A stretch of 64,000 nt of DNA, from NCBI RefSeq assembly GCF_030296755.1, contig NZ_AP027741.1, forward strand, positions 992,001-1,056,000, given 5' to 3'. How positions within the stretch are numbered: the first letter of the stretch is position 1; every line of letters begins with the position of its first letter. Shown here piece after piece: positions 1 through 64,000 of the stretch. Position numbers and translations under genes: made by a program. Under the pieces are notes generated by a model. It worked only from the letters and a program-made list of their open reading frames with translations. It did not search any database and had not been told where the DNA came from. Source of the DNA: Methylophaga marina. Lineage in GTDB: Bacteria > Pseudomonadota > Gammaproteobacteria > Nitrosococcales > Methylophagaceae.

Positions 1-1055
1 ATTTCTACACCTGATGGTAATTCACATGCGCCTGTTACGTCTGTTGTACGGAAGTAGAACTGTGGACGGTAACCATTAAAGAATGGTGTGTGACGACCAC
101 CTTCGTCTTTCGACAGTACATACACTTCCGCTTCAAAACGTGTGTGTGGCTTGATAGTGCCTGGGTGTGCCAGTACCTGACCACGGTCTACGTCTTCACG
201 TTTTGTACCACGTAACAAGACACCTACGTTGTCCCCTGCTTGACCTTGGTCTAACAGCTTGCGGAACATTTCAACACCTGTACAGGTGGTTTTTTGGGTA
301 TCTTTAATACCAACGATTTCTAATTCGTCACCTACTTTGACAATACCGCGCTCTACACGACCGGTAACAACTGTACCGCGACCTGAGATTGAGAATACGT
401 CTTCAATCGGCATCAGGAAGGCACCGTCAATGGCACGTTCTGGTTCTGGGAAGTAGGTATCCATCGCTTCGGCTAAACGGATGATTGATGGTGCACCAAT
501 CTCGCTTGTGTCGCCTTCCAAGGCTTTCAGTGCTGAACCAACAATGATAGGTGTGTCATCACCTGGGAAGTCGTAGCTGTCTAACAGTTCACGGACTTCC
601 ATTTCGACTAATTCAATCAGTTCTTCGTCATCCACCATGTCAGCTTTGTTTAAGTAGACAATGATGAAAGGTACACCAACCTGACGTGATAACAGGATGT
701 GTTCACGTGTTTGTGGCATAGGGCCGTCTGCTGCGTTAACAACTAGAATCGCGCCGTCCATTTGTGCCGCACCGGTGATCATGTTTTTAACATAGTCAGC
801 ATGGCCTGGGCAGTCTACGTGAGCGTAGTGACGATTTGCTGTTTCGTATTCGACGTGAGCTGTTGAGATAGTGATACCACGCTCTCTTTCTTCTGGTGCG
901 TTATCAATATCCGCGTAATCTTTGAATTCACCACCAGACATTTCACCCAACACTTTGGTGATCGCCGCTGTCAGCGTAGTTTTACCATGGTCAACGTGAC
1001 CAATAGTGCCCACGTTGACGTGGGGTTTTGTACGTTCAAATTTTGACTTGGACAT
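1..1055 (-). CDS. tuf: Elongation factor Tu, copy 1 (3' end cut by window edge)
   Basis: EF-Tu is the GTPase that delivers aminoacyl-tRNA to the ribosome. The start is ATG at 1055 ([10 protein letters not shown]), followed by the [10 protein letters not shown]-loop, the DCPGHADY switch II region and the NKAD guanine-specificity motif. About 350 of the usual 396 residues are inside the window; the C-terminal part lies beyond base 1. The gene sits directly downstream of fusA, as tufA does in the str operon. From base 1 to 1028 it appears identical to the second tuf copy (16383-17410). The two diverge only in the first codons and upstream, which suggests gene conversion. Confidence 0.97.
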
Positions 1056-1080
1056 TCTCGTCTACCTCGTTTAACTTACG

Positions 1081-3178
1081 TTATTTAGTTTTGTTAATGA
1101 TCGCTTCTGCAACATTGTTTGGTATTTCACTGTACTTGGCGAACTCCATAGAGTAGGTAGCTCGACCTTGTGTAGCAGAACGCAAATCAGTTGCGTAACC
1201 AAACATTTCTGCAAGAGGCACTTCAGCCTTAATAATTTTTCCACTAGGCGCATCGTCCATACCACTGACCATACCGCGACGGCGATTCAAATCACCCATC
1301 ACATCGCCCATATATTCTTCGGGTGTTACCACCTCAATATCCATTACAGGTTCTAGCAGAACCGGAGATGCTTCTAAAGCGCCATTCCGGAAAGCCATTG
1401 AGCCTGCAACTTTAAAAGCCATTTCGCTGGAATCGACATCATGATAGGAACCATCAAACAGGGTTACCTTGATATCTTCCACAGGGTAGCCGGCTATTAC
1501 ACCATTTTTCATCTGCTCTTGTATACCTTTATCTACAGATGAAATATATTCTTTTGGCACAGTGCCACCAACAACCGCATTTTCAAAGGCATAGCCAGCA
1601 CCTTGCTCTTGTGGTTCGATCTTGATCCACACGTGACCATATTGACCTTTACCACCACTTTGGCGCACAAATTTACCTTCTGCATCAACAGTTTTACGAA
1701 TTGTTTCACGATAGGCGACTTGTGGAGCACCGACATTAGCACTGACACTAAACTCACGTTTAAGACGGTCGATGATAATATCCAGATGAAGCTCACCCAT
1801 ACCTGCGATAATGGTCTGAGCTGACTCTTCATCGGTAGAAACTCTGAAAGAAGGATCTTCTTTAGCTAATTTGCCAAGAGCAATGCTCATTTTTTCTTGG
1901 TCAGCCTGAGTTTTTGGTTCAATAGCAACAGAAATGACAGGCTCAGGAAACTCCATTCTTTCCAGTGTGATTTTATGGTCTATATCACAAAGCGTTTCAC
2001 CTGTTATCGTATCTTTCAAACCGATTGCAGCAGCAATATCACCAGCGCGAACTTCTGATATCTCTTCTCGACTATTAGCATGCATTTGGACTAGGCGACC
2101 AATACGTTCTTTTTTTCCTTTCAAAGGATTAAAGACAGCATCACCAGATTTTAATACACCAGAATAGACACGGAAAAAAGTTAAGGTACCGACAAAAGAA
2201 TCTGTTGCTATTTTGAATGCAAGTGCGGCAAATGGGAGCGAGTCGTCAGCTTCACGAGTTTCGTATTTTTGATTGTCGACGTCGACCAAACCTTTAATGG
2301 CTGGTACGTCATTTGGTGCAGGCATATATTCGACCACAGCATCAAGAACAGCTTGAACACCTTTATTTTTGAACGCTGAACCACAAAACACAGGAACGAT
2401 TTCATTAGCAAGAGTTTGGTTACGGATGCCTTGCTTGATTTCATCAAGCGTTAATTCACCAGCTTCAAGATACTGGTTCATCAATTCTTCACTTGATTCC
2501 GCTGCTGACTCGACAAGAGCTTCATGATACTTCTGGCATTCAGCTGACATGTATTCTGGGACATCGCGTAACTCGTACGTGACGCCTAAGTCTTCCTCGT
2601 TCCAATAAATGGCTTTCATTTGAACAAGGTCAACCACACCTTCAAATTCGTCTTCGGCGCCAATAGGTAACTGCATCGCTACAGGCTTTGCACCAAGACG
2701 ATTCTTGATCTGGTCAATGACTCGAAGAAAATTAGCACCCTGGCGGTCCATTTTGTTAACGAACGCGAGACGAGGTACATGATATTTGTTAGCTTGACGC
2801 CAGACGGTTTCTGACTGAGGCTCTACCCCCTACAGCGCAAAATACGGCTACCGCGCCATCAAGAACACGAAGAGATCTCTCTACTTCAATCGTAAAGTCT
2901 ACGTGACCTGGGGTATCGATAATGTTGATTCGATGTTGCTCAAATTGTTGATCCATACCGGCCCAAAAACAGGTAGTAGCAGCTGAGGTAATGGTAATTC
3001 CACGCTCCTGTTCCTGTTCCATCCAGTCCATAACAGCAGCACCATTGTGAACTTCACCAATTTTATGCGAAATACCTGTATAGAACAGCACGCGCTCAGT
3101 TGTCGTGGTTTTACCCGCGTCAATATGAGCCATGATGCCTATATTTCGGTATCTGTTAATAGGTGTAGTTCGTGCCAC
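1081..3178 (-). CDS. fusA: Elongation factor G, frameshifted in this sequence
   Basis: EF-G is the translocation GTPase of the ribosome. The N-terminal part ([22 protein letters not shown]-loop, DTPGHVDF) is read from 3178 to about 2830. The rest is in another frame and ends at 1081. The break is at a G run on the coding strand (C run 2826-2830): the family sequence [13 protein letters not shown] becomes [10 protein letters not shown] and then a stop. Two more G residues would restore the frame and give 699 residues, the normal EF-G length. All later domains look intact. The gene lies between rpsG and tuf as in the classical str operon. A sequencing undercall is the likeliest cause because the gene is essential. 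Confidence 0.95.
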
Positions 3179-3254
3179 TATTAGCTACTCTTAAATCAAC
3201 AATGTTAAAGAACAAATCGTCACCAGAACAAAGCTGGTGACGAGCAAATATTTT

Positions 3255-3724
3255 TTAGAAGCGGAAGTGCGAAAATGCCTTGTTTGCTTCTGCCATACGG
3301 TGTGTATCTTCTTTTTCTTAACTGCAGTGCCTTTGTTTTCATAAGCATCTGCAATCTCACCAGCCAAGCGCATACCCATTGATTTTTCGCCACGTTTACG
3401 TGATGCTTCAACCAACCAACGCATCGCAAGAGCCACGCGGCGTTCTGGGCGAACTTCGACCGGAACCTGATAAGTTGCACCACCAACACGGCGAGATTTT
3501 ACTTCGACCATTGGACTGATGTTTTCGATGGCTTTTTGGAAAACTTCCAGACCATTTGCAGATTTACTTTCAGCAACTGAATCCAGTGCGCCATATGTAA
3601 TTTTTTCTGCAACTGACTTTTTACCATCTTTCATGATGACGTTAATAAACTTGGCTAAACCGATGTTTTGAAACTTCGGATCAGGCAGTACTTCACGTTT
3701 AGCAACAACCCTTCTTCTTGGCAT
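3255..3724 (-). CDS. rpsG: 30S ribosomal protein S7, 3' end frameshifted in this sequence
   Basis: S7 binds the 3' major domain of 16S rRNA and nucleates assembly of the small-subunit head. The sequence begins [18 protein letters not shown] and is normal up to KGTAVKKK. There one A is missing from the A run of the coding strand (T run 3312-3316), so the literal reading frame runs on to 3191 with an unrelated tail. Adding one A restores the usual S7 ending ([13 protein letters not shown]) with a stop at 3255-3257 and a length of 156 residues, the expected value. The coordinates given use this corrected stop. The gene lies between rpsL and fusA. Confidence 0.95.
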
Positions 3725-3769
3725 TTGTCTTTCCTAATACTTTATACGTTTAACGCTTAAGTTTTGTAC

Positions 3770-4144
3770 TTAGCCCTTCGGACGCTTAGCGCCGTACTTA
3801 GAGCGGCCTTGGCGACGAGCAGACACACCTGAGGTATCTAAGGCGCCACGAACTGTGTGATAACGAACACCAGGTAAATCTTTAACACGACCACCACGGA
3901 TAAGAACAACACTATGTTCTTGCAGGTTATGGCCTTCACCACCGATGTAAGACGTCACTTCAAAACCGTTTGTCAAACGAACACGAGCAACTTTACGCAT
4001 CGCTGAGTTAGGTTTTTTTGGTGTAGTTGTATAAACACGAGTACATACACCACGGCGTTGCGGACATGCTTGCAAAGCCGGTACATTATTCTTTTTCTTT
4101 TGTTTCAATCTTGGCTTACGAACCAACTGATTAATTGTTGCCAT
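3770..4144 (-). CDS. rpsL: 30S ribosomal protein S12
   Basis: S12 is part of the decoding centre of the 30S subunit. The 124-residue product has the usual length and the conserved block [18 protein letters not shown]. The lysine at the classical streptomycin-resistance site in that block is present, as is the second one in [14 protein letters not shown], so this looks like a streptomycin-sensitive allele. It is the first gene of the str operon (rpsL-rpsG-fusA-tuf). A terminator separates it from rpoC, so its own promoter should lie within about 4145-4212. Confidence 0.98.
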
Positions 4145-4213
4145 TAGTACAACCTTAACAAATATCTATCGATGGTATCCTGCGATACTATTATTCTCGC
4201 ATTACCATTCATT

Positions 4214-4243
4214 AAAAAGCGGGCACCCATCGAAGAGTGCCCG
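4214..4243 (-). terminator. Intrinsic terminator after rpoC
   Basis: On the minus strand a perfect 7-bp stem (CGGGCAC / GTGCCCG, 4237-4243 with 4220-4226) is followed by C and a run of five T. It lies about 50 bases downstream of the rpoC stop and upstream of rpsL. It should end or reduce transcription of the rplKAJL-rpoBC unit before the str operon. Confidence 0.8.
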
Positions 4244-4291
4244 ACAAAGAAGACGAATTCTATAACGTATGACTAATTACGTCAATACTTA

Positions 4292-7200
4292 TTATGAAAC
4301 CTCTTTGATTTCTTCGTCTTTATCTTCTGAAGTCAGCGCAGTCTTTGTCACCGGTGACTCACCTAATGCCTCCTGACGACGACGTTGACGTTCCTTGTGG
4401 TACGCCAAGCCAGTACCTGCAGGAATCAGACGACCGACTATAACGTTTTCTTTCAGGCCACGTAAGTTATCACTCTTACCTGTGACAGCAGCATCTGTCA
4501 GAACGCGCGTTGTTTCTTGGAACGAAGCCGCAGAAATAAAGGACTCCGTTGCCAGTGACGCTTTAGTAATACCCAGTAATAAAGGTGTGAACGTACATTC
4601 TACTTTTTCTTTAGCACGCAACTCATCGTTCGCATCTAAAGCGCGGTCATATTCAACCTGCTCACCTTTCAAGAATTTACTATCACCGACAGAATCGATT
4701 TCTACTTTGCGTAACATTTGACGCACAATCACTTCAATGTGCTTGTCGTTAATTTTTACACCCTGTAATCGATAGACTTCTTGTACTTCACTTACCATGT
4801 AGTTAGCTAAAGCGAGAACACCTTTAAGACGCAAGATATCATGCGGATCTTCAGGTCCATCAACTAACATTTCACCCTTCTCAATGTGCTCACCTTCAAA
4901 TACTGAAACGTGACGCCATTTCGGAATAAGCTCTTCATATGGCTCACCCTCTTTTGGTGTGATAATCAGTCGTTGCTTACCTTTCGTTTCTTTACCGAAG
5001 CTAACTGTACCGGTGATTTCAGCCATCAATGCAGGGTCTTTAGGCTTACGCGCTTCAAATAAATCGGCAACACGTGGTAGACCACCAGTGATGTCACGAG
5101 TCTTACTACTTTCTTGAGGGATGCGCGCTACGATATCACCGATTTCAACTTCTTGGCCGTCGCTTACACGAACAATCGCACCACCAGGAAGGAAGTACAT
5201 CGCTGGTATATCAGTACCAGGAATAAACACATCACTACCATTCGCATCTGTCAGGCGAACCATTGGACGCATGTCTTTTGCTGAACTACTACGCTGCTTT
5301 GGCTCACGAACAATAAGGCTTGTCAAACCAGTCACTTCGTCTACTGTTTTATCAACTGTAACACCTTCAACTAAATCACTTAGTTGAACGATACCAGCAA
5401 CTTCCGTTACGACCGGATGAGTGTGTGGATCCCAGTTTGCTACAACTTGACCAGCATCAACAGCATCGTTATCCGCCACCGTCATTTCAGCACCGTAAGG
5501 AATCTTATAACGTTCGCGCTCCCTACCGTTCTCATCAATTAAGTGTAACTCACCTGAACGAGATACGGCGATGAACTTACCCGCACTATTCTGTACATAT
5601 TTGATGTTGTGATAACGGATATTACCTTTATATTTCAAGGCAACTGAATTATCTGCAGCCGTTCTCGATGCCGCACCACCGATGTGGAACGTACGCATTG
5701 TTAACTGTGTGCCAGGCTCGCCGATGGACTGTGCAGCAATAACACCCACTGCTTCACCAACGTTAATTTTATGACCACGGCCCAAGTCACGTCCGTAACA
5801 AGCTGCGCAAACACCATAGCGAGATTCACAGGTAATCGCACTACGTACCAAGACTTCGTCAATACCTTCACTTTCGAGTTTATTTACAGCCGCCTCATCA
5901 ATCATTTCACCAGCTGAAAGTACAATACGCTCGCCATCAGATGATTTCAGATCTTGTGCAACGACACGACCAAGCACACGTTCACCAAGAGGTTCAACAA
6001 CATCACCACCTTCAATGATAGGTGACATGTTTAAGCCTAATGTTGTGCCACAATCTTCTTCGACTACAACCAAGTCTTGAGAAACATCGACCAAGCGACG
6101 TGTCAGGTAACCTGAGTTAGCTGTTTTCAATGCCGTATCGGCCAAACCTTTACGAGCACCATGAGTCGAAATAAAGTACTGTAAAACGTCCAGACCTTCA
6201 CGGAAGTTTGCCGTGATCGGTGTCTCGATGATCGAACCATCTGGTTTAGCCATCAGTCCGCGCATACCAGCAAGCTGACGAATCTGAGCAGCAGAACCAC
6301 GAGCACCAGAATCCGCCATCATATAGATAGAGTTCATCGATACTTGCTCAACAGCATTCCCTTCAGCATCCGTTACTGTATCCTTACCAATACCATCCAT
6401 CATTGCTTTCGCAACTTGGTCATTTGTACGCGACCAGATATCGATAATTTTGTTATAACGTTCGCCATCAGTGACCAGACCAGACGCGTATTGTGAAGCG
6501 ATTTCTTCCACTTCTGCTTCTGCTTTTGCCAATATGGTTGCTTTCTCAACTGGAATCACCATATCGTCAGCACCAACTGATGCGCCAGATTGTGTGGCTT
6601 GTGTAAAGCCTAGATACATTAGCTGGTCAGCAAAGATAACGGTATCTTTCAGACCGAGGCGACGGTAGCTAGTGTTGATTAAATCACCTATCGCTTTCTT
6701 CGTCATGGCACGGTCGACGACTGAGAATGGCAGTCCTTTTGGCACAATGCTAAATAAAATGGCACGGCCTACTGTTGTTTCTACACGAATGCGACGTGTT
6801 TGCTCAGGTTCTGGCAAAGTAATATCAGTTTCTTCTAAACGAACTGTTACTTTCGCATGCAGCGAAACAACTCTGTTATCGTAAGCACGACGCAGTTCTG
6901 AAAGGTCCGCAAAGACACTGCCTTCACCTTTTTCATTCACACGGTCACGAGTCATGTAGTAAAGACCAAGGACCACGTCTTGTGATGGGATAATAACGGG
7001 TTCACCATTTGCTGGTGACAAGATGTTATTAGTTGCCATCATTAAAGAGCGTGCTTCTAACTGTGCTTCTAATGATAAAGGTACGTGTACCGCCATTTGG
7101 TCACCGTCAAAGTCAGCATTGAATGCGCTACAGACGAGTGGGTGCAATTGAATAGCTTTACCTTCAATGAGTAGTGGTTCAAAAGCTTGAATACCTAATC

Positions 7201-8491
7201 TATGCAGAGTTGGTGCACGGTTAAGCATAACTGGATGCTCACGAATAACGTCTTCCAGAATATCCCAAACTTCAGGTCCTTCACGCTCAACCATTTTTTT
7301 GGCAGCTTTGATAGTTGTCGCCAATCCTGCACGCTCTAATTTGCCGTAGATAAATGGTTTAAATAGTTCTAAAGCCATTTTTTTAGGCAGGCCACACTGG
7401 TGTAACTTCAGGTATGGACCAACCACAATAACTGAACGACCAGAGTAATCGACACGTTTACCTAACAGGTTTTGACGGAAACGACCTTGCTTACCTTTAA
7501 TCATGTCTGCCAAAGATTTCAATGGCATACGGTTTGTACCAGTAATTGCACGACCACGACGACCATTATCTAATAATGCGTCTACTGACTCTTGCAGCAT
7601 ACGTTTTTCATTACGGACAATGATATCTGGTGCATTCAGATCTAATAAGCGTTTAAGACGGTTATTACGGTTGATAACACGACGATAGAGATCATTGAGA
7701 TCAGATGTCGCGAAACGACCACCATCAAGAGGTACTAAAGGACGAAGATCTGGTGGGAGTACAGGCAGTACTTCCATTACCATCCATTCTGGCTTATTGC
7801 CAGACTCATGGAAAGCTTCCATTAACTTCAGGCGTTTGCTCAGCTTTTTGATTTTCGTTTCTGAGTTTGTACCATCGATTTCTTCGCGGATTGTTTCAAT
7901 TTCTTTGACGACATTGATGTTACGAAGTAACTGTTGAACAGCTTCAGCACCCATACGAGCGTCAAATTCATCACCGTATTCTTCAACGGCCTGCAAGAAC
8001 GTTTCGTCAGACAGCAACTGGCCCTTCTCCAAAGGAGTCATGCCTGGATCAACAACGATAAATGCTTCAAAGTAAAGCACGCGTTCGATATCACGTAGTG
8101 TCATATCCAGAAATAATGAAATACGTGATGGTAGCGATTTCAGGAACCAGATATGTGCTACTGGGCTTGCTAATTCAATGTGACCCATACGTTCACGACG
8201 TACTTTAGCTACAGTGACTTCAACACCACATTTTTCACAGATCACACCACGGTGTTTTAAACGCTTATATTTACCACATAAGCATTCGTAATCTTTTACT
8301 GGACCAAAGATTTTGCAGCAGAACAAGCCTTCACGTTCTGGTTTAAAAGTACGATAGTTGATGGTTTCAGGTTTTTTGACTTCACCGAACGACCATGACC
8401 TCACCATTTTTGGTGAGGCAAGGCCGATGCGAATGGCGTCAAATTCTTCTGGCTGAGTTTGTTGCTTTAACAAATTAAGCAAGTCTTTCAT
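4292..8491 (-). CDS. rpoC: RNA polymerase subunit beta-prime
   Basis: This is the largest subunit of RNA polymerase and carries the catalytic magnesium site. The 1399-residue length matches gammaproteobacterial RpoC (about 1400). Visible motifs are the N-terminal zinc ribbon ([20 protein letters not shown], near residue 70), the catalytic NADFDGDQM loop, and the second zinc site with [16 protein letters not shown]. The C-terminus is acidic and lysine-rich. It follows rpoB with a 63-base gap and is presumably cotranscribed with it. Confidence 0.98.
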
Positions 8492-8554
8492 CTTTCATTC
8501 TCCGCTGCCGTTAAACGGCTAATATCTTGATTATCTGTAACAACCCGGTATGAC

Positions 8555-11500
8555 TTATTCATCGACCAAATCGACATCAATACCAAGTGAGCGAATCTCA
8601 CGGGTTAATACTTTGAATGATTCAGGCATACCTGCATCCATTCGATAATCACCATCAACGATGTTTTTATAAATCTTAGTACGACCGTTCACATCATCTG
8701 ACTTCACAGTTAACATTTCTTGCAATGTGTATGCTGCACCATATGCTTGCAGTGCCCACACCTCCATCTCACCGAAACGCTGACCACCAAACTGCGCTTT
8801 ACCACCCAGAGGTTGTTGTGTAACCAAGCTGTATGGACCAGTAGAACGTGCATGCATTTTATCGTCAACCAAGTGATTCAGTTTCAGCATGTGCATATAA
8901 CCAATAGTGACTGGACGGTGGAAGAAATCACCAGTTCTGCCATCAATCAATTTTGCTTGGCCGCTACGTGGTAGCCCAGCTAATTCAAGCATGTTTTTGA
9001 TTTCATCTTCGTCAGCACCATCGAATACTGGCGTTGCCATTGGCACACCACCTTGAAGGTTTTTAGCCAACTCGATAACTTCGTCATCTGATAATGAATC
9101 CAGATCTTCTTTCGTACCGCTAGTGTTATAGACCTTATCCAAAAAGCCACGCAGATCAGCAATAGACTTCTGTTGTTCCAACATTTCTTGAATGCGGTAG
9201 CCTAAGCCACGCGCAGCCCAACCAAGATGAACTTCCAGAATCTGACCGATATTCATACGTGAAGGTACACCCAATGGGTTCAGTACGATATCAACCGGAC
9301 GACCATCTTCGGTATATGGCATATCTTCCACAGGAACGATATTTGAAATAACACCTTTGTTACCATGACGACCCGCCATTTTATCACCAGGCTGAATACG
9401 ACGTTTCACAGCCAGGAAGACTTTAACCATGCGTTGCACGCCAGGAGCAAGGTCATGACCTGAAGTCAGTTTTTCTTTCTTCAGCTCAAACGCTTCTTCC
9501 ATTTCCAGACGATACTGTTTCAGGTGGGCATTCGCCTGTTCAAGTTGTGTATTGAGTTCTTCTGACTCCATACGAAGATCAAACCATTTAGCATGCTCTA
9601 AACCAGCTAGATAGTCTTTAGTCAGTTTAGTACCGGCTTTCAGGTTTGGACCACCTTCAGCAACTTTGCCTACTAAAGCACGTTCCAGACGTTCAAACAC
9701 GTCTTCAACCATAATACGGTTCTGATCTTTTAAGTCAGCCCAAACTTTCTCAAGTTCCGCTTTCTCAATTTCACGTGTACGTTCGTCTTTTTCCACACCA
9801 TCGCGTGTAAAGACTTGGACATCAATAACTGTACCGTAGGTACCAGATGGAACCCGTAATGATGAATCTTTAACATCCGCCGCTTTTTCACCAAAAATGG
9901 CTCTTAGCAGTTTTTCTTCTGGTGTTAACTGTGTTTCACCTTTCGGAGTCACTTTACCAACAAGAATATCACCAGGTTTAACTTCAGCGCCCACATAGAC
10001 AATACCGGACTCATCCAATTTAGCCAGTGCACTTTCACTGACGTTAGGAATATCACTAGTCACTTCTTCTGTGCCGAGCTTGGTATCACGGGCTAAACAG
10101 TTCAGTTCCTGAATGTGGATAGTGGTGAAACGATCTTCTTCGACCACACGCTCGGAGACAAGAATCGAATCCTCGAAGTTGTAACCATTCCAAGGCATGA
10201 AGGCAACCAGAATGTTTTGGCCTAATGCTAATTCACCTTTATCTGTCGATGGACCATCAGCAAGTACGTCACCTGCACCAACCACATCACCTGGTTTAAC
10301 GATTGGACGCTGATTGATACATGTACTTTGGTTAGAACGAGCGTATTTGATCAGGTTATAAATATCGACACCAGATTCAGAACCTTCAGTTTCTGCATCA
10401 TTAACGCGGATAACGATACGGCTGGCATCAACAGAATCGACCACACCGCCACGTTTGGCTGTAACCATAACGCCAGAATCTTGTGCTACAACACGTTCGA
10501 TACCTGTACCAACTAAAGGTTTATCAGCACGTAATGTAGGCACGGCTTGACGCTGCATGTTCGAGCCCATCAAGGCACGGTTAGCATCGTCATGTTCGAG
10601 GAATGGAATCAATGATGCTGCTACCGATACCACCTGACGAGGTGAAACGTCCATCAACTGCACTTGTTCAGATGGTGTCAGTGATGATTCGTTACGATAA
10701 CGACAATGAACCATGTTCTCTGCAATAGAGTTATCATCATTCAGTGCAATTGTTGCCTGAGCAATTTTATACTCACCCTCATCGATAGCAGACAGATAGA
10801 CAATTTCATCTGTCGCTTTACCATCGATGACTTTACGATATGGTGTTTCGATAAAGCCATATTCGTTGGTACGAGCATAAGTCGCCAGCGAGTTGATCAA
10901 CCCGATGTTTGGACCTTCAGGTGTTTCGATTGGACACACACGACCGTAGTGCGTTGGATGTACGTCACGCACTTCGAAGCCTGCACGTTCACGAGTCAGG
11001 CCACCTGGGCCTAACGCAGAAACACGACGTTTATGTGTAACTTCTGATAATGGATTGTTCTGGTCCATGAACTGTGAAAGCTGACTTGAACCAAAGAACT
11101 CTTTAATTGCAGCAGCTACAGGTTTTGCATTGATCAGCTGTTGTGGCATTAAGCCTTCTGATTCAGCGATGCTCAAACGTTCACGTACAGCACGTTCAAC
11201 ACGGACCAAACCAACACGGAACTGGTTTTCAGCCATTTCACCAACACTACGTACACGACGGTTGCCTAAGTGATCGATATCATCGACAACACCATTACCG
11301 TTACGGATAGCGATTAGTTCTTTCAGGACATCCAGGATATCTTCTTTAGATAAAGTCCCTTCACCTTCCATTTCTTCACGACCCAGGCGACGGTTGAATT
11401 TCATTCTACCGACGCTAGATAAATCGTAACGATCTAATGTAAAGAATAGGCTAGTGAATAAGTTTTCAGCAGCATCTTCAGTTGGTGGTTCACCTGGGCG

Positions 11501-12631
11501 CATCATGCGATAGATTTCTACTTTTGCCTCTAATGGGCTATGTGTTTCATCTAAACGCATTGTGTCAGACATGAACGGACCATCATCCAGATCATTAGCA
11601 TAGATGGTTTCAATTTCATTGATATCGAAACGAGCAAATGCTTCTAACAGATCTTCGGTGATTTCATCATTAGCAGAAGCCAGTAATTCACCCGTTTCTG
11701 GGTCAATCATGTCTTTGGCGATGACTTTGCCGACAAGATAAGTTGATGGAACGGTCAGCGAACTAATACCTGACTTTTCCATACGACGGATGTGACGGCC
11801 AGTGATTTGGCGTTCAGCCTCAACAATGACTTCACCATCATTATCAACGATTTCAAACGGTACTGATTGGCCACGTAAACGTTGTGGCTCTAGCTTCATT
11901 TCGAAGTTATCACCTTTGCGGACAAAGCTATCTGTACTGAAGAAAATCTCAAGGATTTCTTGGTTGTTATAACCCAATGCTCTCAGTAGAACAGTTGCAG
12001 GGAGTTTACGACGACGATCAATACGAACAAATACTGAATCTTTTGGATCAAATTCAAAATCTAGCCATGAACCACGGTAAGGGATCACGCGTGCGTTGAA
12101 TAAGATTTTACCGGAAGAGTGAGTTTTACCGCGGTCACTGTCGAAGAACACACCAGGTGAACGGTGTAGTTGCGACACGATGACACGCTCAGTTCCGTTA
12201 ATGACAAAGTTACCTTTTTCAGTCATTAACGGGATTTCTCCCATATATACTTCCTGCTCTTTAATGTCTTTGACGACTTTTGACTTTGCAGGGGCATCTT
12301 TGTCATAGATGACAAGACGCATTTTAACTCTTAAAGGTGCGGCATAGGTTACACCGCGCAGTTGACATTCTTTAACGTCAAATGATGGAGTGCCTAAACG
12401 ATAGCTGACATACTGTAGCTCTGCCATGCCTGTATGGCTCTTGATAGGGAACACAGATTCAAATGCGGCATGTAAGCCTTTTGCTCCGCGCTCATCTGCA
12501 ACGACGCCCATCTGCAGGAAATCCTGATAGGAATTCACCTGGGTAGCTAGAAGGTTTGGAACTTTCAAGACACTTGGACGCTTGCCAAAATCTTTACGAA
12601 TCCGTTTTTTCTCGGTAAACGTATAGGCCAT
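8555..12631 (-). CDS. rpoB: RNA polymerase subunit beta
   Basis: This subunit forms the other half of the RNA polymerase active-site cleft. The product is 1358 residues, slightly longer than the 1342 of Escherichia coli. The rifampicin-binding region [20 protein letters not shown] is present with the aspartate, histidine and serine positions in their sensitive form. The C-terminus ([15 protein letters not shown]) is typical. It lies downstream of rplL behind an attenuator-like hairpin. Confidence 0.98.
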
Positions 12632-12726
12632 TTATTACACCTCGAAGAACGTCCTGAGTTCACTTTTGTGGACTTCAGGAAAGATTGTTTTCTTAATGGT
12701 CAGTAATATGCACTGACCAGCAACGG

Positions 12727-12755
12727 AAAAAGGCCGGTGACCAAAGTCACCAGCC
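12727..12755 (-). terminator. Attenuator-like hairpin between rplL and rpoB
   Basis: On the minus strand GGCTGGTGAC (12746-12755) pairs with GTCACCGGCC (12732-12741) around a four-base loop, and a run of T follows. The position is that of the partial terminator which, in Escherichia coli, lowers rpoBC transcription relative to rplJL. The same role is inferred here; read-through must be substantial because no other rpoB promoter is obvious. Confidence 0.75.
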
Positions 12756-12803
12756 ATTTTCTTTTTCGTAATAGTCATTTGACCATCACGATGTGTGTGA
12801 TGC

Positions 12804-13181
12804 TTACTTAAGTTCAGCAGCTGCACCAGCTTCAGTAAGTTGTTTAACAACGTCTTCAGCTTCAGCTTTTTCAACACCTTCTTTAACTGTAGCAGGTACG
12901 CCTTCAACCATGTCTTTAGCTTCTTTCAAGCCAAGACCAGTGATGCCACGAATTACTTTGATGACAGAAACTTTATTGTCACCGAAGCTTGTCATAACAA
13001 CGTCAAACTCAGTTTGTTCAGCGGCAGCAGCAGCGCCACCTTCAGCAGGAGCAGCGGCAGCAGCTACAGGAGCAGCAGCAGTTACACCAAATTTTTCTTC
13101 CATTGCTTCGATCAGATCAACGATCTCAACAACAGTCATATTGGAAATCGCTTCCAAAATATCGTCTTTAGATACAGCCAT
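12804..13181 (-). CDS. rplL: 50S ribosomal protein L7/L12
   Basis: L7/L12 forms the flexible stalk that recruits and activates the translational GTPases. The 125-residue product has an N-terminal dimerisation helix ([20 protein letters not shown]), a hinge rich in alanine and glycine (about residues 38-55), and a C-terminal globular domain containing [20 protein letters not shown]. It is cotranscribed with rplJ, which lies just upstream. Confidence 0.98.
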
Positions 13182-13239
13182 GATAATTTTCCTATTTCAA
13201 GCTTACAGAATTTATTTACTTGCTCAACCCAGTAAAGGA

Positions 13240-13767
13240 TTAAGCTGCGTCTTTCGCATCGCGAACAGCCGCGAACGTACGAACCATCTTGCTGGTAGGT
13301 GCTTGCAAAGTACGAACAAATTTCTCAATAGGCGCTTTGATGGTACCCATGAACATGCTTATAGCTTGATCTTTGGTTGGCATCTTCGCCAGTCTATCCA
13401 GCTCACTGGCCGGGAATAATTTTCCACCCAGAGAAACCATTTTGACTTCAAGTTGTTTGTTATCTTTCGCAAAATCACCCATGACCCGTGCTACTGCACC
13501 TGGATCTTCCATAGAGAAGCCAAGAATCAAAGGACCTGTCATTCCTTCCTGCATGCAGGCGAAATCAGTACCTTCTACAGCACGGCGAGCTAATGTGTTA
13601 CGAACAACACGCAAATAAACGTTTTGTTTACGAGCTGCAACACGTAGCTCGGTCATTTCAGAAACTGTCAACCCACGATATTCTGCTGCAATAGCAGAAT
13701 AAGCATTGGCAGCTACTTCAGCGACCTCAGCAACGACGGCCTTTTTACCTTCAAGATTTAAAGCCAC
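13240..13767 (-). CDS. rplJ: 50S ribosomal protein L10
   Basis: L10 anchors L7/L12 dimers to 23S rRNA and, in complex with L12, represses its own translation by binding the leader. The start is GTG at 13767, preceded by a strong Shine-Dalgarno sequence (AAGGAGG, six bases away). The product begins MALNLEGKKAVVAEV and is 175 residues, within the family range of about 165-175. It is followed by rplL. Confidence 0.97.
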   Translation of the reverse strand: MALNLEGKKAVVAEVAEVAANAYSAIAAEYRGLTVSEMTELRVAARKQNVYLRVVRNTLARRAVEGTDFACMQEGMTGPLILGFSMEDPGAVARVMGDFAKDNKQLEVKMVSLGGKLFPASELDRLAKMPTKDQAISMFMGTIKAPIEKFVRTLQAPTSKMVRTFAAVRDAKDAA

Positions 13768-13976
13768 CTAAGACCTCCTTAGGTTCATTCATTACTGAAT
13801 GAATAGTTGCTAAACAAGAGAGTGAAACCACTCCCACCTTTTACGGTATTCAACGTCAGAGATTCTGCAGCTGAACCCGTCTGCGCAGGCTTGCTCTTAC
13901 AAAGAGCCAATTAAAATTACTTACCTGCGGTCTTAGACGACTCAGCCCGAAGGCTGAGCGGTCCAAATTTTTTAAT
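13768..13976 (-). promoter_or_regulatory. rplJ leader (probable L10 autoregulatory RNA)
   Basis: This is a 209-base untranslated stretch between rplA and rplJ, where an L10 leader is found in many Proteobacteria. On the coding strand it contains a strong tetraloop hairpin (CTCAGCC-TTCG-GGCTGAG, about 13940-13957), a GAGCAAGCC segment and the rplJ Shine-Dalgarno. The assignment rests on position and length; I could not fold it against the family model. The rplJL-rpoBC promoter may also lie here. Confidence 0.5.
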
Positions 13977-14669
13977 CTATCCTAAGAAAGATTTATCTAC
14001 AGTGACACCTGCACCCATTGTGCTAGAGACACTGATGCGTTTGATGTAGACGCCTTTTGCTGAGCTTGGCTTCAGCTTGTTAAGATCATCGATCAACGCT
14101 TGTAAATTTTGACGTAATGCGTCGGTTTCAAAGCCTGCATTTCCAATTGGGCAATGAATGATGCCCGCTTTATCTGTGCGGTAACGAACCTGACCAGCTT
14201 TAGCATTTTTAACAGCTTCAGCAACATTTGGTGTCACAGTACCCACTTTAGGGTTTGGCATCAGACCACGTGGACCTAAAACCTGACCAAGTGTACCGAC
14301 GATACGCATAGCATCAGGAGAAGCGATAACGACATCAAAATCCATGTTACCTTTTTTGATATCTTCAGCTAGGTCTTCAAAACCGACAACATCTGCACCG
14401 GCTTCTTTTGCCGCATCAGCATTTGCACCTTGTGCAAAAACAGCAACACGAACAGTTTTACCAGTACCATTGGGTAGTACAGTTGAGCTACGAACAACTT
14501 GGTCAGACTTACGAGGGTCAACACCTAAGTTGATTGAGACATCAATTGATTCAACAAATTTCGCAGAAGCGTTTTCTTTCACAAAAGTTAACGCATCATC
14601 AATTGAAAACACTTTGCCGTCTTTTAATTTCTCGCGAATAGCGCGAGTTCTTTTACCTAAAGCAGCCAT
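13977..14669 (-). CDS. rplA: 50S ribosomal protein L1
   Basis: L1 forms the mobile L1 stalk near the E site and in many bacteria represses the rplKA mRNA. The 230-residue product has the family length and the conserved segment [15 protein letters not shown]. The ATG shares one base with the rplK stop (TAATG), so the two are translationally coupled. Confidence 0.98.
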
Positions 14670-15103
14670 TACTCAACACCCTCCGTATTCAGGCCCATGC
14701 TACGAGCAGTACCTGCAATTGTTCTTACAGCAGCGTCTAAGTCAGCAGCTGACAGATCAGGCATTTTTGTGTTTGCAATTTCTTCAAGTTGTGCACGAGT
14801 CACTGTACCGACTTTGTCAGTGTTAGGTCGGCTGCTACCACTTTTCAGGCCTGCCGCTTTTTTCAGAAGAATTGAAGCAGGTGGTGTTTTAGTGATAAAA
14901 GTAAAACTCTTATCATTATAAACTGTGATAACAACTGGAATTGGTAGACCATTTTCCATGTTTTGCGTTTGCGCGTTGAAGGCTTTACAGAACTCCATGA
15001 TGTTCACGCCTTTCTGACCTAACGCTGGACCAACTGGTGGGCTTGGGTTAGCACCGCCGGCTGGCACTTGCAGCTTGATATAAGCTTCAATTTTCTTTGC
15101 CAT
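14669..15103 (-). CDS. rplK: 50S ribosomal protein L11
   Basis: L11 belongs to the GTPase-associated centre and is needed for the RelA stringent response. The product is 144 residues and carries the proline-rich N-terminal motif [19 protein letters not shown] and the 23S-binding C-terminal domain. It begins the rplKA pair downstream of nusG. Confidence 0.98.
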
Positions 15104-15188
15104 GATTTCTCCTTATGGGTACAAACGCTTTTCAGCTCCCCGCTTAAATATCAAGTCAACGTAATGAAGTTGACCTTTTTTGTTGAAT

Positions 15189-15722
15189 TTAGCCTTTTGC
15201 TACTTGGCTAAACTCTAATTCGACAGGTGTTGAGCGACCAAAAATAACCACCTCAACACGCAGTTTACTTTTCTCGTAATTCACTTCTTCAACAACACCT
15301 GTAAAGTCGTTGAAAGGACCATCAGTCACGCGAACCACTTCACCGGGTTCAAACAAGACTTTAGGTCTTGGACTTTCTGCGCCATCTTGAACTCGTTGTA
15401 GAATTTGGTTGGCTTCAGCTTCACTAATTGGAGCCGGACGGTCACCCGTACCACCAATAAAACGGAGCACACGTGGCAGATCATTGACCACATGCCATGT
15501 TTCATCATCCATTTCCATATTGACGAGAACATATCCAGGGAAAAATTTGCGCTCACTCTTGCGCTTTTGCCCTTCTTTCATCTCAACGACTTCTTCAGTC
15601 GGGACGAGGATTTCACCGAACTTGTCTTGCAGTTCAAGGCGATTAATACGCTCTTCGAGAGACCGTTTCACTTGTGCTTCAAAGCCTGAATAAGCTTGAA
15701 TTACATACCAACGTTTACTCAT
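15189..15722 (-). CDS. nusG: Transcription termination/antitermination factor NusG
   Basis: NusG binds RNA polymerase and couples it to Rho or to the ribosome. The 177-residue product has the NGN domain (begins [13 protein letters not shown], with FFPGYVLV) and a C-terminal KOW domain ([18 protein letters not shown]). It lies 13 bases after secE, the standard secE-nusG pairing. Confidence 0.98.
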
Positions 15723-15735
15723 TTGAAACCCTGTT

Positions 15736-16074
15736 TTATAGCGTTAGAGCGCGAACGCCCCAACCTAATAATGAATCAACGCCCCATAACATCAACGCGA
15801 CCATCATTACCATTAAGATAACAACTAAAGTCGTTTGAAGCGTTTCTTGACGTGTGGGCCATACAACTTTTCTAACTTCAACATTGGTATCTCTTACATA
15901 AGATAAGACCGTTGAGCCGATGGTTGTTTTAGAGGCGATAAACAGTGATACGCCAGCAACGACCAGGAGACCGAGTACACGTAACAATGTTGAATACTCT
16001 GCGTAGGTATAAAACAAAGTAATCGCAGCCGCCATTAAGACAACTGCGATAATTAGTTTGATATTGTCTGCCAT
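15736..16074 (-). CDS. secE: Preprotein translocase subunit SecE
   Basis: SecE clamps the SecY channel in the inner membrane. The 112-residue product has three hydrophobic segments (about residues 5-25, 31-50 and 82-105), as in the long gammaproteobacterial form. The conserved cytoplasmic segment [17 protein letters not shown] precedes the last helix. The gene lies between tRNA-Trp and nusG, as in Escherichia coli. Confidence 0.96.
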
Positions 16075-16111
16075 TTTTATTCGTTATATCCGCTTTGAGG
16101 AAAACATATGA

Positions 16112-16187
16112 TGGCAGGCCAGGAGGGAATCGAACCCCCAACCTACGGTTTTGGAGACCGTCGCTCTGCCAATTGAGCTACTGGCCT
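16112..16187 (-). tRNA. tRNA-Trp (anticodon CCA)
   Basis: The 76-base gene has a seven-base-pair acceptor stem (AGGCCAG / CTGGCCT), discriminator G, an encoded CCA end and the anticodon loop CTCCAAA. It lies between tuf and secE, the position of trpT in Escherichia coli. Confidence 0.97.
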
Positions 16188-16199
16188 ATCATATGCTCT

Positions 16200-16229
16200 C
16201 AAAAATTGCTGAGTGCCTATGCACTCAGC
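16200..16229 (-). terminator. Terminator after tuf copy 2
   Basis: On the minus strand GCTGAGTGC pairs perfectly with GCACTCAGC (9 bp, four-base loop), followed by AATTTTTG. It lies just after the tuf stop and before tRNA-Trp. It is probably partial, since no separate promoter for tRNA-Trp-secE-nusG is visible in the 12 bases between hairpin and tRNA. Confidence 0.8.
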
Positions 16230-16246
16230 ATTGTGGCATCCTAATA

Positions 16247-17437
16247 CTATTCGACGATTTTACTAACGACACCGGCACCAACTGTGCGGCCGCCTTCACG
16301 AATAGCAAAACGTAACCCTTCTTCCATCGCAATCGGTGCAATCAAAGTTACGTCCATCTTAACGTTATCACCAGGCATAACCATTTCTACACCTGATGGT
16401 AATTCACATGCGCCTGTTACGTCTGTTGTACGGAAGTAGAACTGTGGACGGTAACCATTAAAGAATGGTGTGTGACGACCACCTTCGTCTTTCGACAGTA
16501 CATACACTTCCGCTTCAAAACGTGTGTGTGGCTTGATAGTGCCTGGGTGTGCCAGTACCTGACCACGGTCTACGTCTTCACGTTTTGTACCACGTAACAA
16601 GACACCTACGTTGTCCCCTGCTTGACCTTGGTCTAACAGCTTGCGGAACATTTCAACACCTGTACAGGTGGTTTTTTGGGTATCTTTAATACCAACGATT
16701 TCTAATTCGTCACCTACTTTGACAATACCGCGCTCTACACGACCGGTAACAACTGTACCGCGACCTGAGATTGAGAATACGTCTTCAATCGGCATCAGGA
16801 AGGCACCGTCAATGGCACGTTCTGGTTCTGGGAAGTAGGTATCCATCGCTTCGGCTAAACGGATGATTGATGGTGCACCAATCTCGCTTGTGTCGCCTTC
16901 CAAGGCTTTCAGTGCTGAACCAACAATGATAGGTGTGTCATCACCTGGGAAGTCGTAGCTGTCTAACAGTTCACGGACTTCCATTTCGACTAATTCAATC
17001 AGTTCTTCGTCATCCACCATGTCAGCTTTGTTTAAGTAGACAATGATGAAAGGTACACCAACCTGACGTGATAACAGGATGTGTTCACGTGTTTGTGGCA
17101 TAGGGCCGTCTGCTGCGTTAACAACTAGAATCGCGCCGTCCATTTGTGCCGCACCGGTGATCATGTTTTTAACATAGTCAGCATGGCCTGGGCAGTCTAC
17201 GTGAGCGTAGTGACGATTTGCTGTTTCGTATTCGACGTGAGCTGTTGAGATAGTGATACCACGCTCTCTTTCTTCTGGTGCGTTATCAATATCCGCGTAA
17301 TCTTTGAATTCACCACCAGACATTTCACCCAACACTTTGGTGATCGCCGCTGTCAGCGTAGTTTTACCATGGTCAACGTGACCAATAGTGCCCACGTTGA
17401 CGTGGGGTTTAGAACGTTCAAATTTTGCTTTAGACAT
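16247..17437 (-). CDS. tuf: Elongation factor Tu, copy 2
   Basis: This is a complete 396-residue EF-Tu. The chosen start is ATG at 17437 ([14 protein letters not shown]), the family N-terminus; an in-frame ATG six codons upstream is less likely. The GTPase motifs ([21 protein letters not shown]) and the C-terminal [12 protein letters not shown] are present. It follows tRNA-Thr as tufB does in Escherichia coli. The nucleotide sequence from 16383 to 17410 appears identical to copy 1; the visible differences are confined to the first few codons (SKAKFERS against SKSKFERT). Confidence 0.98.
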
Positions 17438-17470
17438 GAGTAGTATCCCCGGCACTAAATTTATTGAGCC

Positions 17471-17502
17471 AAAAAATCAAAACAGGCAGGAATACCCTGC
17501 CT
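17471..17502 (-). terminator. Hairpin with T-rich tail between tRNA-Thr and tuf
   Basis: On the minus strand AGGCAGG (17496-17502) pairs with CCTGCCT (17484-17490) around a five-base loop and is followed by a T-rich segment ending in six T. It resembles an intrinsic terminator or attenuator placed between the tRNAs and tuf. It could equally be an RNA-processing signal. Confidence 0.55.
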
Positions 17503-17513
17503 AAGACAAATTG

Positions 17514-17589
17514 TGGAGCCCGCAATCAGAATCGAACTGATGACCTCATCCTTACCATGGATGCGCTCTACCGACTGAGCTATGCGGGC
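17514..17589 (-). tRNA. tRNA-Thr (anticodon GGT)
   Basis: The 76-base gene has the acceptor stem GCCCGCA / TGCGGGC, discriminator T, an encoded CCA and anticodon GGT. It is the third tRNA of a Tyr-Gly-Thr cluster upstream of tuf, matching the tyrU-glyT-thrT-tufB order. Confidence 0.97.
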
Positions 17590-17609
17590 CTAAATTCTTC
17601 CAAAAAAAA

Positions 17610-17683
17610 TGGAGCGGGTGATGGGAATCGAACCCACGTGATCAGCTTGGAAGGCTGGAGTTCTACCATTGAACTACACCCGC
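17610..17683 (-). tRNA. tRNA-Gly (anticodon TCC)
   Basis: The 74-base gene begins GCGGGTGTAGTTCAATGG and ends with an encoded CCA. The anticodon is TCC. It lies between tRNA-Tyr and tRNA-Thr in the tuf-associated cluster. Confidence 0.97.
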
Positions 17684-17707
17684 AATTCAGTCATCTTGTA
17701 TATTAAA

Positions 17708-17792
<85 letters not shown>

Positions 17793-17806
17793 ACTAAAGA
17801 CGTGGC

Positions 17807-17835
17807 ATTTTCCGTAAAACAGAGACTAATGTCAA
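17807..17835 (-). promoter_or_regulatory. Sigma-70 promoter of the tRNA-tuf operon
   Basis: On the minus strand a perfect -35 hexamer TTGACA (17830-17835) is followed after 17 bases by GAAAAT (17807-17812), a four-of-six -10. A GC-rich GCCACG segment lies just downstream, where the discriminator of growth-rate-controlled stable RNA promoters would be. The start would be about 10 bases before tRNA-Tyr. Confidence 0.65.
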
Positions 17836-17905
17836 CACTTAAATCAGTAATTCTTATTTAGCTGCTGTCTTTGTACTCGAGATGGCTAAATCTATTCATG
17901 ATTAA

Positions 17906-17934
17906 CTGAAGTAGAAAAGCATGAATAGTATACT
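17906..17934 (+). promoter_or_regulatory. Possible promoter of hslV
   Basis: TATACT (17929-17934) is a five-of-six -10 element. CTGAAG, 17 bases upstream, is a weak -35. The -10 sits inside a 14-base perfect palindrome (17924-17937). No heat-shock sigma-32 consensus was recognised. A second candidate, TATAAA at 17944-17949, lacks a good -35. Confidence 0.35.
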
Positions 17935-17984
17935 ATTGCGTTCTATAAATTTGTCACACTTTAAAAAATCAAACAGGAGTCTCT

Positions 17985-18527
17985 ATGGAGCAGTACCGCG
18001 GTACGACTATCCTTTCCTATCGCCGTGACGGCCAAGTGGTCATTGGTGGTGATGGGCAGGTGAGTCTTGGCAATACCATCATGAAAGGCAATGCACGCAA
18101 AGTCAGACGTCTTTATCACGGTAAAGTGATTGCTGGTTTTGCCGGTGGCACCGCAGATGCATTTACGTTGTTCGAACGCTTTGAAGCAAAGCTTGAAAAG
18201 CATCAAGGTAACTTAACTAGAAGTGCACTTGAGTTAGCTAAAGACTGGCGCACAGATCGGATGATGCGGCGCTTAGAAGCTTTACTCGCTGTCGCCGATG
18301 CAGAAGCATCACTGATTATTTCTGGTAATGGCGATGTAATCGAACCAGAACACGGTCTTATTGCTATTGGTTCTGGCGGTCCGTTTGCTCAAGCTGCTGC
18401 GACCGCTTTATTGCAAAACACGTCACTCAGTGCGAGGGAAATTGTTGAGAAAGGGTTGAATATTGCCGCTGATATCTGCATCTATACTAATCACAATCTT
18501 ACAATCGAAACTCTGGAATCAAACTGA
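17985..18527 (+). CDS. hslV: ATP-dependent protease peptidase subunit HslV (ClpQ)
   Basis: HslV is the proteasome-like peptidase of the HslVU complex and degrades misfolded and regulatory proteins in the cytoplasm. The 180-residue product begins [14 protein letters not shown]: the catalytic threonine is Thr7, which should be exposed by removal of a six-residue propeptide. Many other HslV proteins have Thr directly after Met. [10 protein letters not shown] and [16 protein letters not shown] are conserved family blocks. A good Shine-Dalgarno (AGGAG) precedes the ATG. hslU follows after eight bases. Confidence 0.97.
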
Positions 18528-18535
18528 CATCTACC

Positions 18536-19855
18536 ATGCAATCATTAACGCCAAAACAAATAGTTAACGAACTTGATAAACGCATCATCGGACAACAAGC
18601 GGCAAAAAAAGCGGTTGCTATCGCTTTGCGTAACCGCTGGCGCCGCCAACAACTAGATACCTCACTTCAACATGAAGTCACGCCAAAAAACATTCTTATG
18701 ATTGGCCCAACGGGTGTAGGCAAAACAGAAATTGCTCGTCGACTTGCCGCTCTCGCTAATGCCCCTTTCATTAAAGTAGAAGCCACAAAATTTACTGAGG
18801 TGGGTTATGTTGGCCGTGATGTTGAATCAATCATTCGCGACCTCGCTGAAACTGCGATGAAGATGTTACGTGAATCGGCAATATCCTCAGTTAAAACAAA
18901 AGCCGAAGATGCTGCAGAAGAACGCATTTTAGATGCCTTACTGCGACCAGCACGCGATGTTGATAGTGAAGATGAATCAGCCACTCGCCAACGTTTTCGC
19001 AAAATGCTGCGCGAAGGTAAGCTCGATGATCGCGAAATTGAACTTGAACTGAATGCGCCAAATGTTGGTGTAGAAATCATGTCTCCACCGGGCATGGAAG
19101 AGATGACCAGTCAGCTTCAGGAAATGTTTCAGAACATGGGAACAAACCGTAAGAGCACACGCAAGATTACTGTTGGTAATGCCATGCGCATACTGGCTGA
19201 AGAAGAAGCCCTAAAACTCATTAATGAAGAAGAGTTGAAAGCGGATGTGCTGGAGCGTGTCGAACAAAACGGCATTGTCTTCCTTGATGAAATTGATAAA
19301 ATCACCGGTCGTGGTGAGAGTGGTAATAACGCTGATGTCTCGCGTGCAGGCGTTCAGCGGGATTTATTGCCTCTGGTTGAGGGCAGTACAGTTTCCACTA
19401 AATACGGCATGATAAAAACCGATCATATTTTGTTCATTGCCTCTGGCGCCTTTCATTTGAGCAAACCTTCTGATCTTATTCCTGAACTTCAGGGTCGTTT
19501 ACCCATACGCGTCGAACTTGATGCACTTTCTTCTGCGGATTTTGTCCGCATTCTGACCGAACCTGATGCCTCATTAACCGAGCAATATATTGCATTGCTG
19601 GCTACTGAGGGAGTGGAACTTCGTTTTACCGACGACGGTATCGAACGAATTGCCGAACTGGCCTGGGAAGTGAATGAGAAAACCGAAAATATTGGCGCAC
19701 GACGCTTACACACCATGCTTGAGAAATTGTTAGAAGACATTTCTTATGAAGCAGGGAGTGAACAGAATCTCTCCGTCGTCATTGATAGAGACTATGTCAA
19801 TGAACAACTGTCCGTTGTAGCTGAAGACGAAGACTTATCACGCTATATTCTGTAA
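18536..19855 (+). CDS. hslU: ATP-dependent protease ATPase subunit HslU (ClpY)
   Basis: HslU is the AAA+ unfoldase that feeds substrates to HslV. The 439-residue product has Walker [10 protein letters not shown] (about residue 60), the inserted I domain (about 110-240), Walker [10 protein letters not shown] and the C-terminal tail ending [10 protein letters not shown], which docks into HslV. Length and order match the family. Confidence 0.98.
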
Positions 19856-19866
19856 GGAATGCTCTA

Positions 19867-20223
19867 ATGGCAGAAACTCAATTACCAACAGACATCACCT
19901 TGCACAAACAATCAAAGTGCCTATCTCTCAGTTATGGCGATAGGCAATATCGTCTTTCCGCTGAATATTTACGCGTTTACTCACCTTCTGCAGAGGTACG
20001 TGGGCACGGTCCCGGACAAGAAGTTCTGCAAACAGGTAAAGAAAATGTTGGTCTCGATAAAATCGAACCCGTAGGTCACTATGCGCTAAAGTTGTTTTTT
20101 GATGATGGTCATGACAGTGGTTTGTATACATGGGATTATTTATACGAACTTGCCATGCATCAAGAATCCCTTTGGCAAGACTATCTTAACCGGCTCGAAA
20201 AAGCCGGTTACCAGCGCCAATAA
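19867..20223 (+). CDS. DUF971 family protein
   Basis: The 118-residue cytoplasmic protein resembles the DUF971 (gamma-butyrobetaine hydroxylase-like N-terminal) family, which is often found between hslU and ubiE in gammaproteobacteria. The recognisable features are VRGHGPGQ, the segment [20 protein letters not shown] and [14 protein letters not shown]. In larger proteins this fold carries a zinc site, but function in the stand-alone form is not established. It is 11 bases after hslU and 14 before ubiE, so it is probably cotranscribed. Confidence 0.85.
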
Positions 20224-20237
20224 CAATAGGTCACGTT

Positions 20238-20984
20238 ATGGAAGTTAAAGAGACAACGCATTTCGGTTACAAAGAAGTGCCCACTGCCGAAAAAGCCAAG
20301 CATGTAGCTGAGGTTTTTCACTCCGTTGCCGGTAAATATGATCTTATGAACGACTTGATGTCGCTTGGCATTCATCGTTTCTGGAAACGATTTACCATTC
20401 TCAACAGTGGTGTACGGCGCGGAGCTACAGTTCTAGATATCGCAGGCGGAACAGGTGACTTGACGCGAAAATTTTCCAAGCTTGTTGGTGACACAGGTAA
20501 AGTAGTGTTAGCTGATATCAATGCCTCAATGCTCAATGTTGGTCGTGACCGTCTAACAGATGACGGTATTGTCGGTAATATCGAGTATGTTCAAGCCAAT
20601 GCAGAAGCTCTACCCTTTCCTGACAATAGTTTTAACTGTATTACCATCGCTTTTGGCTTGCGTAATGTCACGGATAAAGACAAAGCCTTAGCTTCAATGT
20701 ATCGGGTTCTCAAACCCGGCGGTCAACTGATGGTCTTGGAGTTTTCTAAACCTGCTGAATGGATGGCCCCCGTTTACGACGCCTATTCCTTCAAGATATT
20801 GCCACAACTAGGAAAAGTATTTACTGGTGATGAAGACAGCTACCGCTATTTGGCTGAATCTATTCGTATGCACCCAGACCAAGAGACCTTGAAACAGATG
20901 ATGGAAAATGTGGGATTTGAACGTTGCGAATATCACAATATGACTGCTGGCATCGTTTCACTCCATCGTGGTTACAAGTTCTAA
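20238..20984 (+). CDS. ubiE: Ubiquinone/menaquinone C-methyltransferase UbiE
   Basis: UbiE is the SAM-dependent C-methyltransferase of ubiquinone (and menaquinone) biosynthesis. The 248-residue product has the SAM-binding motif [14 protein letters not shown] (about residue 70), the family segment [18 protein letters not shown] and the C-terminus [16 protein letters not shown]. It opens the ubiE-ubiJ-ubiB set. Confidence 0.97.
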
Positions 20985-20988
20985 CCCC

Positions 20989-21579
20989 ATGACTACACTA
21001 TTGCGTCCTATCGAGTTTGCCATCAATCAGGGGTTAAAACAGGATCCTGAAACGTGTGAGCGCCTTGAGGCTTTCGAAAATCGCGTCATCGTTATCCATG
21101 TTGAAGACTGGCAGCAATATCTGCATGTCTCCTTCCATCAATCTACTGTCAAATTGTCACATAACGATGAAGAGAACGCTGACTTATTAATCACTGCGAA
21201 AGCCTTGAGTTTATTAAAACTCGCCAAGCAGCCTGAGCATTTATTTTCTAATGAAATCCATATTCACGGTAATGTTCAGTTCGCTAAACAATTACAAGAC
21301 GTACTGGATGGTTTCGATTTTGATTGGGAACAACAAATAGCCAACATAACTGGTGACGTTATCGCCCAACCGCTTAGTTATACGATTAAACACAGTTTCT
21401 CATGGCTGAATGCAACTCAACGTTCATTATCTATGTCACTTTCCGAGTACCTTCGTGAAGAAGCGCACATATTACCGGACAAGATTCAAATTGATGACTT
21501 TATGAATGATGTGGACAGGTTAACTGCGGATATCGATCGACTTGAAGCACGAATAAACAGGTTGGAAACAGAGTATTGA
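20989..21579 (+). CDS. ubiJ: Ubiquinone biosynthesis accessory factor UbiJ
   Basis: UbiJ carries an SCP2-type lipid-binding domain and, with UbiK, helps the soluble Ubi complex handle lipid intermediates. The start chosen is ATG at 20989 (MTTLLRPIEFAINQ), four bases after the ubiE stop; a GTG at 20968 would overlap ubiE. The SCP2 region spans about residues 10-110 and a predicted coiled coil (DRLTADIDRLEARINRLE) ends the protein. Its place between ubiE and ubiB fixes the assignment. Confidence 0.9.
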   Translation: MTTLLRPIEFAINQGLKQDPETCERLEAFENRVIVIHVEDWQQYLHVSFHQSTVKLSHNDEENADLLITAKALSLLKLAKQPEHLFSNEIHIHGNVQFAKQLQDVLDGFDFDWEQQIANITGDVIAQPLSYTIKHSFSWLNATQRSLSMSLSEYLREEAHILPDKIQIDDFMNDVDRLTADIDRLEARINRLETEY

Positions 21580-21622
21580 CATTGTCCCTTGACCGCAGTC
21601 ATAACCATGTAAGGAGCCATTA

Positions 21623-23293
21623 ATGAAGGCTAATCAGTTATCCAGGCTGATTCAAATTAATCACGTCCTGGCAAAACATCGCCTGGACGAAGTGATCAAA
21701 GCAATCCATTTATTGCGTCCGCTTCGGTATTTCAGTTTTTTATCGCCACACCGCTGGCGCAATAAACAATCGACACTGCCTCGAGGCGAAAGATTAAGAC
21801 TGGCATTACAGGACTTAGGACCTATCTTTGTAAAGTTTGGACAGGTGTTATCAACGCGTCGCGATCTCTTGCCGCCTGACATAGCCAATTCATTAGCTAA
21901 ACTTCAAGACCAAGTAGCACCTTTTCCCGCTGAGCAAGCAAAACAACTGATTGATAAAGCCTATGAAGCAGAATCCATTGAGACATTGTTTGCTCATATT
22001 GAACCAGAACCATTAGCTTCTGCCTCCATTGCACAAGTACACGCAGCTACATTAAAAAGTGGTGAGCAAGTCGTTATAAAACTGGTTCGTCCTGGCATAG
22101 AGCCCATTATCAAGCGTGATATTGCTTTGTTGTATACCTTGGCATCTTTTGCTGAACGATACTGGTCTGAGGGAAAACGATTACGGCCCAGAGAGATCGT
22201 AGCTGAGCTTGAGAAGAACCTTTTTGATGAACTCGATATGTTGCGCGAGGCCTCTTCAGCCTCTCAACTGCAACGCAATTTTGAAGGCACCACCTTACTA
22301 TATGTCCCCAAGATATACTGGAAGCTGACCAAGCCTAATATCCTGGTTCAAGAACGTATTTATGGCACGCCTATTAGCGATACTGAAGGTTTAATCGCGA
22401 AAGGTGTGGATATGGCAAAACTGGCAGAAATGGGGGTCGAAATCTTTTTCACCCAAGTATTCAAGCATAGTTTTTTCCATGCGGACATGCATCCCGGTAA
22501 TATCATGGTGGATAGTCATGATCCGGCAAATCCACGTTATGTTGCTGTTGATTTTGGCATCATGGGGACATTATCTCCAGATGATCAGCGTTATTTAGCT
22601 GAAAATTTCCTTGCCTTTTTTAATCATGACTATCGCCGGGTTGCCGAGTTACATGTGCAATCAGGCTGGGTGCCGGCTGAGACTCGACTTGATGAGTTTG
22701 AAGCAGCCATAAGAAGTGTTTGTGAACCCATATTCGCTCGTCCTTTAAAAGAAATTTCTTTCGGACAACTGCTGCTGAGACTTTTCCAAACAGCGCGTCG
22801 TTTTAATATGGAAGTGCAACCACAGTTGGTGCTGCTACAAAAAACCTTACTGAATATTGAAGGCTTGGGCCGTGACCTCTATCCCGATCTGGATCTATGG
22901 AAAACAGCCAAACCCATTTTAGAATCATGGATGAAGGAAAAAATGGGCTGGCAAGCAGCGTTAAGAACGCTAAAGCAAGAAGCTCCTCATTGGGCTGAAA
23001 CCTTACCCGAGATGCCGCGTCTATTATATGACCTGACTAAGAGAGCCCAAGATGGTCAGCTGAACGTTAATTTAGCATCACATGATATTCAACAGCTGCG
23101 TAAAGAAATCAAAAAAGCCAGTTATCGTAGTGCTGCTGCTACCTCTGGCGCTGCATTTTTGGTAGGCGCTGCCGTTATCACCGGTCTCGATGGTTACTCG
23201 ACAACTATGTTTGCAGGGTTACCAGTACTGAGCTGGGTATTTGGGCTATGGGGGCTCGGTCTTATTTATTTTAGTATTTCAAACAAAAGTTAA
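21623..23293 (+). CDS. ubiB: Ubiquinone biosynthesis protein UbiB (ADCK-type ATPase)
   Basis: UbiB is an atypical kinase-like ATPase needed for ubiquinone synthesis. The 556-residue product has the family KxGQ motif ([16 protein letters not shown], about residue 75), the invariant lysine region [10 protein letters not shown], the HADMHPGN catalytic loop and VDFGIMG. Two hydrophobic segments at the C-terminus (about residues 507-552) are the membrane anchor. A Shine-Dalgarno AAGGAG precedes the ATG. Confidence 0.97.
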
Positions 23294-23298
23294 TTGTT

Positions 23299-24132
23299 AT
23301 GTTTAAGTGGATTGGCCTTATTCTAGGCTTTATATTACTCAGTACGATGAGTGTAGGATTACTCATTTTAGGAATTTTTGGCGCACTGATTGGCTTACTG
23401 TTTGGTGGTTTTGCTGACCGTATACGAGCGTATGGTCTGGGCGGTGCTAATCCATTTACAAGTCAAACCCGTCAAACAGTTTTTCTTGAAACTGTGTTTG
23501 TTTTGATGGGGAAACTAGCGAAGGCAGATGGTCGAATCAGCCAGATTGAAATCGATCACGTGGAAGCCTTTATCAAAAAAATGGGGATGTCGGGTGAGCA
23601 TCGACAAGAAGCCATCCGCCAATTTAAGCGAGGCGCAGAACCCGACTTTGATATTACAGACACAATGAATCATTTCAAACAACATTGTGGTAATACGTTT
23701 AATTTAAAACAAGTCTTACTGGTTTACCTGATAGTCATGGCCTTAGCTGATGGTAAGCTTGATCCACAAGAAAAAGATATTCTGGAACAAGTCTCTGCTC
23801 AGCTAGGATATAACCGGGCCGAGTTTAACCGTATTCTGGATATGGTGATGAGCCAGGCAAGTTTCGCAAGAGGTCATCAGCAGCAATACTCTTCCGGTCC
23901 GCAGCGCTCTTATTCTGATGAATTGGCCGATGCTTATAAAGCGCTTGGGGTGACTGAAAAGAGTTCTAATCAAGAAATTAAACGTGCTTATCGAAAACTG
24001 ATGAGCCAATATCATCCGGATAAACTCATGGGACAAGGCGTTCCAGAAGATATGATTGCCGTTGCGACAGAGCAAGCGAAAGAAATTCAGTTAGCATACG
24101 ATTTAATAAAAAAACATCGAGAACAAAGTTAA
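23299..24132 (+). CDS. djlA: Co-chaperone DjlA-like protein (TerB + J domain)
   Basis: The 277-residue protein has an N-terminal membrane helix with the glycine-rich character of DjlA (about residues 5-37), a TerB-like helical domain (about 65-185, with LAKADGRISQIEID) and a C-terminal J domain (about 213-275) carrying the HPD motif in QYHPDKLM. DjlA is an inner-membrane DnaK co-chaperone. Length matches the Escherichia coli protein (271). It is five bases after ubiB and closes the operon. Confidence 0.92.
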   Translation: MFKWIGLILGFILLSTMSVGLLILGIFGALIGLLFGGFADRIRAYGLGGANPFTSQTRQTVFLETVFVLMGKLAKADGRISQIEIDHVEAFIKKMGMSGEHRQEAIRQFKRGAEPDFDITDTMNHFKQHCGNTFNLKQVLLVYLIVMALADGKLDPQEKDILEQVSAQLGYNRAEFNRILDMVMSQASFARGHQQQYSSGPQRSYSDELADAYKALGVTEKSSNQEIKRAYRKLMSQYHPDKLMGQGVPEDMIAVATEQAKEIQLAYDLIKKHREQS

Positions 24133-24164
24133 CAATTTCGTTTTATTTATTATTATCTGTTTGG

Positions 24165-24170
24165 TACTAT
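24165..24170 (+). promoter_or_regulatory. Extended -10 promoter before the riboswitch
   Basis: TGGTACTAT is an extended -10 element (TG, one base, TACTAT). The -35 region (TTTATT at 24142-24147) is poor, as is common with extended -10 promoters. The transcript would start near 24177, a few bases before the predicted riboswitch. Confidence 0.45.
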
Positions 24171-24181
24171 TTTTTCTGGAA

Positions 24182-24272
24182 ACACTTTAACCAAAGCCAA
24201 ACTCGGTGTGAACCAAGGACGGAAAGTTACAGACCTTATGATACTAAGGTGGCTGTACTGCAATAATATCTA
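24182..24272 (+). ncRNA. Probable cyclic-di-GMP-I riboswitch (GEMM)
   Basis: The leader contains the ordered hallmarks of the GEMM-I motif. AAAGCCAAAC (24193-24202) is followed by a short helix capped by a GUGA GNRA tetraloop (GGT-GTGA-ACC, 24205-24213). Then come GGACGGAAAG (24217-24226) and a long P3 helix (TACAG ACCTTA with TAAGGT GG CTGTA, 24228-24257). The Shine-Dalgarno (AAGGAAAG) of the next gene lies about 15 bases downstream, so control of translation initiation is plausible. The ligand is inferred from the motif; I could not score it against the covariance model. Confidence 0.7.
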
Positions 24273-24284
24273 AGGAAAGAACAC

Positions 24285-24995
24285 ATGAAAAAAATAGTTT
24301 TTATCGCACTGGCTTTATTTACTGGTTTAACTAACGCTGCTATAGCTGCAACAAGCTTATCAACTAATGGTTCATGGCAAACAGCTAATGGCGACCTAAG
24401 TTCATTGCTCGGCCAGTCTGCACCAGCTACATGGTCTTACGATACAGACCTAGCATCAGCGACCCTCTACTCATCATATACTCTTCCAAGCACAGGCACA
24501 GTGAGTACATACGTATCATCAAATTACGTTCTCTCAGGTACAGCTGCCCCCACTTTGTTTGATGGCAGCCAGTTTGCTCTCAGTATATTAGATAATACTA
24601 TTGCAAACCTTGATGCATTCAATACAGATATCGTTACATCAATGGTGAATAAAGGTCTCAATCCCGATATCACAGGTGATGCGATTCTATTTACAACTAG
24701 CACTCTTTTTCCGGTGTCTGAATTCACAGAAAGTTTTTCTCTGTCTGGCCTGATGATGTTTGATAAAGACTTTTTCACTGGCCCTATATCAACATTACCT
24801 TCTGCTGATATTCTGCTTGATAATGCATTATTCATTTATGCATCACTTTCACATGAAATTAACTTTGAAGAAACTGGCTTTGCTAGTTATATCCAAACGC
24901 CATCAGCAGTGCCTGTACCTGCTGCCTTATGGATGTTTGCTCCAGCGTTGTTAGGTTTTCTTGGTTTGCGTCGCAAGGTGAATACTCAGGCTTAA
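24285..24995 (+). CDS. Exported VPLPA-CTERM sorting-signal protein
   Basis: The 236-residue protein starts with a signal peptide (about residues 1-22, MKKIVFIALALFTGLTNA). It ends with VPVPAALWMFAPALLGFLG followed by LRRK, the tripartite VPLPA-CTERM signal: motif, hydrophobic helix, basic end. Such tails are recognised by exosortases, which process proteins linked to exopolysaccharide or surface matrix. The middle (about 23-205) is rich in Ser, Thr, Leu and Asp, has no cysteine, and was not recognised as any known domain. No exosortase gene is in the window. A riboswitch precedes it and a terminator follows, so it is a single-gene unit. Confidence 0.88.
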   Translation: MKKIVFIALALFTGLTNAAIAATSLSTNGSWQTANGDLSSLLGQSAPATWSYDTDLASATLYSSYTLPSTGTVSTYVSSNYVLSGTAAPTLFDGSQFALSILDNTIANLDAFNTDIVTSMVNKGLNPDITGDAILFTTSTLFPVSEFTESFSLSGLMMFDKDFFTGPISTLPSADILLDNALFIYASLSHEINFEETGFASYIQTPSAVPVPAALWMFAPALLGFLGLRRKVNTQA

Positions 24996-25015
24996 AAAAT
25001 TTAAGCACATAAAAG

Positions 25016-25051
25016 AAAAAAGCCGTAGTGATAAATCTTTACGGCTTTTTT
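25016..25051. terminator. Bidirectional terminator
   Basis: AAAAAAGCCGTA (25016-25027) pairs with TACGGCTTTTTT (25040-25051). The stem has T runs on both strands, so it can end the VPLPA-CTERM gene from the left and fhs from the right. Confidence 0.88.
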
Positions 25052-25084
25052 GCTTAACACCCTTAATATTTGAGCTTTTTTATA

Positions 25085-26755
25085 TCAAAACAGCCCGACT
25101 ATTGAGCCATTATCATCAATATCAATACGTTCAGCAGCTGGGTGCTTAGGTAATCCAGGCATAGTCATCACATCCCCACAAAGTACAACCAGAAAACCAG
25201 CACCGTTTGACAGACGAACATCACGAATTGTCAGCGTATGATTCTCAGCCGTGCCACGTAAGCTCGGGTCACCGCTAAAAGAATACGGTGTTTTTGCCAT
25301 ACAAACTGGAATATCCCCGTGCTGCTCGTTCAACATAGCGATCTTATCCATCACTTTTTTATCAGCAACGACTTCACCACTGCCATATAGACGTTTAGCA
25401 ACCTGATTGATTTTGTCCCATAGCGGTAAACTATCAGGATATAACAGACGACAAGGCTCAGCAGGGCTATCCAGTATTTCGACAACACGTTCCGCCAGTG
25501 TTTCTGCACCGGCCCCACCTTGTGCCCAATGACGAGCAAGAATGGCTTCAGCCCCCATTTCTTTTACAGCCGTTGTAATTAGTTCTATTTCTGCATCGCT
25601 ATCATTAACAAAGTGATTGATGGCAACAACACAGCGTAGACCAAACTCATTTTGTAAGTTGCTTAAATGCCGTTTTAAATTAGCCAGTCCCACCTGTAAC
25701 GCATCCAGGTTTTCTTCGCCAAGCTCTTTCAGTTCCAGACCACCGTGATATTTCAAGGCTTTTACTGTGGCGACAACAACAGCCATATCTGGCTTAATCC
25801 CAGCTTTGCGACACTTAATATCAATAAATTTCTCAGCACCTAAATCCGCTCCAAAGCCCGCCTCAGTGACCACATAATCACTCAGCTTAAGTGCCATTTT
25901 GGTTGAGATAACCGAATTACAGCCATGCGCTATGTTCGCAAATGGACCACCATGAACAAAGGCTGGATTATTTTCTAAGGTCTGCACAAGATTGGGTTTT
26001 ATCGCTTCTTTTAATAATGCAGCCATAGCGCCGTGGGCCATGATTTCTCGAGCATATCTTGGTGTCCCATCAACGGAATAGCCGATCAGGATATCTCCCA
26101 AGCGTTGCTTCAGCTCAGGTAAAGAATTAGCTAGGCAAAAGATAGCCATAACTTCTGAAGCAACAACGATATCAAAACGCTCTTCACGCAAATAACCATT
26201 GGCAGAACCGCCCATACCCACCACGATATCCCGCAATGCACGGTCATTCATATCCATGACTCGCTGCCAAACAATACGTCTGGCATCCAACTGTAAGGCA
26301 TTTCCATGATGGATATGATTATCAATCATCGCTGATAATAAATTGTGGGCTGAAGCTATTGCATGCAGATCGCCCGTGAAGTGAAGATTGATATCCTCCA
26401 TGGGTACTACCTGAGCATAACCACCACCGGCAGCCCCGCCTTTCAAACCAAAGCATGGCCCCATAGAAGGTTCGCGTACACAGACAATGGATTTCTTACC
26501 AATTCGGTTTAGCGCATCACTCAGGCCGATCGTGGTTGTCGTTTTTCCCTCACCAGCAGGAGTCGGGCTAATAGCAGTTACTAGGATTAACTTACCATCG
26601 GGCCGGTTTGCCAACTCATCCATGACATCTAATGATACTTTCGCTTTGAAATGTCCGTATGGGTCAATATGTTGAGAGGCAAGACCCAGCTTTTTCTCGG
26701 CGAGCTGGATGACTTCCTGCATGGCAGCCTGTTGGGCAATTTCAATATCAGACAT
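25085..26755 (-). CDS. fhs: Formate-tetrahydrofolate ligase
   Basis: The enzyme makes 10-formyltetrahydrofolate from formate, ATP and tetrahydrofolate, feeding formate carbon into the folate pool. The start chosen is ATG at 26755 (MSDIEIAQ), preceded by AGGAAAA; an ATG six codons upstream has no such site. The 556-residue product has the family P-loop [14 protein letters not shown] (about residue 65) and the typical length. In methylotrophs this enzyme links formate to serine-cycle or biosynthetic C1 units. It is the last gene of a minus-strand run with ubiX, mpl and a membrane protein. Confidence 0.97.
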
Positions 26756-26799
26756 GGTTTTCCTGAACGGCATTAAATTTAAGCCACATTATACGTGAG

Positions 26800-27432
26800 T
26801 TAACGACGAATCCCGAATAGCCCATTACTCCCCCATCGCGGCATCAAGTCATGCTCTATCTTGGCTTGGTCAAGTATTCTCGCGACAACAAAATCGACCA
26901 CTTCAGCTAAGGATGTTGGATTAAAATAAAATCCAGGATTGGGTGGCAAAATACAGACTCCCAGTTTAGCTAACTTCAACATATTTTCGAGATGAATCAC
27001 AGAAAATGGCGCTTCTCTTGGAACCACGATCAATTTCCGATCTTCTTTAAGCATGACGTCGGCAGCACGGTTGATTAAATTATCACTCTGACCACAAGCA
27101 ATTGCTGATAACGTTCCCATGGTACATGGGCACACAATCATGGCGGGCACGCGATGTGAACCACTTGCCAGTGGTGATGACCATTGTTGTTCACCATAAA
27201 CCTGCAATTGTTCAGGAACACAGTCGAATTCCTGACTCAGCTTTTCCTGCACATCCGATGCTCTTGCAGGCAACTTCCAATTGAGTTCATCAGCGAGCAC
27301 AATTCTACCAGCGGTAGAAATCATTAAATGTACCGTGAGCCCTTGCTTGAGTAATACCTGCAATAAACGCTTCGCGTAAGGCGCGCCAGAAGCACCGGTA
27401 ATGGCTAATGCAATTTGTTGCTGATCCAACAT
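26800..27432 (-). CDS. ubiX: Flavin prenyltransferase UbiX
   Basis: UbiX makes the prenylated FMN cofactor required by the UbiD decarboxylase of ubiquinone synthesis. The 210-residue product has the N-terminal ITGASGAPYAKRLL flavin site, the segment VVPREAPFSVIHLENMLKL and NPGFYFNP, all characteristic of the family. It starts two bases after mpl ends, so translation is probably coupled. Confidence 0.95.
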   Translation of the reverse strand: MLDQQQIALAITGASGAPYAKRLLQVLLKQGLTVHLMISTAGRIVLADELNWKLPARASDVQEKLSQEFDCVPEQLQVYGEQQWSSPLASGSHRVPAMIVCPCTMGTLSAIACGQSDNLINRAADVMLKEDRKLIVVPREAPFSVIHLENMLKLAKLGVCILPPNPGFYFNPTSLAEVVDFVVARILDQAKIEHDLMPRWGSNGLFGIRR

Positions 27433-27434
27433 TC

Positions 27435-28777
27435 TTAAGCTATCGCCTCTAAAATTCGCTGATGAATACCGCCAAAACCACCATTACTCATTACTAAAAT
27501 CTCATCACCCGCTTGTGCTTCCTGGCTGATCGTCTTCACAATAGCATCGATCGAGTCAAAGACACTAACATGTTCGCCCAGTGTTTCAGTCACGTTTTTT
27601 AATGACCATTTCAAGTCGCTATCTTGTAACAACAATACTCTATCTGCCTGAATAAGTGACTGAGCCAGAGTATCTTGGTGAATTCCCATCTTCATCGTAT
27701 TTGAACGAGGTTCCAATACAGCTACCAGACGACGGTTACCTATTTTGGCTCTCAGCCCAGCAATTGTTGTTGCTATCGCTGTCGGATGATGGGCAAAATC
27801 ATCATAAACACGAATATTATTGATTTCACCTTTTAACTCTAAACGACGCTTCACACCAGCAAACACGGATAAAGCCTCACAGGCATGCTCAACCGTGACA
27901 CCAACATGATGGGCAGCAGCAATAGCGGCAAGCGCATTATTCACATTGTGTTGGCCGAGCATATCCCAACTGACTCGGGCTGTAGACTCACCATATCTGA
28001 CTTCAAACTCACTGCCATCATTTTTCAATAATGTCGCACACCAATCAGCATTAACACCCAATGTCTGTCTTGGCGTCCAACACCCCATATTAAAGACATG
28101 GTCAATCGTCTTATCCTGAGGTGAAATAATCAAACCCTGTTCAGGTACCGTTCGTACCAGATGGTGGAATTGCTTTTGAATTGCCGCCAGGTCATCAAAG
28201 ATATCAGCATGATCAAACTCAAGATTATTAATAATCAGTGTTCTGGGCATGTAATGCACAAATTTTGAACGTTTATCAAAAAAGGCCGTGTCGTACTCAT
28301 CTGCCTCAATCACAAAAAATGGCGTATTACCTAAACGTGCTGTTTCGCCAAAATTATCAGGGACACCGCCTATCAAGAAACCTGGCTGCATACCTGCATG
28401 CTCCAGAATCCATGCTAATAGACTACTCGTCGTCGTTTTTCCATGTGTACCCGAGACCGCTAATACCCATTTGCCTTGCAGGACATGTTCATTTAACCAT
28501 TGAGGGCCAGACACATAAGGCAGACCTTTGTTTAAAACATACTCCACAGCCGGGTTGCCACGCGACATGGCATTGCCCATCACCACTAAATCAGGTGCAG
28601 GGTCTAAATGCTCAGGTTTATAGCCTTCTTTTACATCAATACCTGCAGCTGCAAGTTGGTCACTCATAGGCGGATAGACATTGGCATCAGAACCACTGAC
28701 TGTCATGCCTAACTCCCTCGCAAGAATCGCCAGCCCCCCATGAAGGTGCCGCAAATCCCCAGTATATGAATGTGCAT
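27435..28777 (-). CDS. mpl: UDP-MurNAc:L-Ala-gamma-D-Glu-meso-DAP ligase, frameshifted near the start
   Basis: Mpl ligates recycled murein tripeptide to UDP-MurNAc. The natural start is ATG at 28777 (MHIHILGICGTFMGG), preceded by AGGAG. After 15 codons one G is missing from a G run (C run 28734-28739); the remaining 430-odd codons follow in another frame (LAILARELGMTVSGSD). Restoring one G gives 447 residues, close to the usual 450-460. The ATP site VSGTHGKTTTSSL is intact. The ATG overlaps the stop of the upstream membrane-protein gene (TAATG), confirming this start. A sequencing undercall is likely. Confidence 0.93.
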
Positions 28778-29292
28778 TAAGTCACTCCTGAAATAGTAAG
28801 TCCAACAACTATCAACGATACGATGACATATGCCACCGTGATAACGGCTGCCAGCCCCGGTCGGATATCTAGTGCATACCTGAAGATATGTGCAACAACA
28901 AATAAACTCCAGAAAATGATAATAAGCACCATCAATAGAATGATGCTGGTCAGTTGACTATGTGGTTCGACCAACCTGAATACAGAAAAAACAGGCCAAC
29001 TCACCAGACCTACGATAGCGCCAGTACTGGCCATCGCTGTAACAGTTTGTTCAAAGCGATGAGATAAACCTCTACTGACTAATAATAGTTTTGTCACGAT
29101 GATCAACATAATTGTGTCGGCTAGACTCGCCACGAGACTGATAATCCAGTTGTGATCGATATGACTGACCAGCACGCCGACCATAAAGTAACAGACGATA
29201 CTGATATTAACTAATACTGATGATGCTGGAATATCTGCAGGGCTGGCCTGGAACAAACAAATCTGCAAAAAACGCTTAATCACTTTATTCAT
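28777..29292 (-). CDS. Multi-pass membrane protein, possibly Yip1 family
   Basis: The 171-residue protein is strongly hydrophobic, with about five predicted membrane segments (near residues 27-43, 48-70, 88-107, 116-137 and 146-168). Its size, the cytoplasmic N-terminus and the spacing of helices recall bacterial Yip1-like proteins, whose role is unclear. No catalytic motif was seen. It is the first gene of the mpl-ubiX-fhs run and shares TAATG with mpl. Confidence 0.7.
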   Translation of the reverse strand: MNKVIKRFLQICLFQASPADIPASSVLVNISIVCYFMVGVLVSHIDHNWIISLVASLADTIMLIIVTKLLLVSRGLSHRFEQTVTAMASTGAIVGLVSWPVFSVFRLVEPHSQLTSIILLMVLIIIFWSLFVVAHIFRYALDIRPGLAAVITVAYVIVSLIVVGLTISGVT

Positions 29293-29355
29293 CGAGGCAT
29301 AATAACGTGTCAGTAATTGCTAACAAAGTATTTAATGATCTTTTTCATCACAAAC

Positions 29356-29386
29356 AAAAAAGCCCGGCTTTATAACCGGGCTTTTT
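29356..29386. terminator. Terminator after the beta-propeller gene
   Basis: AAAAAAGCCCGG (29356-29367) pairs with CCGGGCTTTTT (29376-29386) around an eight-base loop. It ends the minus-strand transcript of the YVTN gene; the T run on the plus strand would also stop transcripts from the other side. Confidence 0.87.
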
Positions 29387-29407
29387 CTAAGAAGGTTTAA
29401 CTATAAA

Positions 29408-30361
29408 TCAATCGTCAACCACTACGCCCCATGGGAATTTTCCAACGTTGATAGTTTTGATATTTTTGTTTGTCGCTGTATCAACCACAGAAACCGTGCC
29501 ACTCACGCCATCTGCTGTGTATAAACGCGAACCATCACGAGTCATTCCTAAGCCCCATACACGTTTGCCTACAGGGATATTAGCCTGCATCTCAAGCGTT
29601 TTGGCATCAAGTACTGCGACAGAATTACCACGACCAGTTGTCACGTAGATTGTTTTATCATCAGGACTAACCGCTATGTCCATCGGTTTTGAATTAGGTA
29701 AGTCGATTTCTGCTTGTTTGATAATGGACAGCGTTTTGGTGTCGATAATAGTGACTTCATTACCCACTTCACTGCTTGAATAAGCCAATGAACCGTCACT
29801 GTTAAATGCTAGACCACGAGGACGTGCAGCAACCAAAATATTTTTCACCACTTTATGTTTTGCAGTATCGATAACATGCACCATGTTGGTGGACTCGCTG
29901 GTGACCAATACCAGACTTCCGTCAGGTGAAACAGCGACACCTTCTGGTTCCAGACCAACGGGAATCACTTCAATGGTTTCGCCTGTTTTGGGATCAATCA
30001 CACTGGCTTGTGCGTCATCTTCATTAGAAATGTAGATATTGCCATTAGGTGCCACATCAAATGTTTCCGGATCATCACCTGCATCCAGTTTTTTTACCAC
30101 TTCTAATGTATCAAGATTTACAACGGCAATAGCGCCTTCCTCACTGATGGCAACATAAAGCTGTTTTTGGTCTGGCGATAAACCGATACCTCTAGGACGT
30201 TCTCCGATATTGATGGTATTGATTACCTCATTGGTTTTTGTATCAATAACACTGACTGTATTGTCTTTTTCATTGGTCACAAATGCACGGTGTGAAGGTT
30301 CAGCCCAGGCCGCTGTGCTGGCTAAAACCAATGTCGTTAACAAAATACTTTTTAATTTCAT
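29408..30361 (-). CDS. Periplasmic YVTN beta-propeller protein, PQQ-catabolism associated type
   Basis: The start chosen is ATG at 30361 (MKLKSILLTTLVLAS), preceded by AAGGAAG; the 317-residue product has a signal peptide ending at AWA. About seven repeats of the type VSVIDTKTNEVINTI / P.G...SPD are spread over the whole length, typical of YVTN propellers. The sequence resembles the beta-propeller proteins found beside PQQ-dependent alcohol dehydrogenase genes in methylotrophs and pseudomonads. That link is from family memory and no dehydrogenase is in the window. It follows the binding-protein gene by 22 bases. Confidence 0.85.
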   Translation of the reverse strand: MKLKSILLTTLVLASTAAWAEPSHRAFVTNEKDNTVSVIDTKTNEVINTINIGERPRGIGLSPDQKQLYVAISEEGAIAVVNLDTLEVVKKLDAGDDPETFDVAPNGNIYISNEDDAQASVIDPKTGETIEVIPVGLEPEGVAVSPDGSLVLVTSESTNMVHVIDTAKHKVVKNILVAARPRGLAFNSDGSLAYSSSEVGNEVTIIDTKTLSIIKQAEIDLPNSKPMDIAVSPDDKTIYVTTGRGNSVAVLDAKTLEMQANIPVGKRVWGLGMTRDGSRLYTADGVSGTVSVVDTATNKNIKTINVGKFPWGVVVDD

Positions 30362-30383
30362 TATGCTTCCTTCTTCTCTCAAA

Positions 30384-31181
30384 TTATTTACAGCTGATTA
30401 GTCCAAGACTATCCAGCCCACCCTTAACACCTCTTAAAGGTGCTTCGGCAACGATGTTGTCATCTTTATCTATCAGCAGAACAATCTGACGTAATTGTCC
30501 AGTATCTCTGAATGTGGCGGTGTCACCTTTTTGTCCATCAAAAGACAAGTCCTTCTTGAGGTAGTTCAGCATAGCTGCAGAATCCGTTTTTTGAGTTCTC
30601 GCTACAGTATCAGACAACATTTTGATAGCAGCCCATCCGGCCCATGCATCATCCGTCATTTGTGTTTTATGGTTTCTGGTAAAACGATTATTGAGTTGTG
30701 ACGCTGCAAATTTTACAAAGTCATGATGCCAGGCATGCGCTGTTACTAATTTATCTGGGTTTTTATTTTGCCATTGAGCTAATGCATCCTGCTTCATTTG
30801 CTTACTCAGGGGAATATTTAATAAGTTTGGCAAACAAACCTGTCGCAGACTGTCAGCATCTGAACTCAAATTAAAGACCGGTACAGTAGTCAACTTATTC
30901 AGTTTAGCTATTTCCAGCATATGCTTTGCATCAGTGCCAACCAGAACCGCCGTTATCTCAGACGCTGGTAATGCGTCAACCTCTTCTTCCGTAATGTTTT
31001 TAACATCATATGTCTGGCCTAGAAACTGACCTTGCAAATTAGCCTCTGTTAGACCTTGCTGAATACCAGCCCACACTTGGCCATCTGTAGGACCTATGTA
31101 GTGAAGCGTCACATTAATAGTATTGGCAAAAATGATTTGGGGCCATAACAGCAGCATGGCAATCCCGAGATTCTTCAGCAT
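30384..31181 (-). CDS. Periplasmic ABC-type substrate-binding protein, PQQ-associated type
   Basis: The start chosen is ATG at 31181 (MLKNLGIAMLLLWPQIIFA), preceded by GGAGAG; the 265-residue product has a signal peptide. The mature part (VTLHYIGPTDGQVWAGIQQG, LQGQFLGQTYDVKNI, TAHAWHHDFVKFAAS) resembles branched-chain-type binding proteins annotated with PQQ-dependent alcohol dehydrogenase systems, but is shorter than the roughly 340 residues I recall for that family. No permease or ATPase gene is adjacent, so the protein may act as a sensor or adaptor and not in transport. It is transcribed with the YVTN propeller gene. Confidence 0.7.
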   Translation of the reverse strand: MLKNLGIAMLLLWPQIIFANTINVTLHYIGPTDGQVWAGIQQGLTEANLQGQFLGQTYDVKNITEEEVDALPASEITAVLVGTDAKHMLEIAKLNKLTTVPVFNLSSDADSLRQVCLPNLLNIPLSKQMKQDALAQWQNKNPDKLVTAHAWHHDFVKFAASQLNNRFTRNHKTQMTDDAWAGWAAIKMLSDTVARTQKTDSAAMLNYLKKDLSFDGQKGDTATFRDTGQLRQIVLLIDKDDNIVAEAPLRGVKGGLDSLGLISCK

Positions 31182-31466
31182 ATTTAAACTCTCCGTTATT
31201 ATTCTTTGTTTGTTGCCTGTGACAATACACATTCACATGGCTAAATAAATCAGCAAATTCCCTAATTTTATAGAGCAATCATCACTCCATAAGGTTCGCT
31301 TCTAAACCATTGTGTCAGTAAAACACCCTTTTTACCTCTAGGAGTTTTTCCTGTTTTTTCTGACTAAGATCACAATTCACTAATCACGGCCATCTTTTCG
31401 ATCGGTTTTCATCTCAAGAAATCAGGACCTGTGTCGATATCTTGATTATCACAACAGGTAGTTTTT

Positions 31467-31724
31467 ATGAATAAACAATTCCGCTCTTTACAGATGCAGC
31501 AAACACAGGAAAGCCTCGAAGAATTTATGAATTTTATGAGCTTTCGTAGTGATTGTAGTGGTGTAAGAATATTGTCTATTGAAACAACAGAACAGGCTGC
31601 CATTAGAGATGAAGCAGAACGTTCAGGTAAGGTGGTCTCAATCGGAACTCGTCGCAGAACCAAACCCGTGACAGTAACTATCAGTAAAGAGCTGCGGTTT
31701 AACGATCAAAATATACACTCATAA
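31467..31724 (+). CDS. Small conserved-looking hypothetical protein
   Basis: The 85-residue product (MNKQFRSLQMQQTQESLEEF start) is basic at the C-terminus (GTRRRTKPVTVTISKEL) and has no signal peptide or membrane segment. An AGG-containing site lies upstream of the ATG and a strong terminator begins at its stop codon. Both support a real gene, lying alone between two minus-strand units. The opposite-strand frame 31409-31663 has neither signal. I do not recognise a family. The 285 bases between the upstream divergent gene and this ORF (31182-31466) show no other gene. Confidence 0.6.
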   Translation: MNKQFRSLQMQQTQESLEEFMNFMSFRSDCSGVRILSIETTEQAAIRDEAERSGKVVSIGTRRRTKPVTVTISKELRFNDQNIHS

Positions 31725-31752
31725 AAAAAGCCCGATTGCTCGGGCTTTTTTA
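31724..31752. terminator. Bidirectional terminator
   Basis: GCCCGA pairs with TCGGGC (31730-31735 with 31740-31745), flanked by A and T runs. It can serve the small plus-strand gene and secF on the minus strand, whose stop is at 31753. Confidence 0.9.
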
Positions 31753-32703
31753 TTAAACCTGGCTACCATCTTCACCAATTTCCTGGTCACTCTCCTTCAC
31801 TGGTGGTAGCAAATCTTCTTTACTTACCCCCATAAAGAGCACAGCAGAGCTTGCTACGTAGATCGATGAATAAGTACCAATCATGATGCCTAACAGTAAC
31901 GCCTCTGCAAAGGAATGAATGACTTCACCTCCAAGCACAAATAAGGCAAAAACAACCAGCAGCGTCGTAAATGAAGTCATCAGCGTACGACTCAAGGTTT
32001 CATTTAAAGATGAATCAATCACTTCTTGTGGTGAGGCCTTACGCGCTTTTAAAAATCCTTCCCTGACTCTGTCAAAAACCACAATGGTGTCGTTGAGAGA
32101 ATAACCAATGATTGCCAATACAGCGGCAAGTACCGTTAGATCAAACTCAACATGGGTTATGGAAAAGAAACCTAGAGTGATAATAACGTCATGCACCAAG
32201 GCGGCAACAGAGGCGATAGCAAAACGATATTCAAAACGGAAAGCCACATAAATCAAAATACCAATTAAGGCATATAAAACCGCTAAACCGCCTTGTTCAG
32301 TTAAATCATCGCCTACCTGAGGGCCAACAAACTCGACACGACGCACATCGATGGCATTACTGGAATCGACTTGTAGCAGCGAGACAACATTGTTACTGAT
32401 TTCAGCCATATTCTCAGTTTCGATTATCGGCAAACGAACTAAAACATCATGGATAGAACCAAAATTCTGAACAACAGCCTGAGGATATCCACCGTTTTGA
32501 AGGGTTGATCGGATGTTATCTAGATTAGCCGGTTCCTGATAACCGAGCTCGATCATGGTTCCACCAGTAAAGTCGATACCAAAGGTTAAGCCTTGAGTTA
32601 TCAACGAACCGATAGAAACAATCAGTAATATGCTCGAGAACACCAGCGCAGGCCAGCGTTTCGACATAAATTTGATATGCGTTTGTTTATTAAAAAACTG
32701 CAT
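31753..32703 (-). CDS. secF: Protein translocase subunit SecF
   Basis: SecF pairs with SecD in the inner membrane and uses proton motive force to help pull preproteins into the periplasm. The 316-residue product has a first helix at about 17-37, the motif FGIDFTGGTMIELGY, a periplasmic domain, and five more helices including GYSLNDTIVVFDRVRE. It ends the tgt-yajC-secD-secF run. Confidence 0.97.
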   Translation of the reverse strand: MQFFNKQTHIKFMSKRWPALVFSSILLIVSIGSLITQGLTFGIDFTGGTMIELGYQEPANLDNIRSTLQNGGYPQAVVQNFGSIHDVLVRLPIIETENMAEISNNVVSLLQVDSSNAIDVRRVEFVGPQVGDDLTEQGGLAVLYALIGILIYVAFRFEYRFAIASVAALVHDVIITLGFFSITHVEFDLTVLAAVLAIIGYSLNDTIVVFDRVREGFLKARKASPQEVIDSSLNETLSRTLMTSFTTLLVVFALFVLGGEVIHSFAEALLLGIMIGTYSSIYVASSAVLFMGVSKEDLLPPVKESDQEIGEDGSQV

Positions 32704-32714
32704 GAAAATGATTC

Positions 32715-34568
32715 CTAAATTGATAGCTTAGGTTTATGTTTACGACCGTAAAACAGATTCACTAAGGCACGTGTGCCCATAATTGCCGTAAACATAGAGG
32801 TTAAAATACCGAGTGATAAGGTGACCGCAAAACCTTTAATTGCACCTGTACCAAAACCAAACAAGACAATTGCAGCAATGAGTGTCGTGATATTCGCATC
32901 GGCAATGGTCGAAAAGGCTTTGTCATAACCTGAGCTGATACTGGCTTGGGGGCTATTGCCATTGCGTAGTTCTTCTCTAATACGCTCATAAATCAACACA
33001 TTGGCATCCACAGCCATACCAACGGTGAGAACGATACCGGCGATACCTGGTAAGGTAAGTGTCGCTTGGAGTAATGAGAGTAATGCCACGATAAATATCA
33101 GGTTCGCAGCCAGTGCCATATTGGCAAACACACCAAATACTCGATACCAGATAATCATGAAAACAAGCACTAAAATAAAGCCGATAATGACAGATTCAAA
33201 ACCCTGCTCGATATTTTGCTGTCCCATGCTTGGGCCAACCGTGCGCTCCTCAACGATTTCTATCGGTGCGGCCAATGCACCAGCACGTAATAGTAGTGAT
33301 AAGTCTCGTGCTTCCGTAGTGCTGTCCAGTCCAGTAATCTGAAACTTCTTGCTCAACTGATCTCGTATAGTGGCTACATTGATAATTTCAGGTACCTGGC
33401 GACGTACAGAGACCAGCTCACCATCAATTTCTTTTGTTTCCATTTTAGACTCAATGAAAACCACCGCCATTGGGTTACCAATATTATCGCGAGTGACATT
33501 ACTGAAAGCGCGCGCGCCTTTCCCATCTAAAGTCACGGAGACGGCAGGAGAACCAGACTGACCATCTAGTGTTGATGCGGCATTGATAACATGCTCACCT
33601 GTTAACATCACACGTTTATCAAGAAGATATGGGCGACCATCACGACTGTAATAAAGCTCCGTATTTGGTGGGACACGGCCATTGAGTGCATCTTTTACAT
33701 CCTGCTCGATATCAACCAGTCTAAACTCAAGTGTTGCCGTCGCTCCCAGGATTTTCTTTGCTTGAGCAGTATCTTGCACACCTGGTAGCTGGACGACGAT
33801 TCGGTCTTCGCCTTGCTGTTGCACAGTCGGCTCTGCCACACCCAGTTCGTTTATGCGATTTCTCAAGGTGGTGATATTTTGTTGTAAGGCTAATTGTTTT
33901 GTTTCACGAATGCTCTGTTCAGACACATTCATAATGAGCTCAGGGTTAGCTTCATCTTCTGAGACGGTCACTTGAAGATCATTGAAATCATTGTTGATTA
34001 ACGCTTCCGCTTTATCTCTGTCCTCAGTATTTCGCAGAACCAGAACGATAGTCTGCCCTTCTACTTTGATTTGTTTATAACGAATTTTTTCATCACGAAG
34101 TGATAAACGGATATCGCTACCATAGCTATCTAAGCTTTGCTTAACCGCAGCATCCATATCGACTTGCATCAAGAAATGAACGCCCCCTCTTAAGTCCAAG
34201 CCCAGATTCATCGGCTCCGCGCCCATAGAAGCTAACCAATGAGGCGTTGTAGAGGCTAAATTCAATGCGATGATGTAATCACCGACTAAGGTTTTACTTA
34301 AGACATCTTTTGCCTTTAATTGATTATCAGCAGAGGTCAGTCGGATGAGTAACTTATCATCTTCAAGCTGAACACCTTTATAATCAATCCCAGCCTCTTT
34401 TAAAGCCTTTTCTGCTTTGTCTGCTAGATCCAAGTCCACTGTGGCCGTTCTGCCAGCAGAAATCTGGACTGCCGGGTCATCCCCATAAAGATTGGGTAGC
34501 GCGTAGAGCCCTGCGACCAGTAACACAACAAGAACGAGTAGATTTTTCCACAGTGGATATCGGTTCAT
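32715..34568 (-). CDS. secD: Protein translocase subunit SecD
   Basis: The 617-residue inner-membrane protein has the N-terminal helix (about residues 8-27), the conserved LGLDLRGGVHFLMQVD segment, a large periplasmic domain and five C-terminal helices including MAVDANVLIYERIREELR. Length matches Escherichia coli SecD (615). It is 11 bases upstream of secF. Confidence 0.98.
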   Translation of the reverse strand: MNRYPLWKNLLVLVVLLVAGLYALPNLYGDDPAVQISAGRTATVDLDLADKAEKALKEAGIDYKGVQLEDDKLLIRLTSADNQLKAKDVLSKTLVGDYIIALNLASTTPHWLASMGAEPMNLGLDLRGGVHFLMQVDMDAAVKQSLDSYGSDIRLSLRDEKIRYKQIKVEGQTIVLVLRNTEDRDKAEALINNDFNDLQVTVSEDEANPELIMNVSEQSIRETKQLALQQNITTLRNRINELGVAEPTVQQQGEDRIVVQLPGVQDTAQAKKILGATATLEFRLVDIEQDVKDALNGRVPPNTELYYSRDGRPYLLDKRVMLTGEHVINAASTLDGQSGSPAVSVTLDGKGARAFSNVTRDNIGNPMAVVFIESKMETKEIDGELVSVRRQVPEIINVATIRDQLSKKFQITGLDSTTEARDLSLLLRAGALAAPIEIVEERTVGPSMGQQNIEQGFESVIIGFILVLVFMIIWYRVFGVFANMALAANLIFIVALLSLLQATLTLPGIAGIVLTVGMAVDANVLIYERIREELRNGNSPQASISSGYDKAFSTIADANITTLIAAIVLFGFGTGAIKGFAVTLSLGILTSMFTAIMGTRALVNLFYGRKHKPKLSI

Positions 34569-34614
34569 ATTTAATTCCTGACATTTTCAAGCCATCTGAA
34601 GCGATGGCCAGACT

Positions 34615-34950
34615 TTATAGCTTTTTCAATGTACCTTTTGGCAAAACAGCATTCACTGATTCACGACGCACTTTCACTTCAACATTTTCAGCAATCTGAA
34701 CAGCGATAGCGTTATCAGTGATTTCTATAATTTTCCCCATCAGGCCACCATCGGTAACGACTTCATCACCTTTTGCCAATGCAGACTGCATAGCCTTGTG
34801 TTCTTTGGCGCGTTTTTGCTGCGGTCTGATTAACATGAAGTAGAACAACACCAGCAAAATAATAGGAAATGCGAAATCCATCATGCCTGGAGAAGCAGCC
34901 GTTGTTGTCGCTGCATCAGCAGCAGCGGCCGGAGAGATAAAAAAGTCCAT
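34615..34950 (-). CDS. yajC: Sec translocon accessory protein YajC
   Basis: YajC is a small single-helix inner-membrane partner of SecDF. The 111-residue product has one membrane segment (about residues 25-41) followed by MLIRPQQKRAKEHKAMQSAL, the family signature. It lies between tgt and secD. Confidence 0.96.
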   Translation of the reverse strand: MDFFISPAAAADAATTTAASPGMMDFAFPIILLVLFYFMLIRPQQKRAKEHKAMQSALAKGDEVVTDGGLMGKIIEITDNAIAVQIAENVEVKVRRESVNAVLPKGTLKKL

Positions 34951-35029
34951 CGTTAATCCTCAAAATCAACAAGAAAAAAGAAACCGATTATGCCACAGCA
35001 GACCCAGTGTTCGATAGCATTGAAGCGTT

Positions 35030-36136
<1,107 letters not shown>

Positions 36137-36258
36137 TCATTCATTCTCAGCAAAAAACGCCCGACAGCATATCATTTTCTTGATCTAAACGGCGAAACAG
36201 ACGCAATTCTGATCTTCTTAAGGTAGGATCACGGTCATTATCAGTAATGGAGATATCA

Positions 36259-36951
36259 ATGTCCGACTCTAGAATCATTGTTGCCCTTGACTATGCTAAC
36301 GCGAGTGACGCCCTGCAAATGGCCGATCAAATTGATCCAAAACGTGCGCGAGTGAAAGTGGGAAAAGAACTTTTCACCCGTTCAGGTCCTCAAGTTGTCA
36401 CTGACTTAGTCTCGCGTGGGTTTGATGTCTTCCTCGATCTGAAATATCACGACATTCCACATACAGTGGCAAAAGCCTGTGCTGCGGCGGCTGACTTAGG
36501 CGTTTGGATGTTAAATGTACATACGCTCGGCGGGCCAGCCATGATGCGTGCTGCCAGAGAAGCAGTTGAACAATCATCCAATAAACCTTTATTAATAGGT
36601 GTAACGTTATTAACTAGCATGGATCAAACGACTTTTGATCAGATTGGCCTTACTGGCAATATGTCTGAGACTGTCACCCGACTTGCTCAATTGGCAAAAC
36701 AAAGTGGTCTTGATGGCGTCGTCTGCTCGGCTCAGGAAGCCAGTGCCCTCCGAGATACGCTGGGTAATACCTTTCAACTTATTACTCCTGGCATAAGACC
36801 GGAAGGCAGTGAAAAAGGCGATCAACATCGAATCATGACACCCAAACAAGCATTAGACGCGGGAAGCCATTACCTTGTGATTGGCCGTCCAATTACCAAA
36901 GCACCCGATCCGATGCAGGCACTTGAAGAGATAGAACAAAGTCTACGTTAA
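36259..36951 (+). CDS. pyrF: Orotidine 5'-phosphate decarboxylase
   Basis: PyrF makes UMP from OMP, the last step of de novo pyrimidine synthesis. The start chosen is ATG at 36259 (MSDSRIIVALDYAN), which has GGAG six bases upstream; an ATG four codons earlier overlaps that site. The 230-residue product has the catalytic lysine-aspartate motif DLKYHDIPHT and the phosphate-binding end GSHYLVIGRPIT. Confidence 0.97.
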   Translation: MSDSRIIVALDYANASDALQMADQIDPKRARVKVGKELFTRSGPQVVTDLVSRGFDVFLDLKYHDIPHTVAKACAAAADLGVWMLNVHTLGGPAMMRAAREAVEQSSNKPLLIGVTLLTSMDQTTFDQIGLTGNMSETVTRLAQLAKQSGLDGVVCSAQEASALRDTLGNTFQLITPGIRPEGSEKGDQHRIMTPKQALDAGSHYLVIGRPITKAPDPMQALEEIEQSLR

Positions 36952-36953
36952 AT

Positions 36954-36981
36954 AAAAAAGCCCGGTTACCCGGGCTTTTTT
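36954..36981. terminator. Bidirectional terminator
   Basis: AAAAAAGCCCGG pairs with CCGGGCTTTTTT around a four-base loop. It lies between the convergent pyrF and chemoreceptor genes and can stop both. Confidence 0.92.
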
Positions 36982-36998
36982 ATGAACTGTATGACACG

Positions 36999-38192
36999 TT
37001 ATACCTTAAACTTACTCGCCGCTTCCTGAAGTTGGGTAGCAAGGTTACTCAAGGTTTCGACAGCGACTGAAGACTCTCTCGCGCCCTCCGCTGTATGCTC
37101 AGCCACTTGGCTGATATTGACTATACCTCGGTTAATATCTTCAGCAACGGAAGATTGCTCATTCGCAGCACTGGAGATCTGTGCGCTCATTTCATCCATG
37201 GTGGAAATCATAGCAGTAATAGAATCTAAGGCAGCACCAGCACTTGATGCCTTTTCCACACTATGTTTTGCTCTTTCACGACCTTCGTTCATGACCTTAA
37301 CAGCGACTTGAGCGCCTTGCTGTAGTCGTTCAACCATCTCTTCAATTTCATGCGTGGAGGATTGCGTTCTCGCTGCCAGTGTACGAACTTCATCAGCAAC
37401 AACAGCAAAGCCTCGACCATGTTCGCCTGCGCGTGCCGCCTCGATCGCAGCGTTCAGTGCAAGGAGATTGGTTTGTTCTGTAATACCACGAATGACATCA
37501 ACTATCGCGCCGATATTACCAATATCTGACTCCAAACTACTTAATTGCTCTGCGGCTTTTTCCACCTCAGTGGCCAATGAGTCAATAGCCTGCATGGTTT
37601 CCATAACAACTTGTTTACCAGCCTTGGCCTCGATATCCGCATTACGAGCTGCTTCAGCAGCGCTTGATGCCGTTCTGGCTACTTCTTGAACTGACGCTGT
37701 CATTTCATTCATGGCGGTCGCTACCTGAGTCGTTTCAGACTGCTGACGCAACACTCCATCCACTGTCTCTTTGCTGATAGCTTGCATATTTTGGCTGGCT
37801 GAAGTGAGCTGCGTTACGCCGCCAACCAATGTATGAACCAGGTTCGCCACATTTTTTCTGGCACTGTCTAATTCAAATGCCATCCAACTAAAGTCGCTTT
37901 TACCTGATATAGCCACTTTATTAGTGAGATCACCTTTTTTGATGTTTTGAATCGCACCGACCAAGGTGGTAGCACGTTTATCACCAAAACGGCCTATGTA
38001 GTGTGCAATGCCAATCACCGTAATGCTAGCGATGACGACATATATCGCAGCGATATAAATCGCTTCAATTTCCTTGATATCAGAATGGTACATATAGCCT
38101 ACAAGAACAAGTAGTCCCAATAAGGCAAATACACCCAGCCCACCAATGATATACATGCGTTTTCTCAAAGAGAAATTTTCAAGTTTAAACAC
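36999..38192 (-). CDS. Methyl-accepting chemotaxis protein without periplasmic domain
   Basis: The 397-residue receptor has two adjacent membrane helices (about residues 13-33 and 41-62) separated by only about eight residues, so it has essentially no periplasmic sensor. A HAMP-like region (about 65-125) and a signalling domain follow, with the hairpin [20 protein letters not shown]. There is no C-terminal CheR pentapeptide. It may sense membrane state, or signal together with other receptors. It lies downstream of fliK at the end of the motility cluster. Confidence 0.9.
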
Positions 38193-38235
38193 GCCCGTCT
38201 CTCCCGGATTGAACTTAATATTATTGTTTTATGCC

Positions 38236-39636
38236 TTAGACGTATAAACTCAGGCCGCTATCCTGCGTAACTGAACCTGCTGTTTCGTCGGCTTCACTCA
38301 TTATATCGTCACTTTGACGATTGGCTTGAGTAAAATTCTGAGAATTCTGCATTTGCTGTGGCTGCTCATCTCTTTGCTGTTGTTGCTGTTGCTGACCTAC
38401 TTCAGCATGAGTCAATTGCATACCGTTTTCGGCAAAACTCTCTCGTAATTTTGGTAAAGCTTGTTCCAGCGCATCGCGCGTTGTCGAGTGCTGAGCTAAG
38501 AAAGTTACACTGGCTTGTTCATTTTGTACATGGAGTTTTACTTCAACAGGGCCTAAATTTGCCGGGTTCATTTTCATTTCTGCCTGTTGAATACCCTCTT
38601 TAGCCATCCAGACCACACGGCTATTCATCACCTGTGACCATGCTGAGCTTTGTATGTTGGGCTGAACAGGCAAACTCACTACTGCACTGGCTGAGGCCGA
38701 GGGTGATGAACCAGATGTTGATGCTACACTGCTAGCTGTCGATGTATTCGTTGTCGGGCTCGCTCCAAATAAACGCTCCTGAAGCGTTTTATCTGCTCGA
38801 ATACCAGACAAATCTATCTCTGTTCTATCTTTATTTTCTGTTTGAGCGGCGATCATATTACGAACAGTCATATTCTGTTCACCATCGACTTTTTGGCGCT
38901 GTCTGTTAATGGCATCCATAATATCAGCACGAATTTCGCTAGTTTTACCGTCGGCCTCATTCATGGATTGTAGTGCCTTGGCGAAATTCGGTACCTTGTC
39001 ACCCTCGGCAGCATGTTGAGTTTGTTTGATAACCGCTTTTTCTGTATCTGTTACTGTCACCAGGCTGGCATCAGGCTGTTTTTTGTTAATCACATAAGAC
39101 TCAGAAGCTTCATTAGTCGATTTTGTTTGAGTCGAAGCAGCCGCATTCGGTGTTGTTGACTCAGCAACGGCTTGCTTGCCTACAGATTTCTCAGCCACCC
39201 CAGCAGTGCTCACTTTGTTATCACTGTTTACTACTTTCGTTTCAGAGGCGGATACCGACACAACGTTTTTTTGCTCAGGCTCAACACTCACATTAGTTTG
39301 AGTGTCCGATGAGACTACATTGCTTTCGGCATTATCACTTTCACTATCTTGGTCATCAGACGGCAATTTGTTGCCGTCATCAGCGTCAGTTTTTTCCGTT
39401 TGCCCCTCTGCCTCGGCAGTGACTTTATCATCACTATCAGATTGTTCGTTGAGTTTATTCTCGGAAGCTTCAGAGGACTTCGACGGGGCCTTAGTGGATT
39501 CAGCAGGCTTATGCTCAGCTGTATTGATATGCTTGTCTAACGTCTCAGAGAAGGTATTATCTTTTGATATTTCTCTGGCCTTTGCAGGCTTTGTATTGAC
39601 GACATTATCAGTCTGTATAGAAACACTTTGTGGCAT
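38236..39636 (-). CDS. fliK: Flagellar hook-length control protein FliK
   Basis: FliK is the secreted ruler that sets hook length and switches export specificity. The start chosen is ATG at 39636 (MPQSVSIQTDN), preceded by AGGAG; the literal frame begins six codons earlier. The 466-residue product has a low-complexity N-terminal two thirds rich in Ser, Asp, Glu and Lys, and a conserved C-terminal hook domain (about 330-430) with EMKMNPANLGPVEVKLHVQN. A polyglutamine stretch and acidic tail follow. It is separated from fliJ by the whole chemotaxis block, unlike the usual fliJ-fliK adjacency. Confidence 0.93.
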   Translation of the reverse strand: MPQSVSIQTDNVVNTKPAKAREISKDNTFSETLDKHINTAEHKPAESTKAPSKSSEASENKLNEQSDSDDKVTAEAEGQTEKTDADDGNKLPSDDQDSESDNAESNVVSSDTQTNVSVEPEQKNVVSVSASETKVVNSDNKVSTAGVAEKSVGKQAVAESTTPNAAASTQTKSTNEASESYVINKKQPDASLVTVTDTEKAVIKQTQHAAEGDKVPNFAKALQSMNEADGKTSEIRADIMDAINRQRQKVDGEQNMTVRNMIAAQTENKDRTEIDLSGIRADKTLQERLFGASPTTNTSTASSVASTSGSSPSASASAVVSLPVQPNIQSSAWSQVMNSRVVWMAKEGIQQAEMKMNPANLGPVEVKLHVQNEQASVTFLAQHSTTRDALEQALPKLRESFAENGMQLTHAEVGQQQQQQQRDEQPQQMQNSQNFTQANRQSDDIMSEADETAGSVTQDSGLSLYV

Positions 39637-39709
39637 ACCGCCTCTCCTACTCAATCGTCGTTATCGACTTGTTCATGTAGATAAGAGCAAGCAATGTGCC
39701 AGATATGCT

Positions 39710-40885
39710 TTAGAAGAGTTCGATATCCCCTGCATCGACATTTTTTTGAGTAACTGATCTGTGTTGAGTTTCGTCAATTTTTTTGTGCAGCTCAGCTACA
39801 GTTTTTTTGACCTCGAGAAATTGCTGTTGGCATGCCGCCAGATCAGCATCACTCTCTGATGACGAAGGCAAATCATTGATAACCTGAATAAGGTCCGAAA
39901 CAGTATTTAAACGCTTGTCCATGTGTTCACTTAATTGATGACACATGTCTTCAAACTGCAAAGACGTGACCGCCTGATTTACTAAACCCGAGATTTGCTG
40001 ACTAATTTCGCTTGTGCCAGAGATAACAGATAAGGTTTTATTGTTGAGAGATGACATAGTCGTCATCATTTCAGCGACTTTCGCTTCACTATTTGTGACC
40101 AGATCCGTATCCGCAGTCACTAACTCTGCAATAACTGAGCTTGCCTCATCAATAGTTGATTTTACATTCATTGTGATCTTATTTATCTGATCACTAAACT
40201 CATCAGATTTTTGTGATAGTTTTCTGACTTCATCAGCAACTACAGCAAAACCACGACCTGTATCTCCAGCTCTGGCAGCTTCAATGGCTGCATTTAAGGC
40301 GAGTAAATTTGTCTGAGAAGCAATATCTTTGACGTCATCAAGCAGAGAAATAACACCATCTACTCTTCGATTAATTTCATCTAACTTTGCCATCACCAAA
40401 CGACTATCGTCTGTGTTTTTTAGCAATGTCTGCACAAGAAAGCTCATCACAGACTCAGTCTCTTTGATAAACTCAGACAAGCCCTGCTCACCATCTTTTT
40501 GGTCAATCAAGCTATGGAGCATATCGTCCTCGTTTGAAGCCTGTTCATTCAATCCTTGGAAACTGTCTCCCAGTGACCGCACAGCATCATTTAAAAGCGT
40601 AGCTATTTGCTCATTCTCTGCACGTATATTTTCGATCTGCAAGCTGATATCAGTAACGACGTCTTTTTTTAACTTGTCTATATCTGCTGATTCAAATCGT
40701 GATGTATTGATTACTACCTGACTCTGAACAGGCATATTTTGAAACTGTAATAAAAACACCGAAACTGTGGCGAGTAGAACAAGCAATGCCGCCAGCCAAT
40801 TCACCAAGAATAGGGCGACTAGAACAAATCCCAAGGACGATAGTGAAGCAATAACAAATTTTTTATTCAGTAATTTTTTCATCAT
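39710..40885 (-). CDS. Membrane-anchored MCP-like receptor
   Basis: The 391-residue protein has an N-terminal hydrophobic hairpin (about residues 9-49) with almost no external loop, a coiled-coil linker, and an MCP-type tip [19 protein letters not shown] followed by [18 protein letters not shown]. The region around the tip is shorter than in classical receptors, and the C-terminal part is helical and ends EL F-like without a pentapeptide. It follows cheB and precedes fliK. The signal sensed is unknown. Confidence 0.85.
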
Positions 40886-40921
40886 ATCGTCCTTAATTAA
40901 CTATCGAACCTGTAACAAAGC

Positions 40922-41989
40922 TTATCGACCCTGCTTCATGATCTCTTGAGCGATTTTATCCAGTGGCAGCATGAGTTCAGCGGCACCAAGCTTATAAGCT
41001 GCACCTGGCATACCCCAGACTACGCTGCTTTTTTCATCCTGAACCATGTTACTCGCTCCATTCTCCCTCATCTCCAACATCCCTCTAGCACCATCATCAC
41101 CCATGCCGGTCAACATAACCCCAATGGCATTGGCCCCGACATTTTGAGCAATCGAACGAAAGAGAACATCCACGGAAGGTTTATGGCGTGAGACTGCAGG
41201 CCCATCATTCAAACGGCAATAGTAACGAGCACCGCTACGCTCGACTAATAGATGCTTATCACCAGGCGCAATGTATGCATGTCCAGGCAGAATCTGTTCT
41301 CCATCAATGGCCTGACTAACATTAAGGGCTGACATTTTATTTACCCTTTCAGCAAAAGGGGCACTGAAGCTAGCTGGAATATGCTGAGTAATAACAATGC
41401 CCGGCGCATTCGCTGGTAAAGCACATAAGACTGTTTTTATTGCTTCTGTTCCGCCCGTAGAAGCGCCAATGGCAACGATTTTTTCTGTGGTTTTTAAGGG
41501 GATGTTTTTGGTGCTCTTAGCGATGACGGCATCTGCTGTTAAGCGCTCCTCAACTTCCAGCATGGCTTTTGTGGTTAATTGCTGAGGCTGAACGCCTGCC
41601 GCCGCTTTAATCTTACTGATAATTTCTTCTGAGTAGGAGGACAATGTTTGAGATAAATCTAATTTGGGTTTTTCTACGAAATCAAATGCACCTAAAGCCA
41701 TCGCTTCAAGGGTAATTTGTGCGCCTTTTTCAGTTAGGGTTGACACCATAACAACTGGCATTGGTCTGAGCCGCATCAGATTACGTAAAAATGTCACCCC
41801 GTCCATCTTTGGCATTTCAACATCCAGCGTTAACACATCTGGATTAAACTGTTTAATCTTGTCTCTCGCCTGATAAGGGTCCCCAGCAGTGGCAACAACT
41901 TCTAGCTCAGGATCAGAATTGAGAATTTCTGTTAGCAACTTACGAACTAGAGCTGAATCATCAATAACAATGACGGAAATCTTTTTCAT
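40922..41989 (-). CDS. cheB: Chemotaxis response regulator protein-glutamate methylesterase
   Basis: CheB removes methyl groups from chemoreceptors and deamidates glutamines. The 355-residue product has a receiver domain (phosphoacceptor Asp56 in TLDVEMPKMDG) and a C-terminal esterase domain (from about residue 165) with the active-site segments IGASTGGTEA, ITQHIPASFSAPFAER and MLTGMGDDGARG. It is downstream of cheD. Confidence 0.97.
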   Translation of the reverse strand: MKKISVIVIDDSALVRKLLTEILNSDPELEVVATAGDPYQARDKIKQFNPDVLTLDVEMPKMDGVTFLRNLMRLRPMPVVMVSTLTEKGAQITLEAMALGAFDFVEKPKLDLSQTLSSYSEEIISKIKAAAGVQPQQLTTKAMLEVEERLTADAVIAKSTKNIPLKTTEKIVAIGASTGGTEAIKTVLCALPANAPGIVITQHIPASFSAPFAERVNKMSALNVSQAIDGEQILPGHAYIAPGDKHLLVERSGARYYCRLNDGPAVSRHKPSVDVLFRSIAQNVGANAIGVMLTGMGDDGARGMLEMRENGASNMVQDEKSSVVWGMPGAAYKLGAAELMLPLDKIAQEIMKQGR

Positions 41990-41998
41990 GGCTGACCT

Positions 41999-42634
41999 TT
42001 ACTCAAACAATTCCACGCCACCGCTAAGCGATGTTTCTTTTAAGCGTTCATGATACTGAGACTCGCGAACCAGGATTGTATCGTTGTATAAATGTTGAAT
42101 ACGTTTGATAAACATTTTTCCTGTTTGAGGGTAATACATTAATTTTCGCGGGTAGATATCACCTAAATCATAGGCAATAACAGGAATGCCTTCGAGTTTT
42201 GCAAAATTAAGTACAAACTCACTATTCTGGTGACCAATATCATTGGAAATCCCATCAATAATTTTGCCACCACCACAGACTTTCATTTCCAGGTTTTTAC
42301 GCGTACCGCCCGCCTTTAGAATTTCGTTAATCAATGCTTCCATAGCATAGCTACCATATCGCGTCCCTAATTTTTTCCAACACTCACTCGTACCATCGCC
42401 TTCACAGGGCAACATAAAGTGATTCATGCCAGCGATACCAGCCACAGGATCACGAATACAGGCTGCAACGCACGATCCCAGTGTGGTCGCAATCAGTTCT
42501 TTCGCACCACGATTAACATAAATTTCACCAGGCAAAATTTTCGCCACCCAGGCTTGGCGAGAGTTATCCCAATAACGGTTTATATTTTCAAATCCAGCTA
42601 ATGCCTGAGGCATATCCGTTTTTAATGCCATCAT
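41999..42634 (-). CDS. cheD: Chemoreceptor glutamine deamidase CheD
   Basis: CheD deamidates receptor glutamines. The 211-residue product has the catalytic Cys-His pair in TLGSCVAACIRDP (near residue 52) and GMNHFMLP. The ATG overlaps the cheR stop (ATGA), so the two are coupled. The order cheR-cheD-cheB places the three receptor-modifying enzymes together. Confidence 0.96.
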   Translation of the reverse strand: MMALKTDMPQALAGFENINRYWDNSRQAWVAKILPGEIYVNRGAKELIATTLGSCVAACIRDPVAGIAGMNHFMLPCEGDGTSECWKKLGTRYGSYAMEALINEILKAGGTRKNLEMKVCGGGKIIDGISNDIGHQNSEFVLNFAKLEGIPVIAYDLGDIYPRKLMYYPQTGKMFIKRIQHLYNDTILVRESQYHERLKETSLSGGVELFE

Positions 42635-43470
42635 GTAATACGCCGATATATCGTATTGCCATCAGAAACAAACTGGTTACTGATATTGAATAAGGTTTCT
42701 GAGTGACCGATAAAGAGATATCCACCAGGTAACATTTTTTCAGCGAAACGATGAAAAAGACCAACCTGCGTTGTTTTATCAAAATAGATAATGACGTTTC
42801 GGCAGAAAATCACATCAAACGTTCCTTTCATTGGGAAAGGGTGTAAAAGGTTAAGGCGCCTGAAGGAGATAAACTCTTTTAAAAAAGACTTCACTTTAAC
42901 CAGCCCATTATTTTCAGCTTTTCCACGTGAGAACCAAGCATGTTTCTCGTCCTCTGAAAATTGACTTACCCGCTCAATGGTGTAAATCCCGGAAGCAGCT
43001 TGTTCTAGTACGTTCGCATCTAAATCTGTCGCCAGTACTTTGACATCCCAACCAGGGTGTCCTTTAAAAAACTGATGTAAGCAGATAGCCAAGCTATATG
43101 GTTCCTCACCAGTGGAACAACCCGCTGACCATATTCGTATTTTTTTAGTCGCCTGATTTTTAATCAACAGTTCAGGAAGTACATGTTGTTTCAAATAATC
43201 AAAATGATGTTTTTCACGAAAAAAGGCGGTTAAATTCGTTGTGATGGCATTGATTAATAACTCAATGGTGTCAGGGTCACCGTTATCAACTGCCAGACAA
43301 AATGCGTCAAAACTCCCACCATAGTTTCTACGAACATGTTTAGATAAGCGGCTATAAACCATATCTTTTTTTGCCGCAGGCAGCAGGATGCCTGTCTGCG
43401 CTGTGACGAAGCTACTTATTCGAGCAAAATGTTTATCTGAGAACTCAAATTCTCGTGCCGCTTTATCCAT
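42631..43470 (-). CDS. cheR: Chemotaxis protein methyltransferase CheR
   Basis: CheR methylates receptor glutamates with SAM. The start chosen is ATG at 43470 (MDKAAREFEFSDKHF), which aligns with known CheR N-termini; the frame continues upstream to 43527 but that would overlap the receptor gene. The 279-residue product has the SAM motif SAGCSTGEEPYSLA and the beta subdomain that binds receptor tails. The receptor encoded immediately upstream ends in a fitting docking pentapeptide. Confidence 0.95.
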   Translation of the reverse strand: MDKAAREFEFSDKHFARISSFVTAQTGILLPAAKKDMVYSRLSKHVRRNYGGSFDAFCLAVDNGDPDTIELLINAITTNLTAFFREKHHFDYLKQHVLPELLIKNQATKKIRIWSAGCSTGEEPYSLAICLHQFFKGHPGWDVKVLATDLDANVLEQAASGIYTIERVSQFSEDEKHAWFSRGKAENNGLVKVKSFLKEFISFRRLNLLHPFPMKGTFDVIFCRNVIIYFDKTTQVGLFHRFAEKMLPGGYLFIGHSETLFNISNQFVSDGNTIYRRIT

Positions 43471-43511
43471 AAAACAGTCTTTCTCATTGGAAGGATTAAT
43501 TGATGAATGGG

Positions 43512-46280
43512 CTAGAACTCTTCCCATTCATCACTTTCCTGCTCTTTAGTCATTACCTGCCTTTTTGTTGGTAATGATGGCTGAGGAGGAGTCTTAGCAT
43601 GAGTCGCTATTTGGCGTTTTACATGAGAAGTAGAGGCTTTAGGCGTCGTAACCTGGCGCGGTGTATGCTGTTCAGTAGCATTTGTTGTGAAAAATTGCAT
43701 CATTTCTTCCAGATGCTTGCCTTGTTCATCTAGAGATTCGCTCGCCGCTGCTGCTTGCTCCACTAGTGCAGCATTTTGCTGTGTCATTTCATCCATTTGT
43801 GTCACAGCCTGGTTGACTTGCTCAATACCCGATGTCTGTTCAGTACCTGCTGCCGCGATTTCAGAGATAATATCGCCGACTTTTTTTGCACCTTCAACAA
43901 TTTCTTCCAATGTCTTCCCTGATTCATTTACAAGAGTAGAGCCCTCTCTTACTTTCTCACCACTATCATTAATGAGCTCTTTTATCTCTTTGGCAGCAGC
44001 AGCAGATCGTTGTGCTAAATTACGGACTTCAGAAGCCACTACGGCAAAACCTCGGCCTTGCTCTCCAGCGCGAGCGGCTTCCACAGCCGCATTGAGTGCC
44101 AACAAGTTAGTCTGAAACGCAATCTCATCAATCACGCCAATGATGTCTGCTACACGCTTACTGGAAGTACTGATGGCAGCCATGGCCTGAATCGCTTCCT
44201 GGATGACATTGCCACCTTTTTCAGCTTTACTTCTGGCGTCTACAGCAAGTTGATTAGCCTGACGAGCATTGTCGGAATTTTGTCTGACTGTGCTGGTGAG
44301 CTCCTCCATACTCGCCGCTGTTTCTTGTAATGACGACGCTTGCTCTTCTGTTCGCTGACTTAGATCCGTATTGCCTTGGGAAATTTCACTCGCCGCGGAA
44401 GAAATACTGATCGATGCTTCGATAATGTCTTGCACAATCGTTGAAATTTTGCTGATTGAACCATTGACCGCTTGTTGCAGCAGTGCGAACTCTCCTTCAA
44501 ACTCACCATCCATTAGTCTAGTGAGGTCACCTTGCGCCAATGCATTCATAACCATGGATGTAGCTGATAAGGCCTTCTGAACGTCAAACTGTAAGTGTTT
44601 CTCTTCAGTGATATCTGAAGCGTATTTCACCACCTTATAGGGCTTACCGTTCAGGTCAAAAATCGGATTGTAACTGGCCTGTAACCAAATATCTTTACCA
44701 TCTTTACCAACGCGCTGATACTCACCAGAATCAAACTCGCCGCGATTCAGCTTTGCCCAAAACTCTATATAATCAGGACTTTGTGCTACCTCTGGCACAG
44801 CAAACATACGATGATGCTTGCCTACCACTTCCTCACGGCTATACCCCACCACATTAAGAAAATTATCATTCACACTGCGAATGGTGCCATCCATATTGAA
44901 ACTGATCACACCCATCGCCTTGTTAATAGCAGAAATTTGACCTTCAAAATTGGCACGTTGTAATTTTGTTTCTGTAATATCTGTGGCAAATTTCACCACT
45001 TTGAATGGTTTACCATTCATATCAAGAATAGGATTGTAGCTAGCTTGTAACCAGATTTCCTTGCCACCATTGGCAATTCGTTTGTATTCACCACTATCAA
45101 ACTCACCACGATTGAGTTTTGTCCAGAATTCAGCATACTCAGCACTTTGAGCTAGCTCAGATGTGGCAAACATTCGATGATGCTTACCGATGACATCTTC
45201 ACGACTATAGCCCACCACTTTGAGAAAGTTTTCATTTACATCAATGATGGTGCCATCCATTTCAAAACTAATCACTCCCATCACTTTGTTGATGGCATCA
45301 AATTGACCATGAATATCAGCATTACGAAGTTTTTCTTCAGTGACATTGTGCCATTCAAGCATATTGCCGATATAGCTATCCTCTTCATCCAACATGGCTG
45401 TTACATTTAGACGAAAGGCAAGTGGACCGACTTTGATGTCTGCTTGATGAGGTAAATTATCGGGATTACTGAGCATTTGCCTTTGATGAGCAGGATTTTT
45501 ATGGAACATATCAATATTACTTCCGACCAATCCTTTTATGGAAAATCCAGGGTAGATTCTTCTTAACGTCTCTTCATGCTCTCCCAACATATTTAATGTT
45601 GATTGATTGGCATATGTAATAGTGAAGTCTCTATCAATCATCATTACCGCCGTGACCGCATTATCAAGTGCGTTGGCTCTATTTAAGATGTCTTTATCTG
45701 CCTTTTCATTAACAGCCATGTCTCTCTCCTCCATGGGATATGCTCCCGTCGTCATTTTTTTAATAACGTTATCTAATGTTTCGTTCCATGCTGATGCAAC
45801 AGGTTCTGACCATGATGACTCAGCATATTTTTCCAGCACCTTTAACAAGCAACTTTTGACAGCCTGATAATCTGGCTCTTTCACGCCATATGAAATGTGA
45901 CGTTCACCTAATTCAGTCAAATAACTATCTAGTAAGGCTGGGTGACGCAGGTTTTGTACCAATAACACTAAAGCAGCTAATAATTTTTTCTGTTGCCCTT
46001 GCTGCGAGATACTTTTAAACAAGCCTTTTAGCTCCGGGTGCTGTTGAAAAAGCAACGTGTAAAAGTCGGCAACGACATATTCACCACGAGCGGCAATAGG
46101 AATGAAGCTCTCTTCTACCAGCTCGATATTCGTTTTAGGCGGTAATGACACTTCAGCCATAGCGTCTTCTGGTAATGATGATGTATCAGCAGATCTGTTC
46201 GTTGATTGTGTCGGGGGTTGATTATCTGCAGTCAACCAGGCAAGAGGATCGTTGCCCATTACATTTTTACTCTTGGCCAT
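43512..46280 (-). CDS. Soluble chemoreceptor: globin - PAS - PAS - PAS - MCP
   Basis: The 922-residue protein lacks membrane helices. Residues about 50-178 form a globin: Tyr74 at B10 ([10 protein letters not shown]), Phe88 at CD1 and the proximal His128 ([11 protein letters not shown]) are all in place, so it should bind haem and sense O2, NO or CO. Three PAS domains follow (about 202-318, 325-440, 447-562); the last two are near duplicates sharing the motif [11 protein letters not shown]. The MCP signalling domain (about 600-870) has [20 protein letters not shown]. The last five residues, EWEEF, match the CheR-docking pentapeptide type (NWETF), and cheR is the next gene. A gas-responsive taxis role is inferred. 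Confidence 0.93.
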
Positions 46281-47051
46281 CAGCCACTCTCCTCTCTAAG
46301 ACATCGCTAGCCAAAGAAAAATAGTCTTCTGCACCGGAGCTCTTTTTCCGATAGTCGAAAATAGTTTTACCAAAGCTAGGGCATTCTGCTAACGCCACGT
46401 TTTCACGAATAGGTGTGAATAGCACTCTACTAGGAAAATATTTCAGTACGCGTTTACGCACTTCTGCTGTGAGTTTTCTACGTAACTGCATCCGCGTTGA
46501 TACCAGCCATAATCGAATACGGTGCCCAGAGATTTCTTCTGAACGTTTAAGGATCTGCATCATGCGTGATAGGCCTTGTAATGACAGATAGTCTCCAGAT
46601 ACGGGCACAATCAATTCACTAGAAGCAAACATCGCATTAACACCCAGTAAACCTGATGAGGGCGGACAATCTATCAACACAAAATCATAAGCTGATAATG
46701 ACGACGCTTCGATTGCTTTTCTTAAGCGATGACCGCGCTCTACCCCACCTTCATTCAGGTGTTCAAACTCATTCAAGCGTGGCCCTGCTGGCACGACATC
46801 AAGGTTGTCCCGGGCATGCAGCTTGACGGTATCAATGGTCTCCCCTCCAACAGCACAACATCAATGCCGAGCTGCTGATTGTCCAATCCTAAACTGGTGG
46901 CCACTTGCCCTTGAGGATCCATATCAATCATGGCTACTTGTTTGCCTTGGATAGCGAGTGCATGCCCAAGATTGACGGTTGTTGTCGTTTTCCCAACGCC
47001 CCCTTTTTGGTTCATAATCGCAATGATGCGAACGTGTTCAGAAGTCATCAT
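46267..47051 (-). CDS. ParA-family ATPase of the chemotaxis operon, frameshifted
   Basis: The N-terminal part ([19 protein letters not shown], deviant Walker A) is read from 47051. One G is missing in a G run (C run 46842-46845), after which the rest ([32 protein letters not shown]) continues in another frame to 46267. With one G restored the length is 261 residues, normal for a chromosomal orphan ParA. ParA-like proteins such as ParC in Vibrio position chemotaxis arrays at the cell pole, and the place between cheW and a receptor gene supports that role. The ATG overlaps the cheW stop. A sequencing undercall is likely. Confidence 0.9.
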
Positions 47052-47557
47052 TAGCCTATTTGCTCTACGCTGAGAAGCTTATCGATATCCAGTAACATCA
47101 ACATACATTCATCGATGTCAGCAATCCCTTTAATAAAGCTGGTATCAACGATACTGCCTAAGTCTGGTGCATTTGAAATCATATCTGGATGAACATTGTA
47201 TGCATCAGACACAGCATCAACGACTATACCTAGAATTCGGTCAGTTATACCTTCCACTTTGACAACAACGACAACAGTAGTCTTGGTGTAGGCATTGAAA
47301 GGCATACCGAATAGCAATCGAAGATCGATAATCGGCACAATCACGCCACGCAAATTTAATACACCACAGACATGTTCTGGTGTATTTGGAATCGATGTCA
47401 CCGACCCCCAGCCTTTTATCTCCTGCACACGCAGGATCTCCACACCATAATGTTCGCTATCCAACTCAAATGTCAGGTACTGCTGGGAACCATCGTCGAT
47501 GCTGTCAGCAATATCAAGAATATCCAGAATCTCATTTTCTGTGTTCATCTCAGCCAT
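47051..47557 (-). CDS. cheW: Chemotaxis coupling protein CheW
   Basis: CheW links receptors to CheA. The 168-residue product is one CheW domain (about residues 24-160) with [20 protein letters not shown] and [20 protein letters not shown]. It lies three bases downstream of cheA and shares TAATG with the ParA gene. Confidence 0.97.
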
Positions 47558-47560
47558 GAC

Positions 47561-49693
47561 TCAAACCACACTCTTGAGAGAAGTTTGTTTTATTATTGAT
47601 GGCTCTTTGTGCATTGCCATCACCCCTGCAATATCCAGGATTAAAGCAACTGTTCCATCACCTAGGATGGTTGCGCCAGCGAGACCTTTCACTTTACGGA
47701 AATTCGTCTCTAGACTCTTAATGACAACTTGTTGTTGTGCCAGAAGCTCATCAACAAACAAACCAATTTTGTAATCCTCACAGTCCACAATCACCAGCAA
47801 ACCATGTTCTAGATCTTCAATACCGCCATCCAGGTTGAACACATGCCGCAATCTGATAAGCGGTACGTATTCGTCCCTGATTTTGTATAACTCCCCTTTA
47901 CCAGTCACTTTTTTGACTTTGCTGATATCCACTTCAACAGATTCAATAATGGAAATCAGAGGAATGATGTAACGTTGATCTGCAACCTGAATAATCTGAC
48001 CATCCATGATCGCCAATGTCAGAGGTAGTCTAATAGTGAATGTTGACCCGATTCCTGACTCAGATTTCACCTCAACAGCCCCTCCCAGGCTGTTAATATT
48101 TTTCCTCACCACATCCATGCCGACACCACGGCCAGAGAGATCACTTACTTGATCGGCAGTAGAAAAGCCCGGTAAGAATATAAGTTCATGTATTTTCTCA
48201 GGTGAAAGTGATTCATTCGGCTCGACCAAACCTTTTTCGATTGCCTTCTGTAAAATCTTCTCTTCGTTTAACCCTGCACCGTCATCACTAATCTCAATCA
48301 CAATATTGCCACCCTGGTGATAGGCATTGAGTTTTAGAACACCGGTTTCAGATTTGTTAGCCGCCAGGCGTTTTTCGGGTGTTTCCAGGCCATGATCCAG
48401 GGAGTTGCGAACAAGATGAACAAGTGGATCACCAATTTTTTCCATCACTGTTTTATCAAGTTCGGTCTGCTCGCCGGTCAGCACCAGTTCCACCTGCTTT
48501 CCAAGTTTGCTGGTCATATCATGGACAAGGCGAGGGAAGCGATTAAACACAAAACTGATGGGCAACATACGAATACGCATGATGCTTTCTTGCAACTCTC
48601 GGGTATTACGCTCTAACTGCTCTAAACCATCAATTAGTTGTGGCAGCATACTGACATCAAAATTATCACCGATCTGACCTAACATCGACTGAGTAATAAC
48701 CAACTCACCGACTAAGTTGACGAGTGAGTCGACTTTATCTGTACCCACGCGTATAGAAGCGGTGGAGGCATCACTGCTGACTGTTTTCTTTTTAGGTGCG
48801 ACGTCATTTTTGATTGGTGTTTTTGATGGAGCATCACCGGCTATAGAGGCGAGGTCAGTCGCCATGGGTTGAGATACAGCTTCAACAACCTCAGGTTTAT
48901 CATGGCTCTGTTGTTCCTGTAACAGTTCAGGTGAGTCTGAAGCTTCATTTTCTTGAAGTCGTTCAATTGTTAGCTCACAATCACCATCCACCCATTCGAA
49001 GACTTCATTTATCTCAGCTTCATCCATTTCGCCAGTAAGCGTCAGTTCCCAACTGAAATAACATATTTCAGGGTCAAGGTCTGTAAAAGGTGGCAACTCT
49101 TCATCATTCACATTTACAGCTAATTCACCAAGTTCAGCTAGCTCACGGAACATACGTATGGGTTCATTACCCGTTTGAAGCAGGTGAGGTAGTGGTTTGA
49201 AGTGAATCAACCAAGACTGTTGCTGAGTATTCGTTTCAGTAGTATCAGACTCATCGCTGTCTGGTACGGAGGTATCTTCAACATTCATCCCAGTTTCAGC
49301 CACAGCAGCATCTAATATCTTCTCAAGCGCGTGAGAAACTTGAGCTACTTTTTCCTCATCAACATCTGAGCTGTTTTGAACAGCTGTCAACATTTCACGT
49401 AAGGTATCGACAGCGGAGAGTAATGTTTCAATGACCTCATGAGTTGCTTCACGCTCACCGTTACGAATTTGATCTAAAAGGGTTTCAAGACCATGCGTGA
49501 ACTCAGAAATATGGCTAAAGCCGAACGTGCCAGCCCCACCTTTAATTGAGTGTGCAGCACGAAAAATGCCATTAACCGTATCATCATCGATCTCCCCTTG
49601 AGACATGCTCAGCAGGCCTGTTTCCATAATATCGAGGCCTTCGAAGCTTTCTTCGAAGAATACGCCATGAAATTGGGTAACATCGATGCTCAT
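47561..49693 (-). CDS. cheA: Chemotaxis histidine kinase CheA
   Basis: CheA phosphorylates CheY and CheB. The 710-residue product has an HPt domain with phosphorylatable His48 (FRAAHSIKGGAGTFG), a variable linker (about 135-310) rich in acidic residues, the P3 dimerisation helices, the ATP-binding domain (LVHLVRNSLDHGLETPEKR, GRGVGMDVVRKN) and a C-terminal CheW-like domain. The linker includes a second folded segment (LIHFKPLPHLLQTGNEPIR) found in many CheA of this type. Confidence 0.97.
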   Translation of the reverse strand: MSIDVTQFHGVFFEESFEGLDIMETGLLSMSQGEIDDDTVNGIFRAAHSIKGGAGTFGFSHISEFTHGLETLLDQIRNGEREATHEVIETLLSAVDTLREMLTAVQNSSDVDEEKVAQVSHALEKILDAAVAETGMNVEDTSVPDSDESDTTETNTQQQSWLIHFKPLPHLLQTGNEPIRMFRELAELGELAVNVNDEELPPFTDLDPEICYFSWELTLTGEMDEAEINEVFEWVDGDCELTIERLQENEASDSPELLQEQQSHDKPEVVEAVSQPMATDLASIAGDAPSKTPIKNDVAPKKKTVSSDASTASIRVGTDKVDSLVNLVGELVITQSMLGQIGDNFDVSMLPQLIDGLEQLERNTRELQESIMRIRMLPISFVFNRFPRLVHDMTSKLGKQVELVLTGEQTELDKTVMEKIGDPLVHLVRNSLDHGLETPEKRLAANKSETGVLKLNAYHQGGNIVIEISDDGAGLNEEKILQKAIEKGLVEPNESLSPEKIHELIFLPGFSTADQVSDLSGRGVGMDVVRKNINSLGGAVEVKSESGIGSTFTIRLPLTLAIMDGQIIQVADQRYIIPLISIIESVEVDISKVKKVTGKGELYKIRDEYVPLIRLRHVFNLDGGIEDLEHGLLVIVDCEDYKIGLFVDELLAQQQVVIKSLETNFRKVKGLAGATILGDGTVALILDIAGVMAMHKEPSIIKQTSLKSVV

Positions 49694-49697
49694 CTGT

Positions 49698-50060
49698 CTA
49701 CCCCAGGACTTTTTTCACCGTTGCTAAAAGCTGATCTGGATTAAAAGGTTTAATCAACCAGCCCGTAGCACCGGCAGCACGCCCTTCTTGTTTCTTTTCA
49801 GGGCCTGCCTCGGTTGTCAAAACAAGAATGGGAGCAAACTTAAAACTAGGTAACTTTCTTAATTCTCGAGTTAGCGTCAGGCCGTCCATCACTGGCATAT
49901 TGACGTCCGTAATCACGAGATCAAAAGATTGTCTTTGAGCAATATCCAGTGCTTGTTTACCATCATCTGCCAGCGTGACTTTATGCCCTGCTCCTTGCAA
50001 AGTGAATGTCACCATTTGGCGCATTGAGGCAGAATCATCGACTGCGAGAATATTAGCCAT
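49698..50060 (-). CDS. cheY: Chemotaxis response regulator CheY
   Basis: The 120-residue single receiver has the acidic pair Asp8-Asp9, phosphoacceptor Asp52 (VITDVNMPVMDG), Thr83 and Lys104 (LIKPFN). It should diffuse to the flagellar motor after phosphorylation by CheA. It lies between the STAS gene and cheA; no cheZ is present in the window. Confidence 0.95.
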   Translation of the reverse strand: MANILAVDDSASMRQMVTFTLQGAGHKVTLADDGKQALDIAQRQSFDLVITDVNMPVMDGLTLTRELRKLPSFKFAPILVLTTEAGPEKKQEGRAAGATGWLIKPFNPDQLLATVKKVLG

Positions 50061-50100
50061 AACAAAAAAGCTCCTTCTTTAACTGTAGTTTTTTTATATT

Positions 50101-50379
50101 TTATTGTGCGTAAAATGCTTTGATACCCAATCTATCGACAGCTTCACAAAAAAGTTGACTAGGATTTGACCAAATGACTACCAGCCCCTGAAGTTGGGCA
50201 TCCCGAGAGAATGAATAAAAAAGCTGAATAACGGCCGTGTCGATACGTTCAATATCACTTAAATTAATTTGAATAGCCTGACCTTCAGCCATGGCCATTA
50301 AGAGCTGGGCATATAAATCTGCAACTTGTGCGATGGTGACAGACTCAGCACAGTTTATTTCGACAATAGACTCAGCCAT
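50101..50379 (-). CDS. STAS-domain protein of the chemotaxis operon
   Basis: The 92-residue protein is a single STAS domain (anti-sigma antagonist fold): INLSDIERIDTAVIQLFYSF corresponds to the conserved loop and helix, with Asp-Thr in place of the usual Asp-Ser phosphorylation site. It is the first gene after the predicted sigma-28 promoter and precedes cheY. Similar small STAS genes occur at the head of some chemotaxis operons; the partner is unknown. Confidence 0.8.
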   Translation of the reverse strand: MAESIVEINCAESVTIAQVADLYAQLLMAMAEGQAIQINLSDIERIDTAVIQLFYSFSRDAQLQGLVVIWSNPSQLFCEAVDRLGIKAFYAQ

Positions 50380-50468
50380 TTTTCTATTCCCTCTATTTCT
50401 ATAGACGATAGATGATGATTTTTCTCACTTGACTCATCTTCACTATTGTTTTTCATATCGTTTTACTA

Positions 50469-50495
50469 ATATCGGCCAGTAATGAGAAAAAATTA
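50469..50495 (-). promoter_or_regulatory. Sigma-28 (FliA) promoter of the chemotaxis operon
   Basis: On the minus strand TAAT, 15 bases, GCCGATAT matches the flagellar sigma-28 consensus (TAAA-N15-GCCGATAA) at ten of twelve positions with the exact spacing. It lies in the 153-base gap between fliJ and the STAS gene, about 90 bases before that start codon. It would make the STAS-cheY-cheA-cheW-parA-mcp-cheRDB run a late flagellar unit. Confidence 0.75.
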
Positions 50496-50532
50496 TCCTG
50501 TTTTTCAATTATCTAAAATTTAAGTATCTATT

Positions 50533-50979
50533 TTATTTATTTCGATTTCTCAACCATGCACCATTAGTATGTTCATCCATTTCAACCTGCTCCCTCTTTA
50601 ACTGTTTCTTGAGCTCAGTTGCTTCGTAGCGGGCCATTAAAGCATCAATTGCCTGCTCTTTATTTCTTGCTTGCAACCAAAGCTTCTGTTGACGCTCTAC
50701 ATTGGCATTGGCTGACTTAACTTGGGATTCTTGGCTGAGAATAGCTTGATCTAGTTTTGCTAAAAAGCTTCTTAAATCGAGAGCTTTTTTGGCCGTCATG
50801 ACCATAGGATCATCCTGGCGAAATCGTGCCAAGTATTCGGCTCTGTATTGACGGAGATCATCCAATTGGAATTGCTCCTGTTGAAGTAAGGCATTTTGCT
50901 GGCCGAGTTTTTGTAATTCTGACTCCGTTGCCTTTCTTGCCATTTCTATCACGGGATCAAGTTTACGACTACGACTCAT
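50533..50979 (-). CDS. fliJ: Flagellar export protein FliJ
   Basis: FliJ is the coiled-coil stalk that links the FliI ATPase ring to the export gate. The 148-residue product is almost entirely helical and charged (SRSRKLDPVIEMARKATESE start), within the family length. It lies 27 bases after fliI and is the last gene of the fliE-J unit. Confidence 0.9.
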   Translation of the reverse strand: MSRSRKLDPVIEMARKATESELQKLGQQNALLQQEQFQLDDLRQYRAEYLARFRQDDPMVMTAKKALDLRSFLAKLDQAILSQESQVKSANANVERQQKLWLQARNKEQAIDALMARYEATELKKQLKREQVEMDEHTNGAWLRNRNK

Positions 50980-51006
50980 GTATTGACTCCACGTTAAGCA
51001 CGAACA

Positions 51007-52434
51007 TTAAAAACGCCGGGTATTTCCATCCATCAGCATTGGGGCTTGTGATACGTTTTGTTGCTGCTGATTCTGTAATTGCTTTCTTAACTCAAGCACC
51101 TGTTTCAGACGTTGATCACTTTGCTCCCAGTTCACCGCTTCATTCATTCCCTGTCGTAACAGCTGAAGTAAAGCAGGGAACATCGCTATCGACTCATCAA
51201 TAGCAGGATCACTTCCCTTACTATAAGCGCCTACACTGATAAGATCTTGATTTTGTCGGTAAGTGGAATAAATCTGTTTGAACTGCTGGGCCTGTTTCAG
51301 GTGGTCTTCACTGACTATATTTGGCATCACCCGACTAATCGAGGCTTCCACATCAATCGCAGGATAATGGCCCGACTCGGCCAGCTGTCTTGATAACACT
51401 ATATGACCATCCAAAATTGCACGAGCCGCGTCTGCAACCGGATCCTGTTGATCGTCACCTTCGGTTAACACCGTATAAATAGCAGTGATAGCCCCACCAT
51501 TAAGTGGACCATTCCCTGCACGCTCCACTAATTGCGGTAATAAGGAAAAAACGGAGGGTGGATAACCTTTAGTTGCCGGAGGTTCGCCAATCGCTAATGC
51601 AATTTCACGCTGTGCCTGGGCAAAGCGAGTCAACGAATCCATCAGCAATAATACTTGCTTACCTTGGTCCCGAAAGTATTCTGCAATACTGGTAGACAAC
51701 ATCGCACCGTGCAATCGCATCAAAGGCGAATGGTCGGCAGGTGAGGCAACAACAACCGACCGTGACATTCCTTCCTCACCAAGAATATCTTCAATAAATT
51801 CTTTTACTTCTCGACCACGTTCACCAATCAAACCAACGACAATGACATCGGCCTCTGTAAATCGTGTCATCATGCCCAATAACACACTTTTACCCACACC
51901 ACTGCCAGCGAACAGGCCCATACGTTGGCCTCGGCCTACGCTGAGCAAGGCATTAATGCTCTGGACTCCCACATCCAGATGCTGACGAACAGGAGAGCGT
52001 GCTAGTGGGTTTACCGGTTCACCGTGTAAGGGAACCTTATCTTGAACACGAAGTGGGCCTTTACCATCTAAGGGTTTACCAGCGCCATCCACAACACGGC
52101 CAAGCATCGCTTCGCCGACAGGCACTTGAGAATCACTACGGACCGGCCTGACTTTCGCATTAGGTACCAAACCTCGCATATCACCTGTCGGCATGAGAAA
52201 CGTCGTTTCGCCAGAAAAGCCGACCACTTCCGCTTCTATCGGTTTTTGTCCCTTACCAATAATCTCACAACGACTACCAATAGGCACCTGAAAGCCTACC
52301 GCTTCCAATGTTAACCCCACCATTCTGGTCAACCGCCCTTCAATCAATACATCCTGCTCGTCACCAGAATCCAATCGCTGCTGATATTGCATCAGTTTAT
52401 TTTGTAGTCGCGATTGGCGTTCCGCATTAGTCAT
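51007..52434 (-). CDS. fliI: Flagellum-specific ATPase FliI
   Basis: FliI powers the early steps of flagellar type III export. The start chosen is ATG at 52434 ([14 protein letters not shown]); upstream in-frame codons overlap fliH further. The 475-residue product has the Walker [16 protein letters not shown], Walker [17 protein letters not shown] and the F1-type segment [16 protein letters not shown]. Confidence 0.97.
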
Positions 52435-53119
52435 TGTCAGCGTCTCTCTCATCGCCAAGGACTTTACTAATGATGCTATTCAATCTTGATTCAACGGTTG
52501 CATCCACACTAGTGTCAGACGTTTCCAGTCTTAATCCACCCCGGGTTAATAAAGGATCTTCTATCCATTGGTATTTGTTTGAATCATGCTCAAGAGATAA
52601 GCCTTTCTGAATAATCAAAAGATCATCTGGATGAACATAAATTTTGAGTTGACGGTCACTGATGGGTAAAGCTTCCAACGCCGCACGCATAGCACCGATA
52701 ACATGCTCGGGTTGATGCTTAAGTTCGCGACGAACCAACTGGCGAGTCATGGTTATCGCTAGATTGACCAGATCTTTTTCTAAAAGCTCATCGAGTTCTG
52801 TCAGGGGTTGCTGTAATGTTTGGAGCATTTGCTGGAGCTTTTCAACCTGCAGCTGAATATCTTTCAGCCCAGCTTCCTGACCGTCAGCAAAACCAGCCTG
52901 GTGTCCTTCTTCGTAACCCGCCTTATAACCTTCTTCTTGCGCTTGTTGCTGAAGCGCTTCAATGGCTTTGATATCAAGTACTTGGGGCGCATCCTTATCT
53001 TCAACGTCCGTCACTGACACCATTCTTGGTGCCTCCCAACGTTTTATCGCATCAGCAATCTCATCGGCAGATAAGACATCAGCTTGTTTAGTAACAACTG
53101 TGTCATCAGACGAAGTCAT
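52427..53119 (-). CDS. fliH: Flagellar assembly protein FliH
   Basis: FliH holds FliI inactive and docks it at the motor. The start chosen is ATG at 53119 ([12 protein letters not shown]), which has GGAGG upstream inside the fliG end; a GTG three codons earlier is the alternative. The 230-residue product has the glycine-repeat helix [20 protein letters not shown] (about residues 68-88) typical of FliH. It overlaps both neighbours. Confidence 0.95.
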
Positions 53120-54116
53120 CACCTGCACCTCCGCCTAGCATAATTTCGCCTTTATCAGACAAGCTTCGTGCTGTGGCAAGAATGGCTTTTTGTGCAGCCT
53201 CAACATCACTCAAACGAACCGGCCCCATGGCCTCTAAATCATCACGCATCATCTCGCCTGCACGTTGTGACATATTACGCAGGAATTTCTCTTTCAATGC
53301 ATCATCAGCACCTTTCAAGGCAAGTTGTAATTGATCTGTCTGAATTTCACGCATCAAGGTTTGCATACCACGATCATCCACATCAATAAGGTTTTCAAAG
53401 ACAAACATAAGATCTTCGATATTTTGACCAAGATCAGGTTCACTTTCTTTGATTTTTTCCATGATAGCGGCTTCAGATGTGCCATCAACGAAGTTGAGAA
53501 TATCGGCAGCCGTTTTCAGACCACCAACCATGGTGGACTGCCCTCCTGCAGCACCGGTAAATTGTTTTTCCAGAATTTCATTGAGCTCACTCAATGCCGA
53601 AGGCTGCACCCCATCAAGCGTCGCTATCCGCAAAATAATGTTGGCTTGATCACGAGCAGGGAACTGTGACAAAACTCCTGCTGCCTGATCGGCATCAAGA
53701 AATGAGCAAACAATCGCGATAATCTGAGGGTGTTCAAGTCGGATGATTTCATAAATGCCTCTGGCATCCATCCACTTAAGCTGTTCAAGACCATTGGTAT
53801 TACTACCCGATAGAATACGATCTAATAAGCTGCCAGCACGATCTTCACCTAAAGCACCCACCAGCATTTTACGAACATAATCATGTGAGCCGATACCCAG
53901 TCCGGTTTCTTGCTCGACAGTGGTAACAAAACTATCCAGTACAGATCGAACTTCCTCACGCGTCACATTTTGTAAGGTCGCCATTGCCTGACCGACTTTC
54001 TGAACCTCTTTCGGGCCCATATGCTTGAGTATAGCCGCCGCTTCCTCTTCACCGATAGATCGTAAAAAGACAGCCGCTTTTTCAGTGCCTGTCAGTTTTC
54101 TGAGTTCTTCTGCCAT
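53106..54116 (-). CDS. fliG: Flagellar motor switch protein FliG
   Basis: FliG is the rotor protein that contacts the MotA stator. The 336-residue product has the N-terminal FliF-binding domain (KAAVFLRSIGEEEAAAILKH), the middle EHPQIIAIVCSFLDADQAA segment, and the C-terminal charged helix region (RNMSQRAGEMMRDDLEAMGP) that engages the stator. It shares one base with fliF. Confidence 0.97.
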   Translation of the reverse strand: MAEELRKLTGTEKAAVFLRSIGEEEAAAILKHMGPKEVQKVGQAMATLQNVTREEVRSVLDSFVTTVEQETGLGIGSHDYVRKMLVGALGEDRAGSLLDRILSGSNTNGLEQLKWMDARGIYEIIRLEHPQIIAIVCSFLDADQAAGVLSQFPARDQANIILRIATLDGVQPSALSELNEILEKQFTGAAGGQSTMVGGLKTAADILNFVDGTSEAAIMEKIKESEPDLGQNIEDLMFVFENLIDVDDRGMQTLMREIQTDQLQLALKGADDALKEKFLRNMSQRAGEMMRDDLEAMGPVRLSDVEAAQKAILATARSLSDKGEIMLGGGAGDDFV

Positions 54117-55798
54117 TAGGCATCACCCGCCGTCCAATTTTTGACTACTTGCGCCACGAGCGCAGGGTCTTGCTGCACTAAACTTCGGACATTAGATAGT
54201 TGCTCTTCCATCTTTTCCGAACCAGTGGTCAGTTTAGCAATCTCTTCACCGCTTGCGCTACTTCTAGCTAAAACTTCTTCTGGTGATAAATTGTCATTAT
54301 CACTCTCGGTGACGGGCACTTTCGTCATATCTCTGAATGCTGGACGAATCACACCAAAGATAAGGAACAGAACAACCAGTGCACCACCCACTTGTTTGGC
54401 TAGATTCCAGACCCAAGGCTCTTCCCAGATTGGTTTTTCAGGCAAGGCTTCAACCGTTTCAGGTGCCATGAATGGGGCATTGACCACATTCAAACTGTCG
54501 CCTCGCGCTTTGCTAAAGCCAATGGCATCCATGACTAAGGCATTGATACGGGTCATTTCTGATTCAGACAATGGTACGGAAGTAACATTACCTTCGGCAT
54601 CCACTGTTCTTCTCTCGTCAACCAATACGGCCACACTCAGTTTTCTGACATTACCAGGTGCCATTCGGGTATGACTGATAGTACGGTCTAACTCAAAATT
54701 ACGTGTCGTGCTTTTTCTGCTTGAACCAGGCGCTGTTGTCGTAGTGGCCGCTTCATCAGCACCTTCCTCTGGAACCGCTTGCTCAGGTGCAACACCACCA
54801 CCAGGAGGTTGATTACTGAGTGCGCCGGGCACGCCAAACGGTCCACCATTACCAACACGCTCTTCTTCTTGCAGCTGCTCACTTCTCACTGCTGTCATGT
54901 CCGGGTTATAACTTTCGTGTGTTTGTTCAGACATTGTAAAGTCAACATCGGCCACGACCTGTGCACGTACACCATTCATACCCACAATAGGTGACAAGAT
55001 ATTTTCTATGCGGTCGATATAGATTTGCTCAACCTTACGTGTGTATTCAAGCTGGGTATCACTCATTGCCACACCCGCCGCACGCTCTGGTTGAGTTAAT
55101 AAGTTGCCACGCTGATCCACAATAGTGACATCGGCATTTTTCATATCTGGCACACTGGAGGCGACCATGTGTGTGATGGCTGCCACCTGAGATTGGTCAA
55201 GTGTTCTGCCAGCATAAAGATGAACCACCACAGAAGCGGTTGGATCTTTACGATCGCGTACAAAAACAGATTGTTTAGGAATAGCAAGATGCACTCGCGC
55301 ACTTCTGACGTTATTGAGTTCAGCAATGGAGCGAGATAACTCCTCTTCCATTGCACGCTGGTAACGGGCTCGCTCGATAAACTGACTGGTACCAAACCCT
55401 TGATCCTGATTCAGCATCTCCATGCCCAGGGCAGCACTTCTGGGTAGGCCTTCAGCAGCAAGTTTCATTCGCAATGTTTGCACATCACCAGCAGGTACTA
55501 ACAATGCGCCAGTGGCCGGATCCAATTTGTAATCGACATTCATCTGCTGCAAAACGTCAACAACTTCAGTCGATTCAGCAGGTGCCATATTCGCGAAAAG
55601 GACCTGATATGAGGGAGTTTGTGACCACAACAGCACGTAACCACCTACGGCGATACTGGCTGCAATTGCCAATAAAAACAACATCTGTTTCACAACAGGT
55701 TGTTGAGAGATATTTGCCTGCATAGCGCCCAATGCTGTTGTGGGTCGTGCTGTTGGCATATTGGCTTGTGAGCCGGTGGTGGCAGGTGCGTTTTCCAT
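54116..55798 (-). CDS. fliF: Flagellar MS-ring protein FliF
   Basis: FliF forms the membrane ring of the basal body. The 560-residue product has two membrane helices (about residues 37-58 and 464-482), the ring-building motif in between (FANMAPAESTEVVDVLQQMN, YQRAMEEELSRSIAELNNVR) and the C-terminal FliG-binding segment. It follows fliE by 30 bases. Confidence 0.97.
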   Translation of the reverse strand: MENAPATTGSQANMPTARPTTALGAMQANISQQPVVKQMLFLLAIAASIAVGGYVLLWSQTPSYQVLFANMAPAESTEVVDVLQQMNVDYKLDPATGALLVPAGDVQTLRMKLAAEGLPRSAALGMEMLNQDQGFGTSQFIERARYQRAMEEELSRSIAELNNVRSARVHLAIPKQSVFVRDRKDPTASVVVHLYAGRTLDQSQVAAITHMVASSVPDMKNADVTIVDQRGNLLTQPERAAGVAMSDTQLEYTRKVEQIYIDRIENILSPIVGMNGVRAQVVADVDFTMSEQTHESYNPDMTAVRSEQLQEEERVGNGGPFGVPGALSNQPPGGGVAPEQAVPEEGADEAATTTTAPGSSRKSTTRNFELDRTISHTRMAPGNVRKLSVAVLVDERRTVDAEGNVTSVPLSESEMTRINALVMDAIGFSKARGDSLNVVNAPFMAPETVEALPEKPIWEEPWVWNLAKQVGGALVVLFLIFGVIRPAFRDMTKVPVTESDNDNLSPEEVLARSSASGEEIAKLTTGSEKMEEQLSNVRSLVQQDPALVAQVVKNWTAGDA

Positions 55799-55828
55799 AG
55801 TGTTTCTCTACTCAGGCATATTCGTCAA

Positions 55829-56164
55829 TTAAACAGACATACGCATAACTTCTTGGTAAGCCTCAATCAGTTTATTTCTGACTTGTAAGGTTGCCTCAAA
55901 AGCGACACTGGCTTTTTGCGATGCAATCATGACATCAGCCAGATTGACATTCGGGTCACCTAACTCAAATGCCGTTTTTAAATCACCGGAGTTTTTTTGC
56001 AGATCATTCACCTCATTCACAGCTTTTTGCATTACGCTGCCGAAATCCACTCGACCATTGCTCTCAGCCTCACCAGAAGGCATGGGTTGTGTTGCTGGTG
56101 AAGCCTGAGCTTGTAAAGCTCGCATCTGAGTTAGTAATTGGTTGGGGTCGATAGCTTTAATCAT
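55829..56164 (-). CDS. fliE: Flagellar hook-basal body protein FliE
   Basis: FliE connects the MS ring to the rod. The 111-residue product has the family C-terminal half (FGSVMQKAVNEVNDLQ, NLADVMIASQKASVAFEATL, RNKLIEAYQEVMRMSV). It is the first gene of the fliE-F-G-H-I-J unit and has a sigma-54 box upstream. Confidence 0.95.
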   Translation of the reverse strand: MIKAIDPNQLLTQMRALQAQASPATQPMPSGEAESNGRVDFGSVMQKAVNEVNDLQKNSGDLKTAFELGDPNVNLADVMIASQKASVAFEATLQVRNKLIEAYQEVMRMSV

Positions 56165-56206
56165 CTTTGTCTCTGCTCCGCTATAAAAATGACGCTGATA
56201 GTTGCC

Positions 56207-57592
56207 TTATGCAGACTTCTTGCCAAGTTTTTCAGGGATTTCCACCCCTTGCTCACGGAATTTGGCGATTTTGTAACGCAAGGTACGTTCACTTATACCT
56301 AGCTCTTTTGCGGTCAGTCTTCGGCTGCCTTGATATTTTTCCAGCATGTCGAGAATATGACGTTGCTCTTGTGACCGTAAATCAAATCCCTCTACACTGC
56401 TTTTACTGCTTTCTGTAGATGAACTGACCTCAGTTTGACTCACTGAGGTATTCAACTCTTGGCCAGACACCGCCTCAAAAATAATATCTTTTGCTGTGAT
56501 TGATTGACCCGATTGCAAAATTAACGCCCGCTGCAAGACATTATCTAACTCACGAACATTACCCGGCCAGTTGTGAGAAATTAAGCGAGACTTAGCCGCA
56601 GCATCAAGTAAAGGCGCGACGCGTCGTGATTGACTGGCATGTCGCGTCAACAGGCGCTGGGATAAAGGAAGAATATCATCCTGACGTTGTCTAAGAGGTG
56701 AAATTTCCAATGGGAAAACATTCAAACGATAATATAAATCCTCACGAAAACGGCCGGCTTTGACCTCCTCTCGTAAAGTTCTATTGGTGGTGGCTAACAC
56801 TCTGACATCCAGCGGTATCACCTTCCTGCCACCAATACGTTCCACTTCACGCTCCTGCAAAACACGTAAGAGTTTTGCTTGCAACGATAAGTCCATTTCA
56901 GAGATTTCGTCTAATAAAATCGTGCCATGATTAGCTTGTTCAAATTTACCGGCATAGGCTTGGCTGGCGCCTGTAAACGCCCCTTTCTCATATCCAAAAA
57001 GAGTTGCTTCAAGCATATTCTCAGGAATAGCCGCACAGTTAATCGCTACAAAAGGATGTGAAGATCGGGGGGAATGTACATGAAGGTAGCGAGCTAACAC
57101 TTCTTTACCAGTGCCACTCTCGCCATTGATAAGTACAGTGGCATCACTGTCGGCCACACGCTTGGCGATAGCTTGCAGATCTTTCGATGCCTGGGCCTGC
57201 GCCACCATGTCATCTTCTTCAGTGCCAATATCATTGATATAGCGCTGCACGCGCTGTAAGAGTTCATCAGCTTCAAACGGTTTTAATAAATAATCAGAAG
57301 CCCCCTGATGCATGGCATCGACAGCACTTTGTACGGTACCGTAGGCTGTCATCATCACCACAGGTAAATCAGGCATCATGGCTTTTGCCCGCTGCAGTAA
57401 AGTATGTCCATCCATCGGTGACATCTGTAAGTCACTTAATAGTAAACCCACTGGCTCGCTGGCGATCTTATCCAGTGCAGACTGTCCATGCTCCATACCA
57501 ACGGCTCGATAACCAGCGAGTTCAAGTGTGTCGCATAATGCCGTGCGAAGATTAGCATCATCCTCGACCACTAAGATATTTGAGTGATTCAT
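56207..57592 (-). CDS. flrC: Sigma-54-dependent flagellar response regulator FlrC/FleR
   Basis: FlrC activates class III flagellar promoters with sigma-54. The 461-residue product has a receiver domain (phosphoacceptor Asp54 in LLSDLQMSPMDG), an AAA+ domain (Walker A GESGTGKE, sigma-54 contact loop GAFTGA) and a C-terminal Fis-type helix-turn-helix (LTAKELGISERTLRYKI). Its ATG overlaps the end of flrB. The partner kinase is FlrB. Confidence 0.95.
   Translation of the reverse strand: MNHSNILVVEDDANLRTALCDTLELAGYRAVGMEHGQSALDKIASEPVGLLLSDLQMSPMDGHTLLQRAKAMMPDLPVVMMTAYGTVQSAVDAMHQGASDYLLKPFEADELLQRVQRYINDIGTEEDDMVAQAQASKDLQAIAKRVADSDATVLINGESGTGKEVLARYLHVHSPRSSHPFVAINCAAIPENMLEATLFGYEKGAFTGASQAYAGKFEQANHGTILLDEISEMDLSLQAKLLRVLQEREVERIGGRKVIPLDVRVLATTNRTLREEVKAGRFREDLYYRLNVFPLEISPLRQRQDDILPLSQRLLTRHASQSRRVAPLLDAAAKSRLISHNWPGNVRELDNVLQRALILQSGQSITAKDIIFEAVSGQELNTSVSQTEVSSSTESSKSSVEGFDLRSQEQRHILDMLEKYQGSRRLTAKELGISERTLRYKIAKFREQGVEIPEKLGKKSA
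56210..56225 (-). promoter_or_regulatory. Sigma-54 promoter of fliE
   Basis: On the minus strand TGGCAAG-AAGT-CTGCA fits the consensus TGGCACG-N4-TTGCW, with GG and GC ten bases apart. It lies inside the last codons of flrC, about 45 bases before the fliE ATG. FlrC or FlrA is the likely activator. Confidence 0.75.
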
Positions 57593-58778
57593 AATGCGAC
57601 CTCCTCTGCTGCTTGCTCTGGCGATGTATTTGCTGATGTATAAATAGGAAACAATAATTTTACTGAGCTGCCTTTTTTGGGTTCACTTTCGATCGCAAGT
57701 AAGCCTCTATGGGCTTTGACAATTGACTGAACAACGGCAAGCCCAAGTCCGGTGCCATTAGAACGAGTGGTGTAGAAAGGCGTTAACACTTTATTTAGCT
57801 CAGCTTCAGACATCCCCTCTCCATTGTCATTTACGCTGATCTGGATGCATTGTTCTTTGGCGTTATTTTCAGCGTACTCTGCCATCACCTCAATCTGACC
57901 ATGACCTTCACATGCTTGACGAGCATTATTGAGTAGATTGGTAATGGCGCTGATTAATGCAGATTGACTACCATAGATGTAATCGTCATTAACCTGGTTG
58001 ACGAGTGTCATCGTCACTGTGCTGTTTTCTACATCATTTTGAGCAGAAAACTGTTGTTCTAATTCACTTAATAACTCACTCACCGCCACCGGTGAGGGTG
58101 ATGCCATATTCCCTCTAGAGAAAGATAAAAGATCACGAATCAACTGCTCCATATGGGTGAGACTGTCTTTTACTCTTGTCGCAAAACGCTGCTTAACTTG
58201 TTCATCAGCCCCCTCTTTCAGTAAAGGTGAAAGATAGAGCATGGCGGATGACAGGGGGTTCTGATTTGATGAGCCAGTCTTGCTGTAACTTCACCGATGG
58301 TCGATAAACGTTGCAAATGGGAAACTTTGCTTTGCAGTGCTCGAGTATCCGTTACATCCTGTAATAAGATAATTTGTCCCGGTTCATGGCCAAGTGGATT
58401 CGTTGAGATGTGGACCAGGCGACCATCTTTTAAAGAGACATCATGACCATCACTGGGCTTGGGATCAAAAGCCCGTTCAATGACATTTACCCAACGCTCA
58501 CCTGACAAAGGTTCACCCAACAACGATATCGCTGCCTCATTGGCTTCCTGAATAAAGCCGGAACCATCAATCACCACCACGCCTGCGGGTAGCACAGCCA
58601 ATAAACGACTATGACGATTGGCGAGTTGGTCCGCATCGGTATTAGTGGATTGTTGAATATGTTCAGCTGAGATATGGCTGACATTTGAAATAGTGCTGAG
58701 ATCGATGTCTCGTGAAAAGGGTTGCGACAGATAATTCGATTGTTGAAAATCGTCACCCAGTGATAATTTCAGATTCAT
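57589..58778 (-). CDS. flrB: Flagellar sensor kinase FlrB/FleS, frameshifted
   Basis: FlrB phosphorylates FlrC. The start chosen is ATG at 58778 (MNLKLSLGDDFQQSN), preceded by GGAG. A PAS domain (about residues 58-160) precedes the kinase core; the phosphoacceptor box is LAHQIRTP. Just there one C is missing from a C run (G run 58254-58258), and the remainder (LSSAMLYLSPLLKEG, GTGLGLAVVQSIVKAH) is in another frame. Restoring one C gives 396 residues, normal for the family. No membrane segment was seen, as in other soluble FlrB/FleS. A sequencing undercall is likely. Confidence 0.93.
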
Positions 58779-58821
58779 GTTTCTTGCTCCTACATGCACT
58801 ATTGCATCGTATTAGAGCCTG

Positions 58822-58837
58822 AGCAATTACCATGCCC
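58822..58837 (-). promoter_or_regulatory. Sigma-54 promoter of flrBC
   Basis: On the minus strand GGGCATG-GTAA-TTGCT keeps the GG-N10-GC core and matches TGGCACG-N4-TTGCW at all but two positions. It lies between flrA and flrB, about 45 bases before the flrB ATG. This fits the known scheme in which FlrA/FleQ with sigma-54 activates flrBC/fleSR. Confidence 0.78.
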
Positions 58838-58905
58838 AAAACATAAAACCTTATTTATCAAACACTTAAATAGAAAACGTCAAAAGATCGACGTTGTTAC
58901 TTTGA

Positions 58906-60387
58906 TTATTCAGTATCGCGCTGAATACCGTATTTACGCATTTTCTCTACTAGCGTTGTTCTACGCATTTTCAGTTTATTCGCTGCATGAGCAACCACGC
59001 CCTCAGCATCATCTATGGCTTGTTTTATCAATAGATATTCAAGATTGGCAAGATGTTCTTTCAGATCAATACCCTCTTCTGGCAACACCATATCTTCTGG
59101 GCCAGAAGATGAATTAACTGGGTCAGAGGATGTCTCTGGCACGGGTTTAATCTCTGGCGATGTCTCAGGTAGATTCCTTGAAGCTTCTTGCTGTGGGCCA
59201 GCGGCAATGATGCTGGTAATTTCTTCAGGTAACTCATCACCTTCTAGCTGATACTTTTCTGGAAGGTCATCAAAATCGACCGTGCCGTATGGATAGAGAA
59301 TCACTAATCGTTCGACCACATTCGCTAATTCACGTACATTTCCAGGCCATGGGTAACGGCATAATGAGGTAATCGCAGCAGGGGTGAGTCGAATAGTGCC
59401 TCTGTTTTCATGTTCAATACGTTTAATCAATTCATGAATCAGCAGCGGAATATCTTCTGGTCTGTCTCTTAATGCTGGCATTTCAATAGGAAAGACATTC
59501 AGTCGGTAAAATAAATCTTCACGGAACCGACCATCAGCAATATGCTCTTCGAGGTTACGATGTGTGGCGGCAATCACGCGAACATTGGCTGTTTGTGTTT
59601 TATTACTACCTACTTTTTCATAGGTTCTTTCTTGGAGTACACGTAACAGTTTGACCTGCATTGGCAGTGGCATATCGCCTATTTCATCCAGAAATAATGT
59701 GCCACCTTCAGCCATTTCAAAACGTCCTTTTCTGGCCGTTATCGCCCCGGTAAAAGCACCTTTTTCGTGACCAAATAACTCACTTTCCAGTAACTCTCCT
59801 GGAATGGCCCCACAATTGACTGGCACAAAGGGTTTATCTCTTCTGGATGAAAAGTGGTGTAAGTTACGAGCAACGACTTCTTTACCAGTTCCTGATTCGC
59901 CCAGAATGAGCACATTGGCTTCTGAGTCAGAGACCTGATCAATCATCCGCTGCACATTCTTAATGAGCCGACTATTGCCTACCAGTGACCGGAATAAGTT
60001 ATTGGGTGTGCTGGCTTCAGCCGTCATCCCCCGATAGATGGTCGCCTGCTGTAACGCATTGCTGAGTTGAGGATACTTAATGGGGTAACGAATAGAACCA
60101 ATGGTGCCCGGAAAGTCTAATGCTTCGCCAGAGGAAGATTCAAGAACAAAGACGGGAACCCGTGAGTCGTGATTAACCAGTTCTCGAAGTAACTGCTTAG
60201 TTTGATTTTGTCCGCCGCAGTCACCCACAATGGCCATCACCACATCATCAAGGTTTTCAACATGCTCAAACCAAAGGTCTGATTCTGAAATCACCACCGG
60301 CTGACAATTTATAAACTCAATGAGTGTGCTTAACATCTCGCATCGGTCAATATCACTTTCAACGACCAATACATTATTTACACTCAT
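58906..60387 (-). CDS. flrA: Sigma-54-dependent master flagellar regulator FlrA/FleQ
   Basis: The start chosen is ATG at 60387 ([16 protein letters not shown]), with GGAG five bases upstream; the literal frame opens two codons earlier at GTG. The 493-residue product has an N-terminal FleQ-type receiver-like domain (about 1-115), an AAA+ domain with Walker A GESGTGKE and loop GAFTGA, and a C-terminal helix-turn-helix ([20 protein letters not shown]). FleQ-type proteins bind c-di-GMP, which would connect motility with the riboswitch-controlled surface protein elsewhere in the window; that link is inferred. Confidence 0.95.
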
Positions 60388-60442
60388 ACTCACTCCATCT
60401 CTTCACTTGGTTTTGAACTGGCGATAAGCCTTGAATAACTGG

Positions 60443-60472
60443 AGTTAAGCATTTTCTGGCAGACATTGTCAA
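60443..60472 (-). promoter_or_regulatory. Possible sigma-70 promoter of flrA
   Basis: On the minus strand a perfect TTGACA (60467-60472) is followed after 18 bases by TTAACT (60443-60448), a weak -10. It lies in the 122-base gap before flrA. No sigma-54 box was found in this gap, which fits a master regulator expressed by the housekeeping sigma factor. Confidence 0.4.
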
Positions 60473-60509
60473 AATTATGACGGGGTAAATTTAAGCAATA
60501 TGTGACGTA

Positions 60510-60812
60510 CTAGTTAGATTGGTAGGCTGCTGCCACTTTTTTGTTTTTATTGAACTGGCCTAACTCGGTTTGGATCGTTTGTCTTGCATCACGACAACGT
60601 TGTTCAACATCCTTATTTAACATAACAATTTGTTCTATCAATGGACGCGCTTCTGACTGGTCAACATGATTATCAAGAGGAAAGATACTTTCCATTAATT
60701 CTGCTCGTAGCTTTGTCAAAGTGGAGACATCACTCCATTTGCCAGCATTCACTGCAGCACTCATGTCCTCAGTTAATCTTAATACCTGTTTTAAACGTGT
60801 TATCTCAGACAT
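60510..60812 (-). CDS. FliT-like flagellar chaperone
   Basis: The 100-residue helical protein (MSEITRLKQVLRLTEDMSAA start) has no recognised motif beyond its length, charge pattern and its place directly after fliS, where FliT-type chaperones of the FliD cap are normally encoded. It starts two bases after fliS ends. The symbol is withheld because the sequence itself is not decisive. Confidence 0.75.
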   Translation of the reverse strand: MSEITRLKQVLRLTEDMSAAVNAGKWSDVSTLTKLRAELMESIFPLDNHVDQSEARPLIEQIVMLNKDVEQRCRDARQTIQTELGQFNKNKKVAAAYQSN

Positions 60813-60814
60813 AA

Positions 60815-61213
60815 CTAGTGAAACTCAGGTGGAATGCCGTCCCACCCAGCTTTTATTTCTTCAAGAAGTTTTGTGACTTCATCTAATATCGCGACATCAT
60901 TGCTCACATTCGCTTCGAGTAAGCGACGAGTAATATAGTCATATAATGAATCAAGGTTTTCAGCTATTTCGCCGCCTTTCTCAGCATCCAAACTGGTTTT
61001 TAAACCATCTATGATACGGATACACCAAGAAATTTGATGACCTTTTTCTGCAATTTCATTACGGGCAATACAGCCTTTTGCAGTGGCGACGCGAGCAAGC
61101 GCACCTTCCATCAACATCTGAATAATTCGATAGGGAGAGGCATAATTGACTTCTGACTCTATGGCATTCCGGCCATAACCTTCCATCGCTTTTTTATTCA
61201 CCATTACCTGCAT
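60815..61213 (-). CDS. fliS: Flagellin export chaperone FliS
   Basis: FliS binds the C-terminus of flagellin and prevents early polymerisation. The 132-residue product has the family pattern (GYGRNAIESEVNYASPYRII, LMEGALARVATAKGCI, LDSLYDYITRRLLEAN). An AAGGA site precedes the ATG. It follows fliD by 31 bases. Confidence 0.96.
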   Translation of the reverse strand: MQVMVNKKAMEGYGRNAIESEVNYASPYRIIQMLMEGALARVATAKGCIARNEIAEKGHQISWCIRIIDGLKTSLDAEKGGEIAENLDSLYDYITRRLLEANVSNDVAILDEVTKLLEEIKAGWDGIPPEFH

Positions 61214-61244
61214 ACTCCAATCCTTAATATAGGGATCATTCTAC

Positions 61245-62603
61245 TTAATTTGAGTTCATCGCGGATAGTTGCGAAATCAAATAATTGCCCTGTGACTGTA
61301 AACTGCTGACCAAGGTATCCATGGCTGCATACTGAGCTCGTAAACGTGTTTCGGTCATCTCTAGACGTGATTCCATTTGCTCTTTTTGCGTATCCATTCT
61401 TTTTAAACGCGAATTGAGCCCTTCTTCTCTTGAGTCAATCAATCCATCTGTTTGTAACCAAGTATCAGCTAGAGACTCTAAACGATTAGCAAAACCTTCA
61501 CCTTCAGCTGAAAACAGGTTCGCAAATGAGTTAAAGTCAGAACTTAAGACCTCATTAACTTTATCTTCATCAACCGTCATCACGCCATTTTTATCAAAAG
61601 AAATGCCTGCCTCAACTAAATAACTAAAGCTCGATCCGGTGATACTGGCTCCCGAGTTGAAGACATCTCTGACTTGGCGTTCAATTGTAAGTAGTGTGCT
61701 GTCCGCCTCTAATTGACCACTTCGCTGAGATTTAATTTCTGTCATCAACGTATTGTATGCCGAAGCAAACTCGTTTACTGACTCTAAGATAGCCTCATCA
61801 TTTCTTGTGATATCGAGTGTCGAACTACCCACATCTTTTACGTTTAATGTCACTCCATCAATAGCGTTGGCTATGGAGTTTGAACTACTGGTAGTCGTGA
61901 AGCCATCAATATTAACAATCGCGTCTTTTGCCGTGGAGATAGATGACAAGTTTTCTGTACCGCCAGAGCTATAAACAAAGGCTGACAAACCTGACGTATC
62001 GGCATTATTGCCATCACTGTCACCACTCACAGACACACTGATCGCGTTTTCAGTCCCGGTTTCGTTTGATGTCAGAACCAATCTGGCACCACTATCATCT
62101 GTAATGATTGATGCCGTTACGCCAGTGTTATCAGAAGCATTATTGATGGCGGTACGAATTCCTGCGAGAGAGCTATTACTGGAGTCTATCGCGACATCGA
62201 AGCTCTCACTTCCCACACTGATACTCAGTGTGCCTTCGCCGACTATCGAGTTGTAATCAGTGAATGCAGATGACGCTAACTTATCTCGACTGGCAACTTG
62301 GGTGACATCAATATTGTAGGAACCAGCAGATGCTGAACTGGTCGATGTCGCCGTGAATAAGTCTTCATCTTGTGAATTAGCTTGGAACACCTTAAAACTG
62401 GATGCACTTGCCAACGACGCCATGGCCGTTTGAAAAGAATCGAGTTTACTCTTAAATGAACCATAAGCACTGATCTGTGCGTTGATAATACTCTGCTTGC
62501 TCTCGAGTCTGTCGAGCGGTTGACGCTCAAGATCCATTAAGCCTGTAACAATGCTCTCCAGATCGAGTCCCGTTCCTACGCCTAATGATGAAATTGTCGC
62601 CAT
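61245..62603 (-). CDS. fliD: Flagellar filament cap protein FliD
   Basis: FliD caps the growing filament and guides flagellin insertion. The 452-residue product begins ATISSLGVGTGLDLESIVTG, the FliD signature, and has N- and C-terminal coiled-coil regions (about 35-70 and 395-445) around Ser/Thr-rich middle domains. It lacks cysteine. A sigma-54 box lies just upstream. Confidence 0.96.
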   Translation of the reverse strand: MATISSLGVGTGLDLESIVTGLMDLERQPLDRLESKQSIINAQISAYGSFKSKLDSFQTAMASLASASSFKVFQANSQDEDLFTATSTSSASAGSYNIDVTQVASRDKLASSAFTDYNSIVGEGTLSISVGSESFDVAIDSSNSSLAGIRTAINNASDNTGVTASIITDDSGARLVLTSNETGTENAISVSVSGDSDGNNADTSGLSAFVYSSGGTENLSSISTAKDAIVNIDGFTTTSSSNSIANAIDGVTLNVKDVGSSTLDITRNDEAILESVNEFASAYNTLMTEIKSQRSGQLEADSTLLTIERQVRDVFNSGASITGSSFSYLVEAGISFDKNGVMTVDEDKVNEVLSSDFNSFANLFSAEGEGFANRLESLADTWLQTDGLIDSREEGLNSRLKRMDTQKEQMESRLEMTETRLRAQYAAMDTLVSSLQSQGNYLISQLSAMNSN

Positions 62604-62638
62604 GTCAATTCTCCGCCTAAACTTAATTGCAAAATTGC

Positions 62639-62654
62639 AGCAAGTTTTGAGCCA
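62639..62654 (-). promoter_or_regulatory. Sigma-54 promoter of fliD
   Basis: On the minus strand TGGCTCA-AAAC-TTGCT matches TGGCACG-N4-TTGCW with GG and GC ten bases apart. It begins right after the flaG stop and about 36 bases before the fliD ATG, so fliD-fliS-fliT can be transcribed apart from fliC-flaG. Confidence 0.8.
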
Positions 62655-62655
62655 A

Positions 62656-63054
62656 TCAAGCCTTTGTTTCTAGCAATATACCGCGATACTTTTCAGCAGC
62701 ATGTCTTGCTTCAAGTATCTCCTCAGAAGGGATCTGCCTGACCACTTCCTCAGTTTCTGAGTCAATTACTTTAATCACCGTATCACCACTCGTATCATCG
62801 ACACTAAATTGCAGGTTACGGTTCATATTCTGCATATAATCGTTAAGTTGAGCCACCTTATCACGCAAATCGTCTGCACGTTGTTGCTGCTGGCTATTCT
62901 GTTTCTCAGCTTCTTTCTGAAGAGCTTGAGATTGAACAGATAATTCAGTAACAGTCTCAGTCTGAACAGATTGCGTAACCGGTTTAGACTGACTAGTAAC
63001 ATTGTTTTGCACTGATTGAAGGGCAGATTGCACTAACAGATCATTATTAGCCAT
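62656..63054 (-). CDS. flaG: FlaG family protein
   Basis: The 132-residue protein has a Gln-rich N-terminal half (about residues 1-65) and the conserved FlaG C-terminal domain (DYMQNMNRNLQFSVDDTSGD, VVRQIPSEEILEARHAAE). FlaG influences filament length in pseudomonads and vibrios. It lies between fliC and fliD, the usual place. AGGAGGAAG upstream is a strong ribosome site. Confidence 0.94.
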   Translation of the reverse strand: MANNDLLVQSALQSVQNNVTSQSKPVTQSVQTETVTELSVQSQALQKEAEKQNSQQQQRADDLRDKVAQLNDYMQNMNRNLQFSVDDTSGDTVIKVIDSETEEVVRQIPSEEILEARHAAEKYRGILLETKA

Positions 63055-63144
63055 TGTCTTCCTCCTAATCTAATTTTTTTGTAAACGGCATAAAGCCTGG
63101 AGAGTAGTTTACCCACCAGGCCCATGCGTTTCATCCTTTTGTTA

Positions 63145-63936
63145 TTATCCCAACAGTGATAATGCAGACTGAGGAATAACGTTCGCTTGCGATACGATGG
63201 ATACACCAGCCTGTTGCAGAATTTGCGCTTTAGTTAAAGAAGCAGTTTCAGCAGCAAAGTCAGCATCCATGATACGGCTACGAGCTGCAGATGTATTCTC
63301 TGAAAAACTTTGTAGATTTGAGATTACAGCTTCAAAACGATTTTGAATAGAACCGAATGTAGCACGCAATGTGCTCACAGTGTTTATATCTGAATCTAAA
63401 TTACCAAGTGCAGTTGAGGCTGCAGTAGAGGTTGAAACGTCTGCTGTAGTATTGCTTAGAGCAGATGCAGATACAGATACAGTATCACCACTATCCTGAC
63501 CAACTTGAATTGAAATACTCAGTCCACTCAGTACTGCAGTACCATTAAATTTTGTACTAGATACTATACGAGTGTTTTCTGCTTCAAGCTGGGTCACCTC
63601 AGCAGACAGACCTGTTCGGTCGGTTACAGTACCGTTAGCAGACTGTACCGCGATTTCACGAATACGTTGTAAGTTATTACTGATTTCCGCTAAAGCACCC
63701 TCAGCCACCTGAGCCAAAGAGATACCATCTGCAGCGTTACGTGCTGCCTGGTTCGCACCACGAATATCAGCTGTCATTTGCTGAGCAGTATATAGACCAG
63801 CCGCATCATCTTTTGCACTATTGATACGTAAGCCCGAAGACAAACGCTGTAAAGATGTATTCAGTGTGCTTTGAGATTTGTTTAAGTTACGCTGTGCATT
63901 TAATGATGCAATGTTTGTGTTGACTACTAATGCCAT
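63145..63936 (-). CDS. fliC: Flagellin
   Basis: The start chosen is ATG at 63936 ([20 protein letters not shown]), the standard flagellin N-terminus with GGGAG upstream; the frame continues 18 codons further up without support. The 263-residue product has both conserved D0/D1 ends ([20 protein letters not shown] and [20 protein letters not shown]) and a very short variable middle (about 160-185), so it is a compact flagellin with minimal outer domains. Its promoter lies beyond the window edge or in the last 64 bases, where no sigma-28 box was recognised. Confidence 0.97.
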
Positions 63937-63958
63937 GAGATTTACTCCCTCATAGGGT

Positions 63959-63971
63959 CGAGCTAGGCTCG
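63959..63971 (-). other. Small inverted repeat in the flagellin leader
   Basis: CGAGC and GCTCG are separated by three bases, 23 bases before the fliC ATG. It could form a 5-bp hairpin in the 5' untranslated region of the flagellin mRNA. No function can be assigned. Confidence 0.3.
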
Positions 63972-64000
63972 CTTTATACATGGCGGACAAACTATGAATT

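Follow-up and report, generated by a model that had tools for sequence, protein, structure and literature searches.

The window (the whole stretch of 64,000 nucleotides of the Methylophaga marina contig NZ_AP027741.1 that was analysed) includes a leader RNA followed by a gene for a secreted protein. The features of this locus are listed below; ligand-contact residues are in Vc2 numbering, taken from the accessible parts of PMC3764141, PMC4744006 and PMC11218506.

24162..24170, + strand: extended -10-like promoter element TGGTACTAT, by direct reading
24186..24265, + strand: c-di-GMP-I riboswitch aptamer (RF01051), by covariance-model score and covariation in 47 genus aptamers
24196, + strand: G20 equivalent (ligand contact), G in 96/96 genus aptamers
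24202..24217, + strand: P2 hairpin with a GUGA (GNRA) loop at 24208-24211, by model alignment and direct reading
24223, + strand: A47 equivalent, A in 96/96 genus aptamers
24230..24255, + strand: P3 hairpin, by model alignment
24261, + strand: C92 equivalent, C in 95/96 genus aptamers
24272..24279, + strand: ribosome binding site AAGGAAAG, 5 nt upstream of the ATG, by direct reading
24285..24995, + strand: gene for a 236-aa secreted protein, starting 19 nt after the aptamer
24285..24350, + strand: signal peptide, residues 1-22, by direct reading
24903..24977, + strand: C-terminal sorting-type tail SAVPVPAALWMFAPALLGFLGLRRK, residues 207-231, common to the other 13 riboswitch genes of the genome
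25016..25051, + strand: terminator-like inverted repeat (25016-25027 / 25040-25051) ending in T, by direct reading

The original prediction read a c-di-GMP riboswitch in this leader and proposed to score it with Infernal. In cmscan, RF01051 matches 24186-24265 (+) over the full model (positions 1-87) with 53.7 bits, against a gathering threshold of 35 (E 1.1e-7); the only other RNA matches at gathering threshold in the window are four tRNAs. With the pocket bases G20, A47 and C92 also present, the prediction is borne out and the element is, judged by its sequence, a real c-di-GMP-I riboswitch. The paired positions are conserved in relatives: across 47 genus aptamers, 95.4% of cells are paired and 13 of 18 pairs have changed on both sides, and neither value is reached by any of 500 shuffles. 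The window leader is not more stable than its shuffles (z -0.65), and a P1 helix finds no support, with flank pairing of 9.3 against 9.0 for swapped flanks and 24 of 52 leaders above. A platform based on P1 was set aside for lack of support in two tests, one of them in a register at odds with Vc2 numbering.

The 236-aa product is, as predicted, a secreted protein with a signal peptide and an exosortase-type tail, both of which can be read directly. It is a VPVPAALWMFAPALLGFLGLRRK tail, tripartite (VPxPA motif, hydrophobic stretch, basic end) as in the 13 other riboswitch genes. It is of the VPLPA/PEP-CTERM kind, but the specific label VPLPA-CTERM does not hold at curated cut-offs, since TIGR03370 gives 10.5 (cut-off 25.35) and the PEP-CTERM models TIGR02595 (NCBIfam) and PF07589 (Pfam) give 9.3 (16) and 13.4 (20.7). 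No curated family reaches its cut-off in the window protein. A profile of 14 tails from the M. marina genome (13 from genes with a riboswitch, one from a gene lacking it) scores the window tail at 73.7 bits, the window tail itself being part of the profile. The structure predicted by AlphaFold2 is beta-rich with a mean pLDDT of 56.4, and its fold has no PDB match with E <= 0.001.

The predicted flanking signals stand in part. The extended -10 element is present at 24162-24170, but the promoter scan of the region adds little because it returns 5 sites where 3.3 (sd 1.4) are expected, hardly above chance. Likewise, the terminator can be read as an inverted repeat with a 12-bp stem, a 12-nt loop and a terminal T, but is unflagged by a terminator tool with a loop limit of 8. 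A FleQ-domain regulator, also expected in the window, is encoded at 58912-60402 on the - strand (PF06490, 62.6 bits).

The unit as a whole recurs in Methylophaga sp. SAT92 (PAJP01000022.1), where the protein is 99% identical and the aptamer scores equally. Three sister-genus genomes hold four homologues of the window gene (45-52% identity), each behind an RF01051 aptamer, which makes it probable that leader and gene were already paired before the genus arose.

The window pair was first taken for a single self-contained unit, a reading that is ruled out by a search of the genome and genus for the same leader and tail genes: the genome has 14 such units and the genus 96, that of the window included. 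All 14 RF01051 matches in the M. marina genome (3.107 Mb) are above cut-off, and all 14 precede a gene with a signal peptide and one common sorting-type tail, including a gene for 1113 aa whose tail lies about 3.3 kb downstream. Three aptamer-gene cassettes stand within 2.2 kb (C1:2278336-2280481), directly upstream of an exopolysaccharide-like locus (gene names by reading). TIGR03370 has 13 matches in this genome, three of them above cut-off.

In the genus, RF01051 has 96 matches in 15 of 24 genomes, and the leaders of all 96 were read. Among the matches listed, a same-strand tail follows 94 of the 96 aptamers within 4 kb, a different tail each time; the other two (G005:C18 and G001:C245) run off their contigs, and their ORFs start like a signal peptide. 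The tail profile matches in at least 150 places of the genus, and 56 tails among the matches listed have no RF01051 match upstream. A scan of 37 of these 56 loci for hidden aptamers found only the known aptamer in L103. The nine genomes without an aptamer comprise five without a tail and four with one weak tail match, among the matches listed. A genus aptamer model built from 47 of the 96 sequences recovered all 96 and brought in three more, decayed copies that precede tail genes; two of these were read directly and the third was placed by coordinates. The c-di-GMP-II search matched in 0 of the 24 genomes, and its control likewise matched nowhere, so that this zero is no proof of absence.

Three further elements (L199, G001:C220:2269; L200, G021:C3:926286; L201, G004:C23:15473) resemble one another, score 24-35 bits with the genus aptamer model and have TTGCCAAACATCA and GAGCTGGATTACACA in common. 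No close tail ORF lies behind them, and they have no Rfam match at E 0.05.

Beyond the genus, a survey of 63 genomes of the order examined 62 of at least 68 matches. In the sister genera of the family, with 79 matches in all, 51 of the 57 aptamers examined have a tail gene; in the other family of the order, 0 of 5 do. The six sister-genus aptamers without a tail gene are of several kinds. At L168 the aptamer precedes a 53-aa ORF (by reading), and at L147 and L156 aptamers of the common GGC/GC kind stand before large secreted proteins, one complete at 868 aa without a tail and the other running off its contig. At L143, L154 and L164, well-scoring aptamers are followed at once by an intrinsic terminator, beyond which lies only a convergent gene; they may be orphan aptamers, relics or small RNAs. 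In the class, 65 of 370 genomes have RF01051 matches, the M. marina genome and one sister-genus genome included. A profile trained on Methylophaga tails found a tail at 0 of 30 loci elsewhere in the class, all outside the family, in a flank of 1.5 kb from which some ORFs run off. As the proportions are 94/96 in the genus, 51/57 in sister genera and 0/30 elsewhere, the c-di-GMP-I riboswitch class in this family appears to serve surface proteins almost wholly.

We put at about 0.75 the probability that the window element is a canonical-pocket c-di-GMP-I riboswitch for an exosortase-tail protein and a member of a lineage-wide regulon. The aptamer would bind c-di-GMP, and the secreted proteins are presumably put in the envelope or matrix by an exosortase. 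Because aptamer and ATG are only 14-36 nt apart in the 14 M. marina leaders, control would act at the level of translation, with c-di-GMP raising expression. In one class of leaders (class 1), the aptamer edge holding C92 would pair with codons 3-6 when ligand is absent and so enclose both the ribosome binding site and the ATG in a loop; with ligand, C92 would be withdrawn and the start region would open. The platform of the window gene would differ because the complementarity between edge and codons is missing there. Its candidate platform is the 5' arm of P3 against the ribosome binding site: CCUUA at 24234-24238 has an alternative partner in UAAGG at 24271-24275, a pairing that appears in the longer fold only and is absent with other choices of ends.

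Class 1 comprises the 40 of 96 leaders that precede ORFs beginning MKKAMLF or alike; six are in the M. marina genome, and the window gene is outside the class. In these leaders the 3' edge of the aptamer, 5'-GCAUUGCUU-3', which holds C92, is complementary to AAGCGAUGC, which runs from the last part of codon 3 into the first part of codon 6. Codon usage was tabulated for 38 leaders with 37 distinct ORF starts, two leaders with an upstream ATG being left out. Ala4 is GCG in 32/32, whereas its share among Ala codons is 0.17 across long ORFs from ten M. marina loci; at Ala10, 19 and 20 of the same proteins all four codons are used. Leu6 is CTN in 37/37 and CTA in 34, against a share of 0.08 for CTA among Leu codons, and Leu11, 12 and 22 have mixed codons. 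By folding, the predicted probability that edge and ORF start pair is at least 0.9 for 31 of the 39 distinct leaders of class 1 and for 7 of the 51 outside it. The other 56 leaders have no such run of complementarity (4.9 own, 5.1 swapped).

Sister-genus leaders of the class 1 type, which were not used to find the helix, keep its nine pairs in 10 of 12 cases and break it in 2. Four of these leaders have A for G87, all with GTA, and the sole leader with A82 is the sole one with TTA at Leu6; four of the eight leaders with GTA retain G87 as a wobble. Over 52 leaders, positions 82-85 and 87 form standard pairs in 52/52, position 86 in 51, 88 in 50, 89 in 46 and 90 in 47. Three of the nine pairs have both-sided changes on 12 distinct rows, which 3 of 500 shuffles reach, in a control that keeps relatedness in; the same test has 91.7% of cells paired, compared with at most 52.8% in slid registers. 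The covariation comes from few events, as the six both-sided cells among the 52 leaders lie in four sister-genus genomes (five cells) and in the genus (one). Pair types are no more numerous than in shuffles (373 of 500). Codon bias is therefore weighed above covariation, since the control keeps relatedness and half of the GTA leaders hold the wobble. It is fairly probable that the N-terminal codons of class 1, and in single cases the amino acids, are constrained by the RNA, and that the c-di-GMP-I riboswitch class as a whole has been captured in this family by one sorting system.

The direction of switching was modelled as the cost of opening the start region, keeping the aptamer fixed and leaving G20 and C92 free of pairs, with shuffled codons as control. 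In class 1 this cost drops on average by 1.2 kcal/mol on binding, compared with 0.0 for shuffled codons; 19 of 24 leaders lie above their own control and two lie below -1. The gain over shuffled codons points to a probable translational ON switch in class 1. In class 2 there is no gain over shuffles (0.76 against 0.94 in the control, 13 of 33 leaders above), and for the window leader the computed change is -1.6 kcal/mol, opposite to the control mean of +0.7. The idea that class 2 leaders, the window's among them, generally switch ON by opening the start site was accordingly rejected. Folding energies of such short leaders weigh lightly in either direction, and the window leader may be an ON switch by analogy with class 1 and with biofilm data published by others.

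An authentic aptamer might instead act as an OFF switch, c-di-GMP hiding the ribosome binding site so that the proteins are made at low c-di-GMP. The window's own value of -1.6 would agree with this, its start region being computed as easier to open without ligand. There is also a precedent in Bc1 of Bacillus, where c-di-GMP binding traps the ribosome binding site and AUG, according to the accessible parts of PMC11218506. In the available text of PMC12530212, one of the four published PEP-CTERM-type riboswitches is higher in planktonic cells, which favours OFF, and three are higher in biofilm, which speaks against it, with transcript levels as the only measure; of 11 riboswitches 10 are higher in biofilm, the exception being Ribo5 (PEP-CTERM). 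In class 1 the complementarity ties up the C92 edge and so predicts ON. The OFF alternative is considered unlikely.

Still less probable is that one cassette of leader, signal peptide and tail has been duplicated many times and that the aptamers are relics of little regulatory effect. Pairs of M. marina class 1 cassettes are indeed alike at their ends (mean identity over 15 pairs: aptamer 82%, tail 79%, mature protein 37%), and three decayed copies exist. Duplication would account for spread but not for upkeep: of the 96 aptamers, 96, 96 and 95 retain the respective pocket bases even though M. marina class 2 aptamers average 66% alike, P2 and P3 covary, and the class 1 codons are constrained. 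Class 1 paralogues, for example at L015 10337-12482, look as if middles had been swapped between fixed ends.

The genus aptamers form a subtype. In all 96 genus aptamers C21 and C22 are paired to G46 and G45, so that the first pair, C21-G46, is swapped relative to the G-C of the RF01051 consensus. Because G20, A47 and C92 are kept and P2 and P3 covary, the pocket is judged to be of the c-di-GMP type. The A of 'GAC' (A43, model position 34) is U in 31 of 96; a reading of these as an 'A47U variant' was dropped, as the U position is A43 in the numbering given in the accessible part of PMC3764141.

An A at position 20 would suggest cGAMP as ligand. It is very improbable that these aptamers form a variant for a different ligand, either cGAMP or that of RF03167 (c-di-GMP-I-GGC): although RF03167 is the clan match kept for 13 of 14 M. 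marina aptamers, the window included, and three of the 14 pass its cut-off of 59 (63.7, 61.8 and 60.8), the window passes RF01051 yet scores 49.2 for RF03167, the RF03167 consensus has G at 47 where all 96 have A, and position 20 is G in 96/96, so that both candidates are contradicted by the pocket bases.

Part of this picture is already known. The accessible text of PMC12530212 describes seven c-di-GMP riboswitches in M. nitratireducenticrescens, of which Ribo4-7 precede VPLPA/PEP-CTERM genes, so that four riboswitch-gene pairs are on record; the neighbours of the other three are given as thrombospondin, PqqA and TonB. The available parts of PMC5918138 describe, in the same species, three similar genes that stand side by side and have a c-di-GMP riboswitch apiece. 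On a scale of mxaI = 100, the first reaches 2,011 (riboswitch) and 936 (gene) in strain GP59, and the other two range from 2.9 to 30 across the two strains; one pair of leader and gene thus described ranks with the most abundant transcripts. Ribo1-Ribo7 thus resemble the present set in genus, tandem cassettes and VPLPA/PEP-CTERM neighbours, and in the parts available these reports cover four of seven pairs and give no general rule, platform or other species. Genome G006 is taken as M. nitratireducenticrescens by near-matching riboswitch coordinates. There, sorting-tail ORFs follow the aptamers at C1:82816 and 844783, for which the published neighbours are given as 'thrombospondin' and, probably, 'PqqA'. 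G006 yielded no match for the last of the seven published c-di-GMP riboswitches.

Vc1 (upstream of gbpA) and Vc2 of Vibrio cholerae have the same aptamer fold, GNRA loop and G20/A47/C92. According to the accessible part of PMC4744006, the gene behind Vc1 encodes a secreted protein, and translational fusions to Vc1 are expressed with c-di-GMP. In the source as available, Vc1 lies more than 100 nt from its ATG, compared with 14-36 nt in the 14 M. marina leaders. Further differences from Vc1 and Vc2 are the C21-G46 pair (96/96), the lack of a supported P1 and the class 1 codon pairing. In Bc1 of Bacillus thuringiensis, the c-di-GMP-I leader pairs just after the AUG in a SHAPE model (PMC11218506, in the parts available). 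The pairing there is between a terminator U-tract and an A-string, with two terminators, whereas here it is between the ligand-contact edge and codons 3-6. PEP-CTERM / VPLPA-CTERM sorting (PF07589, TIGR03370, PF09721) shares the signal peptide, VPxPA, hydrophobic stretch, RRK end and exosortase, and the tail described here differs from the curated ones in being lineage-specific and mostly below cut-off.

Literature searches found no work joining a c-di-GMP riboswitch with an exosortase, or a GEMM riboswitch with PEP-CTERM. The accessible parts of PMC7266159, PMC9481103 and PMC11526790 hold no further case of the riboswitch/tail-gene pairing. Neither the family-wide rule nor the codon platform was found in the searched literature, which consists mostly of papers outside subscription and was available in part. 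Taken by itself, the riboswitch in the window adds one more member to a known class; the wider finding is the regulon, which together with the class 1 platform makes it a variant worth testing.

If the main reading is true, c-di-GMP would act through RNA, one gene at a time, to determine which proteins make up the sorted surface proteome, and c-di-GMP-I RNAs would switch an interchangeable set of exosortase-type surface proteins, probably in marine methylotrophs. c-di-GMP is best known for acting through proteins on exopolysaccharide and adhesin systems, and the functions of exosortase substrates are, to our knowledge, largely unknown. The regulon would be a direct, testable link between the two, in which one signal could dress the cell surface via 14 riboswitch-tail genes. 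The 14 related switches in one cell also form a natural series for threshold studies, and synonymous changes alone are enough to give a clear prediction for the class 1 platform.

The exosortase search suggested with the original prediction gives PF09721 at 191.3 bits in the M. marina genome (C1:2305227-2305841; gene C1:2305084-2305841), with the gene start in another frame, about 25 kb from the three tandem cassettes. PF09721 matches in 14 of the 15 riboswitch-bearing genus genomes. The M. marina exosortase gene (L138) is broken into two frames close to an A7 run, and the frame is open in the same-species genome G004 and in seven other loci read; the remaining loci either gave no match to the marker motif or have a contig that begins too late. 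The frame break may be a sequencing error, a strain mutation or phase variation. In G003 there are two overlapping exosortase matches, one with internal stops. GGDEF has 52 matches in the M. marina genome of 3.1 Mb, 51 of them above cut-off and a few being pieces of one gene, which is a dense c-di-GMP network for the genome size.
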